A DNA stretch of 64,000 bases, taken from positions 1,488,001 to 1,552,000 of the forward strand of contig NZ_CP088294.1 in NCBI RefSeq assembly GCF_024666525.1. Direction: 5' to 3'. The notes under the pieces are model-generated. The model saw only the letters and a list, made by a program, of their open reading frames with translations, made no database searches and was not told the origin of the DNA. Below, piece by piece: positions 1 through 64,000 of the stretch (the stretch's first letter is position 1; each line of letters opens with the position of its first letter). This stretch comes from Pseudomonas sp. J452 (GTDB lineage Bacteria; Pseudomonadota; Gammaproteobacteria; Pseudomonadales; Pseudomonadaceae). The position numbers and the translations under genes are program-made.

Positions 1-1
1 C

Positions 2-76
2 GCCGGCAGCCTGGTGGCCACCGTACACAAGACTCTCTACGTCCGCCTCAAGCCGCGTGTGCGGCAAGTGGCATAA
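2..76 (+). CDS. 3' end of an unidentified gene upstream of ubiI
   Basis: An open frame enters from the left edge and stops at TAA (74-76), nine bases before the ubiI ATG. The visible 24 residues end in LKPRVRQVA, a basic tail. In Pseudomonas the neighbourhood is usually pepP, ubiH, a small conserved gene, then ubiI, so this is probably the C-terminus of that gene or of ubiH. The product cannot be named from so little sequence. Close spacing suggests cotranscription with ubiI. Confidence 0.45.
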   Translation, partial: AGSLVATVHKTLYVRLKPRVRQVA

Positions 77-85
77 GGAAAAGCG

Positions 86-1303
86 ATGCAAGCGGATCTG
101 ATCATCGTGGGTGCCGGCATGGTTGGCAGTGCCCTGGCTCTGGCCCTGGAACACAGCGGCCTGGATATCCTGGTGGTCGACGGCGGCCCACTGAGCATCA
201 AGCCTTTCGCGGCCGACGCCGCCTTCGAGCCGCGGGTCAGCGCGCTGTCCGCCGCCAGCCAGCGCATTCTCGAACGCCTCGATGTGTGGCCGGGGATCGC
301 CGCGCGGCGTGCCTCGGCCTACTGCGACATGCAGGTGTGGGACGGCTCCGGCACCGGCAGCGTGCATTTCTCCGCCGCCAGCGTGCATGCCGATACCCTC
401 GGCCATATCGTCGAGAACCGCGTGGTCCAGGATGCCCTGCTCGAACGTCTGCACGACAGCCGCCTGGGCCTGCTCGGCAATGCGCGCCTGGAGCAGCTAC
501 GGCGTTCCGGCGATGGCTGGCTGCTCAAGCTGGCCGATGGCCGCGAGCTGCGTTCGTCGCTGCTGGTGGCCGCCGACGGCGCCAACTCGGCGGTGCGCCG
601 CCTGGCCGGTTGCGCCACCCGCGAGTGGGATTACCTGCACCACGCCATCGTCACCAGCGTGCGCTGCGCCCGTCCGCACCAGGCCACGGCCTGGCAGCGT
701 TTCACCGACGACGGCCCGCTGGCCTTTCTGCCGCTACGGCGTGGCGACGATGAGCATTGGTGCTCGATCGTCTGGTCGGCTGTGCCGGCTGAGGCTGAGC
801 GGCTGATGGCGCTGGACGATGAGGCGTTCCGCCACGAACTGGGCAAGGCCTTCGAGTGGCGCCTGGGCGAGGTCAGCCAGGTCGACCCGCGTCTGTGCAT
901 CCCGCTGCGCCAGCGCCATGCCAAGCGCTATGTGGAAAGCGGTCTGGCGCTGATCGGCGACGCCGCCCACAGCATCCATCCGCTGGCCGGGCAGGGCGTC
1001 AACCTCGGTTTCCTCGATGCCGCGGTGCTGGCCGAAGTGCTGCTGCATGCCCTCGAGCGCGGCGAGCAGCCGAACGACGTGCGCGTGCTCAGCCGCTATG
1101 AGCGCCGGCGCATGCCGCACAACCTGGCGATGATGGCGGCCATGGAAGGCTTCGAGCGCCTGTTCCAGGCCGATCCATTGCCACTGCGCTGGTTGCGCAA
1201 CAGCGGCCTGAACTGGGTCGACGAGTTGCCGGAGGCCAAGGCGCTGTTCGTCCGCCAGGCCCTGGGGCTGTCGGGGGATCTGCCGCTGTTGGCGCGGGCC
1301 TGA
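86..1303 (+). CDS. ubiI: FAD-dependent ubiquinone-biosynthesis hydroxylase (UbiH/UbiF/VisC/COQ6 family, UbiI-like)
   Basis: 405 residues, the usual length of the UbiH/UbiI/VisC group. The N-terminal dinucleotide-binding loop GAGMVG is at residues 9-14 after a short beta strand. The second FAD motif GDAAHSIHPLAGQG begins near D292 and is characteristic of aromatic-ring flavin hydroxylases acting on the ubiquinone precursor. The expected role is an aerobic ring hydroxylation (C5, as for UbiI) in ubiquinone synthesis at the inner membrane face. The start ATG follows a GGAAAAG ribosome site and comes nine bases after the preceding gene, so the two are probably cotranscribed. Sequence alone does not separate UbiI from UbiH or UbiF specificity; the choice rests on Pseudomonas gene order. 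Confidence 0.85.
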   Translation: MQADLIIVGAGMVGSALALALEHSGLDILVVDGGPLSIKPFAADAAFEPRVSALSAASQRILERLDVWPGIAARRASAYCDMQVWDGSGTGSVHFSAASVHADTLGHIVENRVVQDALLERLHDSRLGLLGNARLEQLRRSGDGWLLKLADGRELRSSLLVAADGANSAVRRLAGCATREWDYLHHAIVTSVRCARPHQATAWQRFTDDGPLAFLPLRRGDDEHWCSIVWSAVPAEAERLMALDDEAFRHELGKAFEWRLGEVSQVDPRLCIPLRQRHAKRYVESGLALIGDAAHSIHPLAGQGVNLGFLDAAVLAEVLLHALERGEQPNDVRVLSRYERRRMPHNLAMMAAMEGFERLFQADPLPLRWLRNSGLNWVDELPEAKALFVRQALGLSGDLPLLARA

Positions 1304-1342
1304 GTTCAAAGCGATTGTTCTTCAAGGATGAAAGGGCAAAGT

Positions 1343-1669
1343 ATGTTGAAACACATGTTCCGAGTAGCGCTGCCGTTGCTCTTGCTGGTTGCGGCTACGG
1401 GTTGTGGCACCTTGGTTGCGCGAGTGGGTGGGGCGGGAGCCTCATACCCGGTGGATACCTACAAGAGCACCAATAGCGATCTGTTGTATCTGGGCGTGCG
1501 CAGCGGCGTGAGCGGTAGTGGCAATCCCGAGGCGCTGATCTGCTGGATGATGATTGTCTGTCCGATTGTCGTCGTAGCCTCTCTTCCTGCAGATGTTTTG
1601 ATCGATACCGTGCTCTTGCCGGTCGATGTGTTCGCCGAAGATGAGCAAGCAGAGTCGGTGCCTTTGTAA
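1343..1669 (+). CDS. YceK-like small lipoprotein
   Basis: 108 residues from ATG 1343, which is preceded at good spacing by GAAAGGG; an in-frame ATG at 1328 lacks such a site. The N-terminus is a lipoprotein signal: basic MLKHMFR, a Leu/Val-rich core, then lipobox residues ending ATGC, so Cys21 should be lipidated. The mature part keeps the YceK/YidQ family pattern: GCGTLVAR, a YP motif, a hydrophobic stretch, and SLPADVLIDTVLLPVDV near the C-terminus, matching the FDTLLLPIDI of E. coli YceK. The family function is unknown. It lies between ubiI and the iron-binding protein gene and is probably its own transcription unit. Confidence 0.7.
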   Translation: MLKHMFRVALPLLLLVAATGCGTLVARVGGAGASYPVDTYKSTNSDLLYLGVRSGVSGSGNPEALICWMMIVCPIVVVASLPADVLIDTVLLPVDVFAEDEQAESVPL

Positions 1670-1686
1670 CTGTGGCTGGCTTATTT

Positions 1687-1735
1687 GTTGAGAAGCTAAA
1701 TAGTATTCACTACTATTCGACTCCTTCTTCTCAAC
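1687..1735 (+). promoter_or_regulatory. Nested inverted repeats upstream of the iron-binding protein gene, possible Fur site
   Basis: A 19-base palindrome with arms AATAGT and ACTATT occupies 1699-1717. It has Fur-box length and AT-rich character but matches the classical 19-mer only moderately (about 10 of 19). It sits inside a second perfect inverted repeat, GTTGAGAAG at 1687-1695 and CTTCTCAAC at 1727-1735. The element lies 14 bases before the ATG of a ferric-iron binding protein, where Fur repression would be expected. Regulator identity is inferred. Confidence 0.5.
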
Positions 1736-1748
1736 ATGAGGCGGCATC

Positions 1749-2750
1749 ATGCAGGCTCGCACAGGTCTTATCGCTACCCTGGCTCTCACCGCACTGGCTA
1801 CCAGCGTCCAGGCGGCCGATGAAGTGGTGGTCTACTCCGCGCGCATCGACGAGCTGATCAAGCCGGTGTTCGACGCCTACACCGCCAAGACCGGTACCCC
1901 GATCAAGTTCATCACCGACAAGGAAGCACCGCTGCTGGCGCGCCTCAAGGCCGAAGGGGCGAATACCCCGGCCGACCTGCTGATCACCGTGGATGCCGGC
2001 AACCTCTGGCAGGCCGAGCAGGAAGGCGTGCTCAAGCCGCTCGACTCGGCGGTGATCGAGGCCAACATCCCGGCCCAGTACCGCTCCAGCACCGGTGCCT
2101 GGACTGGCCTGTCGCTGCGCGCGCGGACCATTTTCTACTCCACCGAGCGGGTCAAGCCGGAAGAACTGTCGACCTACGAAGCCCTGGCTGACAGCAACTG
2201 GGAAGGCCGTCTGTGCCTGCGCACCAGCAAGAAGGTCTACAACCAGTCGCTGACCGCCACCCTGATCGAGGCCCATGGCGAAGCCAAGGCCGAAGAGATC
2301 GTCAAAGGCTGGGTCAACAACCTGGCCACCGACGTGTTCGCCGATGACACCGCCCTGCTCCAGGCCATCGACGCTGGCCAGTGCGACGTGGGCGTCACCA
2401 ACACCTACTACTACGGCCGTCTGCACAAGCAGCAGCCGGATCTGAAGGTCAAGCCGTTCTGGCCGAACCAGGCCGACCGTGGCGTGCACGTCAACCTGTC
2501 CGGTGCCGGCGTGACCCTGCATGCACCGCATGCCGCCGAGGCGCAGAAGCTGCTGGAGTGGATGACCAGCGCCGAAGCGCAGAGCCTGTTCGCCGACGTC
2601 AACCAGGAATACCCGGCCAATCCGGCGGTCAAGCCGTCTGCCGAAGTGGCCGCCTGGGGCAGCTTCAAGGCCGACAGCGTGCCGATGGAAGTGGCGGGCA
2701 AGCGCCAGGCCGAGGCGACCAAGCTGATGGATCGCGCCGGCTGGAACTAA
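1749..2750 (+). CDS. Fe(III) ABC transporter periplasmic binding protein (FbpA/AfuA family)
   Basis: 333 residues beginning with a signal peptide ([22 protein letters not shown], cleavage expected after the final AQA-like site). The mature protein starts [21 protein letters not shown], typical of family 1 binding proteins for ferric ions. Three consecutive tyrosines, Y220-Y222 in TNTYYYGR, supply the iron-coordinating pair known in bacterial transferrins. It should deliver Fe3+ in the periplasm to the permease encoded next. A strong hairpin with T-tract follows, so the binding protein is probably made in excess over the permease. No ATPase gene is present nearby; the ATPase must be encoded elsewhere. 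Confidence 0.88.
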
Positions 2751-2826
2751 GCCTGGCCGCATAGGCGCTGCCCTGCGGCCGAGCGCCGCGCAGCGCCAAC
2801 AAAGGTGAGTTCAACCGTTATACTCG

Positions 2827-2857
2827 ACGCCCCGGCCAGTCCGGGGCGTTCTGTTTT
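2827..2857 (+). terminator. Intrinsic terminator or attenuator between iron-binding protein and permease
   Basis: A 9-bp GC-rich stem (ACGCCCCGG with CCGGGGCGT, 2827-2849) and a 5-base loop are followed by TTCTGTTTT. It lies just before the GTG start of the permease, as in operons where partial termination lowers permease expression relative to the binding protein. Confidence 0.75.
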
Positions 2858-2876
2858 CTGCCGTCGAGGAAGTTGC

Positions 2877-4496
2877 GTGGCCCATCCCGCCCAGCGTCGC
2901 TGGTATCCCATCGCCTTTGCCATCGCCGCCCTGGTTCTGCTGCCGCTGTCGGTGTTGCTGCTGTCCTGGCACGAGGTCGATCAGAGCATCTGGGCGCACC
3001 TGTGGCAGACGCAATTGCCGCGCCTGCTGGGTAATACCCTGCTGCTGGTGGTCGGTGTTGGCACCGGCGTGGTGCTGCTGGGTGTCAGCCTGGCCTGGCT
3101 GACCAGCCTTTGCGAGTTTCCCGGGCGGCGCTGGCTGGACTGGGCGCTGATGCTGCCATTCGCCATTCCCGCCTACGTGCTGGCCTTCGTCTTCGTCGGC
3201 CTGCTGGACTTTGCCGGGCCGCTGCAGACCCTGGCCCGCGACTGGTTCGGCAGCGGCCTGCGCTTTCCGCGGGTGCGCTCCAGCGGCGGTGTGATCATCG
3301 TCCTGGTGCTGGTGTTCTACCCCTACGTCTACCTGCTCGCCCGCGGCGCCTTTCTGGCCCAGGGCAAGGGCCTGATGGAGGCGGCACGGGTGCTCGGCCA
3401 GTCGCCCTGGCAGGCATTCTGGCGTGTCGCCCTGCCGATGGCGCGCCCGGCCATCGGTGCCGGCCTGGCGTTGGCGATCATGGAGACCCTGGCCGACTTC
3501 GGCGCGGTCTCGGTGTTCAACTTCGATACCTTCACCACGGCCATCTACAAGACCTGGTACAGCTTCTACAGTCTGTCCAGCGCCACCCAGCTGGCCAGCC
3601 TGCTGCTGCTGGCGGTGCTGCTTGTGCTCTATGGCGAGCGCCGTGCGCGGGGCGCCACACGGCCGGCCAGCGAGCGACCGCGGGGCAAGCCGCTGTACCA
3701 CCTGCGCGGCTGGCAGGCGGCGCTGGCCAGCGGCTGGTGTGGCCTGGTGTTCACCTGCGCCTTCGTCGTGCCGATGGCGCAGTTGCTGGTGTGGTTTTTC
3801 CAGCGCGGTCGTTTCGATCTGGATGAGCGTTATGTTGGGCTGATCCTGCACACCCTTTATCTGGGTGGCCTGGCGGCCCTGCTCACCGTCAGTGTCGCCC
3901 TGCTGCTGGCCTTCGCTAGGCGCCAGGCACCGACCCGTGGTATCCACGCCGCGGTGGGCCTGGCCAACCTCGGCTATGCGCTGCCCGGCTCGGTGCTGGC
4001 GGTGGCGGTGATGCTGGCGTTCAGTTACCTGGACAATCACCTGGTCATCCCGCTCTCCAGCTGGCTGGGCGGGGCTGGCAAGCCGCTGTTGCTGGGCAGC
4101 CTGGGCGCTTTGCTGCTGGCCTACCTGGTGCGCTTCATGGCGGTCGCCTACGGGCCGCTGGAGAGCAGCCTGGCGCGCATTCGCCCGTCATTGCCGCAGG
4201 CTTCGCGCAGCCTCGGCGTAGGTGGCCCGCAGCTGTTCCTGCGGGTCTATCTGCCGCTGCTGGTGCCGGGCGCGCTGAGCGCCGCGCTGCTGGTGTTCGT
4301 CGATGTGCTCAAGGAAATGCCGGCGACCCTGCTGATGCGCCCCTTCGGCTGGGACACCCTGTCGGTACGGGTGTTCGAGATGACCAGCGAGGGCGAGTGG
4401 GCGCGTGCCGCGTTGCCGGCGCTGAGCCTGGTGCTGGTCGGCCTGTTGCCGGTGATCGGTCTGATTCGGCGCTCGGCGCGCCAGCCGGGACACTAA
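2877..4496 (+). CDS. Fe(III) ABC transporter permease (FbpB-type, fused double domain)
   Basis: 539 residues from GTG 2877, chosen because GAGGA lies six bases upstream and because the frame before it runs through the terminator hairpin. Around twelve hydrophobic segments fall into two similar halves, each with a MetI-like EAA-type loop: near GLMEAARVLGQSPWQAFWRVALP in the first half and near the SLPQASRSLGVGGPQLFLRVYLP stretch in the second. This is the tandem arrangement of FbpB/SfuB permeases, which carry Fe3+ across the inner membrane from the binding protein. It follows the binding-protein gene on the same strand. The cognate ATPase is absent from the window. Confidence 0.87.
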   Translation: MAHPAQRRWYPIAFAIAALVLLPLSVLLLSWHEVDQSIWAHLWQTQLPRLLGNTLLLVVGVGTGVVLLGVSLAWLTSLCEFPGRRWLDWALMLPFAIPAYVLAFVFVGLLDFAGPLQTLARDWFGSGLRFPRVRSSGGVIIVLVLVFYPYVYLLARGAFLAQGKGLMEAARVLGQSPWQAFWRVALPMARPAIGAGLALAIMETLADFGAVSVFNFDTFTTAIYKTWYSFYSLSSATQLASLLLLAVLLVLYGERRARGATRPASERPRGKPLYHLRGWQAALASGWCGLVFTCAFVVPMAQLLVWFFQRGRFDLDERYVGLILHTLYLGGLAALLTVSVALLLAFARRQAPTRGIHAAVGLANLGYALPGSVLAVAVMLAFSYLDNHLVIPLSSWLGGAGKPLLLGSLGALLLAYLVRFMAVAYGPLESSLARIRPSLPQASRSLGVGGPQLFLRVYLPLLVPGALSAALLVFVDVLKEMPATLLMRPFGWDTLSVRVFEMTSEGEWARAALPALSLVLVGLLPVIGLIRRSARQPGH

Positions 4497-4583
4497 CCCC
4501 AGGCGCTGTGCCTCGCTCGTCTGTGCTTCGCCGACCTTGACCGGGCGGTCATTTTGCGAGATGACCAGACGCCTTTGCGGGGC

Positions 4584-4589
4584 TACAAT
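4584..4589 (+). promoter_or_regulatory. Possible -10 element upstream of gcvT
   Basis: TACAAT lies about 90 bases before the gcvT ATG in the gap 4497-4679. No well-spaced -35 hexamer could be assigned, so this is a weak call. I looked for a glycine riboswitch in the same gap and did not recognise its conserved core. Confidence 0.25.
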
Positions 4590-4679
4590 GCGCGCCTGCT
4601 GACGCAGCCCGACCATGAACCCCGCATCCGCTGCAGGCCCCGGCCGGCGCGGGCGGGCGTCTAGCGCAAGGAGTTACCC

Positions 4680-5762
4680 ATGGGACAACGTACCCCTCTG
4701 TACGAACAGCATCTGGCGCTTGGCGCCAAGATGGTCGATTTCGGTGGCTGGGACATGCCACTGCACTACGGCTCGCAAGTCGAGGAGCACCATCAGGTGC
4801 GCCGTGACTGCGGCGTGTTCGACGTTTCCCACATGACCGTGGTCGATGTCACCGGCCCTCAGGCCCAGGCCTGGCTGCAGTACCTGCTGGCCAACGACGT
4901 GGCGCGTCTGAAAACTCCGGGCAAGGCCCTCTACAGCGGCATGCTCAACGAGCGCGGCGGCGTGGTCGACGACCTGATCGTCTACCTCACTGACTGGGGC
5001 TACCGCGTGGTGGTCAACGCCGCCACCCGCGACAAGGACCTGGCCTGGATGCAGGCACACACCGCCGGCTTCGACGTCACCCTGGCCGAGCGCGCCGAAC
5101 TGGCCATGCTCGCCATCCAGGGCCCGCAGGCCCGCGCCAAGACCGCCGAACTGGTCAGCGCCGCGCGCGCCGCGATGATCAATGAACTCAAGGTGTTCCA
5201 GGGCCTGCCGGAAGGCGACTGGTTCATCGCCCGCACCGGCTACACCGGTGAAGACGGCCTGGAAATCATGTTGCCGGCCGAACAGGCCGCCGCCTTCCTC
5301 AGCGAGCTGGTCGGTGCCGGCATCGCCCCGATCGGCCTCGGCGCGCGCGATACCCTGCGCCTGGAAGCCGGCATGAATCTGTACGGCCAGGACATGACCG
5401 ACGACGTTTCGCCGCTGGCCGCCAACATGGCCTGGACCATTGCCTGGGAGCCGGCCGGGCGCCAGTTCGTCGGTCGCGGCGCCCTGGAAAGCCAGCGCGC
5501 CGAAGGCAGCCAGCCCAAGCTGGTCGGCCTGGTGCTGGAAGAGCGCGGCGTGCTGCGTGCCCACCAGGTGGTGCGCATCGAAGGCGTTGGCGAAGGCGAG
5601 ATCACCAGCGGCAGTTTCTCGCCGACCCTCGGCAAGTCCATTGCCCTGGCCCGCGTGCCAGCGGCCACCGGCGAACGCGCCGAAGTAGAGATTCGCGGCA
5701 AGTGGTACCCGGTGCGCGTCGTGCAAGCCAACTTTGTGCGTAACGGCAAAGCCACTATCTAA
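4680..5762 (+). CDS. gcvT: Glycine cleavage system aminomethyltransferase (T protein)
   Basis: 360 residues, normal for GcvT. It opens with [30 protein letters not shown], the family start, and has FDVSHM, the folate-site region YTGEDGLEI and the late [11 protein letters not shown] with NLYGQDM. It transfers the aminomethyl carbon from the lipoyl arm of the H protein to tetrahydrofolate, releasing ammonia and giving methylene-THF. The ATG has AAGGAG at seven bases. It is first in gcvT-gcvH-gcvP, with a 52-base gap to gcvH. The L protein is not in the window. Confidence 0.96.
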
Positions 5763-5814
5763 CTGCTAACTTTCCCGGGCGGGCTACCCGCCACCTGATC
5801 CTGAGGACACCCTG

Positions 5815-6204
5815 ATGAGCACTATTCCCGCCGATCTGCGTTTTGCTGCCAGCCACGAGTGGGCCCGCCTCGAAGCGGATGGCACCGTCACCGTGGGTAT
5901 TTCCGACCACGCTCAGGAAGCCCTGGGTGACGTGGTCTACGTCGAACTGCCGGAAGTCGGCAAGCAGCTGGCCGCTGGCCAGGAAGCCGGTGTGGTGGAG
6001 TCGGTGAAAGCCGCTTCGGACATCTACGCACCGATCGCCGGTGAAGTCATCGCGGTCAACGAGGCGCTCAGCGACAGCCCCGAGCAGGTCAACGGCGAAC
6101 CCTACGCCGCCTGGTTCTTCAAGCTGCAGCCGAGCAATGCCGCCGACCTCGACAGCCTGCTGGATGCCGCCGGCTACCAAGCCGCCTGCGACGCCGACGC
6201 TTAA
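5815..6204 (+). CDS. gcvH: Glycine cleavage system H protein
   Basis: 129 residues. The lipoyl attachment lysine is K65 in [13 protein letters not shown], preceded by the [12 protein letters not shown] beta hairpin and followed by the family C-terminal segment [12 protein letters not shown]. The lipoylated arm shuttles the methylamine intermediate between the P, T and L proteins in the cytoplasm. The gene lies between gcvT and gcvP; a strong hairpin follows it before gcvP. Confidence 0.96.
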
Positions 6205-6238
6205 GACGGCTTAAGTTCCGGCCTGAAACCCTGCTTGT

Positions 6239-6262
6239 AGAGCCTCGATTCGTCGAGGCTCT
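6239..6262 (+). terminator. TTCG-loop hairpin between gcvH and gcvP
   Basis: A perfect 10-bp stem (AGAGCCTCGA with TCGAGGCTCT) closes a TTCG tetraloop. The following bases are GTCATTTC, too poor in T for a strong intrinsic terminator, so this may be a partial terminator, an mRNA-stability hairpin or a processing site that lowers gcvP relative to gcvT-gcvH. Confidence 0.6.
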
Positions 6263-6284
6263 GTCATTTCCCGAGAGCCACACC

Positions 6285-9161
<2,877 letters not shown>

Positions 9162-9178
9162 ATCGCGCGAGTGCCATG

Positions 9179-9202
9179 AAAACCGCCTTCGGGCGGTTTT
9201 TT
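9179..9202 (+). terminator. Intrinsic terminator after gcvP
   Basis: AAAACCGCC pairs with GGCGGTTTT around a TTCG tetraloop, ending in a run of six T. It lies 17 bases after the gcvP stop. Confidence 0.9.
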
Positions 9203-9504
9203 ATTGCCGGCGATTTCTCCTGCGCAAACGGCTGCAGCCGCGAATTCCTGCGTATATGGGTCAGGCTGCGGAGAAAAGCCGAAGCCCGCTCAAGGCTTTG
9301 CTACGCTCTTGATCTGGGGCAGTGCGGTAAATATTTCTGCAGTCATAGTGCCCCAGAGTAGCGGGCATGACGGATGCGGCGGGGGAGGCCGGCATCGTCA
9401 GGGTTAGTCCGCTGCACATCAGGCTACTCACATTCACGTTGCCTGCTTCCGGCTCCTGAGGTGCCGGCGCCGGTTGCGTGTGGCAATCGATCAGGGAGTC
9501 TTCG
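9203..9504 (+). other. Intergenic region between gcvP and the PotE-like gene
   Basis: About 300 bases with no credible ORF. It must hold the promoter of the transporter gene, but I see no convincing -35/-10 pair. No repeat or RNA gene was recognised. Confidence 0.5.
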
Positions 9505-10845
9505 ATGGCTGAAGCAAGCAAGAAAATGAGCCTGATGGGGCTTACCACCCTGGTGGCGGTGAACATGATGGGTTCCGGCATCATCATGCTGCCGTCGAGC
9601 ATGGCGCAGCTGGGGGCGGTATCGCTGCTGTCATGGATCATCACGGCCATCGGTTCCATGGCCATCGCCTACTGCTTCGCCCAGTGCGGCATCTACTGCC
9701 CGCGTTCAGGTGGCATGTCGGCATACAGCGAGGAGGCACACGGCAAGTCGGCGTTCTTCCTCTGCTCGTTTCTCTACTTCCTCTCGCTGGCCATCGGCAA
9801 CGTAGCCATCGGCATTTCCGCGGTGGGCTACCTGACGCCGTTCTTCCCCTGGCTGGGCAGCGGTGCGATTCCCTTGTGCTTGGGCACCATCGGATTGATC
9901 TGGCTGACCACGGTGGCCAATTTCGGCGGCCCGAGCATCACCGGCAAGATCGGTGCGATCACCGTCTGGGGCGTGATCATTCCGGTGGCGGGGCTCAGCG
10001 TGATCGGCTGGTTCTGGTTCGACAGTGCGGTGTTTGCCGCGGCCTGGAATCCGAACAACCTGGCCACCAGCGATGCCATCGCGCAGAGCATTCCACTGAC
10101 CCTGTGGGCTTTTCTCGGCATGGAGTCGGCGGCGCAGAACTCCGATGCGGTGGACAATCCCAAGCGCAACGTGCCACTGGCCTGCCTGTTCGGCACCCTC
10201 GGTGCGGCGGTGGTGTACATCCTCTCGACCACGGTGATCCAGGGCATCATCCCCAACGCCGAGCTGGCCAACTCCAGCGCGCCGTTCGCTTATGTCTATG
10301 CGCAGATGTTCAACCCGCTGGTCGGCAACATCATCATGATCCTCGCGGTGATGGCTTGCGTCGGCTCCCTGCTGGGCTGGCAGTTCACCCTCGGCCAGAC
10401 CGCCAAGGTCACCGCCGAAGAGGGCATGTTTCCCAAGTTGTTCGCCCGGGTCAGCAAGCTGGATGCGCCGATTATCGGCATGATCGCCTGTGCCGTTCTG
10501 CAGACTTTACTGGCCCTGTCGACCATCTCGCCGAATGCCAGCGAGCAGTTCAGCAAGCTGGTCAACCTGGCCGCGGTGACCAACCTGATCCCTTACGTCA
10601 CGGCGCTCTCCGGGTTGCTGGTGATCATGTACAAGGCCCAGGTCGGCACGGCGATCTTTACCCGCAACGTGGCGGTGCTGCTGGTAGCGATGCTCTATTG
10701 CTATTACGCGCTGTACGCCTCCGGCAAGGATGCGGTGTTCGGTGCGGCCATCGTTCTGGTCATCGGTTACCTGCTCTATGGCTTTATCACCCGGCGCTTC
10801 GTCGAGCTGCCAGCGGGCGCTCCAGCGGCAGGCGAGAAACCTTAG
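9505..10845 (+). CDS. potE: PotE-like putrescine:ornithine antiporter (APC family)
   Basis: 446 residues from ATG 9505 (AGGGAG seven bases upstream); the in-frame ATG at 9478 is less well placed. About twelve membrane segments. The sequence follows E. coli PotE closely: VNMMGSGIIMLP at the start, ANFGG and ITVWGVIIPV in the middle, TLWAFLGMESA, then GSLLGWQFT and SGKDAVFGA late in the protein. These are substrate-translocation segments of the polyamine/ornithine antiporters at the inner membrane. It is followed at 35 bases by a periplasmic binding protein on the same strand. A decarboxylase partner (SpeF) is not adjacent, so the physiological substrate is uncertain. Confidence 0.82.
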   Translation: MAEASKKMSLMGLTTLVAVNMMGSGIIMLPSSMAQLGAVSLLSWIITAIGSMAIAYCFAQCGIYCPRSGGMSAYSEEAHGKSAFFLCSFLYFLSLAIGNVAIGISAVGYLTPFFPWLGSGAIPLCLGTIGLIWLTTVANFGGPSITGKIGAITVWGVIIPVAGLSVIGWFWFDSAVFAAAWNPNNLATSDAIAQSIPLTLWAFLGMESAAQNSDAVDNPKRNVPLACLFGTLGAAVVYILSTTVIQGIIPNAELANSSAPFAYVYAQMFNPLVGNIIMILAVMACVGSLLGWQFTLGQTAKVTAEEGMFPKLFARVSKLDAPIIGMIACAVLQTLLALSTISPNASEQFSKLVNLAAVTNLIPYVTALSGLLVIMYKAQVGTAIFTRNVAVLLVAMLYCYYALYASGKDAVFGAAIVLVIGYLLYGFITRRFVELPAGAPAAGEKP

Positions 10846-10880
10846 CGTTGGAACAGCCATCAGTCTTCGGGGAACAGACC

Positions 10881-11786
10881 ATGACAGAAAAACCGATCAA
10901 ATCGACCATCCGGACACTGCTCTGCCTGTTGCTGGCGCTGCCGTTGCTGGCCGCTGCCGACACCCTCGAACGGGTGCGCAGCAGCAATAGCATGACCCTG
11001 GCGTTCGTGCCGGATGTGGCGCCGTTCAGCAGCCAGCAGGGCGAGCAGGTCAGTGGTTATGGCATCGACCTGTGCCGGCGTATCGCGCAGAGAATCCAGA
11101 CCGAGCTGGGAACTGGTGAGCTCAAGCTGAATTTCCTGGCGGTCGAGGACGCGCAGAAGACTGCTGCGCTGGCCACCGGCAAGGCCGACATTCTCTGCAC
11201 ACCGAGCCCGGAAAGCCTGGCTGCACGCCAGGCGGTGAGCTTCTCGGTGCCGGTCTACACCGCCGGCTTGGGTGTGTTGGTGCGCGAGGATGCGCCGCAG
11301 ACCCTGCTGGCCGTGCTCAGCGGCCAGCCCGCACATAGTGGACCGACCTGGCGGGCCACGGTCAATCGCGGCCTGGCCCAGCACACCTACGTGACCATGA
11401 AAGGCGGTGTCACTCAGGCGTGGATTCTGGAGAAAGTGCGCCGGCTGGGTGTGGTGGTCAAACTGCTAGCGGTCGACGATTACGAGCAGGGCGTGGAATT
11501 GATCAGCAGCGGCAAGGCCGATGCGTTCTTCTCCGAGCGCATGTTTCTCGAGCACTACCTGAAGACCCATGACGGTACCGAGCAGTTGCAGGTATTGCCG
11601 CGCATCTTCGAGTCGCTGCCGGTGGCGCTGGCTGTGCCGCGCGGTGACGAGGATTGGCGTCTGCTGGTCGATAGCGCATTGAGCGAACTGTACCGCTCCG
11701 GTGAGCTCGAACGGCTGTATAGCGAGCACCTGGGCAAGCCGGGCGAGGCGGAGCAGGCGCTGTTCAAGGTCTATGCGCTGCCTTAG
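10881..11786 (+). CDS. Periplasmic amino-acid binding protein (SBP family 3)
   Basis: 301 residues from ATG 10881 (GGGGA nine bases before). A signal peptide (core LLCLLLALPLLAAADT) is followed by the family 3 pattern: LAFVPDVAPFSS, GYGIDLCRRIAQRI, GKADILCTPSPES, and near the end GELERLYSEHLGKPG. It should bind a small amine or amino acid in the periplasm. There is no cognate permease or ATPase; the nearest transporter is the PotE-like antiporter just upstream, with which it is probably cotranscribed. It could be a sensor ligand-binding protein or serve a distant ABC system. Confidence 0.72.
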   Translation: MTEKPIKSTIRTLLCLLLALPLLAAADTLERVRSSNSMTLAFVPDVAPFSSQQGEQVSGYGIDLCRRIAQRIQTELGTGELKLNFLAVEDAQKTAALATGKADILCTPSPESLAARQAVSFSVPVYTAGLGVLVREDAPQTLLAVLSGQPAHSGPTWRATVNRGLAQHTYVTMKGGVTQAWILEKVRRLGVVVKLLAVDDYEQGVELISSGKADAFFSERMFLEHYLKTHDGTEQLQVLPRIFESLPVALAVPRGDEDWRLLVDSALSELYRSGELERLYSEHLGKPGEAEQALFKVYALP

Positions 11787-11831
11787 AGGTTGTTGCCAAT
11801 CTTTTGCGATCTCGCTGATGGCGAACACGCT

Positions 11832-11857
11832 GGTGGATAAGCAAAGCGTTATCCACC
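11832..11857. repeat. Short intergenic inverted repeat
   Basis: GGTGGATAA and TTATCCACC form a perfect 9-bp inverted repeat around an 8-base loop. There is no T-tract, so it is not an obvious terminator. It lies directly upstream of a REP doublet, in the gap 11787-12075 that otherwise holds no gene. Confidence 0.6.
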
Positions 11858-11869
11858 CGGCCTGATCCT

Positions 11870-11935
11870 GTAGGAGCCAGCTTGCTGGCGATAGGCAGAT
11901 AGCGTCCCGCTGATCGCCAGCAAGCTGGCTCCTAC
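11870..11935. repeat. REP doublet, copy 1
   Basis: Two facing 23-base arms (11870-11892 and 11913-11935) begin GTAGGAGCCAGC and end in the exact complement. Each arm contains its own GCCAGC/GCTGGC hairpin. The same arms recur at 25085, 31076 and, in a variant form, 37261. These are Pseudomonas REP elements, which RAYT transposases are thought to mobilise in other genomes; no RAYT gene is in this window. Confidence 0.92.
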
Positions 11936-12075
11936 AAAAGCTTGTGCTGAATAACAGTATCTACGGAGCTTGCAGGCTCTGTGTCGGGTGGAAAACTGCG
12001 GAGCATTCACCTCCACGTCATGGCGCAGGCGTGAGCCGGGTACATTGCGCGACTCAACAGATCGTGAATAGGCGC

Positions 12076-13332
12076 TCAGCGGCAGCCGCTGTCCGGCAAC
12101 TCATTCAGCGCCCGCTGGATCAGCGCCTGGCTGCGTGGGCTGGCGAGGATGCTGGTGTGGTCTTCGGCCAGCAGGAACAGGTGCTGCGCTTCATCCTGGG
12201 CAGCGGCTCGCAGCTCGCTGGCCAGTGGCACCACGCCGTCGTTGGGTTGTTCCAGCAGCCGGCTGTTGCCGCTGTAGCTGACCAGCAGCCACTGGTTGAT
12301 ATGTGCCGGCAACGGCGTGGCGAAGAGCGTCTGCAGGTAGTGGCTGCCCGGCGCCAGATCGCGCCAGACCGGCGCTACCACCGGTGCGCGGGCGATGCCG
12401 TCGGCCGCCGACGGGTGACCATCCCAAGGCGTGGCCAGGGTCAGGAACAGGCATTGTCGGTCATTGCCGCCGCCGGCGCTGAGCAGTTGCACGGCGCGCC
12501 GGGCCACCAGCCCGCCCATGCTGTGGGCGAACACATGAAAGCGTGGCGGGCGCTGGCGCAGCTGCACATCGCGCAGCGCCTCGCCGAGCAGATAGGCGCT
12601 GTGGTTCAGCGGCAGGCCGCTGGGGTAGTGGAACAACACCAGCTGGAAACGCTCGCGGTCGATGCTTTCCGCCAGCGCGCGCCACACTGGCGGGCCGCTG
12701 TTGATCCCGTGCACCAGGATTATCGGTTCCTTGTTGGCGTCCCAGGGCTCCAGCAGGTACAGGCCGTAACCGACCTCGCTGAGGAAATCCAGCGGCTGCC
12801 AGGCGCCCTGGCTGACCCGTTGCGGCGAGAAGCGCGGGTCATCGAAGTCCACCACCTGCAGGTAGTTGTGCTGCAGGCGTGGCAGCTCGCGGTAGGCCTG
12901 GCTCAGATCGATGGCCGGCGGTGGGGCTGGCGAGTGGCTGGCGCGTTCGGGTTGCAGCAGGTTGAGCTGGCCGAGCTGGTTGCGCTGTTCGGCGCCTGGC
13001 TGTACCTGGAAGGGCGCGCTGCGGGCCTGCGGCAGCCAGTGGTGTGGCTCGTCGGCATCCAGGCGCAGATTGCCGTTGCGATCACTGAAGGCCAGCAACT
13101 GGTAATCGCCGGCGGGCATGCTGAAGTAGAACAGCCCGTCTGGCTGGACGATGCGGTAGGTCAACAGCCGATTCTGCGGGTCGAGCAGGGCGACTAGTGC
13201 CGGTTCCGAGCCCTGCAGGGTGCCGGGGATCAGCAGCAGTTCGCGCTGGGCGCTGGCGTACTGGCGATCCAGCTCCAGCAACTGGCAACCGCCCAGCAGG
13301 GCGAGCAGCCCCAGTGCAAGCAAGCGGGCCAT
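12076..13332 (-). CDS. Alpha/beta-hydrolase lipoprotein (esterase/lipase-like)
   Basis: 418 residues. A lipoprotein signal ends LLALLGGC, so Cys16 is probably lipidated and the enzyme anchored in the envelope. After an N-terminal beta-rich domain (about 25-130), the hydrolase fold shows ILVHGINSGPPVWRAL (oxyanion region), the nucleophile elbow AHSMGG with Ser271, PNDGVVPLASE with the likely acid, and EDHTSIL with the likely His. This is a complete catalytic set for a carboxylester or lipid hydrolase. The substrate is unknown. It stands alone on the minus strand, converging with the REP-containing gap. Confidence 0.75.
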   Translation of the reverse strand: MARLLALGLLALLGGCQLLELDRQYASAQRELLLIPGTLQGSEPALVALLDPQNRLLTYRIVQPDGLFYFSMPAGDYQLLAFSDRNGNLRLDADEPHHWLPQARSAPFQVQPGAEQRNQLGQLNLLQPERASHSPAPPPAIDLSQAYRELPRLQHNYLQVVDFDDPRFSPQRVSQGAWQPLDFLSEVGYGLYLLEPWDANKEPIILVHGINSGPPVWRALAESIDRERFQLVLFHYPSGLPLNHSAYLLGEALRDVQLRQRPPRFHVFAHSMGGLVARRAVQLLSAGGGNDRQCLFLTLATPWDGHPSAADGIARAPVVAPVWRDLAPGSHYLQTLFATPLPAHINQWLLVSYSGNSRLLEQPNDGVVPLASELRAAAQDEAQHLFLLAEDHTSILASPRSQALIQRALNELPDSGCR

Positions 13333-13422
13333 CCATGCGCTCCATCCAGAGGGAATTGGCTGCAGTCTAGCTGCTCGTCAGCCGGCGCAAGGCCGATCGA
13401 GCAGCGCTTGCAACACGAGCCG

Positions 13423-13881
13423 CTAGCCTTGCGGGTTTACCGCTTCGACCTTGAGCAGCACGCCGTCCTGGCCCGTGACCTTGACGGCAGTGCCGGCAGG
13501 TAGATCGGGGCCTATCACCAGCCACAGGCTGTCGCCGGCCTTGATCTTGCCGCGTCCACCGACGATGGCCTCATGCAGGACGAACTGGCGTCCGAGCAGT
13601 TCGCTGCCGCGCTGGTTCAGGCCGGGCTGGTCGGAGGGCTTGCCGGCGCTGCGCTGGCGTTGCCACCAGAGTACGGCGGTGAGTACCGAGAGCACGGCGA
13701 ACAGGATGAACTGCAGGGTCCACGGCAGCTCCGGGAAGAGGAAGGTCAGCACGCCGACGCTGGCGCCGGCCAGACCGATCCACAGCAGGTAGCCGCCGGC
13801 ACCGAAGACCTCGAGGATCAGCAGTACGGTGCCGAAGGCCAGCCAGTCCCAGTAGGAGAGGTTCTGCAGGTAGGCCATCAT
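13423..13881 (-). CDS. NfeD-like membrane protein, partner of the QmcA-type SPFH protein
   Basis: 152 residues. Two or three membrane segments occupy about residues 10-68 ([23 protein letters not shown], then [18 protein letters not shown]). A C-terminal beta-barrel (OB-fold NfeD domain, about 85-150) has [17 protein letters not shown] and [17 protein letters not shown]. Short NfeD proteins act with stomatin-like proteins at membranes; the precise role is not settled. The ATG overlaps the stop of the preceding SPFH gene by four bases (ATGA), so the two are translationally coupled. Confidence 0.82.
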
Positions 13882-14798
13882 TTTTGCTTGTCACCGAAGG
13901 TGGCCTTGACGATTTCGCCGATGCCGCCGACCGCCCCGATCACCTGGCTGGCTTCCAGCGGCATGAGGATCACCTTGCTGTTGTCGGCACTGGCCAGCTT
14001 GCCCAGGGCCTCGATGTACTTCTGCGCGACGAAGTAGTTGACCGCCTGCACGTTACCCTGGGCGATAGCCTCGGAGACCATGCGCGTGGCCTCGGCTTCG
14101 GCCTGGGCGGCACGTTCGCGCGCTTCGGCTTCGAGGAAAGCGGCCTGGCGCTGGCCTTCGGCCTTGAGGATGTCGCCCTGTTTCTGCCCTTCGGCGGTGA
14201 GGATGGCGGCGGCGCGCAGGCCCTCGGCTTCGAGAATCTGCGCGCGCTTGATCCGCTCGGCCTTCATCTGCCCGGACATGGCGGCCATCAGATCGGCGGG
14301 CGGGCTGATGTCCTTGATCTCGATGCGGGTGATCTTGATGCCCCAGGGCGCGGTGGCTTCATCCACGGTCTTGAGCAGGCGCTCGTTGATAGCGTCGCGC
14401 TGGCCGAGCATGGCGTCCAGCTCCATGGAGCCGAGCACGGTACGGATATTGGTCATCACCAGGTTGCGGATGGCGTGCTCGAGGTTGTTCACCTCGTAGG
14501 CGGCCTGGGCCGAATTGATGATCTGGAAGAAGCAGATGGCGTCGATCTGCACCGTGGCGTTGTCGGCGGTGATCACTTCCTGCGGCGGGATATCCAGCAC
14601 GCTTTCCATCACGTTGAGCTTGCGGCCGATGCGATCCATCACCGGCACGATGATGTTGAGGCCCGGCTTGAGCGTGTTGGTGTAGCGACCGAAACGCTCC
14701 ACCGTCCACTCGAAGCCCTGCGGCACCACCTTGAAGCCCATGAACACCACGGCCACGGCGAGGCCGACGAAAAGCAGCAGTACGCCACCAATTTCCAT
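13878..14798 (-). CDS. qmcA: SPFH/Band-7 stomatin-like protein (QmcA family)
   Basis: 306 residues. One N-terminal membrane segment (3-22) is followed by the SPFH domain: [31 protein letters not shown], and [20 protein letters not shown] long Ala/Glu/Arg/Gln-rich coiled coil (about 170-245) follows, as in oligomerising stomatins and QmcA. These proteins form membrane microdomain cages and are linked to FtsH-type quality control in E. coli. It is followed by its NfeD partner with a four-base overlap. Confidence 0.85.
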
Positions 14799-14872
14799 AT
14801 TTATTCTCCTGTCTTGTTCATGGGATTAACGCATCTAAGCACAGCTGTCGCGACGTTGCTGCCTGGTCCACG

Positions 14873-16441
14873 TCAACTGCCACTGGCGAGCAGTGCCTTG
14901 ATCAGTCGGGCATCGTGCTGGTAAGTGTCGGGGGCATAGCGCAGCTGGCCGTCGACATCCACTTCCACCGTCCAGTAGGCGATCAGCAGCGGCGCCGGCT
15001 GCGGCAGGCGGTATTGCTCGGTCTTGCCGCTGGCGATGCGGGTCTGCACGCTGGCCAGTTCCGCTTGTGGCAGCAGCCAGGTCAGCAGGTTGTCGACGGC
15101 CTCGACCCGCACGCAGCCGGAGCTGAACAGGCGCGGCGCCTTGTCGAACAGGGCGCGGCTGGGGGTGTCGTGCAGGTACACAGAAAACGGGTTGCCGAAG
15201 CGCAGGGCGACCTGGCCGAGCGGGTTTTTCGCCCCGGCAGCCTGGCGCAGGAGGATGGCGCCGGGGTTGTCCCAGTCGATCTGTTCGGGATCGAGCCAAT
15301 TGCCGGCATGGTCGTAGACGTCCATTTCATGCTCGCTCAGGTAGCTGCGGTCGGCGCGGATGGCCGGCAGCTTGTCCTCGCGCAGGATGGTCGGCGGCAC
15401 CGTCCAGGTCGGGTTGAGGGTCAGTCGGTTGATCCGCGAGGCCAGTAGCGGTGTCTGCCGTTCGACCCGGCCGACCTGGGTGCGGGTACGCCAGAGCTCT
15501 TCGCCTTGCTGCAAGACCAGCAGTTCGGCGGCGGCGACATTGATGGCCACCTGGGCCTGGCCGAGGTCGTCGGCCAGCCAGCGCAGGCGTTCCAGGTTGA
15601 TGCGCAACTGCTCGCGGCGGGTCAGGGCATCGAGGTTCAGTTCGGTCAGGCTGGCCGGGCCGAGGATGCCATCGGGCTTGAGTCCGTGGCGGGCCTGGAA
15701 GTCTGCCAGGGCGCTGACGGTGCTCGGGTCATAGAGCTCGGCCTGGGCATCGTCGGCGGGCAGGTTGAGGCGCTCGCGCAGCAAGGGTACCCGCGCATCC
15801 TGCTTGCCCGGCCGTAGCAGCGGGCCTGTTGGCAATGCCGGCCAGCTGGGCAGGGGCTGCAGGCGTGCGGCCGCGTAGGCGGCGCGCAGACGCTGATATT
15901 GCGGCAGGCTGGGGCGGGTGGCGGCAAACGCGGCGGCGGGGTCGTCGAGTTGCAGCAGGGCGATGGACAGGGTCGCCAGCTGCGGGTCCGGTCGCGCCTG
16001 CTGTGGGTCGCGCCACAGCGGCTCCAGTTGTTGCTGGCTGAGGCGGCCGCGGCGCAGGTCGAGCAGGGCACGCAGGTAGCTGCTGCTGGCCTGCAGGTCG
16101 CTGCAGTGATCCGCGGTCTGCGCGAGTGGATAGTCGGCGGGGTTGAGGCCGTCGTCCGCCAGCTGTTCGAGCTGCTCCTGCAGTTGCTGGCGATGCGCCG
16201 CATCGCGCCAGGCCGGACGGCCGTCGCGTTGTGCATAGAAGTTGCTCAGCAGAGTTGCCGTGGAGTCGTCTAGGCTTGTCAGTACGGCCGTGCAGGGGCT
16301 GGCGGGCTGCATCAACAGCGGGCGCAGGTCGACCGGCTGGGCGTCGGGTGCCTCCATGGCGTTCGCGACCAGTGGCAGGGTGAGCATGAGAATGCTCGGG
16401 TAAGATGCACACTTTTTGAACAACATACTGCTCCAGTCCAT
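14873..16441 (-). CDS. Large L,D-transpeptidase (YcbB/LdtD-like)
   Basis: 522 residues. A signal peptide or anchor near residues 12-28 is followed by a scaffold domain, a peptidoglycan-binding-like segment (near DFQARHGLKPDGILGPASLTEL) and a C-terminal YkuD catalytic domain. The catalytic loop is YLHDTPSRALF followed by SSGCVRVE with Cys443. Such enzymes form 3-3 cross-links in periplasmic peptidoglycan. Start ATG 16441 is used; ATG 16426 with GGAG four bases upstream is an alternative. It is divergent from a second, unrelated L,D-transpeptidase across 114 bases. Confidence 0.85.
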   Translation of the reverse strand: MDWSSMLFKKCASYPSILMLTLPLVANAMEAPDAQPVDLRPLLMQPASPCTAVLTSLDDSTATLLSNFYAQRDGRPAWRDAAHRQQLQEQLEQLADDGLNPADYPLAQTADHCSDLQASSSYLRALLDLRRGRLSQQQLEPLWRDPQQARPDPQLATLSIALLQLDDPAAAFAATRPSLPQYQRLRAAYAAARLQPLPSWPALPTGPLLRPGKQDARVPLLRERLNLPADDAQAELYDPSTVSALADFQARHGLKPDGILGPASLTELNLDALTRREQLRINLERLRWLADDLGQAQVAINVAAAELLVLQQGEELWRTRTQVGRVERQTPLLASRINRLTLNPTWTVPPTILREDKLPAIRADRSYLSEHEMDVYDHAGNWLDPEQIDWDNPGAILLRQAAGAKNPLGQVALRFGNPFSVYLHDTPSRALFDKAPRLFSSGCVRVEAVDNLLTWLLPQAELASVQTRIASGKTEQYRLPQPAPLLIAYWTVEVDVDGQLRYAPDTYQHDARLIKALLASGS

Positions 16442-16555
16442 GGCTCAGGGTGCTCCGTCAGCAGTGACGGGCGACTGCTATTCAGTATAAGTGGATTGGC
16501 GTCGGCTCTTGTTACAGGGCTCGACGGGCGTAGCGTTTTTTGAGGTATTGCGCGC

Positions 16556-17272
16556 ATGTTTGGACGAGTAGGCCGCTTGGCCCTGATGGGGCTCTGGCTG
16601 TTTTGTGCACCGCTGCTGGCGGCGCCCACGGCGAATGACCAGCTGATCAAGGACCTCGCCCGCGTGGCGCCGGGCCTCAATCAGCAGGCGCTGCGGCATG
16701 CCGTGGCCGCCATGCAGTGCGCGGTCAACCACGGTGCCGAAGCGGCCAGCCGGCTGGCGGTGATCGATTATTCGCAGCCCTCCACGGCGCGCCGGCTGTG
16801 GATCTTCGATCTGCAGCGCAAACGCCTGCTGCTGAGTGACTACGTGGCTCACGGGCGGCGCTCCGGGGAAAACTTCGCGCAGAGCTTTTCCAACCGCGAG
16901 GGCAGCTACCAGAGCAGCCTCGGCCTGTTCCGTACCGCCGAGAGCTACCGTGGCAAGCATGGCTATTCGTTGCGCATGGATGGCCTGGAGCCCGGCCTGA
17001 ACGATTTGGCCCGCGAGCGGGCGATCGTCATCCACGGCGCCAGCTACGTCGATCCACGGCTGGTGCGCAGCCAGGGCCGTATCGGTCGCAGCCTGGGCTG
17101 CCCGGCGGTGCGTCCGCAGGTGGCACGGATGGTGGTCGACAAGCTCAAGGGCGGGCAATTCCTCTTTGCCTGGCACTCGGATCGCCGCTGGCTGCGCAAC
17201 TCCGCCTACCTGGACTGCAAGCCGCAGCGGGTGGCGAGCATCCTGGTCCGCCAGGCCCTGCCGAAAAGCTGA
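16556..17272 (+). CDS. Small murein L,D-transpeptidase catalytic-domain protein (YkuD_2 type)
   Basis: 238 residues. A signal peptide (LALMGLWLFCAPLLAAP) precedes a compact catalytic domain: IVIHGASYVD, then GRIGRSLGCPAV with Cys182 as probable nucleophile. This HGA...GRSxGCPAV pattern marks the YkuD_2 family rather than classical YkuD. Expected to act on peptidoglycan in the periplasm; whether it cross-links, anchors or cleaves is unknown. It starts 114 bases from the divergent large L,D-transpeptidase, so the pair may share a control region. Confidence 0.8.
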   Translation: MFGRVGRLALMGLWLFCAPLLAAPTANDQLIKDLARVAPGLNQQALRHAVAAMQCAVNHGAEAASRLAVIDYSQPSTARRLWIFDLQRKRLLLSDYVAHGRRSGENFAQSFSNREGSYQSSLGLFRTAESYRGKHGYSLRMDGLEPGLNDLARERAIVIHGASYVDPRLVRSQGRIGRSLGCPAVRPQVARMVVDKLKGGQFLFAWHSDRRWLRNSAYLDCKPQRVASILVRQALPKS

Positions 17273-17299
17273 GCCTGGCTCTGCTGTCCTTTAGGCCCG

Positions 17300-19084
17300 C
17301 TATTTCTGTTCGCTCTGCGGGGTGACCCGCAGCACTTCCTCGATGGTGGTCAGGCCGGCGGCGACCTTCTGCGCGCCGGACAGGCGCAGGCTGCGCATAC
17401 CTTCCTTGAACGCCTGGCGGCGCAGGGTGACCAGGTCGGTGTCAGCGGTGATCAGCGGCTTGATGCCGTCGTTGAGCAGCATGATCTCGTACACCCCGGC
17501 GCGGCCGCGGTAGCCGGTCTCGCGGCATTCCAGGCAGCCGACGGCGCGTTGCGCCTGGGTTGGCAGCGGCGAGCTCCAGGGCTTGGTCAGGCTCTGCCAG
17601 TCTTCCTCGCTGATCTGTACCGGCTCCTTGCAGTGCGGGCACAGGGTGCGCACCAGGCGCTGGGCCATGACGCCGAGGATGGTGGCCTTGAGCAGGTAGT
17701 GCGGCACGCCCAATTCGAGCAGGCGGGTGATGGCGCTGGGCGCGTCGTTGGTGTGCAGGGTGGAGAGCACCAGGTGGCCGGTGAGTGCCGCCTGGATCGC
17801 CATTTCGGCGGTTTCCAGGTCGCGGATCTCGCCGACCATGATGATGTCCGGGTCCTGGCGCATCAGCGCGCGCACGCCGCTGGCGAAGGTCAGGTCGATG
17901 TTGTGCTGCACCTGCATCTGGTTGAAGGCGCCCTCGATCATCTCGATCGGGTCTTCGATGGTGCAGACGTTCACTTCCGCCGTGGCCAGCTGCTTCAGCG
18001 TGGTGTACAGGGTGGTGGTCTTGCCCGAACCGGTGGGGCCGGTGACCAGGATGATGCCGTTGGGCTGGCCGGTCATGCTCTCCCAGCGGCGCAGGTCGTC
18101 GGGGGAGAAACCCAGCTGTTCCGGGCGCTTGAGCAGCACTTCCGGGTCGAAGATCCGCATCACCATCTTCTCGCCGAAGGCGGTGGGCAGGGTCGACAGG
18201 CGCAGTTCGACTTCACCGCCGTCCGGGGTCTTGGTCTTGATCCGGCCGTCCTGCGGCTTGCGCTTCTCGGCCACGTTCATCCGCCCCAGGCTCTTCAGGC
18301 GGCTGACGATGGCCACGGTGACCTGCGGCGGAAACTGATAGACGTTGTGCAACACGCCGTCGATGCGAAAACGCACGGTGCCCTGTTCGCGGCGCGGCTC
18401 GATGTGGATATCGCTGGCGCGCTGCTGGTAGGCGTACTGGAACAGCCAGTCGACGATATTGACGATGTGCGCGTCGTTGGCGTCCGGTTCCTGGTCGCTG
18501 GCGCCTAGGCTGAGCAGTTGCTCGAAGTTGCCGACGCCGCTGACCTTCTGGTCGGCCGCGTTGGCGCCGCTGACCGAACGGGCCAGGCGATAGAACTCGG
18601 TGGTGAAGCGCTGCAGGTCGGTGGGGTTGACCACCACGCGTTTGATCGGCCGCTTCAATACATGGGTCAGGTTGGCTTCCCAACTGTGCACGAAGGGCTG
18701 TGCGCTGGCGATGGTTACCGCTTCGCTGTCCACCGCCACGGCGAGGATCTTGTGGCGCTGGGCGAAGGCGTAGGACATCAGTGGGGTGACTGCGGCGACA
18801 TTGATCTTCAACGGGTCGATGCGCAGATAGGGCTGCCCGGCCCAGGCAGCCAGCCACAGGGTCAGGCTTTCCAGATCGTGTTTCTTGCCCGGGTGCTGCA
18901 GGTCGTCGACCTGCTGCGCGGCGAGGAACTCCAGCGGGTGCAGCTTGGCGTTCTCCGCCCCGCGGCGCAGCATCAGGCACTGCTCGGCCTGTTCCTGCGA
19001 CACGCGACCCTGGGCTATCAGCTCGCGCAGGATGTCGTTGAGATCCAGTGTGCGGTCCTGGGTCGACGAAGCTAGAGCGGACAT
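17300..19084 (-). CDS. Stand-alone PulE/GspE-type secretion ATPase
   Basis: 594 residues. The N-terminal GspE_N-like domain spans roughly 20-170. The ATPase core has ASDIHIEPR, Walker A GPTGSGKTTT, the Asp box TIEDPIEM, Walker B region DPDIIMVGEIRD and the His box LVLSTLHTND. A zinc-binding tetracysteine follows (CPHC and CLEC). This is the full set for an active type II secretion or type IV pilus assembly ATPase. No pilin, platform protein or secretin genes lie nearby, so it is an orphan here. P. aeruginosa has a similar orphan in the same place as I recall. Confidence 0.88.
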   Translation of the reverse strand: MSALASSTQDRTLDLNDILRELIAQGRVSQEQAEQCLMLRRGAENAKLHPLEFLAAQQVDDLQHPGKKHDLESLTLWLAAWAGQPYLRIDPLKINVAAVTPLMSYAFAQRHKILAVAVDSEAVTIASAQPFVHSWEANLTHVLKRPIKRVVVNPTDLQRFTTEFYRLARSVSGANAADQKVSGVGNFEQLLSLGASDQEPDANDAHIVNIVDWLFQYAYQQRASDIHIEPRREQGTVRFRIDGVLHNVYQFPPQVTVAIVSRLKSLGRMNVAEKRKPQDGRIKTKTPDGGEVELRLSTLPTAFGEKMVMRIFDPEVLLKRPEQLGFSPDDLRRWESMTGQPNGIILVTGPTGSGKTTTLYTTLKQLATAEVNVCTIEDPIEMIEGAFNQMQVQHNIDLTFASGVRALMRQDPDIIMVGEIRDLETAEMAIQAALTGHLVLSTLHTNDAPSAITRLLELGVPHYLLKATILGVMAQRLVRTLCPHCKEPVQISEEDWQSLTKPWSSPLPTQAQRAVGCLECRETGYRGRAGVYEIMLLNDGIKPLITADTDLVTLRRQAFKEGMRSLRLSGAQKVAAGLTTIEEVLRVTPQSEQK

Positions 19085-19118
19085 GCGGTTCCCTTTTAGA
19101 GTCGGCTAGCCTGTCAGC

Positions 19119-20483
19119 TTATTGCACCAGCAGCTTCCAGGGTTTGAGCGTGGCCACAGTATGAGCCTGTGCCACCCGTGCGGCCAACACCTCGGCATCC
19201 AGGGGCTGCAAGGCCAGCTCATGCAGCTTGCACAGTTCGCCGTACAGCCGGTCGACTTCCGCCACTTCCAGAGTCTGCCGCGCCAGGTGCAGCCAGGCCT
19301 GGATACGCTCGATGCGCGGCAGCTGCTCGGCGAGGTCTTCCGGTTGCTGCTGGTAGCGCTTGAGTTGCAGGGCAGTGCCCTCTTCTTTCAGCAGGGTAGG
19401 CAGCCAGTTGCCCAGCACCGCTGCGCCCTGGCGATTGCCACGGTTGTTGCGCTCGGCCGTCCAGCTGCGCGCCAGCAACCAGCGCGACAGGTTCAGTGAG
19501 AACAGGCCCCAGCGGTTGCCCTGCAGCTCGGCGGCGAACAGCGCCGGGGCGTTCTTGCGCAGGCTGTCATCGTCCTGGCCGGCCAGCAGGCGCGGGCGCC
19601 AGTCGGCCAGCAGCTCGTCCAGCGCTTCGCGCAGGGTATGGCTGGAAGCGCGCGGTGCGGCCTGGCCGAGGCTGCCGAGCAGGGCGCGCAGTTCCACCAG
19701 TTTTTCCAGCCACTGCGCCAGCAGCTTCCAGTGACCGTTGAAGCGGTATTGCTCGGCCAGGCGCTGGCTGCTGCCGAGCAGGTGCCAGGCGAGGGCGCAG
19801 AAGGCGTCGTCCAGGCTCTGTTCGGCGTTCAGTTCGGGCGCCGGCAGGCTCAGGCTGTAGCTGCCCGAGTCGAACAGGCGGTAGCCGCGCTCGGCCTTGC
19901 TGATGTCGCAAGGCATCAGCGGCAGGTCGGCAGCCAGCTCGGCGGCCAGCTCCAGCAGGGCGGCCGGATCGCCTTCGCGCAGCTCCAGCTCCAGCTCGCA
20001 GATTTCTTCCTCGCCTTCGCCGGCGATCACCTTGCCCAGGTCCAGGGCGGCTTCGATGACCACCTTGGCCTTGCCACGGCCCCAGGCGATCTCGGCCTTC
20101 TGGCGGACGAAGTCGGTGGTGAAGATCGGCTTCAGCTGCTTCTTGTCCAGTTCGGCCAGGCTGGCCGGCCAGCATTCGTCGCTAAGTTTCTTGGTGTCCA
20201 GCTTGGCTTTGCTCAGGTACCAGTCCCACTCGTTGCGCTCGGACAGCCCGGCCACGCTTTGTCCGCGGGTCTTCAGGGTCTGGATGAACTGCTCGCCGTC
20301 ACGGCGCAGGCGCAGGGCAACCTTGGCCTGGGCGAGGTCGCGCTCGGGGGTGTCGAAGTACTGGTTGAACAGCTCGCCGGTCTGCCAGCCGGACTTGTTG
20401 CGTTTCTTCAGCAGCGGATGATCACGCAGGGCGGCCAGGGTCTCGCGGCTTACGCGCAGCTTGATTTCGGTTTCTTTGACCAT
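19119..20483 (-). CDS. CYTH-domain inorganic triphosphatase with C-terminal CHAD-like region (YgiF-like)
   Basis: 454 residues. The N-terminus MVKETEIKLR holds the ExExK signature (E4, E6, K8) of the CYTH triphosphate tunnel metalloenzymes. The tunnel residues continue in YFDTPERDL, ALRLRRDGEQFIQTLKT and EICELELELREGD. The helical C-terminal half (about 225-454) resembles a degenerate CHAD domain, as in YgiF. It probably hydrolyses inorganic triphosphate. The gene ends 34 bases before the PulE-like ATPase start on the same strand. Confidence 0.82.
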   Translation of the reverse strand: MVKETEIKLRVSRETLAALRDHPLLKKRNKSGWQTGELFNQYFDTPERDLAQAKVALRLRRDGEQFIQTLKTRGQSVAGLSERNEWDWYLSKAKLDTKKLSDECWPASLAELDKKQLKPIFTTDFVRQKAEIAWGRGKAKVVIEAALDLGKVIAGEGEEEICELELELREGDPAALLELAAELAADLPLMPCDISKAERGYRLFDSGSYSLSLPAPELNAEQSLDDAFCALAWHLLGSSQRLAEQYRFNGHWKLLAQWLEKLVELRALLGSLGQAAPRASSHTLREALDELLADWRPRLLAGQDDDSLRKNAPALFAAELQGNRWGLFSLNLSRWLLARSWTAERNNRGNRQGAAVLGNWLPTLLKEEGTALQLKRYQQQPEDLAEQLPRIERIQAWLHLARQTLEVAEVDRLYGELCKLHELALQPLDAEVLAARVAQAHTVATLKPWKLLVQ

Positions 20484-20519
20484 GGTCGACTCTTGGGAAA
20501 AAGGAAAAGAACTGTTCTG

Positions 20520-20661
20520 AGAGCTTGTTTACGAGCTTGCGAGCTAGAGCCAGGCAAGGCAAAAGCAGGCGAGGAAGCGCAGTTTACGAGTGGTAAATGA
20601 GCATTCCGAGCCTGCTTTTAACGCCGCATGGCCGACGCGCAGCAGGTCGTAGACAGGTTCT
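20520..20661. repeat. 142-bp palindromic intergenic element, copy A
   Basis: A near-identical-length partner lies at 23511-23652. Shared landmarks are GAGCCAGGCAAGGC (AGACAAGGC in B), GAGGAAGCG, TTTAC-loop-GTAAA, GAGCATTCCGAG and a terminal CAGGTTCT. Inner arms AAAAGCAGGC (20561-20570) and GCCTGCTTTT (20610-20619) pair perfectly, and the ends form an imperfect terminal inverted repeat. Layout and size are those of a miniature mobile element or a structured repeat. It encodes nothing. Confidence 0.85.
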
Positions 20662-20666
20662 GATGC

Positions 20667-20694
20667 CACAAAGCCGCCCTAAGGCGGCTTTGTG
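20667..20694. terminator. Bidirectional hairpin terminator downstream of pit
   Basis: CACAAAGCCGCC and GGCGGCTTTGTG form a 12-bp stem around CTAA. It lies 17 bases beyond the stop of pit, which is on the minus strand. The T-tract is short but the AAA/TTT base of the stem fits an intrinsic terminator. Confidence 0.7.
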
Positions 20695-20710
20695 TCGAGC
20701 CATGGCCAGC

Positions 20711-22183
20711 TTAGACGAACAACTTCACGCCCAGCCAGAACAGGCCAGCAGACAGTGCGATGGTGGTCGGCAGGGTCAGCACCCAGGCGGTGAGGATATT
20801 GCGCACGGTGCTGAACTGCAGGCCGCTCTTGTTGGCGACCATGGTGCCGGCCACGCCGGAGGACAGCACATGAGTGGTCGACACCGGCAGGCTGTAGACG
20901 TTGGCCAGGCCGATGGCGATGGACGCGGTGATCTGCGCGCTCATGCCCTGGGCGTAGGTCATGCCCTGCTTGCCAATCTTCTCGCCAACGGTCAGCACCA
21001 CGCGTTTCCAGCCGACCATGGTGCCGATACCCAGCGCCAGGGCGACCGCGAGGATGACCCAGAACGGTGCGTATTCGGTGGTGGCGGTCAGGTCCTTGCG
21101 CAGCTTGGCCAGGTCGGCCACTTCACGCTTGGGCAGGTTTTCCAGCTTGCTGACCTTCTTCGCCGTGTCATCCAGGCACAGCAGGTAGCGGCGCGCCTGG
21201 GTGCGCTGCTCTTCGGACAGCTGCTCGTAGTGGGTGACGCCTTCGATGGTCTTCAACAGCGCGGCAATGGTCGGCTCGGTGAGCTTGGCATCGCACCGGA
21301 ATTTCTTCGGCAGCTCGGTGGTGCCGTTCTTGCCCAGGGCCAGGTATTCGCTCAGCGAGTCGTTGTTGCGCTCGTAGAATTCCTGCAGGTGAATGGCGGC
21401 GTCGCGGGTGCGTTCGATCTGGTAAGTGGTGCTGTTCAGGTCGAGGACGAACTGGGCCGGCACGATACCGATCAGCACCAGCATGATCAGGCCGATACCC
21501 TTCTGCCCGTCGTTGGAGCCGTGCACGAAGCTCACGCCCATGGCCGAGGCGATCAGCACCACGCGGTTCCAGAACGGCGGCTTGTTCTTGCCCTTGATCT
21601 CCTTGCGGGTCTCGGGCGTCTCATGCATTTTCGAGCCGCCCCACATGCGCTTGAGCGCCAGCAGCAGCAACCCAGCCACGGCAAAGCCGGCCAGCGGGGA
21701 AAGCAGCAGGGACAGGCCGATATCGATCGCCTTCTGCCAGTTCACCCCTTCGCTCAGGGCGATGTCGGAGATCAGCGCGTGGGCCAGGCCGACACCGAGG
21801 ATCGAACCGATCAGGGTGTGCGAGCTGGACGCCGGAATGCCGAAGTACCAGGTGCCGAGGTTCCAGGCGATCGCCGCGCTGAGCATGGAGAACACCATGA
21901 CCAGGCCATAGGCGGTGTTGGAATTGATCAGCAGCTCGACCGGCAGCAGGTGCACGATTGCGTAGGCCACGCCGACGCCACCGAGCAGTACACCGAGGAA
22001 GTTGAAGATGCCGGAGAAGATCACGGCGAGGTGTGGGGGCATGGCCTTGGTATAAATCACCGTGGCAACCGCGTTGGCGGTGTCATGGAACCCGTTGATG
22101 AATTCGAAGGTCAGGACGAAGGCCAGGGCCAGGAGCAGGCTCACGGCGACCCAGATATCAAGCCCGCTGAATAGATCGAACAT
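20711..22183 (-). CDS. pit: Low-affinity inorganic phosphate transporter (PiT family)
   Basis: 490 residues with about ten membrane segments split by a soluble central loop (roughly 200-370). The two PiT signatures are present: GFHDTANAVATVIYT near the N-terminus and SLPVSTTHVLSSGVAG in the C-terminal repeat; PASSSHTLIGSILGV is also typical. It should import phosphate with protons or as a metal-phosphate complex at the inner membrane. In many relatives a DUF47 (TIGR00153) gene precedes pit; none is present here. Divergent from argE across 188 bases. Confidence 0.9.
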   Translation of the reverse strand: MFDLFSGLDIWVAVSLLLALAFVLTFEFINGFHDTANAVATVIYTKAMPPHLAVIFSGIFNFLGVLLGGVGVAYAIVHLLPVELLINSNTAYGLVMVFSMLSAAIAWNLGTWYFGIPASSSHTLIGSILGVGLAHALISDIALSEGVNWQKAIDIGLSLLLSPLAGFAVAGLLLLALKRMWGGSKMHETPETRKEIKGKNKPPFWNRVVLIASAMGVSFVHGSNDGQKGIGLIMLVLIGIVPAQFVLDLNSTTYQIERTRDAAIHLQEFYERNNDSLSEYLALGKNGTTELPKKFRCDAKLTEPTIAALLKTIEGVTHYEQLSEEQRTQARRYLLCLDDTAKKVSKLENLPKREVADLAKLRKDLTATTEYAPFWVILAVALALGIGTMVGWKRVVLTVGEKIGKQGMTYAQGMSAQITASIAIGLANVYSLPVSTTHVLSSGVAGTMVANKSGLQFSTVRNILTAWVLTLPTTIALSAGLFWLGVKLFV

Positions 22184-22371
22184 GACGGTTTTGTGACCGG
22201 TTAGCTATGGGGCGGCGGATTATGCCAGAACATCGATAACTGTGCTGATCGCTGGCCGGCCTGGCCGCTGGATCACGACAAGAGGTCATAGCGGCGGCGC
22301 GTCGTTGATGCAACTGTTTATCTTCTCGCCCACAGGCTTCTATGATGGCGTCACGCTGACGGAGACCGCCG

Positions 22372-23511
22372 ATGTCCTTGCCCAACCTGAAAGACCAGCT
22401 GGCCGCGCTGATTGCCGCGCCGTCGGTGAGCTGCACCCAGCCGCGCTGGGATCAGTCCAACCGGGCGGTGATCGACCTGCTGGCCGGCTGGCTCGGCGAC
22501 CTGGGTTTCACCTGTGAAATCCAGGATATCGCGCCGGGCAAGGTCAACCTGCTAGCCACCTATGGCAGTGGCCCCGGCGGCCTGGTGCTGGCCGGCCACA
22601 GCGACACCGTGCCGTTCGATGCCGCGCTGTGGCAGAGCGATCCGCTCAAACTGACCGAGCAGGGCGACCGCTGGATCGGCCTCGGCGTGTGCGACATGAA
22701 GGGTTTCTTTCCGCTGGTGATCGAGGCGGTGCGCGGCCTGCTCGACCAGCCGTTCCGCCAGCCGCTGCTGATCCTCGCCACTTGCGACGAGGAAAGTTCG
22801 ATGTCCGGCGCCCGCGCCCTGGCCGCTGCCGGCAAGCCGCTGGGACGTGCCGCGGTGATCGGCGAGCCTACGGGCTTAAAGCCGATCCGCCTGCACAAGG
22901 GGGTGATGATGGAGCGCATCGACATCCTCGGCCAGAGCGGTCATTCCTCCGACCCCAGTCTCGGCCACAGTGCGCTGGAGGCCATGCAGGACGCCATGGG
23001 CGAGCTGCGGGCCCTGCGTAATCAGTGGCAGCGCGAGTTCAACAACCCGCAGTTTAGCGTGCCGCAGCCGACCCTCAACCTCGGTTGCATCCACGGCGGC
23101 GACAACCCCAATCGCATCTGCGGCCAGTGCGCGCTGGAGTTCGACCTGCGTCCGCTGCCGGGCATGGACCCCGAGCAGCTGCGCGCGGCGATCCGCAGCA
23201 AACTGCAGCCGCTGGCCGAGCGGCATCAGGTCAAGATCGACTTCGCTCCGCTGTTCGCCAACGTACCGCCCTTCGAGCAGAGCGCCGATTGCGAGCTGGT
23301 GCGCCTGGCGGAGAAGCTCACCGGGCATGCGGCGCAGTCGGTGGCATTTGGCACCGAAGCGCCGTATCTTCAGCAACTCGGTTGCGAGACCATCGTCCTC
23401 GGCCCCGGCGATATCGCCTGTGCCCACCAGCCGGGCGAGTTTCTCGAGCTGGCGCGTATCCAGCCGACGATCACGCTGCTGCGCCAGCTGATCCAGCACT
23501 ACTGCCTCTAA
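22372..23511 (+). CDS. argE: Acetylornithine deacetylase (M20 peptidase family)
   Basis: 379 residues. Metal ligands and catalytic residues appear in order: GHSDTVPFD, GVCDMKG, DEESSMSGAR with the catalytic Glu pair, GEPT, and the C-terminal CAHQPGEFLE. The dimerisation domain lies between about 180 and 290. It removes the acetyl group of N-acetylornithine in the linear arginine pathway. argA follows on the same strand after a 142-bp palindromic element, so these two arginine genes may be coordinated. Pseudomonas also has the ArgJ cyclic route, so this enzyme may be auxiliary. Confidence 0.87.
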   Translation: MSLPNLKDQLAALIAAPSVSCTQPRWDQSNRAVIDLLAGWLGDLGFTCEIQDIAPGKVNLLATYGSGPGGLVLAGHSDTVPFDAALWQSDPLKLTEQGDRWIGLGVCDMKGFFPLVIEAVRGLLDQPFRQPLLILATCDEESSMSGARALAAAGKPLGRAAVIGEPTGLKPIRLHKGVMMERIDILGQSGHSSDPSLGHSALEAMQDAMGELRALRNQWQREFNNPQFSVPQPTLNLGCIHGGDNPNRICGQCALEFDLRPLPGMDPEQLRAAIRSKLQPLAERHQVKIDFAPLFANVPPFEQSADCELVRLAEKLTGHAAQSVAFGTEAPYLQQLGCETIVLGPGDIACAHQPGEFLELARIQPTITLLRQLIQHYCL

Positions 23512-23652
23512 GAACCTGTTTATGATCTTCTGAATTAGAGCCAGACAAGGCAAAAACGGCCGAGGAAGCGGAGTTTACGATCTGTAAATGAGCATTCCGA
23601 GGTCGTTTTTAACGCGGGATGGCCGCGAGTCAGGAGATCGTAAGCAGGTTCT
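23511..23652. repeat. 142-bp palindromic intergenic element, copy B
   Basis: Same length and layout as the copy at 20520-20661. Termini AGAACCTG and CAGGTTCT extend into an imperfect inverted repeat of about 23 bases. Inner arms AAAAACGGCC (23552-23561) and GGTCGTTTTT (23601-23610) differ from copy A at paired positions, so pairing is kept. Its first base is the last base of the argE stop codon. Confidence 0.87.
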
Positions 23653-23682
23653 AAACCTGTCTGAGCCATGAAGGAGCACCTG

Positions 23683-23700
23683 ATGTTGCGACGAAGCTAG
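23683..23700 (+). CDS. Candidate leader peptide MLRRS upstream of argA
   Basis: A five-codon frame ATG TTG CGA CGA AGC TAG is preceded by AAGGAG at a perfect six-base spacing, a far better ribosome site than that of argA itself. It has two consecutive rare CGA arginine codons and ends 70 bases before argA, the first committed gene of arginine synthesis. An in-frame ATG at 23668 would give a ten-residue form. A leader of this kind could sense arginyl-tRNA. I found no strong terminator/antiterminator pair, only a five-base long-range GTCGA/TCGAC pairing and a T-run before argA, so the mechanism is open. Confidence 0.5.
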   Translation: MLRRS

Positions 23701-23770
23701 GTCGATTCCCTCTTTCCCTGGCGGGGAGACTTTCCATCGCTCGTCCATCCATCGTTCGACAGGCTTTTTC

Positions 23771-25069
23771 ATGCACGACTACGTCAACTGGCTGCGCCAC
23801 GCCACGCCCTATATCAACGCCCACCGGGACTGCACCTTCGTGGTCATGCTGCCCGGCGAAGGCGTCGAACACCCGAATTTCGGCAATATCGTCCACGACC
23901 TGGTGCTGCTGCACAGCCTCGGCGTGCGCCTGGTGCTGGTGCACGGCTCACGCCCGCAGATCGAGACGCGCCTGGCCGCTCGCGGCCTGACCCCGCGCTA
24001 CCACCACAACCTGCGCATCACCGACGGGCCAACCCTGGAATGCGTGATCGACGCCGTCGGCCAGCTGCGCATCGCCATCGAGGCGCGCCTGTCGATGGAT
24101 ATCGCCGCCTCGCCGATGCAGGGCTCGCGCTTGCGCGTGACCGGCGGCAACTTTGTCACCGCGCGGCCGATCGGCGTGCTCGATGGTGTCGACTACCACC
24201 ACACCGGCGAAGTACGGCGGGTCGATCGCAAGGGCATCGGCCGCCTGCTCGACGAGCGCAGCATCGTGCTGCTGTCGTCGCTCGGCTATTCGCCCACCGG
24301 GGAAATCTTCAACCTGGCCTGCGAAGACGTCGCCACCCGCGCCGCCATCGACCTGCAGGCCGACAAGTTGCTGCTGTTCAGTGCCGAGCGCGGCCTGCTC
24401 GACGAGAGCGGCAAGCTGGTGCGCGAACTGCGTCCGCAGCAGGTGCCGGCGCACCTGGCGCGGCTCGGCGCGTGCTACCAGGCCGAGCTGTTGGATGCCG
24501 CCGCCCAGGCTTGCCGGGGTGGGGTCAAGCGCAGCCACATCGTCAGCTACATGGACGATGGCTCGCTGCTCACCGAGCTGTTCACCCGCGACGGCGGCGG
24601 CACCCTGGTCGACCAGGAGCAGTTCGAGTCGCTGCGCGAGGCGACCATCGAGGACGTCGGCGGGCTGATCGACCTGATCACCCCACTGGAAGATCAGGGC
24701 ATCCTGGTGCGCCGTTCGCGCGAAGTGCTGGAGCGCGAGATCGAGCAGTTCAGCATCGTCGAACGTGACGGCCTGATCATCGCCTGCGCGGCGCTGTACC
24801 AGATTGCTGACTCCGACTGCGGCGAGCTGGCCTGCCTGGCGGTGAACCCGGACTACCGCCATGGCGGGCGTGGCGACGAACTGCTCGAACGCATCGAGGA
24901 GCGCGCCCGCGCGCAGGGCCTGAAGACCCTGATCGTGCTCACCACGCGCACCGCCCACTGGTTCCAGGAGCGCGGCTTCGAGCCGAGCAGCGTCGAGCGC
25001 CTGCCGGCCGCGCGGGCCTCGCTGTACAACTACCAGCGTAACTCGAAGATATTCGAAAAGGCTCTCTAG
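23771..25069 (+). CDS. argA: Amino-acid N-acetyltransferase (N-acetylglutamate synthase)
   Basis: 432 residues in two domains. The amino-acid kinase-like part (about 1-285) has LVLVHGSRPQIETRLA and VTGGNFVTARPIGV, and binds arginine as feedback inhibitor in this family. The GNAT part (about 290-432) has ACAALY, LACLAVNPDYRHGGRGDELL and TTRTAHWFQERGF for acetyl-CoA binding. It makes N-acetylglutamate, the first step of arginine synthesis. ATG 23771 has only AGG at seven bases, a weak ribosome site, which fits control through the small leader frame upstream. Confidence 0.93.
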   Translation: MHDYVNWLRHATPYINAHRDCTFVVMLPGEGVEHPNFGNIVHDLVLLHSLGVRLVLVHGSRPQIETRLAARGLTPRYHHNLRITDGPTLECVIDAVGQLRIAIEARLSMDIAASPMQGSRLRVTGGNFVTARPIGVLDGVDYHHTGEVRRVDRKGIGRLLDERSIVLLSSLGYSPTGEIFNLACEDVATRAAIDLQADKLLLFSAERGLLDESGKLVRELRPQQVPAHLARLGACYQAELLDAAAQACRGGVKRSHIVSYMDDGSLLTELFTRDGGGTLVDQEQFESLREATIEDVGGLIDLITPLEDQGILVRRSREVLEREIEQFSIVERDGLIIACAALYQIADSDCGELACLAVNPDYRHGGRGDELLERIEERARAQGLKTLIVLTTRTAHWFQERGFEPSSVERLPAARASLYNYQRNSKIFEKAL

Positions 25070-25084
25070 GCCTGTGCAATTCGC

Positions 25085-25151
25085 GTAGGAGCCAGCTTGC
25101 TGGCGATCACGGGCCCGCCGGGGCTTGAATCGCCAGCAAGCTGGCTCCTAC
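25085..25151. repeat. REP doublet, copy 2
   Basis: Facing arms starting GTAGGAGCCAGC and ending GCTGGCTCCTAC, identical to copies at 11870 and 31076 and separated by a GC-rich spacer. It begins 16 bases after argA and may act as its transcript end. Confidence 0.92.
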
Positions 25152-25163
25152 AAAAAAGCGCGC

Positions 25164-25225
25164 GTAGCCTGGCTGCAATAGGGGTGGCGGGGTGCGGGGA
25201 GATTCCCGGATTGCATCCGGGCTAC
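25164..25225. repeat. GCAAT/ATTGC-type intergenic inverted repeat
   Basis: A degenerate left arm (GTAGCCTGGCTGCAAT) faces a right arm containing CCCGGATTGCATCCGGG and CTAC at 25205-25225. A better preserved doublet of the same type is at 58228-58287. It lies directly downstream of the RMF-like gene on the minus strand. Confidence 0.65.
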
Positions 25226-25231
25226 GGCGAC

Positions 25232-25441
25232 TCAGGCGCTGCGGCGCTGGTGCTGTTTGAACTGCTCGTTGCCGTCGTCCCAGCCGGCTTCCCAGGCCGC
25301 GGCCAGGACCTCGGCGGGGTAGGGTTGCTGGTGCTGCGGCTGGCCGGTGAGGCCGGCCATGTAGCCTTGCTGATAAGCCTTGTTCAGGCTTTCCAGGCTC
25401 CAGTGGCTGTCTTCGCTGTGCTGTTCGTCGGGCGGCGTCAT
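25232..25441 (-). CDS. RMF-like small protein
   Basis: 69 residues from ATG 25441. An upstream in-frame ATG at 25504 would add an Arg/Pro-rich stretch with no ribosome site, so I did not use it. Residues 16-55 read LESLNKAYQQGYMAGLTGQ, then PYPAEVLAAAWEAGWDDGNEQ. The order of a KAYQQGYMAG helix, a short loop, a Pro-Tyr pair and a WxxGW helix parallels ribosome modulation factor (ERAHQRGYQAG ... CPY ... WLGGW). It may therefore bind ribosomes, or merely share the fold. It lies between argA and gshA; function unproven. Confidence 0.6.
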   Translation of the reverse strand: MTPPDEQHSEDSHWSLESLNKAYQQGYMAGLTGQPQHQQPYPAEVLAAAWEAGWDDGNEQFKQHQRRSA

Positions 25442-25586
25442 CGGGCGTGGCCAATGCGGGTTTGCCACAGAGGTTAGCCGTCGCCGGGGGCGGCCGCGAG
25501 CCATTGGTCAGCGCTGAGCGGTCGAACTGGCGGATTTGTGACGGGCTACCCTTAATCGCTCCAGCCCGTCACCTAGGTCGCTGATT

Positions 25587-27173
25587 TCAAACACCAATAC
25601 CGAGAATACTGGCCTGGTAGGCGGCGACGAAGGTGTCGAAGTCACCTTGCTCGGCGCTTTCCAGCTCGGCCTGCTCGGCCAGCGAGGTGTGCGCCATGGC
25701 CACGAAGCCGGCCTGTTCCTTGGCAGTCAGCGGTTGTGCGTGGAAATTCGCCGCATGTTCCTGGCTGTGGCGAAGGGCCATGGCACGGAAGCTCTCGCCG
25801 GTCTCGCGCAGTTCGGCCAGTACTCGCGCCGACGGCGTTTGCGCCGGGTCATCGATCTTGCGCTGCTGCAGGTGCAGGGCGGTCTGGTAGGCGTCGCCGC
25901 CATAGGCGCGGTCGAGCAGTGCGGCGATCGGCTTGAAGCGTTCGAGCAGCTCGGCGGCCCAGCTCTGCAGTTCCACCGGCTGGCCCTCGCGCTGCAGTTG
26001 CAGGCCAGGGCGGCGGCCTTCCTTGACCGTCTTGAGGAAGTTCTCGGTGCTGGCGCGGCACACGCCGCTGGCCAGCAGCGGGCTGTCTTCCAGGGCACAG
26101 AACAGGATGAAGGTGTCGAGGAAGCGTGCCTGATCCAGATCGATGCCCAGCGGCAGGTAGGGGTTGATGTCCAGGCAGCGCACTTCCACGTACTGCACGC
26201 CGCGGCTCATCAGCGCCTGGATCGGTCGCTCGCCCGAATAGGTGACGCGCTTGGGGCGGATGCTCGAGTAGTACTCGTTTTCGATCTGGATGATGTTGCT
26301 GTTGAGCTGCAGCCATTCGCCGGCGGCGTTCTTGGTGCCGATCGCGGCATAGGCCGGGTAGGGCGTGGCCACCGCCGAGCGCAGACTCTCGGTGTAGCTG
26401 GCCAGGTCGTTGTAGCAGGGCGTCAGGCCGGCCTGGGCGTTGCTCTGGTAGCCCAGGTCGCTCATGCGCAGGCTGGTGGCGTACGGCAGGAACAGGGTGT
26501 CGGCGTCGAGCTGCTGCAGCTGGTGCGGGCGACCGCGCATAAAGCTGATATCCAGCGCCGGCGAGGCACCGAACAGGTACATCAGCAGCCAGCTGTAGCG
26601 ACGGAAGTTGCGGATCAGCGCGATGTAGTTGGCCGACTGGTAGTCGCGGGCGCTCTGGGTGTCGCCATCCAGCTGCTGCAACAGCGGCCACAGGCCTTCG
26701 GCCAGGCTGAAGTTGTAGTGGATGCCGGCGATGCACTGCATGGTCTTGCCGTAGCGCAGGGCCAGGCCCTGGCGGTAGACATACTTGAGGCGGCCGATAT
26801 TCGAGCTGCCGTAGCGGGCGATAGGGATGTCTGCCTCGTCCGGCAGCAGGCCGGGCATCGACGGGCTCCACAGGTACTCGCCGTCCAACTGGCTGCTGGC
26901 GAAACGGTGGATACGCTCGAGGTCGGCGAGGGTGTCCGCCGGGTTCGCCTCGGCCGGGGTGATGAACTCCAGCAGGGCTTCGGAATAGTCGGTGGTGATC
27001 TGCGGGTGGGTCAGGGCCGAGCCCAGGGCGCGCGGGTGTTCGCTCTGCGCCAGGCTACCGTCGGCATTTACGCGCAGGCATTCGCGCTCAATGCCGTGCA
27101 GGTTCTGGGTCAACAGGGGCAGGGCGGCAGCATCGCCGAGCAACGCCAGGCGGCGGGAGAAAAGCTCGCTCAA
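25587..27173 (-). CDS. gshA: Glutamate-cysteine ligase (type I)
   Basis: 528 residues, the gammaproteobacterial GshA length. Family segments include [34 protein letters not shown], the [10 protein letters not shown] region and [21 protein letters not shown]. It joins glutamate and cysteine using ATP, the rate-limiting step of glutathione synthesis in the cytoplasm. Same strand as the thioesterase and tex upstream but separated by about 230 bases that contain an inverted repeat, so it probably has its own promoter. Confidence 0.95.
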
Positions 27174-27354
27174 GATGGTTATTCCTTCACTCGACGGTCG
27201 CCCTTATATGGGGGTGGAAACGTCGCTTACAAGTCGGAATGGACGGGCTGACCGGATGGCCTGACCGGAAAAGTGCAGGATGCGCCGAGCGGGGGGCTTG
27301 GTGCAATCCTGAGAGAGGCGCTGGCTGGTCTGCCGGCGACGCCCTCGTGCAGTC

Positions 27355-27404
27355 GTAGGGCGGGTGAAACCCGCGTAGCCCGGCGCGGGCTGCTCCCGCC
27401 CTAC
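27355..27404. repeat. GTAGGGCGGG inverted repeat
   Basis: GTAGGGCGGG (27355-27364) and CCCGCCCTAC (27395-27404) face each other, with secondary CCCGCG/CGCGGG pairing between them. It touches the stop of the thioesterase gene on the minus strand and may serve as its transcript terminus. Confidence 0.75.
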
Positions 27405-27406
27405 AT

Positions 27407-27793
27407 TTACTTGCAGATAAAGGTGGCCTGGGCCGTGGCGATCAGCTTGCCGGCTTGTTCCACCTTGGCCTCCAGCACATGCACCTTGCGCCCGGCATTC
27501 AGCACGCGGGCCGTGCAGAGGATCTCGCCCTGCTCGACCGCGCGGATGTAGTTGACCTTGCACTCCAGGGTCATGCTGCCGGCCGCGCCGCCGAACAGGC
27601 TGTGGCTGGCCTGGCCGAGGGTGGTGTCGATCAGCGAGAACAGCGCGCCGCCGTGCATGCGTCCGTGCAGGTTGAGCAGGTGCTCCTGCATGCTCATGCG
27701 CGCCTGCGCTTCGCCGTTCTCGGCCTTGTCGATGACGATGCCCAGCAGCTTGCTGAAGTTGCTGTCCTGGCCAACGGGTGAGGGAGTGCTCAT
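27407..27793 (-). CDS. PaaI-type hotdog-fold acyl-CoA thioesterase
   Basis: 128 residues, a single hotdog domain. The active-site region NLHGRMHGGALFSLIDTTLG contains the HGG and following Asp typical of PaaI/YdiI-like thioesterases, and the long beta strand SMTLECKVNYIRAVEQGEI follows. It should hydrolyse acyl- or aryl-CoA thioesters in the cytoplasm; substrate unknown. ATG 27793 lies four bases after the tex stop (27797), so it is very probably in one operon with tex, and the same order is known in P. aeruginosa from memory. Confidence 0.85.
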   Translation of the reverse strand: MSTPSPVGQDSNFSKLLGIVIDKAENGEAQARMSMQEHLLNLHGRMHGGALFSLIDTTLGQASHSLFGGAAGSMTLECKVNYIRAVEQGEILCTARVLNAGRKVHVLEAKVEQAGKLIATAQATFICK

Positions 27794-27796
27794 GGC

Positions 27797-30133
27797 TTAC
27801 TTCTTCAATTGCTTGGCGTTGGCGAACAGCGCGGCCATGCCGGCATTGGTCGGGGCCGGCTTGTCCTGGCTGGAGTGGCGTTCGCTGCGCGGCTGGTTGC
27901 CGCCACGGTTCTGCCCGCCGTTGCCAGGGCGCGCGCCACCGCGCGGGCCGTCGACCTTCTCGCCGGGGGTGTCGCTCATGCGCATGGACAGGCCGACGCG
28001 GTTACGCGGGATGTCCACTTCCATGACCTTGACCTTGACGATATCGCCGGCCTTGACCACCTCGTACGGGTCCTTGACGAACTTCTCCGACAGGGCGCTG
28101 ATGTGCACCAGGCCATCCTGGTGCACGCCGATGTCGACGAAGGCGCCGAAGTTGGTGACGTTGGTCACCACGCCTTCCAGCACCATGCCTGGCTGCAGGT
28201 CCTTGAGGGTTTCCACGCCGTCCTGGAACTCGGCGGTCTTGAACTCCGGGCGCGGGTCGCGGCCGGGTTTGTCGAGTTCCTTGAGGATGTCGGTGACGGT
28301 CGGCAGGCCGAAGCTTTCATCGGTGAACTGCTTGGGATCGAGGCGCTTGAGGAAGCTCGAGTCGCCGATCAGCGAGCGGATGTCGCGGCTGGTGCCTTCG
28401 GCGATGCGTTGCACCAGGCGGTAGGTTTCCGGGTGCACGCCGGAAGCGTCCAGCGGGTTGTCGCCGTTCATCACGCGGAGGAAGCCGGCGGCCTGCTCGA
28501 ACGTCTTCTCGCCCAGGCGCGAGACCTTCTTCAGCTCGTCGCGGGTCTTGAACGCGCCGTTGGCGTCGCGGTGGCTGACGATATTTTGCGCCAGGGTCGC
28601 GTTGAGCCCGGAGATGCGTGCCAGCAGGGCAACGGAAGCGGTATTCACATCAACGCCGACGGCGTTCACACAGTCTTCCACCACCGCATCCAGCGAGCGC
28701 GCCAGCTTGAGCTGCGACACGTCGTGCTGGTACTGGCCGACGCCGATGGATTTCGGGTCGATCTTCACCAGCTCGGCCAGTGGGTCCTGCAGGCGGCGGG
28801 CGATGCTTACTGCGCCGCGCAGCGACACGTCCATGTCCGGGAATTCCTTGGCGGCCAGCTCGGAGGCCGAGTACACCGAGGCGCCGGCTTCGCTGACCAT
28901 CACTTTGGTCAGCTTGAGGCCCGGCAGCTTCTTGATCAGGTCGGCGGCCAGCTTGTCGGTCTCGCGGCTGGCGGTGCCGTTGCCGATCGAGATCAGGTCC
29001 ACGGCATGCTTGGCGCACAGCTTGGCGAGGATCGCCAGAGTGCCGTCCCAGTCGTTGCGCGGCGCGTGCGGGTAGACGGTGGCGGTTTCCAGCACCTTGC
29101 CGGTGGCGTCGACCACCGCCACCTTGCAGCCGGTACGCAGGCCCGGGTCCAGCGCCAGGGTGGCGCGCGGGCCGGCCGGGGCGGCCAGCAGCAGGTCGTG
29201 CAGGTTGCGGGCGAAGACGTTGATCGCCTCTTCCTCGGCCTTCTCGCGCAGCTCGCTGAACAGGTCGGTTTCCAGGTGGGTGTAGAGCTTGACCTTCCAG
29301 GTCCAGCGCACCACTTCGCCCAGCCACTTGTCGGCGGCGCGGCCACGGTTGTCGACGCCGAAGCGCTCGCCGATCATGCCTTCGCACGGGTGCATGCTGC
29401 CCGGTGCTTCGTCGCCGACCTTGAGGCTGGCGCCGAGGATGCCTTCGTTGCGCCCGCGGAAGATCGCCAGGGCACGGTGCGACGGTACGCCCTTGAAGGC
29501 TTCGTCGTGCTCGAAGTAGTCGCTGAACTTGGCGCCCTCGGTTTCCTTGCCGGCAACCAGGCGGGCGCTGAGGGTGGCGTTGTCCTTGAGGTAGCTGCGC
29601 AGGCGCTCGAGCAGGGTGGCGTCTTCGGCGAAGCGTTCCATGAGGATGTACTTGGCGCCTTCGAGCACGGCCTTGACGTCGGCGAAGCCTTTCTCGGCGT
29701 CGATGAAGCGCGCGGCTTCGCTCTCGGGATTCAGGTTCGGGTCGTTGAACAGGCCATCGGCCAGCTCGCCGAGGCCGGCTTCCAGGGCGATCTGGCCCTT
29801 GGTGCGGCGCTTCTGTTTGTACGGCAGGTAGAGGTCTTCCAGGCGCGTCTTGGTCTCGGCCAGGTTGATCTCGCGGGTCAGCTCGGGGGTCAGCTTGCCC
29901 TGCTCCTCGATGCTGGCGAGGATCGCCGTGCGGCGCTCGTCCAGTTCGCGCAGGTAGCGCAGGCGTTCTTCCAGGTTGCGCAGCTGGGTATCGTCGAGGC
30001 TGCCGGTGACTTCCTTACGGTAGCGGGCGATGAATGGCACGGTGGAGCCTTCATCGAGCAGGGCCACGGCGGCGGCAACCTGTTGCGGGCGCACGCCCAG
30101 CTCGTTGGCGATGCGAGTGTTGATACTGTCCAT
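27797..30133 (-). CDS. tex: Tex family S1 RNA-binding transcription accessory protein
   Basis: 778 residues, usual Tex length. The N-terminus [38 protein letters not shown] is diagnostic. In order follow the helical N-terminal domain, a YqgF/RNase H-like domain ([16 protein letters not shown], near 325-450), helix-hairpin-helix elements ([16 protein letters not shown]) and a C-terminal S1 domain ([31 protein letters not shown]). A Gly/Arg/Asn-rich tail ends the protein. Tex binds nucleic acid and affects transcription and stress responses. First gene of a probable two-gene operon with the thioesterase; divergent from ompR. Confidence 0.95.
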
Positions 30134-30316
30134 TTAAAACACCTGACGGAGAACACCAGCCGGCCGCCCTAAGGCTGCCCGGCACGAAAGCGCCGCATTA
30201 TAAACACCGCCTTCTAAGGCCATGGGCACCGTTCGGGGAAAAATCTGCTAACAATGGGGCCAGCCGCCAATCATCGGTGCTGGGCAATAATGCCGGTACT
30301 TCGAATGGGAGAAATC

Positions 30317-31048
30317 ATGAGCAGCACACCTGTAGTGGAAGGCGAGAAAATCCTTATCGTCGACGATGACCCCGGCCTGCGCCGCCTGCTGGAGCGCTTC
30401 CTCAGCGAGCAGGGCTACCGCGTGCGCGCCGTGGAGAACGTCGAGCAGATGGATCGCCTGCTGGCCCGCGAGCTGTTCCAGCTGCTGGTGCTCGACCTCA
30501 TGCTGCCGGGCGAGGACGGCCTGTCCGCCTGCGGTCGCCTGCGCGCGGCGAACAACCAGCTGCCGATCATCATGCTCACCGCCAAGGGCGACGAAGCCAG
30601 CCGTATTCAGGGCCTGGAGCAGGGCGCCGACGACTACCTGGCCAAGCCGTTCAACCCGCGCGAGCTGCTGGCGCGGATCAAGGCCGTGCTACGCCGCCAG
30701 GCGCCGGTGGTGCCGGGCGCACCGGGCAGCGAGGACGAGAGTGTCAGCTTTGGCGAGTACGAACTGTCCCTGGCCACCCGCGAGCTGAAGAAGGGTGACG
30801 AGGTGCACATGCTCACCACCGGTGAGTTCGCCGTGCTCAAGGCCCTGGTCCAGCACGCCCGCGAGCCGCTGACCCGCGACAAGCTGATGAACCTGGCCCG
30901 TGGTCGTGAGTGGGACGCCCTGGAGCGCTCCATCGATGTGCAGATCTCGCGCCTGCGCCGGCTGATCGAGCCGGATCCGTCCAAGCCGCGCTATATCCAG
31001 ACGGTGTGGGGCGTGGGCTATGTGTTTGTGCCGGATGGCAGCAAGTAA
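30317..31048 (+). CDS. ompR: OmpR-family response regulator (AmgR)
   Basis: 243 residues from ATG 30317 (GGGAG six bases upstream); a longer frame to 30254 lacks a site. The receiver domain (about 10-125) has the acidic pocket VDDDPG and phospho-acceptor Asp60 in LVLDLMLPGEDG, plus the conserved Lys in YLAKPFNP. The winged-helix DNA-binding domain (about 140-240) ends RYIQTVWGVGYVFVP. With the kinase encoded 103 bases downstream it forms the OmpR/EnvZ pair known in P. aeruginosa as AmgRS, linked to envelope stress and aminoglycoside tolerance. A REP doublet separates the two genes. Confidence 0.93.
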   Translation: MSSTPVVEGEKILIVDDDPGLRRLLERFLSEQGYRVRAVENVEQMDRLLARELFQLLVLDLMLPGEDGLSACGRLRAANNQLPIIMLTAKGDEASRIQGLEQGADDYLAKPFNPRELLARIKAVLRRQAPVVPGAPGSEDESVSFGEYELSLATRELKKGDEVHMLTTGEFAVLKALVQHAREPLTRDKLMNLARGREWDALERSIDVQISRLRRLIEPDPSKPRYIQTVWGVGYVFVPDGSK

Positions 31049-31075
31049 CTCGGTATCACGCTCGTTCGGGGTGCT

Positions 31076-31133
31076 GTAGGAGCCAGCTTGCTGGCGATCC
31101 CGCTCACCCCATCGCCAGCAAGCTGGCTCCTAC
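31076..31133. repeat. REP doublet, copy 3, inside the regulator-kinase gap
   Basis: Facing arms as in copies 1 and 2, with a short spacer. It occupies most of the 103 bases between the response regulator and its kinase and ends 18 bases before the kinase ATG, so it must be transcribed if the pair is an operon. Confidence 0.92.
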
Positions 31134-31151
31134 AGGTATCGCGTCGCCCTG

Positions 31152-32465
31152 ATGAAAACCCCGCTCTGGTTTCCGCAAAGCTTCTTCGCTCGCACCCTCT
31201 GGCTGGTGCTGGTGGTCGTGTTGTTTTCCAAGGCGCTGACCCTGGTTTACCTGATGATGAACGAGGACGTGCTGGTCGATCGTCAGTACAGCCACGGTGC
31301 CGCGCTGACTCTGCGTGCCTACTGGGCAGCCGATCCGGAGGATCGTGCGCATATCGCCACTGCGGCGACCCTGAAGCAGGTGGCCGCCGACCAGGTGCCG
31401 CCGACCGAGCAGCACTGGCCCTATTCGGAGATATTCCTACGCCAGATGCAGGCCGAGTTGGGCCCGGACACCGAGGTGCGGGTACGGGTCAAGAGCCCGC
31501 CCGCGCTGTGGGTGCGTGCGCCAAATCTGGGGGACGGCTGGACCAAGGTGCCGCTGTATCCGCACCCGCTGCGTGGGCAGAAGATCTGGAGTGTGCTCGG
31601 CTGGTTCCTCGGCATCGGCCTGCTGTCGACGGCGGCGGCGTGGATCTTCGTGCGCCAGCTCAGTGCGCCGCTCAAGCGCCTGGTGTTTGCTGCCCGCCAG
31701 CTCGGCCAGGGGCGCAGCGTGCGCCTGCCGGTAAGCGACACGCCGAGCGAGATGACCGAGGTCTACCGCGCCTTCAACCAGATGGCCGAGGATGTCGAGC
31801 AGGGCGCGCGCGAGCGCGAGCTGATGCTGGCCGGGGTGTCCCATGACCTGCGCACACCGCTGACCCGCCTGCGCCTGTCGCTGGAGTTGCTCGACAGCGA
31901 CTCGGAGCTGACCGAGGACATGATCCGCGATATCGAGGACATGGACGCCATTCTCGACCAGTTCCTCGCCTTCATCCGCGACGGCCGCGACGAGAAGCCG
32001 GAGTCCTGTGAGCTCAGCGAGCTGGTGCGCGAAGTGGTGGCGCCCTACAACCAGCAGCGCGAGCAGGTGCGCCTGTGTCTGGAGCAGGTGCCACCGTTCC
32101 CGCTGCGCCGGGTGTCGATGAAACGCCTGCTGACCAACCTGCTGGAAAACGCCCTGCGTTATGGCGGTAAGGGGGTCGAGGTGGTGGCCAACCTGTCCGG
32201 CGACAGCAGCGCGCCTTATGTGGTGCTCAGCGTGCTGGATCGCGGCCCGGGCATTGATCCGGCCGAGCTGGGCGAACTGTTCAACCCCTTTATCCGCGGC
32301 GATCGCGCGCGTGGTGGCAAGGGCACCGGACTTGGCCTGGCCATCGTCAAGCGCATTGCCGCGCTGCACGGCGGTAGCGTTGAACTGCGCAACCGTTCGG
32401 GCGGCGGCCTGGAGGCGCGTATCTGCCTGCCGCTGGGGTTGCTGCTGCCGCGCGATGCGGTATAG
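31152..32465 (+). CDS. envZ: EnvZ-family sensor histidine kinase (AmgS)
   Basis: 437 residues. Membrane segment 1 (about 15-36), a periplasmic domain of roughly 110 residues, membrane segment 2 (about 146-167), HAMP linker, then the dimerisation box with the phosphorylated His231 in AGVSHDLRTPLTRL. The ATPase domain has the N box NLLENALRYG, DRGPGI and GKGTGLGLAIVKR. It should phosphorylate and dephosphorylate the OmpR-type regulator encoded upstream in response to envelope state. Its start lies directly after a REP doublet and has no obvious strong ribosome site. Confidence 0.93.
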   Translation: MKTPLWFPQSFFARTLWLVLVVVLFSKALTLVYLMMNEDVLVDRQYSHGAALTLRAYWAADPEDRAHIATAATLKQVAADQVPPTEQHWPYSEIFLRQMQAELGPDTEVRVRVKSPPALWVRAPNLGDGWTKVPLYPHPLRGQKIWSVLGWFLGIGLLSTAAAWIFVRQLSAPLKRLVFAARQLGQGRSVRLPVSDTPSEMTEVYRAFNQMAEDVEQGARERELMLAGVSHDLRTPLTRLRLSLELLDSDSELTEDMIRDIEDMDAILDQFLAFIRDGRDEKPESCELSELVREVVAPYNQQREQVRLCLEQVPPFPLRRVSMKRLLTNLLENALRYGGKGVEVVANLSGDSSAPYVVLSVLDRGPGIDPAELGELFNPFIRGDRARGGKGTGLGLAIVKRIAALHGGSVELRNRSGGGLEARICLPLGLLLPRDAV

Positions 32466-32566
32466 CGCTGGGCTTCTGCTATCCGGGTAAATTGCCGATC
32501 ATGGGGCGGTGCAGGCAGAATGCCAGCCCCGCTGGAGTGATAGCGACTGAACATGGAGGTTTGTGC

Positions 32567-32785
32567 ATGAATACCGTCGGCTTGCTGATCGCCCTGAGTG
32601 GTTTCATCTGGTCGGTTGCCCGTGGCATTCAGGTGTCGCTGCTGTGCTGCGTCCTGAATTTCATCTTCCCGCCCATTGCGCAGGCAATCTTTGCCATTTA
32701 CGAGCCGGCGATCCGTTTCCCGTTGTTGGTTCTCGTCTCCGGGCTGGGTCTGATGTACGCCAGTGGCGGCTTGCAGTTCGGCTGA
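32567..32785 (+). CDS. Small hydrophobic membrane protein
   Basis: 72 residues from ATG 32567, which has a perfect GGAGGT six bases upstream. Two membrane helices are evident: roughly 3-34 (VGLLIALSGFIWSV ... SLLCCVLNFIFPP) and 50-68 (FPLLVLVSGLGLMYA). The FPPIAQAIFAIYE connection is the most distinctive part. I do not recognise the family; a distant resemblance to Pmp3/YqaE is not convincing. It follows envZ by about 100 bases and ends in a bidirectional terminator. Confidence 0.7.
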   Translation: MNTVGLLIALSGFIWSVARGIQVSLLCCVLNFIFPPIAQAIFAIYEPAIRFPLLVLVSGLGLMYASGGLQFG

Positions 32786-32801
32786 AAATCCACTGCCAAC
32801 A

Positions 32802-32830
32802 AAAAAGCCCCGCACTAGGCGGGGCTTTTT
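32802..32830. terminator. Bidirectional terminator between the small membrane protein and metK
   Basis: AAAAAGCCCCGC and GCGGGGCTTTTT pair around ACTAG, giving a T-run on both strands. It serves the plus-strand small gene and the minus-strand metK. Confidence 0.93.
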
Positions 32831-32845
32831 GCATTGCGGCAAGGC

Positions 32846-34036
32846 TTACAGACCGGCGGCAGCGCGCAGGTCGGCGACTTTGTCGGTCTTTTCCCAGGTG
32901 AAGGTGGTGAAGCTGTCGCCAGCCACGGTCACTTCCTCAGGGGTACGGCCGAAGTGGCCGTAGGCCGCAGTGGCACGGTACATCGGGTGCAGCAGGTCGA
33001 GCATCTTGGTGATGGCGTACGGACGCAGGTCGAACACTTCGCGCACCAGCTGGATGATCTTGTCTTCGGCGATCTTGTGGGTGCCGAAGGTGTTGATCGA
33101 GATCGAGGTCGGCTGGGCCACGCCGATGGCGTAGGAGACCTGGATTTCGCAGCGATCGGCCAGGCCGGCGGCGACGATGTTCTTCGCCACATAGCGACCG
33201 GCATAGGCCGCCGAACGGTCAACCTTGGATGGGTCCTTGCCGGAGAATGCGCCGCCGCCGTGACGGGCCATGCCGCCGTAGCTGTCGACGATGATCTTGC
33301 GCCCAGTCAGGCCGCAATCGCCCACCGGGCCGCCGATCACGAAGTTACCGGTCGGGTTGATGTGGAACTGGGTGTCCTTGTGCAGCAGCTCTGCCGGCAG
33401 GGTGTGCTTGATGATCAGCTCCATCACCGCTTCGCGCAGGTCGCTCAGGCTGACCTCCGGGTTGTGCTGGGTGGACAGCACCACGGCGTCGATACCGACC
33501 ACCTTGCCGTTCTCGTACTGGCAGGTGACCTGGCTCTTGGCATCCGGGCGCAGCCACGGCAGCAGGCCGGACTTGCGCGCTTCGGCCTGGCGCTCGACCA
33601 GAGCGTGAGACAGGCGGATCGGCGCCGGCATCAGCACGTCGGTTTCGTTGCTGGCGTAGCCGAACATCAGGCCCTGGTCGCCGGCACCCTGGTCTTCCGG
33701 CTTGGCGCGGTCGACACCCTGGTTGATGTCCGGGGACTGCTTGCCAATGATGTTCAGCACGCCGCAGGTGGCGCCGTCGAAGCCGACGTCGGAGTTGGTG
33801 TAACCGATGTCGCAGATCACGTCGCGGACGATCTGTTCCAGGTCGACCCAGGCGCTGGTGGTGACTTCGCCGGCGACGATGGCCACGCCGGTCTTGACCA
33901 GGGTTTCCACGGCCACGCGGGCGTGTTTGTCCTGGGCGATGATGGCGTCGAGGACGGCATCGGAAATCTGGTCGGCGATCTTGTCCGGATGGCCTTCGGA
34001 CACGGACTCGGAGGTAAACAGGGAGTATTCGCTCAT
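32846..34036 (-). CDS. metK: S-adenosylmethionine synthetase
   Basis: 396 residues. Signatures: [21 protein letters not shown] at the start, [12 protein letters not shown] (ATP-binding hexapeptide) and [16 protein letters not shown] (P-loop-like, phosphate-binding). It makes SAM from methionine and ATP. The ATG has AGGAATAGGAT upstream and starts only 15 bases after the ArsR/methyltransferase gene, so the two form an operon. That regulator family is known to respond to S-adenosylhomocysteine, giving a clear regulatory link. Confidence 0.97.
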
Positions 34037-34051
34037 TTCAAAATCCTATTC

Positions 34052-35059
34052 CTATTCGTACCTGGTTTGGCGGGTTTGCTTCGCATCCGGCTTGGCGAAG
34101 TGCCGTACCTGAATCTGAAAGCCGTTTTTGAGGCCCACATAGAGGCTTTCGCCGGGCGTGAGCCCCGCGGCATCGGCCCAACGGGCCAAGTCTTCCTGTT
34201 CGAAGCCGAGCCAGAGATCGCCGCAGGCCGTCCTGGCCCAACTCTGGTCATGGCTGCACAGCTCGGTGATCAGCAGGCTGCCGGCCGGTTTGACCAGGCG
34301 CGCCAGCTGCTTCAGTGCCTCGGCCGGGGCGGCGAAATGGTGCAGGACCATGTTCACCACCACGCAGTCGGCGGCGCCGATGTCGTCGTTCAGGGCATCG
34401 GCAAGCTGCAGCTCGACGTTGTCCAGTTGTTCTTGCGCGCAGCGCTGGCGTGCCAGCTCCAGCATTGCCGCACTGTTGTCCAGCGCGGTCACCCGGCTGA
34501 AGCGGCGCGCCAGTTCCGGCAGGAAACCGCCGTCACCGGGGCCGACTTCCAGCGCCGTGGCGCCGGCGGCGAAGCCCAGGGCATCGAGCAGGGCCAGCAC
34601 GCTGTCGCGGTACTGCGGCAGGCCGGCGATCAGGTCCTGCTGGGCCTGGAACTTGTCCGCCGTCTTGGCGAAGAAGTCGCGGCTGGCGGCGGCGCGCTGG
34701 GCGTGCACGGCGGCGATGCGCGCCTGCACTTCGGCCGGTAGCTGCAGTTCGTCGACCTCCGCCAGCAGCGCGCCATGCAGGGTGCCGCCGAGCAGTTCGC
34801 TGTGCGGCAGGGCGCGGCGGTAGAAGATCGCATTGCCTTCGCGGCGGGTGGCCACCAGGCCGGCCTGGGCCAGGACCTTGAGGTGGTGGCTCATGCCCGA
34901 CTGGCCGATGGCGAAGATCTGCGCCAGCTCCAGCACGCCGAACGAGTCGTTGGCCAGCGCGCGCAGCACATTCAGGCGCAGCGGATCGCCGCCGGCCTTG
35001 CACAGGGCGGCGAGCTCATCGGCTGGCTCGAAACGGAGCTGGGGCACGCGCATATTCAT
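34052..35059 (-). CDS. ArsR-family regulator with C-terminal SAM-methyltransferase-like domain (SahR-like)
   Basis: 335 residues in two domains. The N-terminal winged helix (about 10-95) has LRLNVLRALANDSFGVLELAQIF and GQSGMSHHLKVLAQAGLVATRREGNAIFYRR. The C-terminal domain (about 140-320) is a class I methyltransferase fold with ALEVGPGDGGFLPELA, VTALDNSAAML and ADCVVVNMVLHHF. This fusion matches SahR, the repressor of SAM-cycle genes that senses S-adenosylhomocysteine. It is upstream of metK in one operon, and a perfect 15-bp-arm palindrome lies 38 bases before its start, a likely autoregulatory operator. Confidence 0.82.
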   Translation of the reverse strand: MNMRVPQLRFEPADELAALCKAGGDPLRLNVLRALANDSFGVLELAQIFAIGQSGMSHHLKVLAQAGLVATRREGNAIFYRRALPHSELLGGTLHGALLAEVDELQLPAEVQARIAAVHAQRAAASRDFFAKTADKFQAQQDLIAGLPQYRDSVLALLDALGFAAGATALEVGPGDGGFLPELARRFSRVTALDNSAAMLELARQRCAQEQLDNVELQLADALNDDIGAADCVVVNMVLHHFAAPAEALKQLARLVKPAGSLLITELCSHDQSWARTACGDLWLGFEQEDLARWADAAGLTPGESLYVGLKNGFQIQVRHFAKPDAKQTRQTRYE

Positions 35060-35096
35060 AGTGGCGGCAGTCTAGTCGGTCACTTTTCATCCAGCA

Positions 35097-35128
35097 ACAT
35101 CAATATCAAAACTTTTTGATATTGATGT
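35097..35128. promoter_or_regulatory. Perfect palindrome, probable operator of the SahR-like regulator
   Basis: Arms ACATCAATATCAAAA (35097-35111) and TTTTGATATTGATGT (35114-35128) are exact complements with a two-base centre. Repeated ATCAA/TTGAT half-sites are what ArsR-type dimers bind. It sits between the divergent regulator gene and tktA. Confidence 0.72.
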
Positions 35129-35251
35129 CTGGGCAGGTCGGCCGGCAGCTTTCGTCGATCTTTCATTGCCCCGCAGCGCCTGGCTGGGCGAAAATGCGCG
35201 CCTTTTTCCGCTTCTCTCATTTAGCAACAGTCCTTCCCAGGAGATTCAGCG

Positions 35252-37252
35252 ATGTCCAGCCGTCGTGAGCGTGCCAATGCCATTCGTGCCCTCAGCATGG
35301 ATGCTGTGCAGAAAGCCAACAGCGGCCACCCCGGTGCCCCCATGGGCATGGCGGACATCGCCGAAGTGCTGTGGCGCGACTATCTGCAGCACAACCCGAG
35401 CAACCCGAACTGGGCCGACCGCGACCGCTTCGTGCTGTCCAACGGCCACGGCTCGATGCTGATCTACTCGCTGCTGCACCTGACCGGCTACGACCTGGGC
35501 ATCGACGATCTCAAGCAGTTCCGCCAGCTGCACAGCCGCACCCCGGGCCACCCGGAATACGGCTACACCCCGGGCGTCGAGACCACCACTGGCCCGCTGG
35601 GCCAGGGCATCGCCAACGCCGTTGGCTTCGCCATCGCCGAAAAAGTGCTGGGCGCGCAGTTCAACCGCGACGGCCATAACGTGGTCGATCACTTCACCTA
35701 CGCCTTCCTCGGCGACGGCTGCATGATGGAAGGCATCAGCCACGAAGTCTGCTCGCTGGCCGGCACCCTGGGCCTGGGCAAGCTGGTCGCCTTCTACGAC
35801 GACAACGGCATTTCCATCGACGGCGAAGTCCACGGCTGGTTCACCGACGACACCCCGGCTCGCTTCGAAGCCTACGGCTGGCAGGTGATCCGCAATGTCG
35901 ACGGCCACGATGCCGACGAGATCAAGATCGCCATCGAGACCGCGCGCAAGTCCAGCGACCGTCCGACCCTGATCTGCTGCAAGACCATCATCGGCTTCGG
36001 TTCGCCGAACAAGCAGGGCAAGGAAGAGTGCCACGGAGCCGCGCTGGGCAACGATGAAATCGCCCTGACCCGCGCCGCCCTGGGCTGGAACCATGGCCCG
36101 TTTGAGATCCCTTCGGAAATCTACGCCGAGTGGGACGCCAAGGAAGCTGGCGCCGCCCGTGAAGCCGCCTGGAACGACAAGTTCGCCGCCTACGCCGCTG
36201 CCTACCCTGAGCTGGCCGCCGAACTCAAACGCCGCCTGGCTGGCGAGCTGCCGGCCGACTTCGCCGAGAAGTCCGCTGCCTATGTGCAGGAAGTGGCCGC
36301 CAAGGGCGAGACCATCGCCAGCCGCAAGGCCAGCCAGAACGCGCTGAACGCCTTTGGCCCGCTGTTGCCGGAATTCCTCGGTGGTTCCGCCGACCTGGCC
36401 GGCTCCAACCTGACCCTGTGGAAAGGCTGCAAAGGTGTCGAGGCCGCTGACGCGTCCGGCAACTACCTGTTCTATGGCGTGCGCGAGTTCGGCATGAGCG
36501 CGATCATGAACGGCATCGCCCTGCACGGTGGTTTCATCCCCTACGGCGCGACCTTCCTGATCTTCATGGAATACGCGCGCAACGCCGTGCGCATGGCTTC
36601 GCTGATGAAGCAGCGCGTGCTGTTCGTGTTCACCCACGACTCCATCGGTCTGGGCGAAGACGGCCCGACCCACCAGCCGATCGAGCAGCTGGCCAGCCTG
36701 CGTGGCACGCCGAACCTGGACACCTGGCGTCCGGCCGATGCGGTGGAATCCGCGGTGGCCTGGAAATACGCTATCGAGCGTGCCGACGGCCCGTCCGCGC
36801 TGATCTTCAGCCGGCAGAACCTGCCGCACCAGACGCGCGACGCCCAGCAGCTGGCCGACGTGGCCCGTGGTGCCTACGTACTCAAGGACTGCGCCGGCGA
36901 GCCGGAGCTGATCCTGATCGCCACCGGTTCGGAAGTCGGCCTGGCCGTGCAGGCCTTTGACCAGCTGAGCGAGCAGGGCAAGAAGGTGCGCGTCGTGTCC
37001 ATGCCGTCGACCAGCGTGTTCGACCAGCAGGACGCCGCCTACAAGCAGGCCGTGCTGCCGCTGCAGGTCGGCGCGCGCATCGCCATCGAGGCCTCCCATG
37101 CGGACTACTGGTACAAGTACGTCGGCCTGGAAGGGCGCATCATCGGCATGACCACCTTCGGTGAGTCCGCCCCGGCGCCGGCGCTGTTCGAGGAGTTCGG
37201 CTTCACGGTCGAGAATCTCCTGGAAACCGCCGCCGAACTGCTGGACGCCTGA
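35252..37252 (+). CDS. tktA: Transketolase
   Basis: 666 residues. Thiamine-diphosphate motif [14 protein letters not shown] with the downstream NGISIDG, substrate-site [11 protein letters not shown] near the N-terminus, and the C-terminal [13 protein letters not shown] and FSRQNLP segments. It moves two-carbon ketol units in the pentose phosphate pathway. CAGGAG lies ten bases before the ATG. It heads tktA-epd-pgk-fba on the plus strand, a block joining pentose phosphate, pyridoxal phosphate synthesis and glycolysis. A REP variant follows before epd. Confidence 0.97.
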
Positions 37253-37260
37253 CGGCCTGT

Positions 37261-37318
37261 GTAGGAGCGAGCTTGCTCGCGATGCTCAAACATTGATCGC
37301 GAGCAAGCTCGCTCCTAC
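37261..37318. repeat. REP doublet, variant type, copy 4
   Basis: Arms begin GTAGGAGCGAGC and end GCTCGCTCCTAC. Compared with the other three copies, the internal hairpin changes from GCCAGC/GCTGGC to GCGAGC/GCTCGC, a paired substitution that keeps the stem. It lies in the tktA-epd gap. Confidence 0.92.
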
Positions 37319-37342
37319 AGGTTGACTGCATTCGTGCCCAAC

Positions 37343-38431
37343 ATGCCCAACGCCAATCGCACCTACAAAGTCGCCCTCAACGGCTACGGCCGTATCGGTC
37401 GTTGCGTGCTGCGCGCCTTGCACGAGCGCGGTGCCGCGGCCGGTTTCGAGATCGTTGCGCTGAACGACCTAGCCGACCAGGCCAGCATCGAATACCTGAC
37501 CCGCTTCGACTCCACCCACGGCCGCTTCCCCGGCGAGGTGAAGGTCGACGGCGACTGCCTGCATATCAATGGCAACTGCGTGAAGGTGCTGCGCCAGGCC
37601 ACGCCCGAGGCCATCGACTGGGCCGCACTGGATATCGACCTGGTGCTGGAATGCTCCGGCGTCTACCACAGCCGCGCCGATGCCGAGCGCTTCCTGGCGG
37701 CCGGCGCGCCACGCGTGCTGTTCTCCCAGCCGATGGCCAGCGAAGCGGATATCGACGCCACCGTGGTGTTCGGCGTCAATCAGGCCTGCCTGAGCGGTGC
37801 CGAGAAGCTGGTGTCGAACGCTTCCTGCACCACCAACTGCGGGGTGCCGCTGCTCAAGCTGCTGAATGAGACGGTGGGGATCGAGTACGTTTCCATCACC
37901 ACCATCCACTCGGCGATGAACGACCAGCCAGTGATCGACGCCTACCACCACGAAGACCTGCGCCGCACGCGCTCGGCCTTCCAGTCGGTGATCCCGGTAT
38001 CCACCGGCCTGGCCCGCGGTATCGAGCGCCTGCTGCCGGAACTGACCGGGCGCATCCAGGCCAAGGCCATCCGCGTGCCGACGGTCAACGTGTCCTGCCT
38101 GGATATCACCCTGCAGACCGCTCGCGACACCAGTGCCGAAGAGATCAACCGGGTGCTGCGCGAGGCCGCCAGCAGCGGCCCGCTGCAGGGCCTGCTGGCC
38201 TACACCGAGCTGCCCCACGCCAGCTGCGACTTCAACCACGACGCCCATTCGGCGATTGTCGATGGCAGCCAGACCCGCGTATCCGGCCCGCGCCTGGTGA
38301 ACCTGTTGGCCTGGTTCGACAACGAGTGGGGGTTTGCCAACCGCATGCTCGACGTTGCCCAACATTTTCTCGATGTTTCTGCCTGTTCCACCGAACAGAA
38401 AGCCACTAACCAGCCCCTTGTGAAGGACTGA
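37343..38431 (+). CDS. epd: D-erythrose-4-phosphate dehydrogenase (GAPDH family)
   Basis: 362 residues from ATG 37343; GTG 37334 and TTG 37322 are possible alternatives because no start has a strong ribosome site after the REP. NAD-binding start [19 protein letters not shown], catalytic Cys in [12 protein letters not shown], and [25 protein letters not shown], which matches Epd rather than classical GapA. It oxidises erythrose 4-phosphate for pyridoxal 5-phosphate synthesis. Its 3' end is two bases from pgk, so both are cotranscribed. The protein has a short extra C-terminal tail ([17 protein letters not shown]). Confidence 0.9.
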
Positions 38432-38433
38432 CC

Positions 38434-39597
38434 ATGACTGTTTTGAAGATGACCGACCTCGACCTCGCCGGTAAGCGCGTGCTGATCCGCGAAGACCTCA
38501 ACGTCCCGGTGAAAGACGGTGTGGTGAAGAGCGACGCGCGCATCCTCGCCTCCCTGCCGACCATCAAACTGGCCCTGGAGAAGGGCGCGGCAGTCATGGT
38601 CTGCTCGCACCTGGGTCGCCCGACCGAGGGCGAATTCAGTGCAGAGAACAGCCTGGCGCCGGTGGCGGCCTACCTGAGCAAGGCCCTCGGTCGTGACGTG
38701 CCGCTGGTGGCCGACTACCTCGGCGGCGTCGACGTGCAGCCGGGCCAGGTCGTGCTGTTCGAGAACGTGCGCTTCAACAAGGGCGAGAAGAAGAACGCCG
38801 ACGAACTGGCACAGCAATACGCCGCCCTGTGCGACGTGTTCGTCATGGACGCCTTCGGTACCGCCCACCGCGCCGAGGGTTCGACCCACGGCGTGGCCAA
38901 GTTCGCCAAGGTCGCCGCTGCCGGCCCGCTGCTGGCTGCCGAGCTGGACGCTCTGGGCAAGGCCCTGGGCAACCCGGCCAAGCCGATGGCGGCGATCGTC
39001 GCCGGCTCCAAGGTGTCGACCAAGCTCGACGTACTCAACAGCCTGAGCCAGATCTGCGACCAGCTGATCGTCGGTGGCGGCATCGCCAACACCTTTCTCG
39101 CCGCCGCCGGTTTCCCGGTCGGCAAATCGCTGTACGAGGCCGACCTGATCGACACCGCCAAGGCCATCGCGGCCAAGGTCAGCGTGCCGCTGCCGGTCGA
39201 TGTGGTAGTAGCCAAGGCCTTCGCCGAAGACGCCGAAGCCACCGTCAAGCTGGTCGCCGACGTGGCCGAAGACGACATGATCCTCGACATCGGCCCGCAA
39301 ACTGCTGCGCAGTTCGCCGAGCTGCTGAAGTCGTCGAAGACCATCCTGTGGAACGGTCCGGTCGGCGTGTTCGAATTCGACCAGTTCGGCAACGGCACCA
39401 AGGTACTGGCCCAGGCCATCGCCGAAAGCCCGGCCTTCTCCATCGCCGGCGGTGGCGACACCCTGGCCGCCATCGACAAATACGGCGTCGGCGCGCAGAT
39501 CAGCTATATCTCCACCGGTGGTGGTGCCTTCCTCGAGTTCGTCGAGGGCAAGGTGCTGCCGGCCGTGGCAGTGCTGGAACAACGCGCCAAGGCCTGA
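38434..39597 (+). CDS. pgk: Phosphoglycerate kinase
   Basis: 387 residues. [14 protein letters not shown] at the start, CSHLGRP, and the nucleotide-binding loop GGGDTLAAI late in the protein. It transfers phosphate between 1,3-bisphosphoglycerate and ADP in glycolysis and gluconeogenesis. Two bases after epd and 80 bases before fba, all on the plus strand. Confidence 0.97.
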
Positions 39598-39677
39598 GTG
39601 GCCCCGAATACTTGAATAGCGCCTGCCCCTGCGGCAGGCTTGCACGATTAACGAGCCCCACCGGGAGAAAGAACACC

Positions 39678-40742
39678 ATGGCACTTATCAGCATGCGCCA
39701 GATGCTCGACCACGCCGCCGAATTCGGCTACGGCGTGCCGGCCTTCAACGTCAACAACCTCGAGCAGATGCGCGCGATCATGGAAGCGGCCGACAAGACC
39801 GATTCCCCGGTGATCGTCCAGGCTTCCGCCGGCGCCCGCAAATACGCTGGCGCGCCGTTCCTGCGCCACCTGATCCTGGCCGCTATCGAAGAGTTCCCGC
39901 ATATCCCGGTGTGCATGCACCAGGACCACGGCACCAGCCCGGACGTCTGCCAGCGCTCGATCCAGCTGGGCTTCAGCTCGGTAATGATGGACGGCTCGCT
40001 GAAGGAAGACGGCAAGACCCCGGCCGACTACGACTACAACGTCGCCGTCACCCAGCAGACCGTCGCCTTTGCCCACGCCTGCGGCGTATCGGTGGAAGGT
40101 GAACTGGGTTGCCTGGGCAGCCTGGAAACCGGCATGGCCGGCGAAGAAGACGGCGTTGGCGCCGAAGGCGTGCTCGATCACAGCCAGATGCTGACCGACC
40201 CGGAAGAAGCCGCCGACTTCGTCAAGCGCACCCAGGTCGATGCCCTGGCCATCGCCATCGGCACCAGCCACGGCGCCTACAAGTTCACCAAGCCGCCGAC
40301 CGGTGACATCCTCGCCATCGACCGCATCAAGGAAATCCACAAGCGCATCCCCAACACCCACCTGGTGATGCACGGCTCTTCCTCGGTACCGCAGGAGTGG
40401 CTGGCGATCATCAACCAGTACGGCGGCGACATCAAAGAAACCTACGGCGTGCCGGTCGAAGAAATCGTCGAAGGCATCAAGTACGGCGTGCGCAAGGTCA
40501 ACATCGACACCGACCTGCGCCTGGCGTCCACCGGTGCCATGCGCCGCCTGATGGCCACCAACCCGAGCGAGTTCGACCCGCGCAAGTTCTTCGGCGCCAC
40601 CGTCACCGCCATGCGCGACATCTGCATCGCCCGCTACGAAGCCTTCGGCACCGCCGGCAATGCCTCGAAGATCAAGCCGATCTCCCTGGAAGGCATGTTC
40701 CAGCGCTATGCCAAGGGCGAGCTGACCGCCAAGGTCAACTAA
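39678..40742 (+). CDS. fba: Fructose-1,6-bisphosphate aldolase, class II
   Basis: 354 residues from ATG 39678 (GGGAG nine bases upstream). Zinc ligands occur in HQDHGTSPD and in the [13 protein letters not shown] and [10 protein letters not shown] regions; VMHGSSSVP is the C-terminal phosphate-binding motif. It is the Calvin-type (class IIB-like) subgroup by length. It cleaves or forms fructose 1,6-bisphosphate. Last gene of the tktA-epd-pgk-fba block and followed by an intrinsic terminator. Confidence 0.95.
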
Positions 40743-40758
40743 GCCATCTGCTGCACCG

Positions 40759-40786
40759 AAAGCCCCGCTCTGCGGGGCTTTTGTTT
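40759..40786 (+). terminator. Intrinsic terminator after fba
   Basis: AAAGCCCCGC and GCGGGGCTTT pair around TCT, followed by TTGTTT. It lies 17 bases after the fba stop. Confidence 0.92.
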
Positions 40787-40801
40787 ATCGGGGGAAAGCT
40801 A

Positions 40802-41221
40802 ATGCCGTCTATCGTTCGAGGCGCACTCTGCGCGGCCGTGCTGGCGCTCGTCGGCTGCGCCCAGCAGCCCGTTGTGGTGGCTCCTGCGCCGGCCGCCACG
40901 CCGTTGGAAACCGATCCGCAGCAGTGCCTGAGCCAGGCCGAATGCACCACCAAGACCTCGCGCACCCTGCTGTTCGTCTTCGACTATGCCGCCGCCGGAG
41001 GTGCCCTGGTACAGCGCCAAGGGCGTCTGCTGTTCACCCCGGCAGACGCAACGCGTGGCGAGTGGCCGGCCATCTACATCCGTCTGGCCGAGCCCATGGC
41101 TGGGCGCTTCGACTTCAATGCCGAGTGCCAGACGCCACGCTGTCGCTACAGCGCTGCGCAGTTGTTGCAGGTTTATCGCGACTATCTTGCGGGCAAGCCC
41201 GGCGCGCTGGCCCGTCTCTAG
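40802..41221 (+). CDS. Putative small lipoprotein of unknown function
   Basis: 139 residues from ATG 40802, with GGGGAAAG just upstream. The signal ends VLALVGCAQQP, so Cys19 is a probable lipidation site. The mature part has four further cysteines (QQCLSQAECTTK and AECQTPRCRY), which may form disulfides. No known family is recognised. It follows the fba terminator and precedes a chemoreceptor gene by 283 bases. Confidence 0.72.
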   Translation: MPSIVRGALCAAVLALVGCAQQPVVVAPAPAATPLETDPQQCLSQAECTTKTSRTLLFVFDYAAAGGALVQRQGRLLFTPADATRGEWPAIYIRLAEPMAGRFDFNAECQTPRCRYSAAQLLQVYRDYLAGKPGALARL

Positions 41222-41270
41222 TTCGCGGCCTGCTTCCCGGCCAGCCGTAACCCGCGGCGCCCCTCATCTA

Positions 41271-41282
41271 GCACGATCGTGC
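41271..41282. promoter_or_regulatory. GCACGATCGTGC palindrome upstream of the chemoreceptor gene
   Basis: A perfect 12-base palindrome about 220 bases before the chemoreceptor ATG, in the gap 41222-41504. It could be a dimeric regulator site, but no regulator can be assigned and chance occurrence is not excluded. Confidence 0.25.
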
Positions 41283-41504
41283 ATGACGTTCGTCTGATAA
41301 AACCCTGCGCTACTCGCGCCGCCATCAAGCCCTCGATACATATCCCGATACAGTGGCATCTCCATCTAGACTCTTTGCAGGAGCGTGTAGGAGAGGGACG
41401 TTAGCCGCTGTACGGCAGCGCACAGACCGGCATGAGCCGGCAGGTGGTGAGGTGTTGCATTACATCCACCGAAGCATTCGCAGATCGAGAGCCAGGAGTG
41501 AACC

Positions 41505-43502
41505 ATGAGTTCGCTTAAAACAATTCAGGCCCGCTACACCCTTATCTTCATTGCCTTTATCGCCGTGATCTTTGTCCTGACTGAAGAGGGCATCCGCCAC
41601 TTCATCACGCCACAGCTGAAAGCCTCGGAAGAGCAGCTGGTGCTAGGCAAGGTCAACAAGATCGCCGAGACCATCCTCTTCGAGCTGGCCAAGGTCGAAG
41701 CGCAGTCGCGCAGCATCACCCAGACCATTCCACTGCTCGACAGCGCCAGCATCGATAGCGTGGTGCCCGGCCTGGTCGACCAGTACGGTGATCCCAAGGT
41801 GTTCGGCGGCGGCATCTGGCCGCTGCCGCAAAAGCGCTCCGAACTCGCCAAGCACAGCACCTTCTTCCACCGCGATGCCAGCGGCAAGATGACGGTCAAC
41901 ACCTACTGGAACTCCGACGCCGCGCCTAACTACTACGAGCAGCCCTGGCACCGCGCCGGCCAGCAGGCGCCGGCCGGCCACTGCGCCTGGGCCGCGGCCT
42001 ACAAGGACGATGCCAGTGCCCAGCCGCGCACCAACTGCGCCATGGCCATCAGCAAGGATGGTGCGCCGTTCGGCGTGTCGACCATCGACGTGACCCTGGG
42101 CTTCTTCAACAAGCTGGTGGCCGAGAAGGAAAAGGAAATCCAGGGCGAGGTGATGATCGTCGAGCCGGACGGCAAGATCCTCAGCAACCAGTCGAGTATC
42201 GGCGGCGAGATCGTGCTGAAGAACGTATCCGAGCTGGCTCGTCAGTCGTTGTTCGTCAACGAGATCCAGGAAGGGCTGGGCCAGATCGGCCGCGACGCCT
42301 TGTTCAAGCACCAGTTCCAGGCCAAGGACGGCGATGACTGGACCTTCTACCTGCAGCCGATCGAGGGTACGCCCTGGCTGCTGGCCGCGGCGCTGCCGAC
42401 TCACCTGCTCACCGAGAACAGCGCCGGTGTGCTGAAGACCCTGGCCACCCTGCAGATTCCCCTGGTGATCCTGTTGCTGGCGATGATGCTGTTTTCCATC
42501 CGCCAACTGATGCAGCGCTTGCATGTGCTACGCGGCAATATCGACTCGCTGTCCGCTGGCGATGCCGACCTGACCCGGCGCATCGCCCTCAAGGGCGAGG
42601 ACGAGATGGACGCGGTGGGCAGCTCGGTCAACCGTTTCATCGCCTACCTGCAGAACATGATCGCCGATGTCACCCAGGCTTCCGCGGTGATCGCCGAAGA
42701 ACTTGGGCAACTGCAGCAGCAGTCGCGCCACACCAACGAAGTGCTGACCCGCCACGCCTCGGAAACCGATCAGGCGGTGACGGCCATCACCGAGATGAGC
42801 TCCACCGCCGACACCGTGGCACAGAGCGCGACCGAGACCGCCAGCTTCACCCGCGATGCCAACGACAAGGCCGAACAGTCCCGTGTGGTAGTGGCCGAAG
42901 CCTCGACCAGCGTGCTGGCCCTGGTCGACGAGGTGGAAAGCGCCACCGCGCGCGTGCAGGAGATGCAGCAGGACGCCCAGCGCATCAACGATGTGCTCGG
43001 CGTGATCGGCGAAATTGCCGGGCAGACCAACCTGCTGGCGCTCAACGCCGCCATCGAGGCGGCGCGTGCCGGTGAGCAGGGCCGTGGCTTTGCCGTGGTC
43101 GCCGACGAGGTGCGTGCCCTGGCCGGGCGCACCCAGCAGAGCACCTCGGAAATCAACGAGATGCTCAGCAAGCTGCAGCAGGGCGTCAGCTCGGCGGTGC
43201 AGGCCATGGAGAAGACCAAGGCCAGCTGCCAGGCCACGGCGGACAAGACCTCGCGGGTCAACGTCGGCCTCGACGACATGGCCTCTTCGGTGGGGCGCAT
43301 CCATGACCTCAGCGCGCAGATCGCCACGGCTGCCGAGGAGCAGAGCGCGGTGACCGAGGAGATCAACCAGAACATGGTTGCCATCCGCCACATGGTCGAT
43401 GACCTGGTCAGCAGCGGGCAGCAGGCGGACAAGAGCACCGACGCGCTGCTCGCCTCCAACCGCCGCCTGGTCGAGCTGGTCAACCGCTTCAAGGTGCGCT
43501 GA
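41505..43502 (+). CDS. Methyl-accepting chemotaxis protein with large periplasmic sensor
   Basis: 665 residues. Membrane helix 1 (about 9-27), a periplasmic domain of about 280 residues with dCache-like features (GGIWPLPQKRSEL, VNTYWNSDAAPNYYEQPWHRAG, GVSTIDVTLGF), membrane helix 2 (about 308-327), HAMP, then the signalling coiled coil. The hairpin tip is GEIAGQTNLLALNAAIEAARAGEQGRGFAVVADEVRALA. There is no C-terminal CheR-binding pentapeptide. It should report a periplasmic ligand to CheA. The ligand is unknown. The ATG has CCAGGAG at six bases. Confidence 0.88.
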   Translation: MSSLKTIQARYTLIFIAFIAVIFVLTEEGIRHFITPQLKASEEQLVLGKVNKIAETILFELAKVEAQSRSITQTIPLLDSASIDSVVPGLVDQYGDPKVFGGGIWPLPQKRSELAKHSTFFHRDASGKMTVNTYWNSDAAPNYYEQPWHRAGQQAPAGHCAWAAAYKDDASAQPRTNCAMAISKDGAPFGVSTIDVTLGFFNKLVAEKEKEIQGEVMIVEPDGKILSNQSSIGGEIVLKNVSELARQSLFVNEIQEGLGQIGRDALFKHQFQAKDGDDWTFYLQPIEGTPWLLAAALPTHLLTENSAGVLKTLATLQIPLVILLLAMMLFSIRQLMQRLHVLRGNIDSLSAGDADLTRRIALKGEDEMDAVGSSVNRFIAYLQNMIADVTQASAVIAEELGQLQQQSRHTNEVLTRHASETDQAVTAITEMSSTADTVAQSATETASFTRDANDKAEQSRVVVAEASTSVLALVDEVESATARVQEMQQDAQRINDVLGVIGEIAGQTNLLALNAAIEAARAGEQGRGFAVVADEVRALAGRTQQSTSEINEMLSKLQQGVSSAVQAMEKTKASCQATADKTSRVNVGLDDMASSVGRIHDLSAQIATAAEEQSAVTEEINQNMVAIRHMVDDLVSSGQQADKSTDALLASNRRLVELVNRFKVR

Positions 43503-43575
43503 GTGGTCACTGCCCACGGGTGCCGCGCGGCCCCGTGGGCGGTAGACTGGCTACCCGTTCCCGCCGTACAGCCCG

Positions 43576-44076
43576 ATGACCGCGCTCAGATACCTCCAGG
43601 CCTACCCGATGCACCTGCAGCAGCAGGTGATGCAGATGATCGCCGACGGCCGTCTCGGTGATTACCTGGACACGCGCTATCCGGCGCGCCACCAGATCCA
43701 GAGCGACAAGGCCCTGTATGCCTACACCCTGGGGCTCAAGCAGGAGCACCTGCGTAACGCGCCGAACATCGACAAGGTGCTCTACGACAACCGCCTCGAC
43801 CTGACCCACCGCGCTCTTGGCCTGCACACGGCGGTATCGCGGGTGCAGGGCGGCAAGCTCAAGGCGAAGAAGGAGATCCGTGTGGCCGCGCTGTTCAAGG
43901 AGGCGGCGCCGGAATTCCTGCAGATGATCGTGGTGCACGAGCTGGCGCACCTGAAGGAAGTCGACCACAACAAGGCCTTCTACAAGCTCTGCGAATACAT
44001 GCTGCCGGGCTACCACCAGCTGGAATTCGACCTGCGCGTGTACCTGACCTGGCGCGAATTGGTTGCACCGAACTGA
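43576..44076 (+). CDS. YgjP-like zinc metallopeptidase (M48-related, DUF45)
   Basis: 166 residues. Zinc motif HELAH with H121, E122 and H125, followed by LKEVDHNKAFYKLCEYMLP, where His in DHNKAFY is the likely third ligand. This is the YgjP/WLM-like pattern of small metallopeptidases or metal-dependent hydrolases. Substrate unknown. It lies 73 bases after the chemoreceptor gene on the same strand and has no clear functional partner. Confidence 0.78.
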   Translation: MTALRYLQAYPMHLQQQVMQMIADGRLGDYLDTRYPARHQIQSDKALYAYTLGLKQEHLRNAPNIDKVLYDNRLDLTHRALGLHTAVSRVQGGKLKAKKEIRVAALFKEAAPEFLQMIVVHELAHLKEVDHNKAFYKLCEYMLPGYHQLEFDLRVYLTWRELVAPN

Positions 44077-44318
44077 GTGCGTGATCAATCTGCAAGCCGA
44101 GTCGTACAAGAACTGAACAGCAGGGTGCAGCCCACGGCTGACCGGGCCTGGACGGGATCATGCGCAGGTTATCCACAGAGTCATCCCCGCCGGCTGTGCA
44201 TAAGCTATCCGACCAGCGTCAGCGCCAGGATGATGGCCAAGCGCTATGGTTAAGCTATGCCATCGGCAATGGAGCCCCCTTCCCGCGCAAGGCCGCGTCT
44301 TCTCGCGGAGTACAGCCC

Positions 44319-45371
44319 ATGAGTAGTTCAACGCTCAGCATCGAACAGCTGAGCAGCTTCAGTCCGATGGACTTCCTCACCCCGCATTACCGCCAGCAGC
44401 TGCATGCCAGCCTGACATACCTGCAGCGCCCGGCCGGTACCCTGCTATTGCAGAAGGGTGAGCGCTCGCTGGCGCAGTACTACCTGCTCAGCGGCAAGGT
44501 GGCGGTGGATGCCGGTCCGGCCAAGCAGACCTTCGAAGGCGGTTCGCCGCAGGCGCACATGCCGCTCAACGGGGCTCAGCCCAATCCGGCCACGGTCAAG
44601 GCACTGACCGATGTCAGCCTGTTCGCCGTCGAGCACCAGTTGCTCGAGCGCCTGCTTGGCTGGAGCCAGGAAGCCGCCTATCAGGTCGACAGCCTGGGCG
44701 GTGGCATGCAGGTGGATGAGGATGACGGCGAGGACTGGCTGGCGCGTTTGCTCGGTACTCCACTGTTCGGCCGCCTGGCGCCCTCGCACCTGCATGCCCT
44801 GCTGGCGCGTTTCGAGTATGTCGAGGCCAAGGCCGGTGACAACGTGGTCAGCTACGGTGAGCCGGGCGAGCACTTCTACGTGATCAAGCGCGGGCGCGCG
44901 CGTATCAGCCTGCCACCGGCTTACCGCGAACAGCCGGCGCTGAGCCTGGAGAGCGGTGACTTCTTCGGCGAGGAGGCGCTGGTCAGTGGCTCGGTGCGTT
45001 CGGCCAGCGTGACCATGCTCGAAGATGGCGAGCTGGCGCGCTTGCACCGTGACGACTTCGTCGAGCTGGTGCGACCGACCCTGATCCCGCGGATCAGCGG
45101 CAAGGAGCTGGAAAAGATCGGCCAACAGGCCGGGCGCAAGTACCTGCTGCTCGATGTGCGCCTGGCTGTCGAGTACCGCCTGGGCCATCTGCCGGAGAGC
45201 TTCAACCTGCCGGTGGCCAACCTGCGCACCCACGCCGACAGCCTCGATCGTGGCACCTGCTATGTGGTCACCCCGGAAGGCGGCATCCGCAGCGAACTGG
45301 CCGTGCACCTGCTCAACCAGCTCGGCTTCGACGCCTACCTGCTGGGCGAGGCTTCATCGGCTGCGGCCTGA
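44319..45371 (+). CDS. Cyclic-nucleotide-binding protein with degenerate rhodanese domain
   Basis: 350 residues from ATG 44319. Two cNMP-binding-like domains: a degenerate one (about 20-130) and a better preserved one (about 148-265) with the phosphate cassette GDFFGEEALVSGSVRSASV, including the Arg. A rhodanese-like domain (about 275-345) has LLDVRLAVEYRLGHLPESFNLP, but the active loop reads TPEGGIRS, so the catalytic Cys is missing. It is probably a sensory or scaffold protein, not a sulfurtransferase. No DNA-binding domain is present. Same strand as the metallopeptidase gene, 242 bases away. Confidence 0.8.
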   Translation: MSSSTLSIEQLSSFSPMDFLTPHYRQQLHASLTYLQRPAGTLLLQKGERSLAQYYLLSGKVAVDAGPAKQTFEGGSPQAHMPLNGAQPNPATVKALTDVSLFAVEHQLLERLLGWSQEAAYQVDSLGGGMQVDEDDGEDWLARLLGTPLFGRLAPSHLHALLARFEYVEAKAGDNVVSYGEPGEHFYVIKRGRARISLPPAYREQPALSLESGDFFGEEALVSGSVRSASVTMLEDGELARLHRDDFVELVRPTLIPRISGKELEKIGQQAGRKYLLLDVRLAVEYRLGHLPESFNLPVANLRTHADSLDRGTCYVVTPEGGIRSELAVHLLNQLGFDAYLLGEASSAAA

Positions 45372-45440
45372 GCCTGGCGCTGCAGGCGGGATGGGCGTGG
45401 TCTCGCCAGCCGGTCTTCACGGCCTGCGCGCGGCTGCGCG

Positions 45441-45911
45441 TCAGACGGCCTGCAGGATCTGCCAACGCTGCGGGCCGCTGCTTACCTCGTCCCCCACGCC
45501 GAGCCCCAGCAGTTGCTGCCCGAGCGGTGCGCGCGGGGTGATCAGCATGACCTCGCCCCATGCGCTCGGTAGTTTCAGGCCGGCGCCATCCGGGCCGAGC
45601 AGCAGGCACTGGCGCCGCCCGTCGGCCGTCTGCAGCAACACCAGGGCGCCGAGCTGAATGCCCTGTTCCTCGTCGAAGTCGCGCATCTGCAGGGTTCGCC
45701 AGGCGTGCAGTGCCTGGCGAATCTCCTCCACCCGCCGCGCCTGCCCGGCAGCCAGGTAGGAGGCCTCCAGGCCGAGGGTGTCGTACTTGTTCTCGGCGAT
45801 ATTTTCTTCGTGGGTGGCTGCTTCGTGGGCGGTTTGCGCTGCGCGCACGGCCATGGCCAGATCGGCCTCCAGGTGCTCGCACACCTGTTGTTGCAGAAGG
45901 GTCTTGTCCAT
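45441..45911 (-). CDS. GreA/GreB-family protein
   Basis: 156 residues from ATG 45911. The N-terminal helical region has EENIAENKYDTLGLEASYLAAGQA, and the C-terminal part is beta-rich with IQLGALVLLQTADGRRQCLLLG and ITPRAPLGQQLLGLGVGDEV, the PxSPxGxALLGxxxGD-like pattern of the GreA/GreB C-terminal domain. It may act on RNA polymerase, but the N-terminal acidic coiled-coil tip of true Gre factors is not clear. A longer open frame upstream runs antisense to the next gene and is not used. Confidence 0.65.
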   Translation of the reverse strand: MDKTLLQQQVCEHLEADLAMAVRAAQTAHEAATHEENIAENKYDTLGLEASYLAAGQARRVEEIRQALHAWRTLQMRDFDEEQGIQLGALVLLQTADGRRQCLLLGPDGAGLKLPSAWGEVMLITPRAPLGQQLLGLGVGDEVSSGPQRWQILQAV

Positions 45912-46019
45912 GGTCGTGGCGGGCAGTGAACGGGCGTGCAGGGTAGCAGGCCACCCTGGCCGGGGTCTTGTGTCCATGCGCTGGTCTAGACTCAGGCAGA
46001 TTCCGCAAGGTGATCTCCC

Positions 46020-46769
46020 ATGCGCACTCTTCGCTGCTGCCTGCTGTGCCTGATGTTCTGCTACGCCGGCCTGGGGTTGGCGGCCGAGCCCCTGCAGCTG
46101 TACACCGAGGAGTACCCGCCGCTGAATTTCAGCCAGGCGGGCAAGCCTGCCGGGCTCGGTGTTGAGGTGGTGGAGGAAATCCTCCGGCGCACCGGGCAAC
46201 AGGCGCGTATCAGCGTGGTGCCCTGGGCGCGTGGCTACCAGGCGGCGCAAACCGAGCCGAATACCGGGCTGTTCGTCGCCATGCGTACCGAGGAGCGCGA
46301 GCAGCTGTTCAAGTGGGTCGGCCCGCTGACCGTGGTCGCCACCAGTTTCTATGCCCTCAAGGGTTCCGGCTTGACCATCTCCAGCCTGGAAGACGCCAGC
46401 AAGGTCGGCACCATCGCCGTGCCGCGCCAGTGGTACAGCTACCAGACGCTTGAAGCCAAGGGCCTGCCCAACCTCTACGGAGTGATCGGGCCGAGGCAAA
46501 TGATGACCATGCTGCGCCATCGGCGGGTGCCGGTGGTGGTGGCGGACAACGTCACCCTGGTCAGCCTGCTCGCCCTGGGCGAACTCAAGCCGGAGGATGT
46601 CGAACCCTTGCACAGTTTTCTGCATAGCTATGCCTACATCGCCTTCTCACCATCGACCGACGATGCGCTGATTGCGCAGTGGCAGGCGACACTGAATGCG
46701 ATGAAGGCCGACGGCAGTTTCGCCACGATCTACCAACGCTGGCTGCCAGGGCAGGAGATGCCGGACTAG
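46020..46769 (+). CDS. Periplasmic solute-binding protein (SBP family 3), orphan
   Basis: 249 residues. A signal peptide rich in Cys and Leu (MRTLRCCLLCLMFCYAGLGLA) is followed by LQLYTEEYPPLNFSQAGKPAGLGVEVVEEILRRTG, the standard family 3 opening. Further family segments are VPWARGYQAAQ, RTEEREQLFKWVGPL and, near the end, DGSFATIYQRWLPGQ. No transport genes adjoin it, a common Pseudomonas situation for TIGR02285-like or sensor-associated binding proteins. Its stop overlaps the 3' end of the convergent membrane-protein gene by four bases. Confidence 0.75.
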   Translation: MRTLRCCLLCLMFCYAGLGLAAEPLQLYTEEYPPLNFSQAGKPAGLGVEVVEEILRRTGQQARISVVPWARGYQAAQTEPNTGLFVAMRTEEREQLFKWVGPLTVVATSFYALKGSGLTISSLEDASKVGTIAVPRQWYSYQTLEAKGLPNLYGVIGPRQMMTMLRHRRVPVVVADNVTLVSLLALGELKPEDVEPLHSFLHSYAYIAFSPSTDDALIAQWQATLNAMKADGSFATIYQRWLPGQEMPD

Positions 46770-47575
46770 CCCTTGCAGTCGCGCAGGCGCATGAACTCGG
46801 CGCGGCTGATGCGCTGGAAATCCTGGCTCCCGTAGTCATAGTCGTCGGCCGGGCTGAAGCTAAGCGTCACGCGGTAGAAGCCAAAACGCGGGGAGATGGT
46901 CAGCGGATGATGCGCCTTGGCTGTCAGCGTCAGGCTCAGGCCCCGTGGCTGGGCGCTGTAGGCGCTGAGGCAGCGCTGGTGCAGACGAACCTCGCCACGC
47001 TGCGGCTGCGACCAGTTGGCCTGCAGATCCTGCAGCTCGGTGGCGTAGGAGTCGCGGCTCTGCACGCTGGCAATCAGGCCCATATCCGCGCGGTCGGGGG
47101 CGATGACCTGCTCATCTTCCAGGGCGTAGTCATACTGCGGGCTGCCATGCACATCGAGCACCACCACCCGATCGGGCAGGCGCACCTGGTAGTCGGTGTC
47201 GCCCAGCAGCTTGTCCCACACCGTGATGCGTTCTTCGAAGCGCCAGTTGTCCCAGTAGCTGACCGAGGGGCGGAAGCGGGCATAGTCATGGCGCAGCTCG
47301 CCCAGGTCGGCATACACCTGCGGGTAGGCATAGGCCACGGCGGTATTGGCCAGCTCGACCTGATTGACCCGGCCGAGATGGCGCCAACTGAAACCATAAA
47401 GGGCACCCAACTCCCACACCGCCACACTGACGCACAGCAGCACGCTCAGGCCATAACGGCGCAGAGCCAGCGCCCAGCCGCGGCGGGCCCCGCACCAGGG
47501 GAACAGCAACAGCCCGCGCACCAGTACGGCAAGCGCCAACAGCGCACACAGCAAGAGTCCCAACATCATCAGCAT
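46766..47575 (-). CDS. Membrane protein of unknown function
   Basis: 269 residues. Two N-terminal membrane helices (about 1-27 and 38-62) are followed by a 200-residue soluble domain rich in Tyr and Asp (VSYWDNWRFEERITVWDKLLGDTDYQVRLP, and FSPADDYDYGSQDFQRISRAEF at the end). The domain should face the periplasm if both helices span. I do not recognise the family. Convergent with the binding-protein gene, sharing four bases. Confidence 0.65.
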   Translation of the reverse strand: MLMMLGLLLCALLALAVLVRGLLLFPWCGARRGWALALRRYGLSVLLCVSVAVWELGALYGFSWRHLGRVNQVELANTAVAYAYPQVYADLGELRHDYARFRPSVSYWDNWRFEERITVWDKLLGDTDYQVRLPDRVVVLDVHGSPQYDYALEDEQVIAPDRADMGLIASVQSRDSYATELQDLQANWSQPQRGEVRLHQRCLSAYSAQPRGLSLTLTAKAHHPLTISPRFGFYRVTLSFSPADDYDYGSQDFQRISRAEFMRLRDCKG

Positions 47576-47632
47576 TGCCCGTCCTCCTCGGTGAAGGCCG
47601 GCAGTCTGCGGCGCCAGGATGGAGGTGCTGGG

Positions 47633-48106
47633 TCAGGCCTGTGGAGATTGTGTGGAGCTACGGCGCATGCCGATATGCGGGATGCCGTCGTCCAGATAGA
47701 CCTCGCCGACCGGGGCGAAGCCATAGCGGCCGTAGTAGCCCTGCAGGTGCGCCTGGGCCGATAGATAAATTGGCCGGCCCGGCCAGTGCTCGGCGCAGGC
47801 CAGCAGTGCGCGCTCCATCAGTGCATGACCGAGGCCCGTGCCGCGCGCCTCAGGCGCGACCGCCACGCGGCCGATCACCACATCACCGCCCTGCGTCGCT
47901 GGGTCGAGCAGGCGCAGATAGGCCACCAGCACATCGCCCTGCCAGGCCAGCAGGTGGCAGGTAGCACCGAGCAGGTCCTGCCCATCCACATCCAGATAAG
48001 GGCAGTTCTGCTCAACCACGAACACCTGCGCGCGCAAGGCGAGCAGGGCGTAAAGCTCGTGGGTGGAGAGGTCGGCGTGATGGCGGACAAACCAGGTGAT
48101 GGGCAT
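47633..48106 (-). CDS. elaA: ElaA-family GNAT acetyltransferase
   Basis: 157 residues from ATG 48106; the frame continues upstream but without a ribosome site. ElaA features: LYALLALRAQVFVVEQNCPYLDVDGQDL, then VIGRVAVAPEARGTGLGHALM as acetyl-CoA loop, and LSAQAHLQGYYGRYGF. Substrate unknown. It marks the left edge of the low-GC accessory segment: everything between its start and 52.9 kb looks imported. Confidence 0.87.
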   Translation of the reverse strand: MPITWFVRHHADLSTHELYALLALRAQVFVVEQNCPYLDVDGQDLLGATCHLLAWQGDVLVAYLRLLDPATQGGDVVIGRVAVAPEARGTGLGHALMERALLACAEHWPGRPIYLSAQAHLQGYYGRYGFAPVGEVYLDDGIPHIGMRRSSTQSPQA

Positions 48107-48182
48107 GAGGGTGGCTCTGTGGTGCAAGGTTGCAACGGGGTGAAGGTGCGTAGCGAACGACTTTAACCGGTTGCTGGGCAGT

Positions 48183-48704
48183 TCATAACTTCCGCGAAAG
48201 CCAGATAGCCATGGATGTACACGAAGAGACCACGGCCCAAATAAGCCAATTGGCTCTAACTGGCTCACCACCATTGTCCAGCGCGTGCTCAAGGTGGGAT
48301 TTCTCGTCTGCCTCAATCGCCTTGACGGCCAGCCAGGCCGCCTGGTCATGCTGCTCTAGAAAGTGAAGCTGCTCTTGCAGGTGCTTGTAGACGGTGCTTT
48401 CGACGGCGGCCGTGCATGACCAGATGGCTTTCGGCCCGAGCAGGGCTGTGATCAGGCCCAGGGTTGCACCGCCCAGGTTCCACAGGGGGAGGGCATAACA
48501 GGTGCGCGCATGCCTTTTTCGCAGTTCTGACTCGAATGTCCGGTAGTGCGATTTCTCATGCGCCAACATTTCTTCAAGGGCAGGAACACAGCTTGGCCAC
48601 AGGCGCCTGGAAACAGCGATTTGAGTTGTATAGATACTGATAGCGCCACGCTCTCCGGCATGGTCGACGCGCAGGATGCGTTCGACTTCTTTTTGCGTAG
48701 CCAC
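48183..48704 (-). CDS. Coq7-like diiron hydroxylase (demethoxyubiquinone hydroxylase family), accessory copy
   Basis: 173 residues from GTG 48704, with AGGAG six bases upstream. The complete Coq7 diiron set is present: E18 in VDHAGERGA, E50 and H53 in HEKSH, E102 in VESTVYKH, and E134 and H137 in ADEKSH. The C-terminus is a hydrophobic helix (WLIWAVVSSCTSMAIWLS), a possible membrane anchor. The family hydroxylates a ubiquinone precursor. Its base composition is visibly poorer in GC than its neighbours, and an attC-like site precedes it, so it was probably acquired. Pseudomonas normally has a core coq7 elsewhere, so this may be a paralogue with a different substrate. Confidence 0.8.
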   Translation of the reverse strand: MATQKEVERILRVDHAGERGAISIYTTQIAVSRRLWPSCVPALEEMLAHEKSHYRTFESELRKRHARTCYALPLWNLGGATLGLITALLGPKAIWSCTAAVESTVYKHLQEQLHFLEQHDQAAWLAVKAIEADEKSHLEHALDNGGEPVRANWLIWAVVSSCTSMAIWLSRKL

Positions 48705-48720
48705 TGAAACTCCTATAAGG

Positions 48721-48797
48721 GATTAGCGTTTTGCTTAAGGGGCCGCGGGATGTGGTCCGGAACGATCGAGGCGGGTGACTTAAACCCGTTGTTAGAG
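48721..48797 (-). other. attC-like recombination site (integron cassette remnant)
   Basis: Read on the minus strand, the site opens CTCTAAC (6 of 7 to RYYYAAC). Then come AACGGG, GTTTAAGTC, an imperfect hairpin, CCCCTTAAGC, AAAAC and finally GCTAATC (about 5 of 7 to GTTRRRY). Inner GTTTAAG and CTTAAGC can pair. Length 77 bases is close to chromosomal Pseudomonas attC sites as I recall them. The stop codon of the preceding ORF lies in CTCTAAC, a frequent cassette arrangement, and the next gene starts 17 bases beyond. No integrase is visible. Degenerate core bases keep confidence moderate. Confidence 0.5.
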
Positions 48798-48997
48798 GCG
48801 GGCAGATGCTTCCCATTGAGGCGTGTCCCGACTGCGGAGCTAATGAATGAGCTGTACATAGCTAATCACGAGAGCTACTGGGATGACATACGCGCCACTG
48901 ACTAGTGCGGCCCAGAACGCTGGACGGGGCCGGCTCCGAGACAATGCGAGCAACAACCCGGAGAGCGCCAAAGCGGCAAGTGCGAGCTACCACTCAC
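48792..48997 (-). pseudogene. Decayed small membrane-protein ORF
   Basis: From 48986 the frame reads LALAALALSGLLLALSRS, then AFWAALVSGAYVIPVALV and ISYVQLIH, clearly hydrophobic and protein-like. It meets TAG at 48840-48842, continues LRSRDTPQWEASARL and ends TAA at 48792-48794 inside the attC-like site. A start such as GTG 48997 is in another frame, so at least one frameshift and one nonsense change are needed to explain it. Two membrane helices can be inferred; the family is unknown. Confidence 0.45.
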
Positions 48998-49026
48998 TTT
49001 TTTGATGTTTGTGATAACTCGACAGG

Positions 49027-51369
49027 TTAGCCATGCGTGGTCTGCTGCAACATGCTGGCTCGGATGGTTTGCGTGTAGTCATCGGTGGCGCCGTTCTTGT
49101 CTGCCAAATCAAGAATTTCCAGTGCGCCCTCGGTGTCGCCCGCATGTAGCCGCGCCTTGGCCTCATCGTTGTAGAACACCGCACTACGGCTGCGGGCGTT
49201 GATCTGCGCCATGCGCAGGGAAGCGGCTTGGGCGGGATTGCTTATCTGCAGCGCGGTGGCGCGAATAGCTAGCGTGTAGTCACTGGCGACGCCGTACTTG
49301 TCAGCCAAATCAAGGATTTCCATTGCGCCCTTGGTGTTGCCCGCATCTAGCCGCGCCTTGGCCTCATCATTGTAGAACGCTGCATTGCGACTGCGGACGT
49401 TGATCTGTGCCATGCGCAGGGAAGCGGCCTGAGCGGGATTGCTTATCTGTAATGCCTTGGCGCGAATAGCTAACGTGTAGTCATTGGCGACGCCGTACTT
49501 GTCAGCCAAAGCAAGTATTTCCAATGCGCCCTCGGTGTCGCCTGCATCTAGCCGCGCCTTGGCCTCATCGACGTAGAACACAGTATCGCGGCTGCGGGTA
49601 TTGATCTGCGTCATGCGCAGGGAAGCGGCCTGGGCGGAGTCGCCCACTCTCTGAAGACAATCCGATTGGATTGCGCGTACGAAACCATTTATGGCTTGCG
49701 GGCAATTTTGCTCGAGCGCGGTCAGTCGCTGGAGAAAATCCCGCGCTCCAGCCTCGCCTTGCGCTAGCAGGGTGCGCCCGAGGTTCGCCCAGTATTGCGG
49801 GAAATCGCGGCGCAGCGCACAGGCTGCTTCAAAACACCTGAGCGCTTTGGCGCTTGAATTTCCTTCTTTTTTTGCCCAGCACTCGCCCAGAAAGCGTTGC
49901 ACTGTGTGATTCTCTGGATCAAGCACGGCCCGGTATTCGAGCACTTTAAGGAGCTGGTCATTGGGCGCCTTGGCTCTATGCAGATGATCCCCCAGCGTTT
50001 TCATTCGCTGCTTCGCCCACTCCAGATTTCCGGTGATCAGTTCTACCGCAATCCTGTGTATGCGGTCAGCATCGCCCGCCGAGATTAGATGATGGAACGC
50101 CTCCAGTGCGCGCTCGATATTAAGGTTTGTGGCTTTTTGGCTGGAACCAAGTTGTTGCAGCCAACACGTGGCGATCATGGCGTGCAGATGGTGTGCGTGT
50201 TGCTGTACGTCTTCACTGGTCGCCTCGGCAAATTCGGCTGCACTGTCTTCGCTGTGACCGACATAGCCGAGCTGGTGGGTGCGCAGCCAGGCGGCGATAA
50301 AGCTGTGCAGGTAGAACTTTGAATGATCGGCGCTCGCGGAAAGCAGACAGCGGCGATCCAGGCCATCCCATGCACCGAAAACTTCCAGGTTCTTCTCCAG
50401 TTGTTCCAGATGATCATGCGGGATCGCCGACCGATATAAAGCCAGAGTCTGGATCAGCTGCCGTTCCGTAGCACACAGAACATTGCGATAGAGGTCGTCT
50501 ATCAATACATCTTCGACCTTTTTCTCAAAGTCTCCGATATGGCGTTCAAGTACATTGAGAGGCGTTTCGTTGCGTCCGCGTGCAACTTCGATTAAGAGCT
50601 GGATGGCAAGCGGGTGAGCCTGATTGCCATGACCACCGCCCAGCCAGCCGTAAATGCGCTTCAGCTGACCACCGCTGTAGCGCCATTCAGCTGTTTGATC
50701 TTGCGGTGCAGCTTCAGCTAAGCATGCGCGCAGACTATCCTTGTCAAGACCGGGTATTTCGATCGGGGCAGCAAGGCTACCAAACAATCCTTTTGGTGGG
50801 CGTTCGCGCAGTTCGAGAACCCAATGCCATCGTGTTCCCAAGGCGGTTTGCAAGCCGGTCAGCAGATGGTAAATGTCGCTGCGAAATCCATCTGCGCCGA
50901 GCAAATGATGTGCTTGGTCAAGCCAAATCCAAGCCGGGCGCGGGTTCGGATAGCGGCGCTGGATTTCCGTAGTGATCGCCTCCGTATTGCCTTGTGGCGC
51001 CTTGGGCAGTTCGGTGGTATCGCCCAGTAACCTGGCAACCTGGCGAAACAAATAATCCGGGGTGATTGCCGGGTCGAGCACGATGCGGATCAGCTCGGTC
51101 CCTTGCAATGGCGCATTCTCTCCAAGCGCTTTGATGAATTCGGTCTTGCCGTTGCCGCGCATTCCATAAATCAGCACGAATGGGTAGTTATGTAATTGCT
51201 TTGCTGCTTCCTGCAGCAGCTTTTCACGCCCGTACAGTTTGATTGTGCGCGGGGCAGCCTGCGGTAAGGTTGTCCGCGTGACGAGGGCCGGACTGGGGGC
51301 AGCAACCGGGGGGGCTTTCAGCGTGCGTAGTGCAAGAGCTTCTGCTGCGGTGCCCTCATCTGCTTCCAA
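49027..51369 (-). CDS. NTPase with C-terminal tandem repeats, 3' part of a split metallophosphoesterase-NTPase gene
   Basis: 780 codons if read from TTG 51369, but that start has no ribosome site. Upstream the frame stays open and protein-like (NLRVWPRVATNKPSGW) back to the poly-G run, so it is better viewed as the continuation of the phosphoesterase gene. Walker A GMRGNGKT is at residues 69-76 and a Walker B-like AWIWLDQAH near 155-163, followed by helical regions of winged-helix and TPR character (ANLGRTLLAQGEAGARDFLQRL). The last 200 residues are three near-identical 67-residue repeats. The layout effector-NTPase-repeats recalls STAND immune sensors. Acquired by composition and context. 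Confidence 0.72.
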   Translation of the reverse strand: MEADEGTAAEALALRTLKAPPVAAPSPALVTRTTLPQAAPRTIKLYGREKLLQEAAKQLHNYPFVLIYGMRGNGKTEFIKALGENAPLQGTELIRIVLDPAITPDYLFRQVARLLGDTTELPKAPQGNTEAITTEIQRRYPNPRPAWIWLDQAHHLLGADGFRSDIYHLLTGLQTALGTRWHWVLELRERPPKGLFGSLAAPIEIPGLDKDSLRACLAEAAPQDQTAEWRYSGGQLKRIYGWLGGGHGNQAHPLAIQLLIEVARGRNETPLNVLERHIGDFEKKVEDVLIDDLYRNVLCATERQLIQTLALYRSAIPHDHLEQLEKNLEVFGAWDGLDRRCLLSASADHSKFYLHSFIAAWLRTHQLGYVGHSEDSAAEFAEATSEDVQQHAHHLHAMIATCWLQQLGSSQKATNLNIERALEAFHHLISAGDADRIHRIAVELITGNLEWAKQRMKTLGDHLHRAKAPNDQLLKVLEYRAVLDPENHTVQRFLGECWAKKEGNSSAKALRCFEAACALRRDFPQYWANLGRTLLAQGEAGARDFLQRLTALEQNCPQAINGFVRAIQSDCLQRVGDSAQAASLRMTQINTRSRDTVFYVDEAKARLDAGDTEGALEILALADKYGVANDYTLAIRAKALQISNPAQAASLRMAQINVRSRNAAFYNDEAKARLDAGNTKGAMEILDLADKYGVASDYTLAIRATALQISNPAQAASLRMAQINARSRSAVFYNDEAKARLHAGDTEGALEILDLADKNGATDDYTQTIRASMLQQTTHG
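49035..49637 (-). repeat. Three tandem 201-bp units encoding the NTPase C-terminal repeats
   Basis: Equivalent bases recur at 49160, 49361 and 49562, exactly 201 bp apart. Each unit encodes 67 residues around ASLRMAQIN, NDEAKARLDAG and EILDLADKYG. DNA identity between units is very high, so the duplication is recent or kept uniform. Confidence 0.9.
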
Positions 51370-52400
51370 ATGGCAGTTTTGGTTGTCGGAAACAAACCGC
51401 CAGCCGCTGGGCTTGTTGGTGGCGACACGCGGCCAGACTCTGAGGTTGGCCCCCCCCCCTGTGCAAACTCAATCTTGCCAACGGCGTATCCGTGGCTGCG
51501 CATCAGCGTTGGCGGGTCACCGAACTTTTCCATACCGAAAACAGAGCTGCCTTGGCACAAGCGGCTGGCGTGGGGGCTTCCGCCGTTGCGGATGTACTGG
51601 AGAGAGTGTTCATGCATGTGCCCAAACAGATGAAGAGCGAAGCGCCCGGCGGGTGAAATTTCACTATCACCATGTGTTCGGGCGGCAGGCGTCAGCCAGT
51701 CCGGGCCCTGATGGGTCAGTAACAAGCATAGCGAATGGCGCTTCAGCCAATCGTCCACCGCGCCACCACACACTGTGCTTAATTGCTGCACATTCCAGAT
51801 CAGCTTGCCTTTAAAATTGCCGGCCTTTAGCTGCAGGAACGCGGTGTTCAGGCCGATGATGCCGATGCGGTGTGGGCCGCGTTCCAGTGTAAACGCAAAA
51901 TCTCCGGGGAGTTCCCCTGCGATTAACTCCTTGGGGCGATATGGTGAGGTACTCCACCATTGCGTGTATCCGGCGAATGCATCGTCAATGACCTTGCGAT
52001 AACCGTTCGCTGAATTGGCCCAGAACTTCTCTGCGATAGCGCTAAAACCGTGGTCAGCCAAGAGCGTATCCGCAGCCGGGTTGTCGGCCTTTGGATCGGG
52101 GCGACACAAGTCATGATTGCCAGGCACGGCTAATAATCTGGCATCGCCTGAGCCAAGTTCGGTGAGCTTCTCCCAAAGCCTGTCCAGAACTTCCTTCTGC
52201 AGCTCCTCGAACTCTTTCGACTTGCCTTGTTGAACCAGGTCGCCGGTAAAGAGCACGGTATCCCAGGGGCCTGTTTTTTCGTGCAGATTCGCCAGGTCGT
52301 CGAGAAATGGCTGGCGTAGGTTCGGCCAGAGATTTTTTTGCCCCTGAAGGCCGAAATGAAAGTCTGTGAGATGGAGCCATGAGAAGGAGAGAGTTGTCAT
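51318..52400 (-). CDS. Calcineurin-like metallophosphoesterase, 5' part of the split gene
   Basis: 360 codons. All metal-binding motifs are intact: D13 and H15 in LTDFHFG, D54 in FTGDLV, GNHD at 94-97, the later His in LLTHQG and GHMHEH near the domain end. This part should be an active phosphodiesterase, phosphatase or nuclease. After the run of ten G (51450-51459) the frame reads a Pro/Ser-rich tail and stops at 51318, overlapping the NTPase frame by 52 bases. One added G (or two fewer) would join it to the NTPase, giving one protein of roughly 1100 residues. AT-rich DNA upstream holds the promoter. Confidence 0.78.
   Translation of the reverse strand: MTTLSFSWLHLTDFHFGLQGQKNLWPNLRQPFLDDLANLHEKTGPWDTVLFTGDLVQQGKSKEFEELQKEVLDRLWEKLTELGSGDARLLAVPGNHDLCRPDPKADNPAADTLLADHGFSAIAEKFWANSANGYRKVIDDAFAGYTQWWSTSPYRPKELIAGELPGDFAFTLERGPHRIGIIGLNTAFLQLKAGNFKGKLIWNVQQLSTVCGGAVDDWLKRHSLCLLLTHQGPDWLTPAARTHGDSEISPAGRFALHLFGHMHEHSLQYIRNGGSPHASRLCQGSSVFGMEKFGDPPTLMRSHGYAVGKIEFAQGGGPTSESGRVSPPTSPAAGGLFPTTKTAIWKQMRAPQQKLLHYAR
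51450..51459 (-). other. Homopolymeric tract of ten G in the coding strand
   Basis: Ten consecutive G on the minus strand lie at the junction where the phosphoesterase and NTPase frames diverge. Arithmetic of the two frames shows that 8 or 11 G would fuse them. It is a classic site for slippage during replication, transcription or translation, and also for sequencing error. Confidence 0.85.
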
Positions 52401-52948
52401 AATTGTCCGCTGCTAACTCAAAAAGGTATGCTCGATAAAAATTAAAAGGCATGTAAGCAATAAGCCCAGATGGCTTGTCTTTCTAAAAACCCAATATAAC
52501 CAACTTCCGCAAATAAATACCCCTTGTTTTCCCTGGTTAAACCTGCCAGGGGTGCTGGGTAAAGTCTATAGAGTGATGACTCAAAACTCTCGTAATTACA
52601 CCCGGGTGGAAGCTAGGCCAAGCATGATTTATATATTTAAATGGCAGTCAGTAAAGTTTTCCTAACGGTAAATATGCGCCATAAGTTTCGTTATATTTTG
52701 CGCCGTTATTGTTGGTTACTATTCCTTGCCAGACCTTGATCGTTTTCTGTCTAGCGGCTGCCATAGTTAATGCGAAAGCCTTGGGAGAAGCCGCGACGGG
52801 ATCAGCGCCCTCGGCTCCCGAGCATCGCCCCGAGCAATTCAGCCGAAGCTACTGACTCCCCCCTGACCTGTCCACCGCGTAACGCTGTGCCTTTGTCTCA
52901 CCACCCGCCGAGCGCCACCTACACTGCAACGGAAGTGCGCGGAGGTGT
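52401..52948. other. Low-GC intergenic region at the right edge of the accessory segment
   Basis: About 550 bases without a credible gene. The left two thirds are conspicuously AT-rich (for example around 52615-52720), unlike the flanks, and must include the promoter of the metallophosphoesterase gene. Two small hairpins are visible: AAGCC/GGCTT near 52468-52482 and CCCTGG/CCAGGG at 52531-52551. GC rises again after about 52780, which I take as the boundary to native sequence. Confidence 0.6.
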
Positions 52949-53809
52949 GTGTTGGTCAATGAGACGTCCGATTATTCGATCTACCGCCGGGTGGTGTCGC
53001 AGTTGATGCAGGGTCAGGAGCAGTTGCCCAGCCTGCCGACCATTACCCTGGATATTCGCCGGGCCCTGAGTGACGAGCGGATGACGGTGCCGGCGCTGGT
53101 GCGCCTGGTCAGCCGTGATCCGGCGTTGAGTGCGATTCTGATGAAGCATGCTTCCTGTGCGCTGTACCGGCATGCGCTGGTGCCCAAGACGCTGCATGAG
53201 GTGATCACCCTGCTCGGCATGGCCGAGGTGGATCGCATCACCATGGTGCACAGCATTCGCAGCCTGTTCACCCTGCACAGCGCGGCGCACAAGCGGTTGT
53301 TCGTCGAGGTGTGGGAGCGCCTGGTGCTCAAGGCCAGCACCAGTGCCATGCTCGCCCGCCTGCTCGGCCATGTGGCGCCGGAGCATGCCTTGCTGGCCAG
53401 CCTGCTCAGCGAGGTGGGCACCCTGGCAGTGTTGTCGGCGTTCAAGGATGAGGCGCAGATTCCTTCCGGCGAGCTGTATTACAAACTGTGCCGCGAGTAC
53501 AGCAAGTCGCTCGGGGTGATCGTGCTGAAGAAGTGGGCGGTGGACGACGAGTACATCGGGGTGATCCGCAACGCCGGCAACTGGAGTCTGTGTGAAAGCC
53601 GCGAGCTGGGGCTGATCGATCTGGTCAACCTGGCGCTGTTCCATGCGATCAAGGAGCAGAACCCGCAAGCCGAGCTGCCGCTGCTGGTGGAGCTGGCGGC
53701 TTACCACAAGCTGTTGCCGCCGCTGAATTTCGTCAGTGCCAATGGCGAACTGGAGCTGGTGCTCAATCACCAGGCGGATATCCATGCGATTGCTGCCACG
53801 CTGCGCTGA
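52949..53809 (+). CDS. HDOD-domain signalling protein
   Basis: 286 residues. GTG 52949 follows GGAGG closely; TTG 52952 would give better spacing. The HDOD domain covers about 15-215: LPSLPTITLDIRRALSDERMTVPALVRLVSRDPALSAILMKHA, then TLHEVITLLGMAEVDRI and GHVAPEHALLASLLSEVGTLAVL. HDOD proteins are HD-related but usually non-catalytic and act in signalling or motility control. No partner is adjacent. First native gene after the accessory segment. Confidence 0.82.
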   Translation: MLVNETSDYSIYRRVVSQLMQGQEQLPSLPTITLDIRRALSDERMTVPALVRLVSRDPALSAILMKHASCALYRHALVPKTLHEVITLLGMAEVDRITMVHSIRSLFTLHSAAHKRLFVEVWERLVLKASTSAMLARLLGHVAPEHALLASLLSEVGTLAVLSAFKDEAQIPSGELYYKLCREYSKSLGVIVLKKWAVDDEYIGVIRNAGNWSLCESRELGLIDLVNLALFHAIKEQNPQAELPLLVELAAYHKLLPPLNFVSANGELELVLNHQADIHAIAATLR

Positions 53810-53916
53810 GTGGCCGGATTGGCAGCCCTGGCCGTGATCGCTGGCACGCTAGGCCACGGTTTGGCGTGCGCTGAGCTGCTATGGTCGAGCCTTCGCCGCC
53901 TACCGTGAGACCGCGC

Positions 53917-54819
53917 ATGCCCGCACCCTGTGTCGTTATTCCCCTGCCGTGCCGTGACTACGACCCCAGTGAAGCCGCCCTGAGCTGGCGCCTGCTGCGC
54001 CAGGCCGGCTACCGCGTGTGTTTCGCCACCCCGGACGGCCTGCCGGCACAGCCGGACCCGCTGATGCTGAGCGGTGAAGGGCTCGATCCCTGGGGCCGGA
54101 TTGCCGGCCTGCGCCGCTTCAAGCTGCTTGGCCTGCTGCTGCGCGCCCGTGGCGATGCGCGCGAGGCCTGCGCGCAGATGTTGGCCGATCCTGATTATCG
54201 TCAGCCGCTGCGCCACGAGCGTCTGCGCGTCGAGGACTTCGCCGGGGTGGTGGTGCCGGGTGGGCACTGGGCGCGCGGCATGCGCGAGTACCTGGAAAGT
54301 CCGGCGCTGCAGGCCTTTATCGCCGCCTGGATGGCCGCCGACAAGCCGTTGGCCGCGGTCTGCCATGGCGTATTGCTGGTGGCGCGCAGCCGCGCGGCGG
54401 ATGGTCGATCGGTGCTGCACGGGCGCAAGACCACCGGGCTGACCTGGCAGATGGAGAAGACCGCCTGGGACCTGACGCGCTTCTACGGGCGTTGGTGGGA
54501 TCGCGATTACTACCGCACCTATCGGGAGGCGCCGGGTGAGGCGGCCGGGCATATGAGCGTGCAGGGCGAGGTCGGGCGCCTGCTGGCCAGCCCGGCGGAT
54601 TTTCTCGATGTGCCCAAGGATGCCGCCGACTACTGGCGCAAGACCAGCGGCCTGCACCGCGACAGCGCCAGCGACAGTCGCCCGGCCTGGGTGGTGCGGG
54701 ACGGTAACTACGTGTCGGCGCGTTGGCCGGGCGATGTGCACAGCTGGACGCGGAGCTTTATCGAGTTGCTGCCGCAGAGTACGGGGGCGCCACCCTCTCC
54801 CCCGGCCCCTCTCCCGTAA
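53917..54819 (+). CDS. DJ-1/PfpI-type class I glutamine-amidotransferase-like protein
   Basis: 300 residues from ATG 53917; ATG 53881 is an alternative. DJ-1/PfpI fold: CVVIPLPCRDYDPSEAALSWRLLRQAGYRVCFATPDG, VVVPGGHWARGM, and the nucleophile elbow AAVCHGVLLVARS. The Cys-His pair is intact, so an enzymatic role (glyoxalase, deglycase or chaperone-like) is possible but undefined. The last eight residues, PSPPAPLP, are encoded by a dispersed repeat that also occurs inverted at 58371-58415, so the natural C-terminus may have been altered by it. Confidence 0.75.
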   Translation: MPAPCVVIPLPCRDYDPSEAALSWRLLRQAGYRVCFATPDGLPAQPDPLMLSGEGLDPWGRIAGLRRFKLLGLLLRARGDAREACAQMLADPDYRQPLRHERLRVEDFAGVVVPGGHWARGMREYLESPALQAFIAAWMAADKPLAAVCHGVLLVARSRAADGRSVLHGRKTTGLTWQMEKTAWDLTRFYGRWWDRDYYRTYREAPGEAAGHMSVQGEVGRLLASPADFLDVPKDAADYWRKTSGLHRDSASDSRPAWVVRDGNYVSARWPGDVHSWTRSFIELLPQSTGAPPSPPAPLP

Positions 54820-54837
54820 ACGGGCGAGGGGTGACTA
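54793..54837 (+). repeat. 45-base dispersed repeat, copy 1 (inverted relative to 58371)
   Basis: An exact inverted copy is at 58371-58415. The inner part forms an imperfect hairpin, CCCCTCTCCCG with CGGGCGAGGGG around TAAA. It overlaps the end of the DJ-1-like gene. Confidence 0.88.
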
Positions 54838-54954
54838 ATCTTTCGCTCCGGGGACTAACGGCGCCGTAGCGCGGCTTGTAGACCCCATTCCTACACCGGG
54901 GAGAGGGGGATTTTCGCGATTACGGGGGGACGCTTGGCCGCGTCCCCGCGCCCT

Positions 54955-56751
54955 TCAGGCCGGCATGACCTCATGCAACTGCACGCGGTTGCGGCCGCTG
55001 GCTTTGGCGGCATACATGGCGGCGTCGGCGCGGCGGATCAGCAGGGTGCCGCTTTCCTCGCCGCGACTGAGGGCGATGCCGATACTGGCGCCGACCTGCA
55101 CGGTCAGCTGATCCAGTTCGATGGGCAGGCTGATCTGCTCGAGAATCCGTTGCGCCACCTGCTCCGCGTGCTGGGGCGAGCTGATGGTCTCGCACACCAG
55201 GACGAACTCATCGCCACCCAGGCGCGCCGGCAGGTCGGTTTCGCGGGCGCAGTGCTGCAGGCGCCGGGCGATGGCGGTGAGCACCTGATCGCCGAGGGCA
55301 TGGCCGTGCTGATCGTTGATCGGCTTGAAGCCGTCCAGGTCGATCAGCATCACGGCCAGCAACTCCTGGCGCCGCTGCGAGCGACGGATGGCCAGCTCCA
55401 GCTGGGTCTGCAGGGCGGTGCGGTTGGCCAGGCCGGTGAGCGGGTCTTTCATGGCCAGGCCGCGCAGGCGCTGGTTGGCCTCTTCCAGGGCCTCGGTGCG
55501 CTCGGCCACGCGCAGCTCAAGCTGCCGTTCCTGTTGCTGCTGGGCCTGCTCCTTCTGCCGCTTGAGCTCGTTGAAGCGTGCGGCGAGGGCGAAGGACAGC
55601 AGGATCATCTCCAGCGACGAACCGATCTGCATGGCGTGGATGGTGAAGAAGTTCGACGGAATCAGAGCGAAGTTGCGCAGCGCCAGCAGGGCGGCGCCGA
55701 CCAGCAGCATGCTCCAGGCCAGGGCGAAGATGCCGGCGCTCGGCACACGATTCTTCAGGCAGACAAAGGCGGTGCCGAGCAGGGTCAGGCACATGGAGAT
55801 CCCGGAAATCGACATGATCTGCAGGGCCAGTTGCACTGGTAGCAGCAGGGTAGCCAGGGCGCAGCAGGCTTCGACGACGAAGGCCAGGCGCAACCAGCGG
55901 TCGCCACGCGGCAGCCATTTAGGTGTATCGAGGAAGCTGCGCGCGAAGAGGATGCCGATGGCCGCTGCGCCATTGATGCCGAACGGCAGGGCGCGGTTGG
56001 TCCACCAGCCGGCCTGCGGCCAGAGGAACTGCGCGCCGAGGCCGTTGAGGCCGAGGATGCCGATGGCGAACACGCCGACGAACAGCACGTAATAGAAGAA
56101 TGGGCGCTCGCGCAGGGCGAGGAACAGCAGCAGGTTGTAGCAGCCGAGGGCGAGCAGGGTGCCGCCGTAGAGCGCCTGCGCCACGTAGCCCTGGATGCTG
56201 TGCAGTTCGTGGGCCTGCCGCGAGTAGAGGCTGGCGCCGAGGGTCATGCTGCCTTCGGAGCTGGCGCGCAGGTACAGGGTGCGGCGCTCGCCGGGTTGCA
56301 GATGCAGGTCGAACACCGGGTTGCGGTTGCCGACGCTGCGCTCCGTGAAGGGCAGCATGTCGCCGGCCTGGCTGTGGCGCACGCCGTCTGCGCCGACATC
56401 GTAGAGGTCGACCCGATCCAGCGAGGGATAGCCGATTTCCAGGCGCCAGTCGCGTGCCTGGCTGGCCGCGGACTCGACCTGCAGGCGCAGCCAGATGGCG
56501 CCGTGGACATAGCCGAAGCTCAGGTCGCGGCGCCCGGCGCTGCTGTGGAAACGCTCGGGGCTGGCGAGCAGCGCCTGCAGTTGCAGCGCGCCGGTCGGAT
56601 CGGTGAGGTAGTCGACCTGGCCGAGCAGGGCCGCGGGCGGGCTGGCATCGTGCAGCACCAGGGCGGCCCGCGCAGGCAACGTCAGCAGGCTCAGCAGCAG
56701 GGCGAGCAGCATCAGCAGGGGCAGCGAAGGATGGTGACGGGCGCCAGGCAT
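54955..56751 (-). CDS. Diguanylate cyclase with 7TMR-DISM sensor
   Basis: 598 residues from ATG 56751, chosen because it begins a clean signal peptide (LPLLMLLALLLSLLTLPARA); ATG 56787 is possible. A periplasmic DISM extracellular domain (about 30-160) precedes seven membrane helices (about 185-390), a coiled coil rich in Gln/Glu, and a GGDEF domain. The active site RLGGDEF has GGDEF at 512-516 and the inhibitory site RETD lies five residues before. It should make c-di-GMP in response to a periplasmic carbohydrate-like or other ligand, with product inhibition. Confidence 0.9.
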   Translation of the reverse strand: MPGARHHPSLPLLMLLALLLSLLTLPARAALVLHDASPPAALLGQVDYLTDPTGALQLQALLASPERFHSSAGRRDLSFGYVHGAIWLRLQVESAASQARDWRLEIGYPSLDRVDLYDVGADGVRHSQAGDMLPFTERSVGNRNPVFDLHLQPGERRTLYLRASSEGSMTLGASLYSRQAHELHSIQGYVAQALYGGTLLALGCYNLLLFLALRERPFFYYVLFVGVFAIGILGLNGLGAQFLWPQAGWWTNRALPFGINGAAAIGILFARSFLDTPKWLPRGDRWLRLAFVVEACCALATLLLPVQLALQIMSISGISMCLTLLGTAFVCLKNRVPSAGIFALAWSMLLVGAALLALRNFALIPSNFFTIHAMQIGSSLEMILLSFALAARFNELKRQKEQAQQQQERQLELRVAERTEALEEANQRLRGLAMKDPLTGLANRTALQTQLELAIRRSQRRQELLAVMLIDLDGFKPINDQHGHALGDQVLTAIARRLQHCARETDLPARLGGDEFVLVCETISSPQHAEQVAQRILEQISLPIELDQLTVQVGASIGIALSRGEESGTLLIRRADAAMYAAKASGRNRVQLHEVMPA

Positions 56752-56896
56752 CGGGATACTCGGGTGATCTGCGCCGCGTGGCGCCATCTGCCAATACTGG
56801 CAGAGTGCCAATAAGGCTGCCCAGCCTTGCTCCACGTTTTTAAGGTCTTTTGGCGGCTTGTCGGTCTGCTGTTCAGGCTGATGAGTGCGCCTTTTC

Positions 56897-56922
56897 CCCC
56901 TCTCCCACACGTGGGAGAGGGG
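56897..56922. repeat. CCCCTCTCCCAC/GTGGGAGAGGGG palindrome
   Basis: Perfect 12-bp arms with two central bases, related to the CTCTCCC/GGGAGAG palindromes at 54793, 58302-58325 and 58371. It lies just past the end of the BaiN-like gene, where it may help end the transcript, although no T-run follows on that strand. Confidence 0.8.
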
Positions 56923-56947
56923 CGTTTTCGCGCTCCGTGGCTGGTGC

Positions 56948-58132
56948 TTAGACGAACTGCGCCGCCGCATGGGCCGAGGCCCAGGCCCACTGGAAGTTGA
57001 AGCCGCCGAGGTGGCCGGTGACGTCGAGCACCTCGCCGATAAAGTACAGCCCCGGCGATTTCAGCGACTCCATGGTCTTCGACGATACCTCGCGGGTGTC
57101 CACGCCGCCGAGGGTGACTTCCGCCGTGCGGTAGCCCTCGGTGCCGGCCGGGATCAGCGTCCATTCGGCCAGGCGCGTGGCCACCGCATTCAGCTCGGCC
57201 GGGGTGTACTGCTTGAGCGGCTTGGAGGCGAACCACTGCTCGGCCAGCAGGTTGGCCATCTTCTTGGTGAACAGCTCGCCAAGCACGGTCTTCAGCTCGC
57301 TATTCGGCCGCTCGCGCTGCTGTTCGGCCAGCCACTCGGGCAGGTCGAGGTGCGGCAGCAGGTTGATCTGCACGCTGTCGCCGGGCTGCCAGTAGGAAGA
57401 AATCTGCAGGATCGCCGGGCCGCTGAGGCCGCGGTGGGTGAACAGAATGTTTTCCTTGAAGCTCTGGCCATTGCAGCTCACCAGGCAATCTTCCACCGAG
57501 GTACCGGACAGCTCGGTGCACAGCTCTTTCAGCTGTGGCTCGGTAATGGTGAACGGCACCAGGCCGGCGCGGGTCGGCAGCAGCTCGTGGCCGAACTGGC
57601 GCGCCACCTGGTAGCCGAAGCCGGTGGCGCCGAGGGTGGGGATCGACAGGCCGCCGGTGGCGATCACCAGCGATTCGCAATCGAAGCTGCCGGCGCTGGT
57701 GAGCAGGCGGTAGCCGGCATCCAGCTTATCGATCTGCTCGATCTTGGTGTCCAGGCGCAGGTCGACGCCGACGGCATCGCACTCGGCCAGCAGCAGGTTG
57801 AGGATGTCGCTGGCCTTGTTGTCGCAGAACAGCTGGCCGAGTTTCTTCTCGTGGTAGGGCACGCCGTGCTTGGCCACCAGGCCGATGAAGTCCCACTGGG
57901 TGTAGCGGGCCAGGGCCGATTTGCAGAAGTGCGGGTTGCCGGAGAGGAAGTTGCCCGGCTCGCTGTACATATTGGTGAAGTTGCAGCGCCCGCCGCCGGA
58001 CATGAGGATCTTCTTGCCCGCCTTGTTGGCGTGATCGAGCAGCAGCACCTGACGCCCGCGCGCACCGGCTTGCGCCGCACACATCAGGCCGGCGGCGCCG
58101 GCGCCAATGATGATGACCGGGAAGAAGGACAC
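56948..58132 (-). CDS. BaiN/YhiN/HI0933-family FAD-dependent flavoprotein
   Basis: 394 residues from GTG 58132 with GAGGT upstream; the longer open frame runs through repeats. FAD motif VIIIGAGAAGLMCAAQAG at the start, then the family-specific KILMSGGGRCNFTN and IATGGLSIPTLGATGFGY, with the C-terminal GLYFIGEVLDVTGHLGGFNFQWAWASAHAAA. Often annotated as NAD(P)/FAD-dependent oxidoreductase or aminoacetone oxidase family; the physiological reaction is unknown in Pseudomonas. Confidence 0.88.
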   Translation of the reverse strand: MSFFPVIIIGAGAAGLMCAAQAGARGRQVLLLDHANKAGKKILMSGGGRCNFTNMYSEPGNFLSGNPHFCKSALARYTQWDFIGLVAKHGVPYHEKKLGQLFCDNKASDILNLLLAECDAVGVDLRLDTKIEQIDKLDAGYRLLTSAGSFDCESLVIATGGLSIPTLGATGFGYQVARQFGHELLPTRAGLVPFTITEPQLKELCTELSGTSVEDCLVSCNGQSFKENILFTHRGLSGPAILQISSYWQPGDSVQINLLPHLDLPEWLAEQQRERPNSELKTVLGELFTKKMANLLAEQWFASKPLKQYTPAELNAVATRLAEWTLIPAGTEGYRTAEVTLGGVDTREVSSKTMESLKSPGLYFIGEVLDVTGHLGGFNFQWAWASAHAAAQFV

Positions 58133-58227
58133 GGGTGAACCTCGGATAAGTCGCAAAGGCGCGCATTCTAGCGGAAAGCGCTGGCGGGCTTGTGGGCGGT
58201 CGTCGGGCGAGCGAGGCAGGCGCGGTC

Positions 58228-58287
58228 GTAGCTCGGATGCAATCCGGGAATGCAGGCAGCTCCGGCCCCGGATTGCATCCGGGCTAC
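58228..58287. repeat. GCAAT/ATTGC-type intergenic doublet
   Basis: Left arm GTAGCTCGGATGCAATCCGG (58228-58247 shown) and right arm ending CATCCGGGCTAC (to 58287) are complementary with one mismatch. A degenerate relative is at 25164-25225. It lies in the 290-base gap between the BaiN-like and YccS-like genes, which consists almost wholly of repeats and includes a CCCTCTCCCAT/ATGGGAGAGGG palindrome at 58302-58325. Confidence 0.85.
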
Positions 58288-58370
58288 GGCCCTCTCCCCA
58301 GCCCTCTCCCATAAATGGGAGAGGGGGCAGGAGCGGCTCCGTGCATCCGCCAGTTTGCGGCGCTGTGGGT

Positions 58371-58415
58371 TAGTCACCCCTCGCCCGTTTACGGGAGAGG
58401 GGCCGGGGGAGAGGG
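58371..58415 (-). repeat. 45-base dispersed repeat, copy 2
   Basis: Exact reverse complement of 54793-54837. It stops nine bases short of the stop codon of the YccS-like gene. Confidence 0.88.
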
Positions 58416-58423
58416 GCTTTGTA

Positions 58424-60616
58424 TCAGGCCACCTTAGCCACCACCGCCTCCGGCTGCTGCTTCTGCAGGTGTGCCACCAGGGTGCGCAGCGGCGCCAGCT
58501 GGCGGCAGATCAGGCCGAGCTGCACTTGCACCAGGCGGTGGCCTTCGTCGATCTCTTCCGGCAGCTGTTCCAGCTCCTCGGCCAGGGCCTGGTCGGCTTC
58601 GCTGTACACCGCTATCGGCTGGTTGTCGCGCAGGCTGCTGGCGATGCTGTCGAGGGTCGCGCTGATATGCGCCACGGCGCGGTCATGTAGGGCGTCGCTG
58701 GCATCGTCGGCCAGGCTCTCACGGTGCGCGCCGAGGGCTGACAGGTAGCTGAGCAGGGTGTTCGACAGCACCAGGAAGCGGAAGCCGGTCTCGGCGTCCT
58801 TCCTGAAGTGGCCGGGCTCCATGAGCATGTTACTCAGGGTGGTCGACAGCGCCGCATCGGCGTTGTGCGCGTTGCGCCGGGCCAGGCGGTAGCTCAAGTC
58901 GTCGCGCTTGCCGGAGCTGTACTGCTGCATGATCTGCAGCAGGTAGCGGCTGTTGCTGCTCAGGGTACTGGCCAGCACCTGGTTGAGCTTGCGCCCCTGC
59001 CAGTCGGGCATGATGAAGAACACCGCCAGACCGGCGATCACCGTGCCCAGCACGGTATCCACCAGGCGCGGCCAGATCACCGCATAACCGTCGCTGACCT
59101 GGTTGAAGCAGAGCACCACCACCAGGGTCATGGCGCTGGTGGCCAGGGTGTAGCGGTCGACCCGGTTGGTGAAGAAGGCCACCCCGGCGACCACGGCGAA
59201 CAGCGACTGCAGCAGCGGATCGGGGAACAGGCTGATCAGCGCCCAACCGACCACCAGGCCGAGCAGCGTGCCGCTGACCCGCTGCACCAGGCGCAGGCGG
59301 GTCGCACCATAGCTGGGCCGGCAGACGAACAGGGTGGTCAGCAGAATCCAGTAGCCCTGCTGCGGATGAATCCAGTGCAGCAGGCCGTAGCCAGCGAGCA
59401 GAGCAAGCGACAGGCGCAAGGCGTGGCGGAACACCAGCGAGGTCGGCGAGACATGCTGGCGCAGGCGCTCGAAAGCGTCCTTGAGGCTTTGCGGCGAGCG
59501 GTCGAGCAGCGTGCTGTCCTGCTCGTCGGCCAGGGCGTCGGGGTTGCTGGCGCTGGTCAGCTTGCGTTCCAGGGTTGCCAGGTTGCCGGCCAGGGCGGCC
59601 AGTGAGCGCAGCAGGCGGCGCCAGGCCGGGTTGTTCTGCTCGCGCAGATAGGCCATGGAGGCGTTGAGATCGGCCATGGCCTGGCTGTTGTCGTTGTAGT
59701 CGAACGGCTGGCGCATGCGGATGGCCGTGCCGAGGGCCTGGCAGGCCTTGCCCTGCTGGCTGAGCAGGCGCCCGCAGCGGAACATCACGTCGCTGTGGAA
59801 GAAGGCCTCGGCCAGGGCGTTGTACGGGTGGTGCGAGGAACTGGCGCGCTCGTGGATGTCCTGGGCGATGAAGTACAGCTTGAGGTAGCGGTTGGTCTTC
59901 TGCCCGCTGCGCTTGCGGCTCATGCGGTTGAGGATGATGTCCTTGGCCTGGTTCAGGGCCTGCACCACCTGGCCGTTCTGCTTGGCCACGGCCAGGCGCC
60001 GGCCCTCCACATCCAGCTGGCGCAGCGGCTCGAACAGCGCGGCTTTCAGGCGCAGGAACGCGCCCAGCTCGATGAACACCCGCGCCAGCGCCTGCTGCAC
60101 CGGCTGCTGGCTGAACAGCGCGCTCCAGATCACCCCGAGCAGGCCGTACCAGGCGGCCCCGGCGATCAGCAGCAGCGGCTCCTGCCAGAAACTGCCCATG
60201 CCGCCGCCGCGGTGTTCCAGGCCGATGGCCGTGTAGATCGCCAGGATCAGGGTGGCCGAGGCCACCGCCGCATAGCGCTCGCCGATGCCACCGAGCAGGG
60301 TCATGGCGAAGGCGGCCAGAGCCAGGCCGATGCCGAACAGCCAGGGGTAGGGGAACAGCAGTTGCACCGCGGTGGCGGTGGCGGCGAAACAGGCCAGGGT
60401 CACCAGCAGCGCCTGCAGGCGGCCGCGCCAGTGGTCGTCGCTCTCGGCCAGGGCGCTGGCGATGCAGCCGAGGAACAGCGGGATGACCAGGGCGATCTTG
60501 TCCAGGTACCAGCACAGCGCCATGGAGCCGGCCAGGGCGATGAACACGCGGATGCCGTAGGTGAATTTTTCGCGGGCCCACAGGCTGCGCAGGGTGAAAT
60601 CGAGCGATGAAGGCAT
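58424..60616 (-). CDS. yccS: YccS-like FUSC-family membrane protein
   Basis: 730 residues from ATG 60616; the open frame upstream to 60718 has no site. Two blocks of about five to six membrane helices (about 25-190 and 395-515) each precede a cytoplasmic helical domain, the YccS/FUSC plan. Segments such as ALRLSLALLAGYGLLHWIHPQQGYWILLTTLFVCRP and RVSGTLLGLVVGWAL are typical. Related proteins (AaeB, FusC) export aromatic acids; the substrate here is unknown. Stand-alone, without a membrane-fusion partner gene. Confidence 0.87.
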   Translation of the reverse strand: MPSSLDFTLRSLWAREKFTYGIRVFIALAGSMALCWYLDKIALVIPLFLGCIASALAESDDHWRGRLQALLVTLACFAATATAVQLLFPYPWLFGIGLALAAFAMTLLGGIGERYAAVASATLILAIYTAIGLEHRGGGMGSFWQEPLLLIAGAAWYGLLGVIWSALFSQQPVQQALARVFIELGAFLRLKAALFEPLRQLDVEGRRLAVAKQNGQVVQALNQAKDIILNRMSRKRSGQKTNRYLKLYFIAQDIHERASSSHHPYNALAEAFFHSDVMFRCGRLLSQQGKACQALGTAIRMRQPFDYNDNSQAMADLNASMAYLREQNNPAWRRLLRSLAALAGNLATLERKLTSASNPDALADEQDSTLLDRSPQSLKDAFERLRQHVSPTSLVFRHALRLSLALLAGYGLLHWIHPQQGYWILLTTLFVCRPSYGATRLRLVQRVSGTLLGLVVGWALISLFPDPLLQSLFAVVAGVAFFTNRVDRYTLATSAMTLVVVLCFNQVSDGYAVIWPRLVDTVLGTVIAGLAVFFIMPDWQGRKLNQVLASTLSSNSRYLLQIMQQYSSGKRDDLSYRLARRNAHNADAALSTTLSNMLMEPGHFRKDAETGFRFLVLSNTLLSYLSALGAHRESLADDASDALHDRAVAHISATLDSIASSLRDNQPIAVYSEADQALAEELEQLPEEIDEGHRLVQVQLGLICRQLAPLRTLVAHLQKQQPEAVVAKVA

Positions 60617-60865
60617 GGGCGAACGGCTACCCGCCGGGTGATGAAGTAAAAGGATGGATACCGGGGAAAGACGGTTGCACCCGCGCGTGAGGCACGCGGT
60701 TGTCGACCGACTGATCAAAAATAGCAGGTCGCGGCTGCGGCTTCTGCAGCTGAATGGGCGAGCCGCGGCGCTGGAAGGAAATTGTCACGTTTTCCGCGTG
60801 CCGGTTTGGCGAGAAAACTGCAGTGGCTGACTACGCTTGAATGATTCGCTGCGCCAGAGGCAGGC

Positions 60866-61603
60866 ATGAGCCGAGTTCGTCGTATTGCATTGCTGCTTGT
60901 GCTGCTCACAGGGATGCCCGCCAGCGCCGAACACCTGCGCCTGGCCGGTGACGCCTGGCCGCCGTTCACCGATCAGAAACTGGCCGACAACGGCCTGGCG
61001 GTGGATCTGGTCAGTACCGCCCTGCGCCGCGCCGGTTACTCCAGCGAGTATGTCGAGGTGCCCTGGGCGCGGGTGTTGCGCGGTCTGGAACAGGGCGACT
61101 ACGACATCATCGTCGCCGCCTGGTACAGCGCCGATCGTACCCGTTTCGGCCTGTTCTCCGAACCCTACCTGGTCAATCGTATCCGCTTCCTCAAGCGCAA
61201 GGGCGCGCCGCCACAGGCCTATACCAGCCTGGCCGAGCTGCGTCCGTACAGTATCGCGGTGGTGCGCGGTTACAGCTATGCGCCGGCGTTCGACCAGGAA
61301 CCGGGGTTGACCCGGGTGCCGGTGCTGGAGTTCGGCATGGGCGCGCGCATGCTGGCCGCCGGGCGGGTGCAACTGACCCTGGAAGATGAACTGGTGGCGC
61401 AGTACCACCTCAATCGCGAACTGACGGAAGTGCACAACGCCCTGGAGTTCCTGCCGGGGGCGCTCAGCGAGAGCCCGCTGCATATCCTGGTGCGGCGCAG
61501 CCATCCGCAGCACCAGCAAATCGTCGAGGACTTCAACCGGGCCATCGAACAGATGCGTACGGATGGCACCTACCAGCGCATCTACCAGCGCCACGGCTTG
61601 TAG
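60866..61603 (+). CDS. Periplasmic solute-binding protein (SBP family 3), orphan
   Basis: 245 residues. Signal peptide IALLLVLLTGMPASAEH, then LRLAGDAWPPFTDQKLADNGLAVDLVSTALRRAGY, VPWARVLRGLEQGDYDIIVAAWYSADRTRFGLFSEPY, and the ending MRTDGTYQRIYQRHGL. These are standard family 3 binding-protein segments. As with the protein at 46020, no transporter genes are adjacent. It is convergent with dbpA, with 26 bases between the stop codons. Confidence 0.78.
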   Translation: MSRVRRIALLLVLLTGMPASAEHLRLAGDAWPPFTDQKLADNGLAVDLVSTALRRAGYSSEYVEVPWARVLRGLEQGDYDIIVAAWYSADRTRFGLFSEPYLVNRIRFLKRKGAPPQAYTSLAELRPYSIAVVRGYSYAPAFDQEPGLTRVPVLEFGMGARMLAAGRVQLTLEDELVAQYHLNRELTEVHNALEFLPGALSESPLHILVRRSHPQHQQIVEDFNRAIEQMRTDGTYQRIYQRHGL

Positions 61604-61629
61604 GTCGGGGCGGGCTGAACGGCCGTCTG

Positions 61630-63006
61630 CTAGAGCGGACGCACGCGCAGCGAACGGCCCTTGATCTTGCCTTCGCTGAGGCGCTTGAGCGCCAGCTTGG
61701 CCACGTCGCGCTCGACGGCGACGAAGGCCTGGTAGTCGAACAGGGCGATCTTGCCGATCTTCGCCCCGGGCAGGCCGGCCTCGCCGGTGAGGGCGCCGAG
61801 GATGTCGCCGGGGCGCAGCTTCTCCTTGCGTCCGGCACCGATGCACAGGGTGACCATCGGCGGTTGCAGCGGCTCGCCGCTCTGCACCTTGAGGCTGCTT
61901 AGCGGGTGCCAGTTCAGCGGGCTCTTCTGCAGGGTTTCGATGGCCTGGGCGCGATGGCCTTCGGCCGGGGCGACCAGGCTCATGGCCATGCCCTTGGCAC
62001 CGGCGCGGCCGGTACGGCCGACGCGGTGGATGTGGATTTCCGAGTCACGCGCCAGCTCGACGTTGATCACCATGTCCAGGGCGTCGATATCCAGGCCGCG
62101 GGCCGCCACGTCGGTGGCCACCAGCACCGACAGGCTGCGGTTGGCGAACATCGCCAGCACCTGGTCACGGTCGCGCTGTTCCAGGTCGCCATTCAGCGCG
62201 GCGGCGGAAATGCCGTTGGCCGTCAGGTGATCGACCAGCTCCTGGCACTGCTGCTTGGTGAAGCAGAACGCCACGCAGGACTCCGGGCGATAGCTGTGCA
62301 GCAGCTTGAGCACGGCATCCATGCGCTGCTCGGGGGCGATCTCGTAGAAGCGCTGTTCGATCTGCGCATCGTCGTGCAAAGCCTCGACCTTGACCTGCTG
62401 CGGGTCGCGCATGAAGGTCGCGCTGAGCTGCTTGATACCGGTCGGGTAGGTGGCGGAGAACAGCAGGGTCTGCCGCTTGGCCGGGGTCTGGTTGATGATC
62501 TCGGCGATGCTGTCGTAGAAGCCCATGTCGAGCATGCGGTCGGCTTCGTCGAGCACCAGGCAGTTGAGGCCGTCGAGCTTGAGGGTGCCTTTCTTCAGGT
62601 GTTCCTGAATGCGCCCCGGGGTGCCGACGATGACGTGGGCGCCGTGCTCCAGCGAGCCGATCTGCGGGCCGAACGGCACGCCACCGCAGAGGGTGAGGAT
62701 CTTGATATTGTCGGCGGCGCGGGCCAGGCGGCGCAGTTCCTTGGCCACCTGGTCGGCCAGCTCGCGGGTCGGGCACAGCACCAGCGCCTGGCAGCCGAAG
62801 AAGCGCGGGTTGAGCGGGCTGAGCAGGCCGATGCCGAAGGCCGCGGTCTTGCCGCTGCCGGTCTTGGCCTGGGCGATCAGGTCCATGCCCTTGAGAATCA
62901 CCGGCAGGCTCTGCGCCTGGATCGGCGTCATCTCGGCATAACCGAGGGCGTCGAGGTTGGCCAGCATGGCGGCGGAAAGGGGCAAGGAGGAGAAAGCGCT
63001 GTTCAC
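61630..63006 (-). CDS. dbpA: ATP-dependent RNA helicase DbpA
   Basis: 458 residues from GTG 63006, which gives the N-terminus NSAFSSLPLSAAMLANLDALGY as in E. coli DbpA; TTG 63021 is an alternative. All DEAD-box motifs are present: AKTGSGKTAAF, PTRELA, GTPGR, LDEADRMLD, SATYP, and HRVGRTGRAG. The C-terminal DbpA RNA-binding domain (about 385-458) has MVTLCIGAGRKEKLRPGDILGALTGEAGLPG. It remodels 23S rRNA near hairpin 92 during large-subunit assembly. Confidence 0.94.
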   Translation of the reverse strand: MNSAFSSLPLSAAMLANLDALGYAEMTPIQAQSLPVILKGMDLIAQAKTGSGKTAAFGIGLLSPLNPRFFGCQALVLCPTRELADQVAKELRRLARAADNIKILTLCGGVPFGPQIGSLEHGAHVIVGTPGRIQEHLKKGTLKLDGLNCLVLDEADRMLDMGFYDSIAEIINQTPAKRQTLLFSATYPTGIKQLSATFMRDPQQVKVEALHDDAQIEQRFYEIAPEQRMDAVLKLLHSYRPESCVAFCFTKQQCQELVDHLTANGISAAALNGDLEQRDRDQVLAMFANRSLSVLVATDVAARGLDIDALDMVINVELARDSEIHIHRVGRTGRAGAKGMAMSLVAPAEGHRAQAIETLQKSPLNWHPLSSLKVQSGEPLQPPMVTLCIGAGRKEKLRPGDILGALTGEAGLPGAKIGKIALFDYQAFVAVERDVAKLALKRLSEGKIKGRSLRVRPL

Positions 63007-63136
63007 GGGAGAAGCCTGCAAGAAGGAATGAGGCGAAGTGTATCAGGCGCGCTTGCCCTCCCTCGTAGGAATATCCAGCACCAGCGCCTAAGCTGCTGGG
63101 AAACCACTCGGCTGTCACCGGCTAAGGCTCGTCTCG

Positions 63137-64000
63137 ATGCGCGCGCTCAAGGGGCTGTTGCTCTGTCTCTGCCTGACCAGTCTGCCGGCTGCGGCCGACT
63201 GGTATCCGGTGGCTGTCGAGGCCGACGGTCAGCCCCAGCAGTACCAGCCATTGCCCCGCGCAGCGCGGCCCTGGCGCATCTGTGCGTTGCTGCCGCACGG
63301 CAAGGATCGCTACTGGTGGGGCGTGGCCTGGGGCCTGGATGACGAGGCAGCGCGCCAGGGCGTGCGACTGGGCATCTACGAAGCCGGTGGCTACGAGAAT
63401 CCGCAGACGCAGATTGCGCAGCTGCAGGCGTGCCGCGAGCAGAAGGCCGATGCCTATGTGATCGCTTCGATCAACACCACGGATCTGTGCCCGCAGATCG
63501 CCCAACTGCGGAGCGAAGGCAAGCCGGTCATCGACCTGGTCAACCGCCTGGATTGCCCGGACCTCACCGCCCGCTCGCAAATAGACTTCGCCGAGATGAT
63601 GCGTGCCGTGCTGGCCTATATCGAAGGCAGTCGCGCGCCCGGCCCGTTCAGTATCGGCTGGCTGCCGGGACCACAGGGTGCCGGCTGGGTGGCAGATGGC
63701 GAGAACAGCCTGCGCCAGGCTTTGCAGAACCAGCCGGTGACGCTCTATCACGGCGGCTACGGCCCGGTGGATCGCGCCAGCCAGGCGCAATTGGTGCGCC
63801 GTTTGCTGAGCGAGCATAGCGAGGTCGACTACCTGCTGGGCAATGCCGAAGCCGCCGGTTTTGCCGCGCAGCTGGTGCAGACCTCCGGCAACCGCTATCG
63901 CGCCCAGGTGCTGGCGACCTACACCACCGAGCGCATCATCGAGCAGATCCGCGACGGCTTCATCCTTGCCGCCCCTACCGATTCACCCGTGCTGCAGGCG
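63137..64000 (+). CDS. torT: TorT-like periplasmic binding protein, 5' part (runs off the window)
   Basis: The first 288 codons are visible and the frame is open at the right edge. A signal peptide (LLLCLCLTSLPAAADW) is followed by a sugar-binding-protein fold close to E. coli TorT: WRICALLPHGKDRYWWGVAWGLDDEAARQGVRLGIYEAGGY, CREQKADAYVIASI, GKPVIDLVNRLDCP and YLLGNAEAAGFA. TorT detects trimethylamine N-oxide with the sensor kinase TorS. torR and torS would be expected beyond the window. Confidence 0.82.
   Translation, partial: MRALKGLLLCLCLTSLPAAADWYPVAVEADGQPQQYQPLPRAARPWRICALLPHGKDRYWWGVAWGLDDEAARQGVRLGIYEAGGYENPQTQIAQLQACREQKADAYVIASINTTDLCPQIAQLRSEGKPVIDLVNRLDCPDLTARSQIDFAEMMRAVLAYIEGSRAPGPFSIGWLPGPQGAGWVADGENSLRQALQNQPVTLYHGGYGPVDRASQAQLVRRLLSEHSEVDYLLGNAEAAGFAAQLVQTSGNRYRAQVLATYTTERIIEQIRDGFILAAPTDSPVLQA

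What the first reader, a model, noticed from the sequence alone, without database searches (positions are those of the whole stretch)
49027..52400. Candidate antiviral sensor: metallophosphoesterase joined to a repeat-bearing NTPase
Two adjacent frames encode an intact calcineurin-like phosphoesterase and an NTPase followed by helical repeats. Frame arithmetic and the protein-like sequence in the overlap indicate one ancestral protein of about 1100 residues: effector, NTPase switch, repeat sensor. That order is the logic of STAND-type immune proteins. It sits in a lower-GC accessory segment beside cassette-like DNA. I do not recall this exact effector-NTPase pairing as a characterised defence system.
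Basis: partly seen in the sequence, partly recalled or inferred. Interest (0 to 1): 0.82.

Follow-up and report, generated by a model that had tools for sequence, protein, structure and literature searches.

The report
Split phosphoesterase–STAND immune sensor gene
This is a gene for a probable one-protein bacterial virus alarm (a phosphoesterase weapon, an ATP switch and a repeat sensor) that sits in an integron-cassette remnant and is cut in two at a run of ten Gs; its relatives keep swapping the weapon while keeping the switch and sensor.

Summary
Two minus-strand frames (51318-52400, 49027-51369) are pieces of one gene. The break falls on a ten-G tract (51450-51459), the only homopolymer of 8 or more in the window. 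Of 119 listed homologues, 111 have more than 60 residues before the NTPase; in 83 these belong to metallophosphoesterase (MPE) clusters. The switch is nSTAND6 (1.5e-54); the C-terminus is three 67-residue repeats. DS-8 (MPE-NACHT), published in 2026, has the same logic, so this is a new variant, not a new kind. New here: integron-cassette anatomy, with attC relics after this gene and after a second COQ7 copy, a full-length integron integrase elsewhere in the genome, and an empty site in one relative. Of seven G/C runs of 10 or more in the genome, four lie in or at defence-type genes, a lead towards poly-G switching of immunity. Whether this copy is switched off, dead or mis-sequenced is undecided.

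The parts
51318..52400 (-). metallophosphoesterase (MPE) effector half; residues 1-314 in the homologous frame, then an out-of-frame tail after the G tract
   Evidence: PF00149 7.8e-11; the five motif patterns (DxH, GDxx, GNHD, H, GHxH; names recalled) are present
51450..51459 (-). G10 tract on the gene strand, the point of the frame break
   Evidence: only homopolymer of 8 or more in the window; one of 7 G/C runs of 10 or more in the genome, merged by me from the overlapping matches
49027..51369 (-). nSTAND6 NTPase + helical-repeat half (the open frame reaches to about 51468; the first start codon in it is a TTG)
50797..51237 (-). nSTAND6 NTPase domain, Walker A GMRGNGKT, Walker B region WIWLD
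   Evidence: 187.2 bits; motif columns across A1
49045..49647 (-). three tandem 201-bp (67-aa) repeats, putative sensor
48724..48796 (-). eroded attC site downstream of the NTPase stop codon, same orientation as the gene
   Evidence: sequence model built from five attC sites of the genome's own integron array: 40.2 bits, E 1.5e-11 in the window, 1.2e-9 genome-wide
48183..48704 (-). second, short COQ7 copy, probable neighbouring cassette gene
   Evidence: PF03232 5.9e-47; another COQ7 at C1:564953-565429
48145..48179 (-). half attC site directly after the COQ7 stop
   Evidence: 17.6 bits, E 1.7e-4 in the window but 0.0126 genome-wide
48083..53862 (.). accessory segment (limits as aligned) absent from G469, where the GNAT and DJ-1/PfpI genes are neighbours; it also holds the HDOD gene 52949-53809 (+)

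Best explanation
A single-protein STAND immune receptor of a distinct kind: MPE effector - nSTAND6 NTPase - 67-residue helical-repeat array. Likely mechanism: the repeat array binds a phage molecule (inferred); nSTAND6 then binds ATP and oligomerises (inferred from STAND proteins); the clustered MPE domains become an active metal-dependent phosphodiesterase that destroys a nucleotide or nucleic acid and stops growth or phage replication (inferred from the intact catalytic motifs, from exchange with TIR and nucleoside-phosphorylase effectors, and from DS-8). In this genome the gene probably arrived as an integron cassette (shown: attC relics, an integrase elsewhere in the genome, an empty site in a relative; the capture itself is inferred). 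As sequenced it is interrupted at a G10 tract and cannot make the full-length protein by standard reading.
For: nSTAND6 1.5e-54. Of 119 listed homologues 111 have more than 60 residues before the NTPase, 83 of these in MPE clusters. At least 14 effector-label changes on the tree of 112 cores, including PNP and MPE-B on closely related cores. The window's MPE is 63% identical to that of an NB-ARC protein (L008) but 26% to the MPE of P0024, whose NTPase-repeat part is 58% identical. The MPE-A type occurs with NB-ARC/AAA_16, nSTAND6, nSTAND1 plus ankyrin, and PF25199 domains. Repeats within the window protein and within P0002 are mostly more alike than between the two. Defence genes lie beside some homologues. 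DS-8 needs both its MPE and its NTPase residues for defence.
Against: No phage assay of an nSTAND6 protein was found in the searches made, and no structure could be made. Many neighbours of homologues are not defence genes, and the window's own neighbours are COQ7, GNAT and HDOD; PADLOC gave nothing for COQ7. The copy is interrupted, so present function in this strain is unproven. The ligand and the MPE substrate are unknown. PADLOC's only hit on the NTPase half is mad8 at 9.9e-7. Over 101 proteins with two or more repeats the median repeat identity within a protein is only modestly above that between proteins (0.48 against 0.40).
Confidence: 0.75

Rival explanations
1. The G10 tract is a contingency switch: replication slippage turns the receptor on and off, and the genome caught the OFF phase (poly-G phase variation of immunity).
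For: Seven distinct G/C runs of 10 or more in 4.86 Mb against 3 of exactly 9 and 11 of exactly 8. Four of the 7 lie in or at defence-type genes: this gene, a type I specificity/methyltransferase junction, a KAP-NTPase protein with a PifA match (7e-17), and a protein with weak PLD/RE_NgoFVII matches. Both halves of this gene remain well conserved.
Against: I had no second strain or read data that could show a different tract length. Two of the four tracts are about 5 kb apart, so only three loci are independent. Not every tract breaks a frame: two lie inside one open frame. Three of the seven lie elsewhere. Slippage is inferred.
Confidence: 0.35
2. The interruption is a sequencing or assembly error at a homopolymer; the living strain has an intact fused gene.
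For: Homopolymer runs are a classic indel site (general knowledge). Neither half shows another break, and the NTPase-repeat half is 77% identical to that of an intact homologue.
Against: The tract itself stands where the homologues printed have no run of glycines, so a long G tract is probably real even if its counted length is not.
Confidence: 0.3
3. A decaying pseudogene stranded in a dead cassette cluster.
For: Its attC relics are eroded (40.2 and 17.6 bits against 83-93 for the top 14 sites); the gene is interrupted; the only integron-integrase match over the cut-off is at C1:4536595, about 3 Mb away.
Against: Only one lesion in 3.4 kb; the MPE and Walker motifs are intact.
Confidence: 0.3
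4. Two separate functional genes (MPE; NTPase-repeat) acting as a two-protein system.
For: Two ORFs exist as sequenced.
Against: 111 of 119 listed homologues have more than 60 residues before the NTPase on the same chain. The first start codon in the NTPase frame is a TTG, and its first ATG lies inside the NTPase domain (sequence).
Confidence: 0.04
5. A housekeeping or signalling regulator (phosphoesterase signalling) not concerned with phages.
For: MPE families include cyclic-nucleotide phosphodiesterases (recalled); some homologues lie among metabolic genes.
Against: Very patchy: a match over 40 bits only in the own genome, among 57 relatives and among 398 phylum genomes, own included both times. 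Effector exchange with TIR and PNP is typical of conflict systems (PMC8195603, passages).
Confidence: 0.08

Closest known systems
DS-8 (DefensePredictor; NCBIfam NF053861 DS8_antiphage)
   Same: Single protein, N-terminal metallophosphatase plus NACHT NTPase; mutants of both lose phage defence (PMC13092281, passages read). The window's MPE matches the profile's N-terminus (4.2e-11, positions 1-237 of 994).
   Different: 41.3 bits against a cut-off of 790; the window's NTPase half gave no match to the profile; nSTAND6 and the 67-residue repeats are different modules.
DS-9A anti-phage phosphoesterase (NCBIfam NF053862)
   Same: Metallophosphatase whose catalytic residues are needed for defence; the window's MPE matches it at 2.7e-11.
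   Different: 43 bits against a cut-off of 420; DS-9 is a two-gene system with a HAD phosphatase.
MPE-A - NB-ARC/AAA_16 - TPR proteins (L004, L008, L010 by Pfam; L005, L009, L012, L016 by eye; P0121 and others)
   Same: MPE domain 63% identical to the window's (L008); same order of effector, NTPase, TPR.
   Different: NTPase is NB-ARC/AAA_16, not nSTAND6; the TPRs differ. No literature search was made for this family itself.
nSTAND6 proteins with TIR or nucleoside-phosphorylase effectors (P0081, P0085, P0087, P0088, P0095 and others)
   Same: Same nSTAND6-repeat core; these five are 41-45% identical to the window's NTPase half.
   Different: Other effector; no MPE.
Avs / bNACHT antiviral STANDs
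   Same: Effector-STAND-sensor logic (recalled; only the start of an Avs5 abstract was seen).
   Different: No Avs model matched either half at E 0.1.
Integron-borne defence cassettes (Vibrio, Xanthomonas)
   Same: A defence-type gene carried as a cassette; seen only through passages and the reference list of PMC12444791.
   Different: Here a 3.4-kb STAND receptor in a two-gene, integrase-less cluster with degraded attC sites.

Membership tests
nSTAND6 (PF25201) | full-length match over the curated cut-off (27.7 bits) | tested here: met
   184.5 bits, profile 1-148 of 148
nSTAND6 (PF25201) | Walker A and B motifs | tested here: met
   GMRGNGKT and WIWLD in the window; Walker A conserved across A1, Walker B region more variable
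Calcineurin-like phosphoesterase (PF00149) | profile match over the cut-off | tested here: met
   43.2 bits against 21.5
Calcineurin-like phosphoesterase (PF00149) | five metal-site motif patterns (recalled) | tested here: met
   all five in the window, in 15 of 15 MPE-A rows, each in 63 or 64 of 68 MPE-B rows
DS-8 | NF053861 score over 790 bits | tested here: not met
   41.3 bits for the MPE half, no match listed for the NTPase half
DS-8 | NACHT NTPase domain | tested here: not met
   no NACHT among the 14 Pfam matches of the NTPase half at E 0.1
DS-8 | anti-phage activity lost on MPE or NTPase mutation | not testable with these tools
   needs a plaque assay
DS-9A | NF053862 score over 420 bits | tested here: not met
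   43 bits
Avs | match to a PADLOC Avs model | tested here: not met
   only mad8 (NTPase half) and PDC-S60, Effector, PDC-S10 (MPE half) matched at E 0.1
STAND immune receptor (class) | exchangeable N-terminal effectors on a conserved NTPase-repeat core | tested here: met
   at least 14 changes among 7 label classes (one of them 'unassigned') on a quick tree of 112 rows
STAND immune receptor (class) | ligand-driven ATP-dependent oligomerisation | not testable with these tools
   structure prediction switched off
Integron gene cassette | attC downstream of the gene in the same orientation | tested here: met
   48724-48796 (-), E 1.5e-11
Integron gene cassette | attC folds into the bulged hairpin | tested here: inconclusive
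   + strand of 48700-48810 folded no better than shuffles (z 0.63); the - strand was not folded
Integron gene cassette | integron integrase in the genome | tested here: met
   TIGR02249 524.9 bits, model 1-315 of 315, no stop, at C1:4536595-4537539, about 3 Mb away

The most novel reading that the evidence does not exclude
Poly-G contingency tracts make part of this bacterium's immune repertoire phase-variable: a cassette-borne MPE-nSTAND6 receptor, a type I restriction-modification locus, a KAP-NTPase protein and a PLD-type nuclease each carry one of the few long G tracts in the genome, so individual cells would run different combinations of defences.
Probability: 0.25. Interest if true: 0.78.

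Novelty: new variant of a known kind. Interest (0 to 1): 0.58.

Why it matters
If right, nSTAND6 proteins are a modular family of one-protein immune receptors in which nature has already made the swap experiment: one type of sensor core with MPE, TIR, nucleoside phosphorylase or cyclase. That makes the unknown substrate of MPE effectors (left open for DS-8) testable by comparing closely related cores that carry different effectors. The cassette setting links STAND receptors to integrons as mobile immune libraries, and the G tracts raise a testable idea of bet-hedging in bacterial immunity.

Tried and rejected
It was replaced by a profile search of PDB sequences with 40 fused homologues: 45 distinct sequences, TPR proteins (many designed) and, weakly and only over the first hundred positions, Mre11/SbcD-type nucleases (7.9e-5 to 5.2e-4). 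Single-half PDB searches found nothing at E 0.1. The 365-aa ORF next to the L003 gene matched nothing in the PDB.

The single-sequence scan of genome contigs found no relatives; the alignment A2 gave 151 relatives, the best 80 kept. tblastn of P0003: plasmids, 3 records, MPE part only; phages, no match.

attC sites near homologues elsewhere: none at E 1 in 20 loci, 17 of them from genome contigs and 3 from same-genus genomes; the model is specific to this genome's attC type, so this is weak evidence. A home-made attC finder missed the window site. The hairpin test was negative. The Rfam scan of the window found nothing.

Two-gene system ranked low: the first ATG of the NTPase frame lies inside the domain and the fused form is the rule. 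Programmed frameshifting or transcript slippage was considered but not tested.

Literature: 'nSTAND6' is in 0 held papers; MPE/STAND queries returned 0, 31, 7 and 54 papers, of which I saw 0, 20, 7 and 12 as listings, and none appeared to describe MPE-nSTAND6. A query on poly-G phase variation of defence systems returned 6 papers, seen only as listings; none appeared to report this. Two papers tried by id were not held.
Full report
WHAT IS THERE. Two overlapping minus-strand frames encode a 360-aa metallophosphoesterase (MPE; 51318-52400) and a 780-aa NTPase-repeat protein (49027-51369). Pfam gives Metallophos 7.8e-11 and nSTAND6 1.5e-54 over the whole 148-position profile, with TPR matches below their cut-offs. 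The MPE frame matches homologues up to GKIEFAQ; the other frame matches them from ANLRVWP onward. Between the two lies a run of ten Gs on the gene strand (51450-51459), the only homopolymer of 8 or more in 64 kb. Homologues such as P0002 (1208 aa) and P0003 (1130 aa) are single chains across this point. The first start codon in the NTPase frame is a TTG and its first ATG lies inside the NTPase domain (sequence). This is one gene, interrupted.

FUSED IS THE RULE. Of 171 homologues of the NTPase half at E 1e-3 or better (8000 candidates scored), 120 were listed and all 120 were aligned; one of them is the window's own protein. Of the other 119, 111 have more than 60 residues before the NTPase: 83 in MPE clusters (68 of type B, 15 of type A), 14 nucleoside phosphorylase (PNP), 10 TIR, 1 cyclase, 1 DUF4062 and 2 unassigned. 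The classes are BLAST clusters that I named after the Pfam domains, and a few members are N-terminally short. Eight have 60 residues or fewer there; I did not check whether these are fragments.

EFFECTOR EXCHANGE. A tree of 112 cores, with the effector part left out, needs at least 14 changes among 7 label classes (one of them 'unassigned'); 6 is the minimum and shuffles average 41.7 (quick method, 29 of 109 inner branches weak, long-branch warnings for some rows). Examples: MPE-B P0100 and P0115 lie inside a PNP clade on end branches of 0.09 and 0.15 changes per column; TIR P0081 groups with PNP P0087; TIR P0088 groups with PNP P0098. The converse also holds. The window's MPE is 63% identical to that of L008, an NB-ARC/AAA_16-TPR protein, but 26% to that of P0024, whose NTPase-repeat part is 58% identical. 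In a search with the MPE-A domain of L008 (1016 proteins at E 1e-30 or better, 120 listed), by my reading of the Pfam column 7 of the 120 carry nSTAND6, 2 nSTAND1 with ankyrin repeats, 2 PF25199 (name not looked up), 1 no second Pfam domain, and the other 108 AAA_16 and/or NB-ARC. Exchangeable effectors on a conserved switch and sensor are a hallmark of conflict systems; calcineurin-type effectors on STAND-FGS and TRADD-N proteins are described in PMC8195603 (passages only).

SENSOR. The C-terminus is an array of 67-residue units. Over the 120 proteins, window included, the number of units found is 0 in 3, 1 in 16, 2 in 25, 3 in 37, 4 in 32, 5 in 6 and 6 in 1 (truncated proteins included). Window repeats are 70-82% identical to each other and P0002 repeats 84-94%, while repeats compared between the two are 64-73%, although their NTPase-repeat halves are 77% identical overall. 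Against P0006 the between-protein values are 52-63%. Across 101 proteins with two or more full repeats the contrast is modest: median 0.48 within, 0.40 between. Some arrays thus look renewed by recent duplication, as expected of a fast-evolving sensor (inference).

CATALYSIS. Patterns for the five MPE metal-site motifs are present in the window, in 15 of 15 type A rows, and each in 63 or 64 of 68 type B rows. Walker A is GMRGNGKT. A profile of 40 fused homologues matches TPR structures and, weakly, Mre11/SbcD-type nucleases in the PDB, so a nuclease and a nucleotide phosphodiesterase are both open.

RARITY AND CONTEXT. A match over 40 bits occurs in the own genome only: 187.2 bits against a next best of 33.9 among 57 relatives (3 of 57 over the cut-off, own included) and 36.9 among 398 phylum genomes (14 of 398 over the cut-off, own included; at most 9 first-look candidates per genome scored). 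For 15 loci that hold nSTAND6 or MPE-A STAND proteins, chosen from the 80, 133 neighbouring ORFs within 8 kb were scanned against PADLOC at E 1e-10. They include LmuA 5e-131, LmuB 8.7e-179, LmuC 1.5e-52, mad6 1.7e-50, mad3 8.6e-31, PDC-S60 4.4e-45 and PD-T4-6 (48 families, 25 shown). Of ten of these ORFs scanned singly, two matched: a CARF-type model at 1.7e-15 in L014 and TIR-type models at about 5e-11 in L005. 142 ORFs around relatives' GNAT genes gave none; these control loci are shorter and from one genus, so the control is rough. In Desulfobulbus (L003) the fused gene is followed by ORFs of 365, 164 and 611 aa, the last related to a DUF3732 protein (9hqu, 5.4e-8), the first without a PDB match. 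From size and order I infer that this is the Lamassu operon seen; I did not assign the PADLOC hits to loci directly. Many other neighbours are housekeeping genes.

HOW IT GOT HERE. In G469 the GNAT and DJ-1/PfpI genes that flank the window's segment are neighbours, and 48083-53862 is absent; in G013 a GGDEF gene lies between them. None of 29 other same-genus GNAT loci (L151-L179, about 1.5 kb each side) showed a match to COQ7, the MPE or the NTPase half. The genome holds an integron integrase (524.9 bits, C1:4536595-4537539) beside five attC sites found as repeats. A sequence-only model of those five finds, in the window, 48724-48796 (-) at 1.5e-11 and a half site 48145-48179 (-) at 1.7e-4. 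Genome-wide there are 47 matches at E 3.3e-5 or better, the five model sites included, in several clusters (150 of 857 first-look candidates were scored). The half site is only E 0.0126 in that search. The two window sites lie downstream of the NTPase stop and of the COQ7 stop, in gene orientation: gene-attC-gene-attC. COQ7 here is a second copy (other copy C1:564953). I conclude that the MPE-nSTAND6 gene was probably a cassette in an integrase-less cluster. No attC was found on the HDOD side, and the + strand of the site did not fold better than shuffles; the sites are eroded.

THE G TRACT. Genome-wide I merge the listing to 7 distinct G/C runs of 10 or more, of 18, 10, 10, 10, 11, 11 and 29 bases, with 3 of exactly 9 and 11 of exactly 8. 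Besides this gene, one lies where a type I specificity-like frame ends and a type I methyltransferase frame begins, one inside a protein with YCF48-like repeats and a KAP NTPase (PADLOC PifA 7e-17), and one inside a frame with weak PLD/RE_NgoFVII matches (5.3e-6; PADLOC at best 1.3e-6). The other three lie in or near non-defence or unassigned sequence (18 G; 11 C next to pqiA; 29 G). For the 14 shorter runs I checked 10 open frames (all three 9-base runs, 7 of the eleven 8-base runs) by Pfam only: 6 matched something and none is an obvious defence domain, though one is a ThiF protein. The numbers are small and two of the four tracts share one region, so this is a lead, not a result.

COMPARISON. 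DS-8 is the closest tested system: one protein, MPE plus NACHT, with both needed for defence and an unknown substrate (PMC13092281, passages). The window protein fails the DS-8 membership test (41.3 bits against 790) and that of DS-9A (43 against 420) but works by the same apparent logic as DS-8. It is not an Avs by PADLOC. The held library has no paper with the word nSTAND6.

VERDICT.

Noticed in passing
G000:C1:15098-15115, 1539450-1539459, 3505675-3505684, 3510872-3510881, 3761093-3761103, 4027282-4027292, 4759225-4759253 (six of them in L218-L223): Seven long G/C runs in the genome; four lie in or at defence-type genes (this gene, type I RM junction, KAP-NTPase protein, weak PLD/RE_NgoFVII-like nuclease).
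   Followed up: partly
G000:C1:3577772-3591141; 4299436-4304408; 3260226-3262241; 4729952-4732031; 2173695-2174452: Several clusters of attC matches away from the integrase-linked array at 4538175-4540420.
   Followed up: no
window:48183-48704: Short second COQ7 copy that looks like an integron cassette gene; the other copy lies at C1:564953-565429.
   Followed up: partly
window:52949-53809: HDOD gene inside the accessory segment; a 68% identical protein in 1 of the other 58 same-genus genomes searched, G014.
   Followed up: partly
L003:636-7885 (Desulfobulbus sp. MAG): Fused MPE-nSTAND6 gene directly followed by a probable Lamassu operon (inferred).
   Followed up: partly
L004, L005, L008, L009, L010, L012, L016: MPE-A effector fused to an NB-ARC/AAA_16-type NTPase: a large related group (1016 proteins with an MPE-A-like domain, of all architectures, at E 1e-30 or better).
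   Followed up: partly
P0039, P0116, P0018: nSTAND6 proteins with a nucleotide-cyclase domain, a DUF4062-type domain, or an unassigned N-terminus.
   Followed up: no
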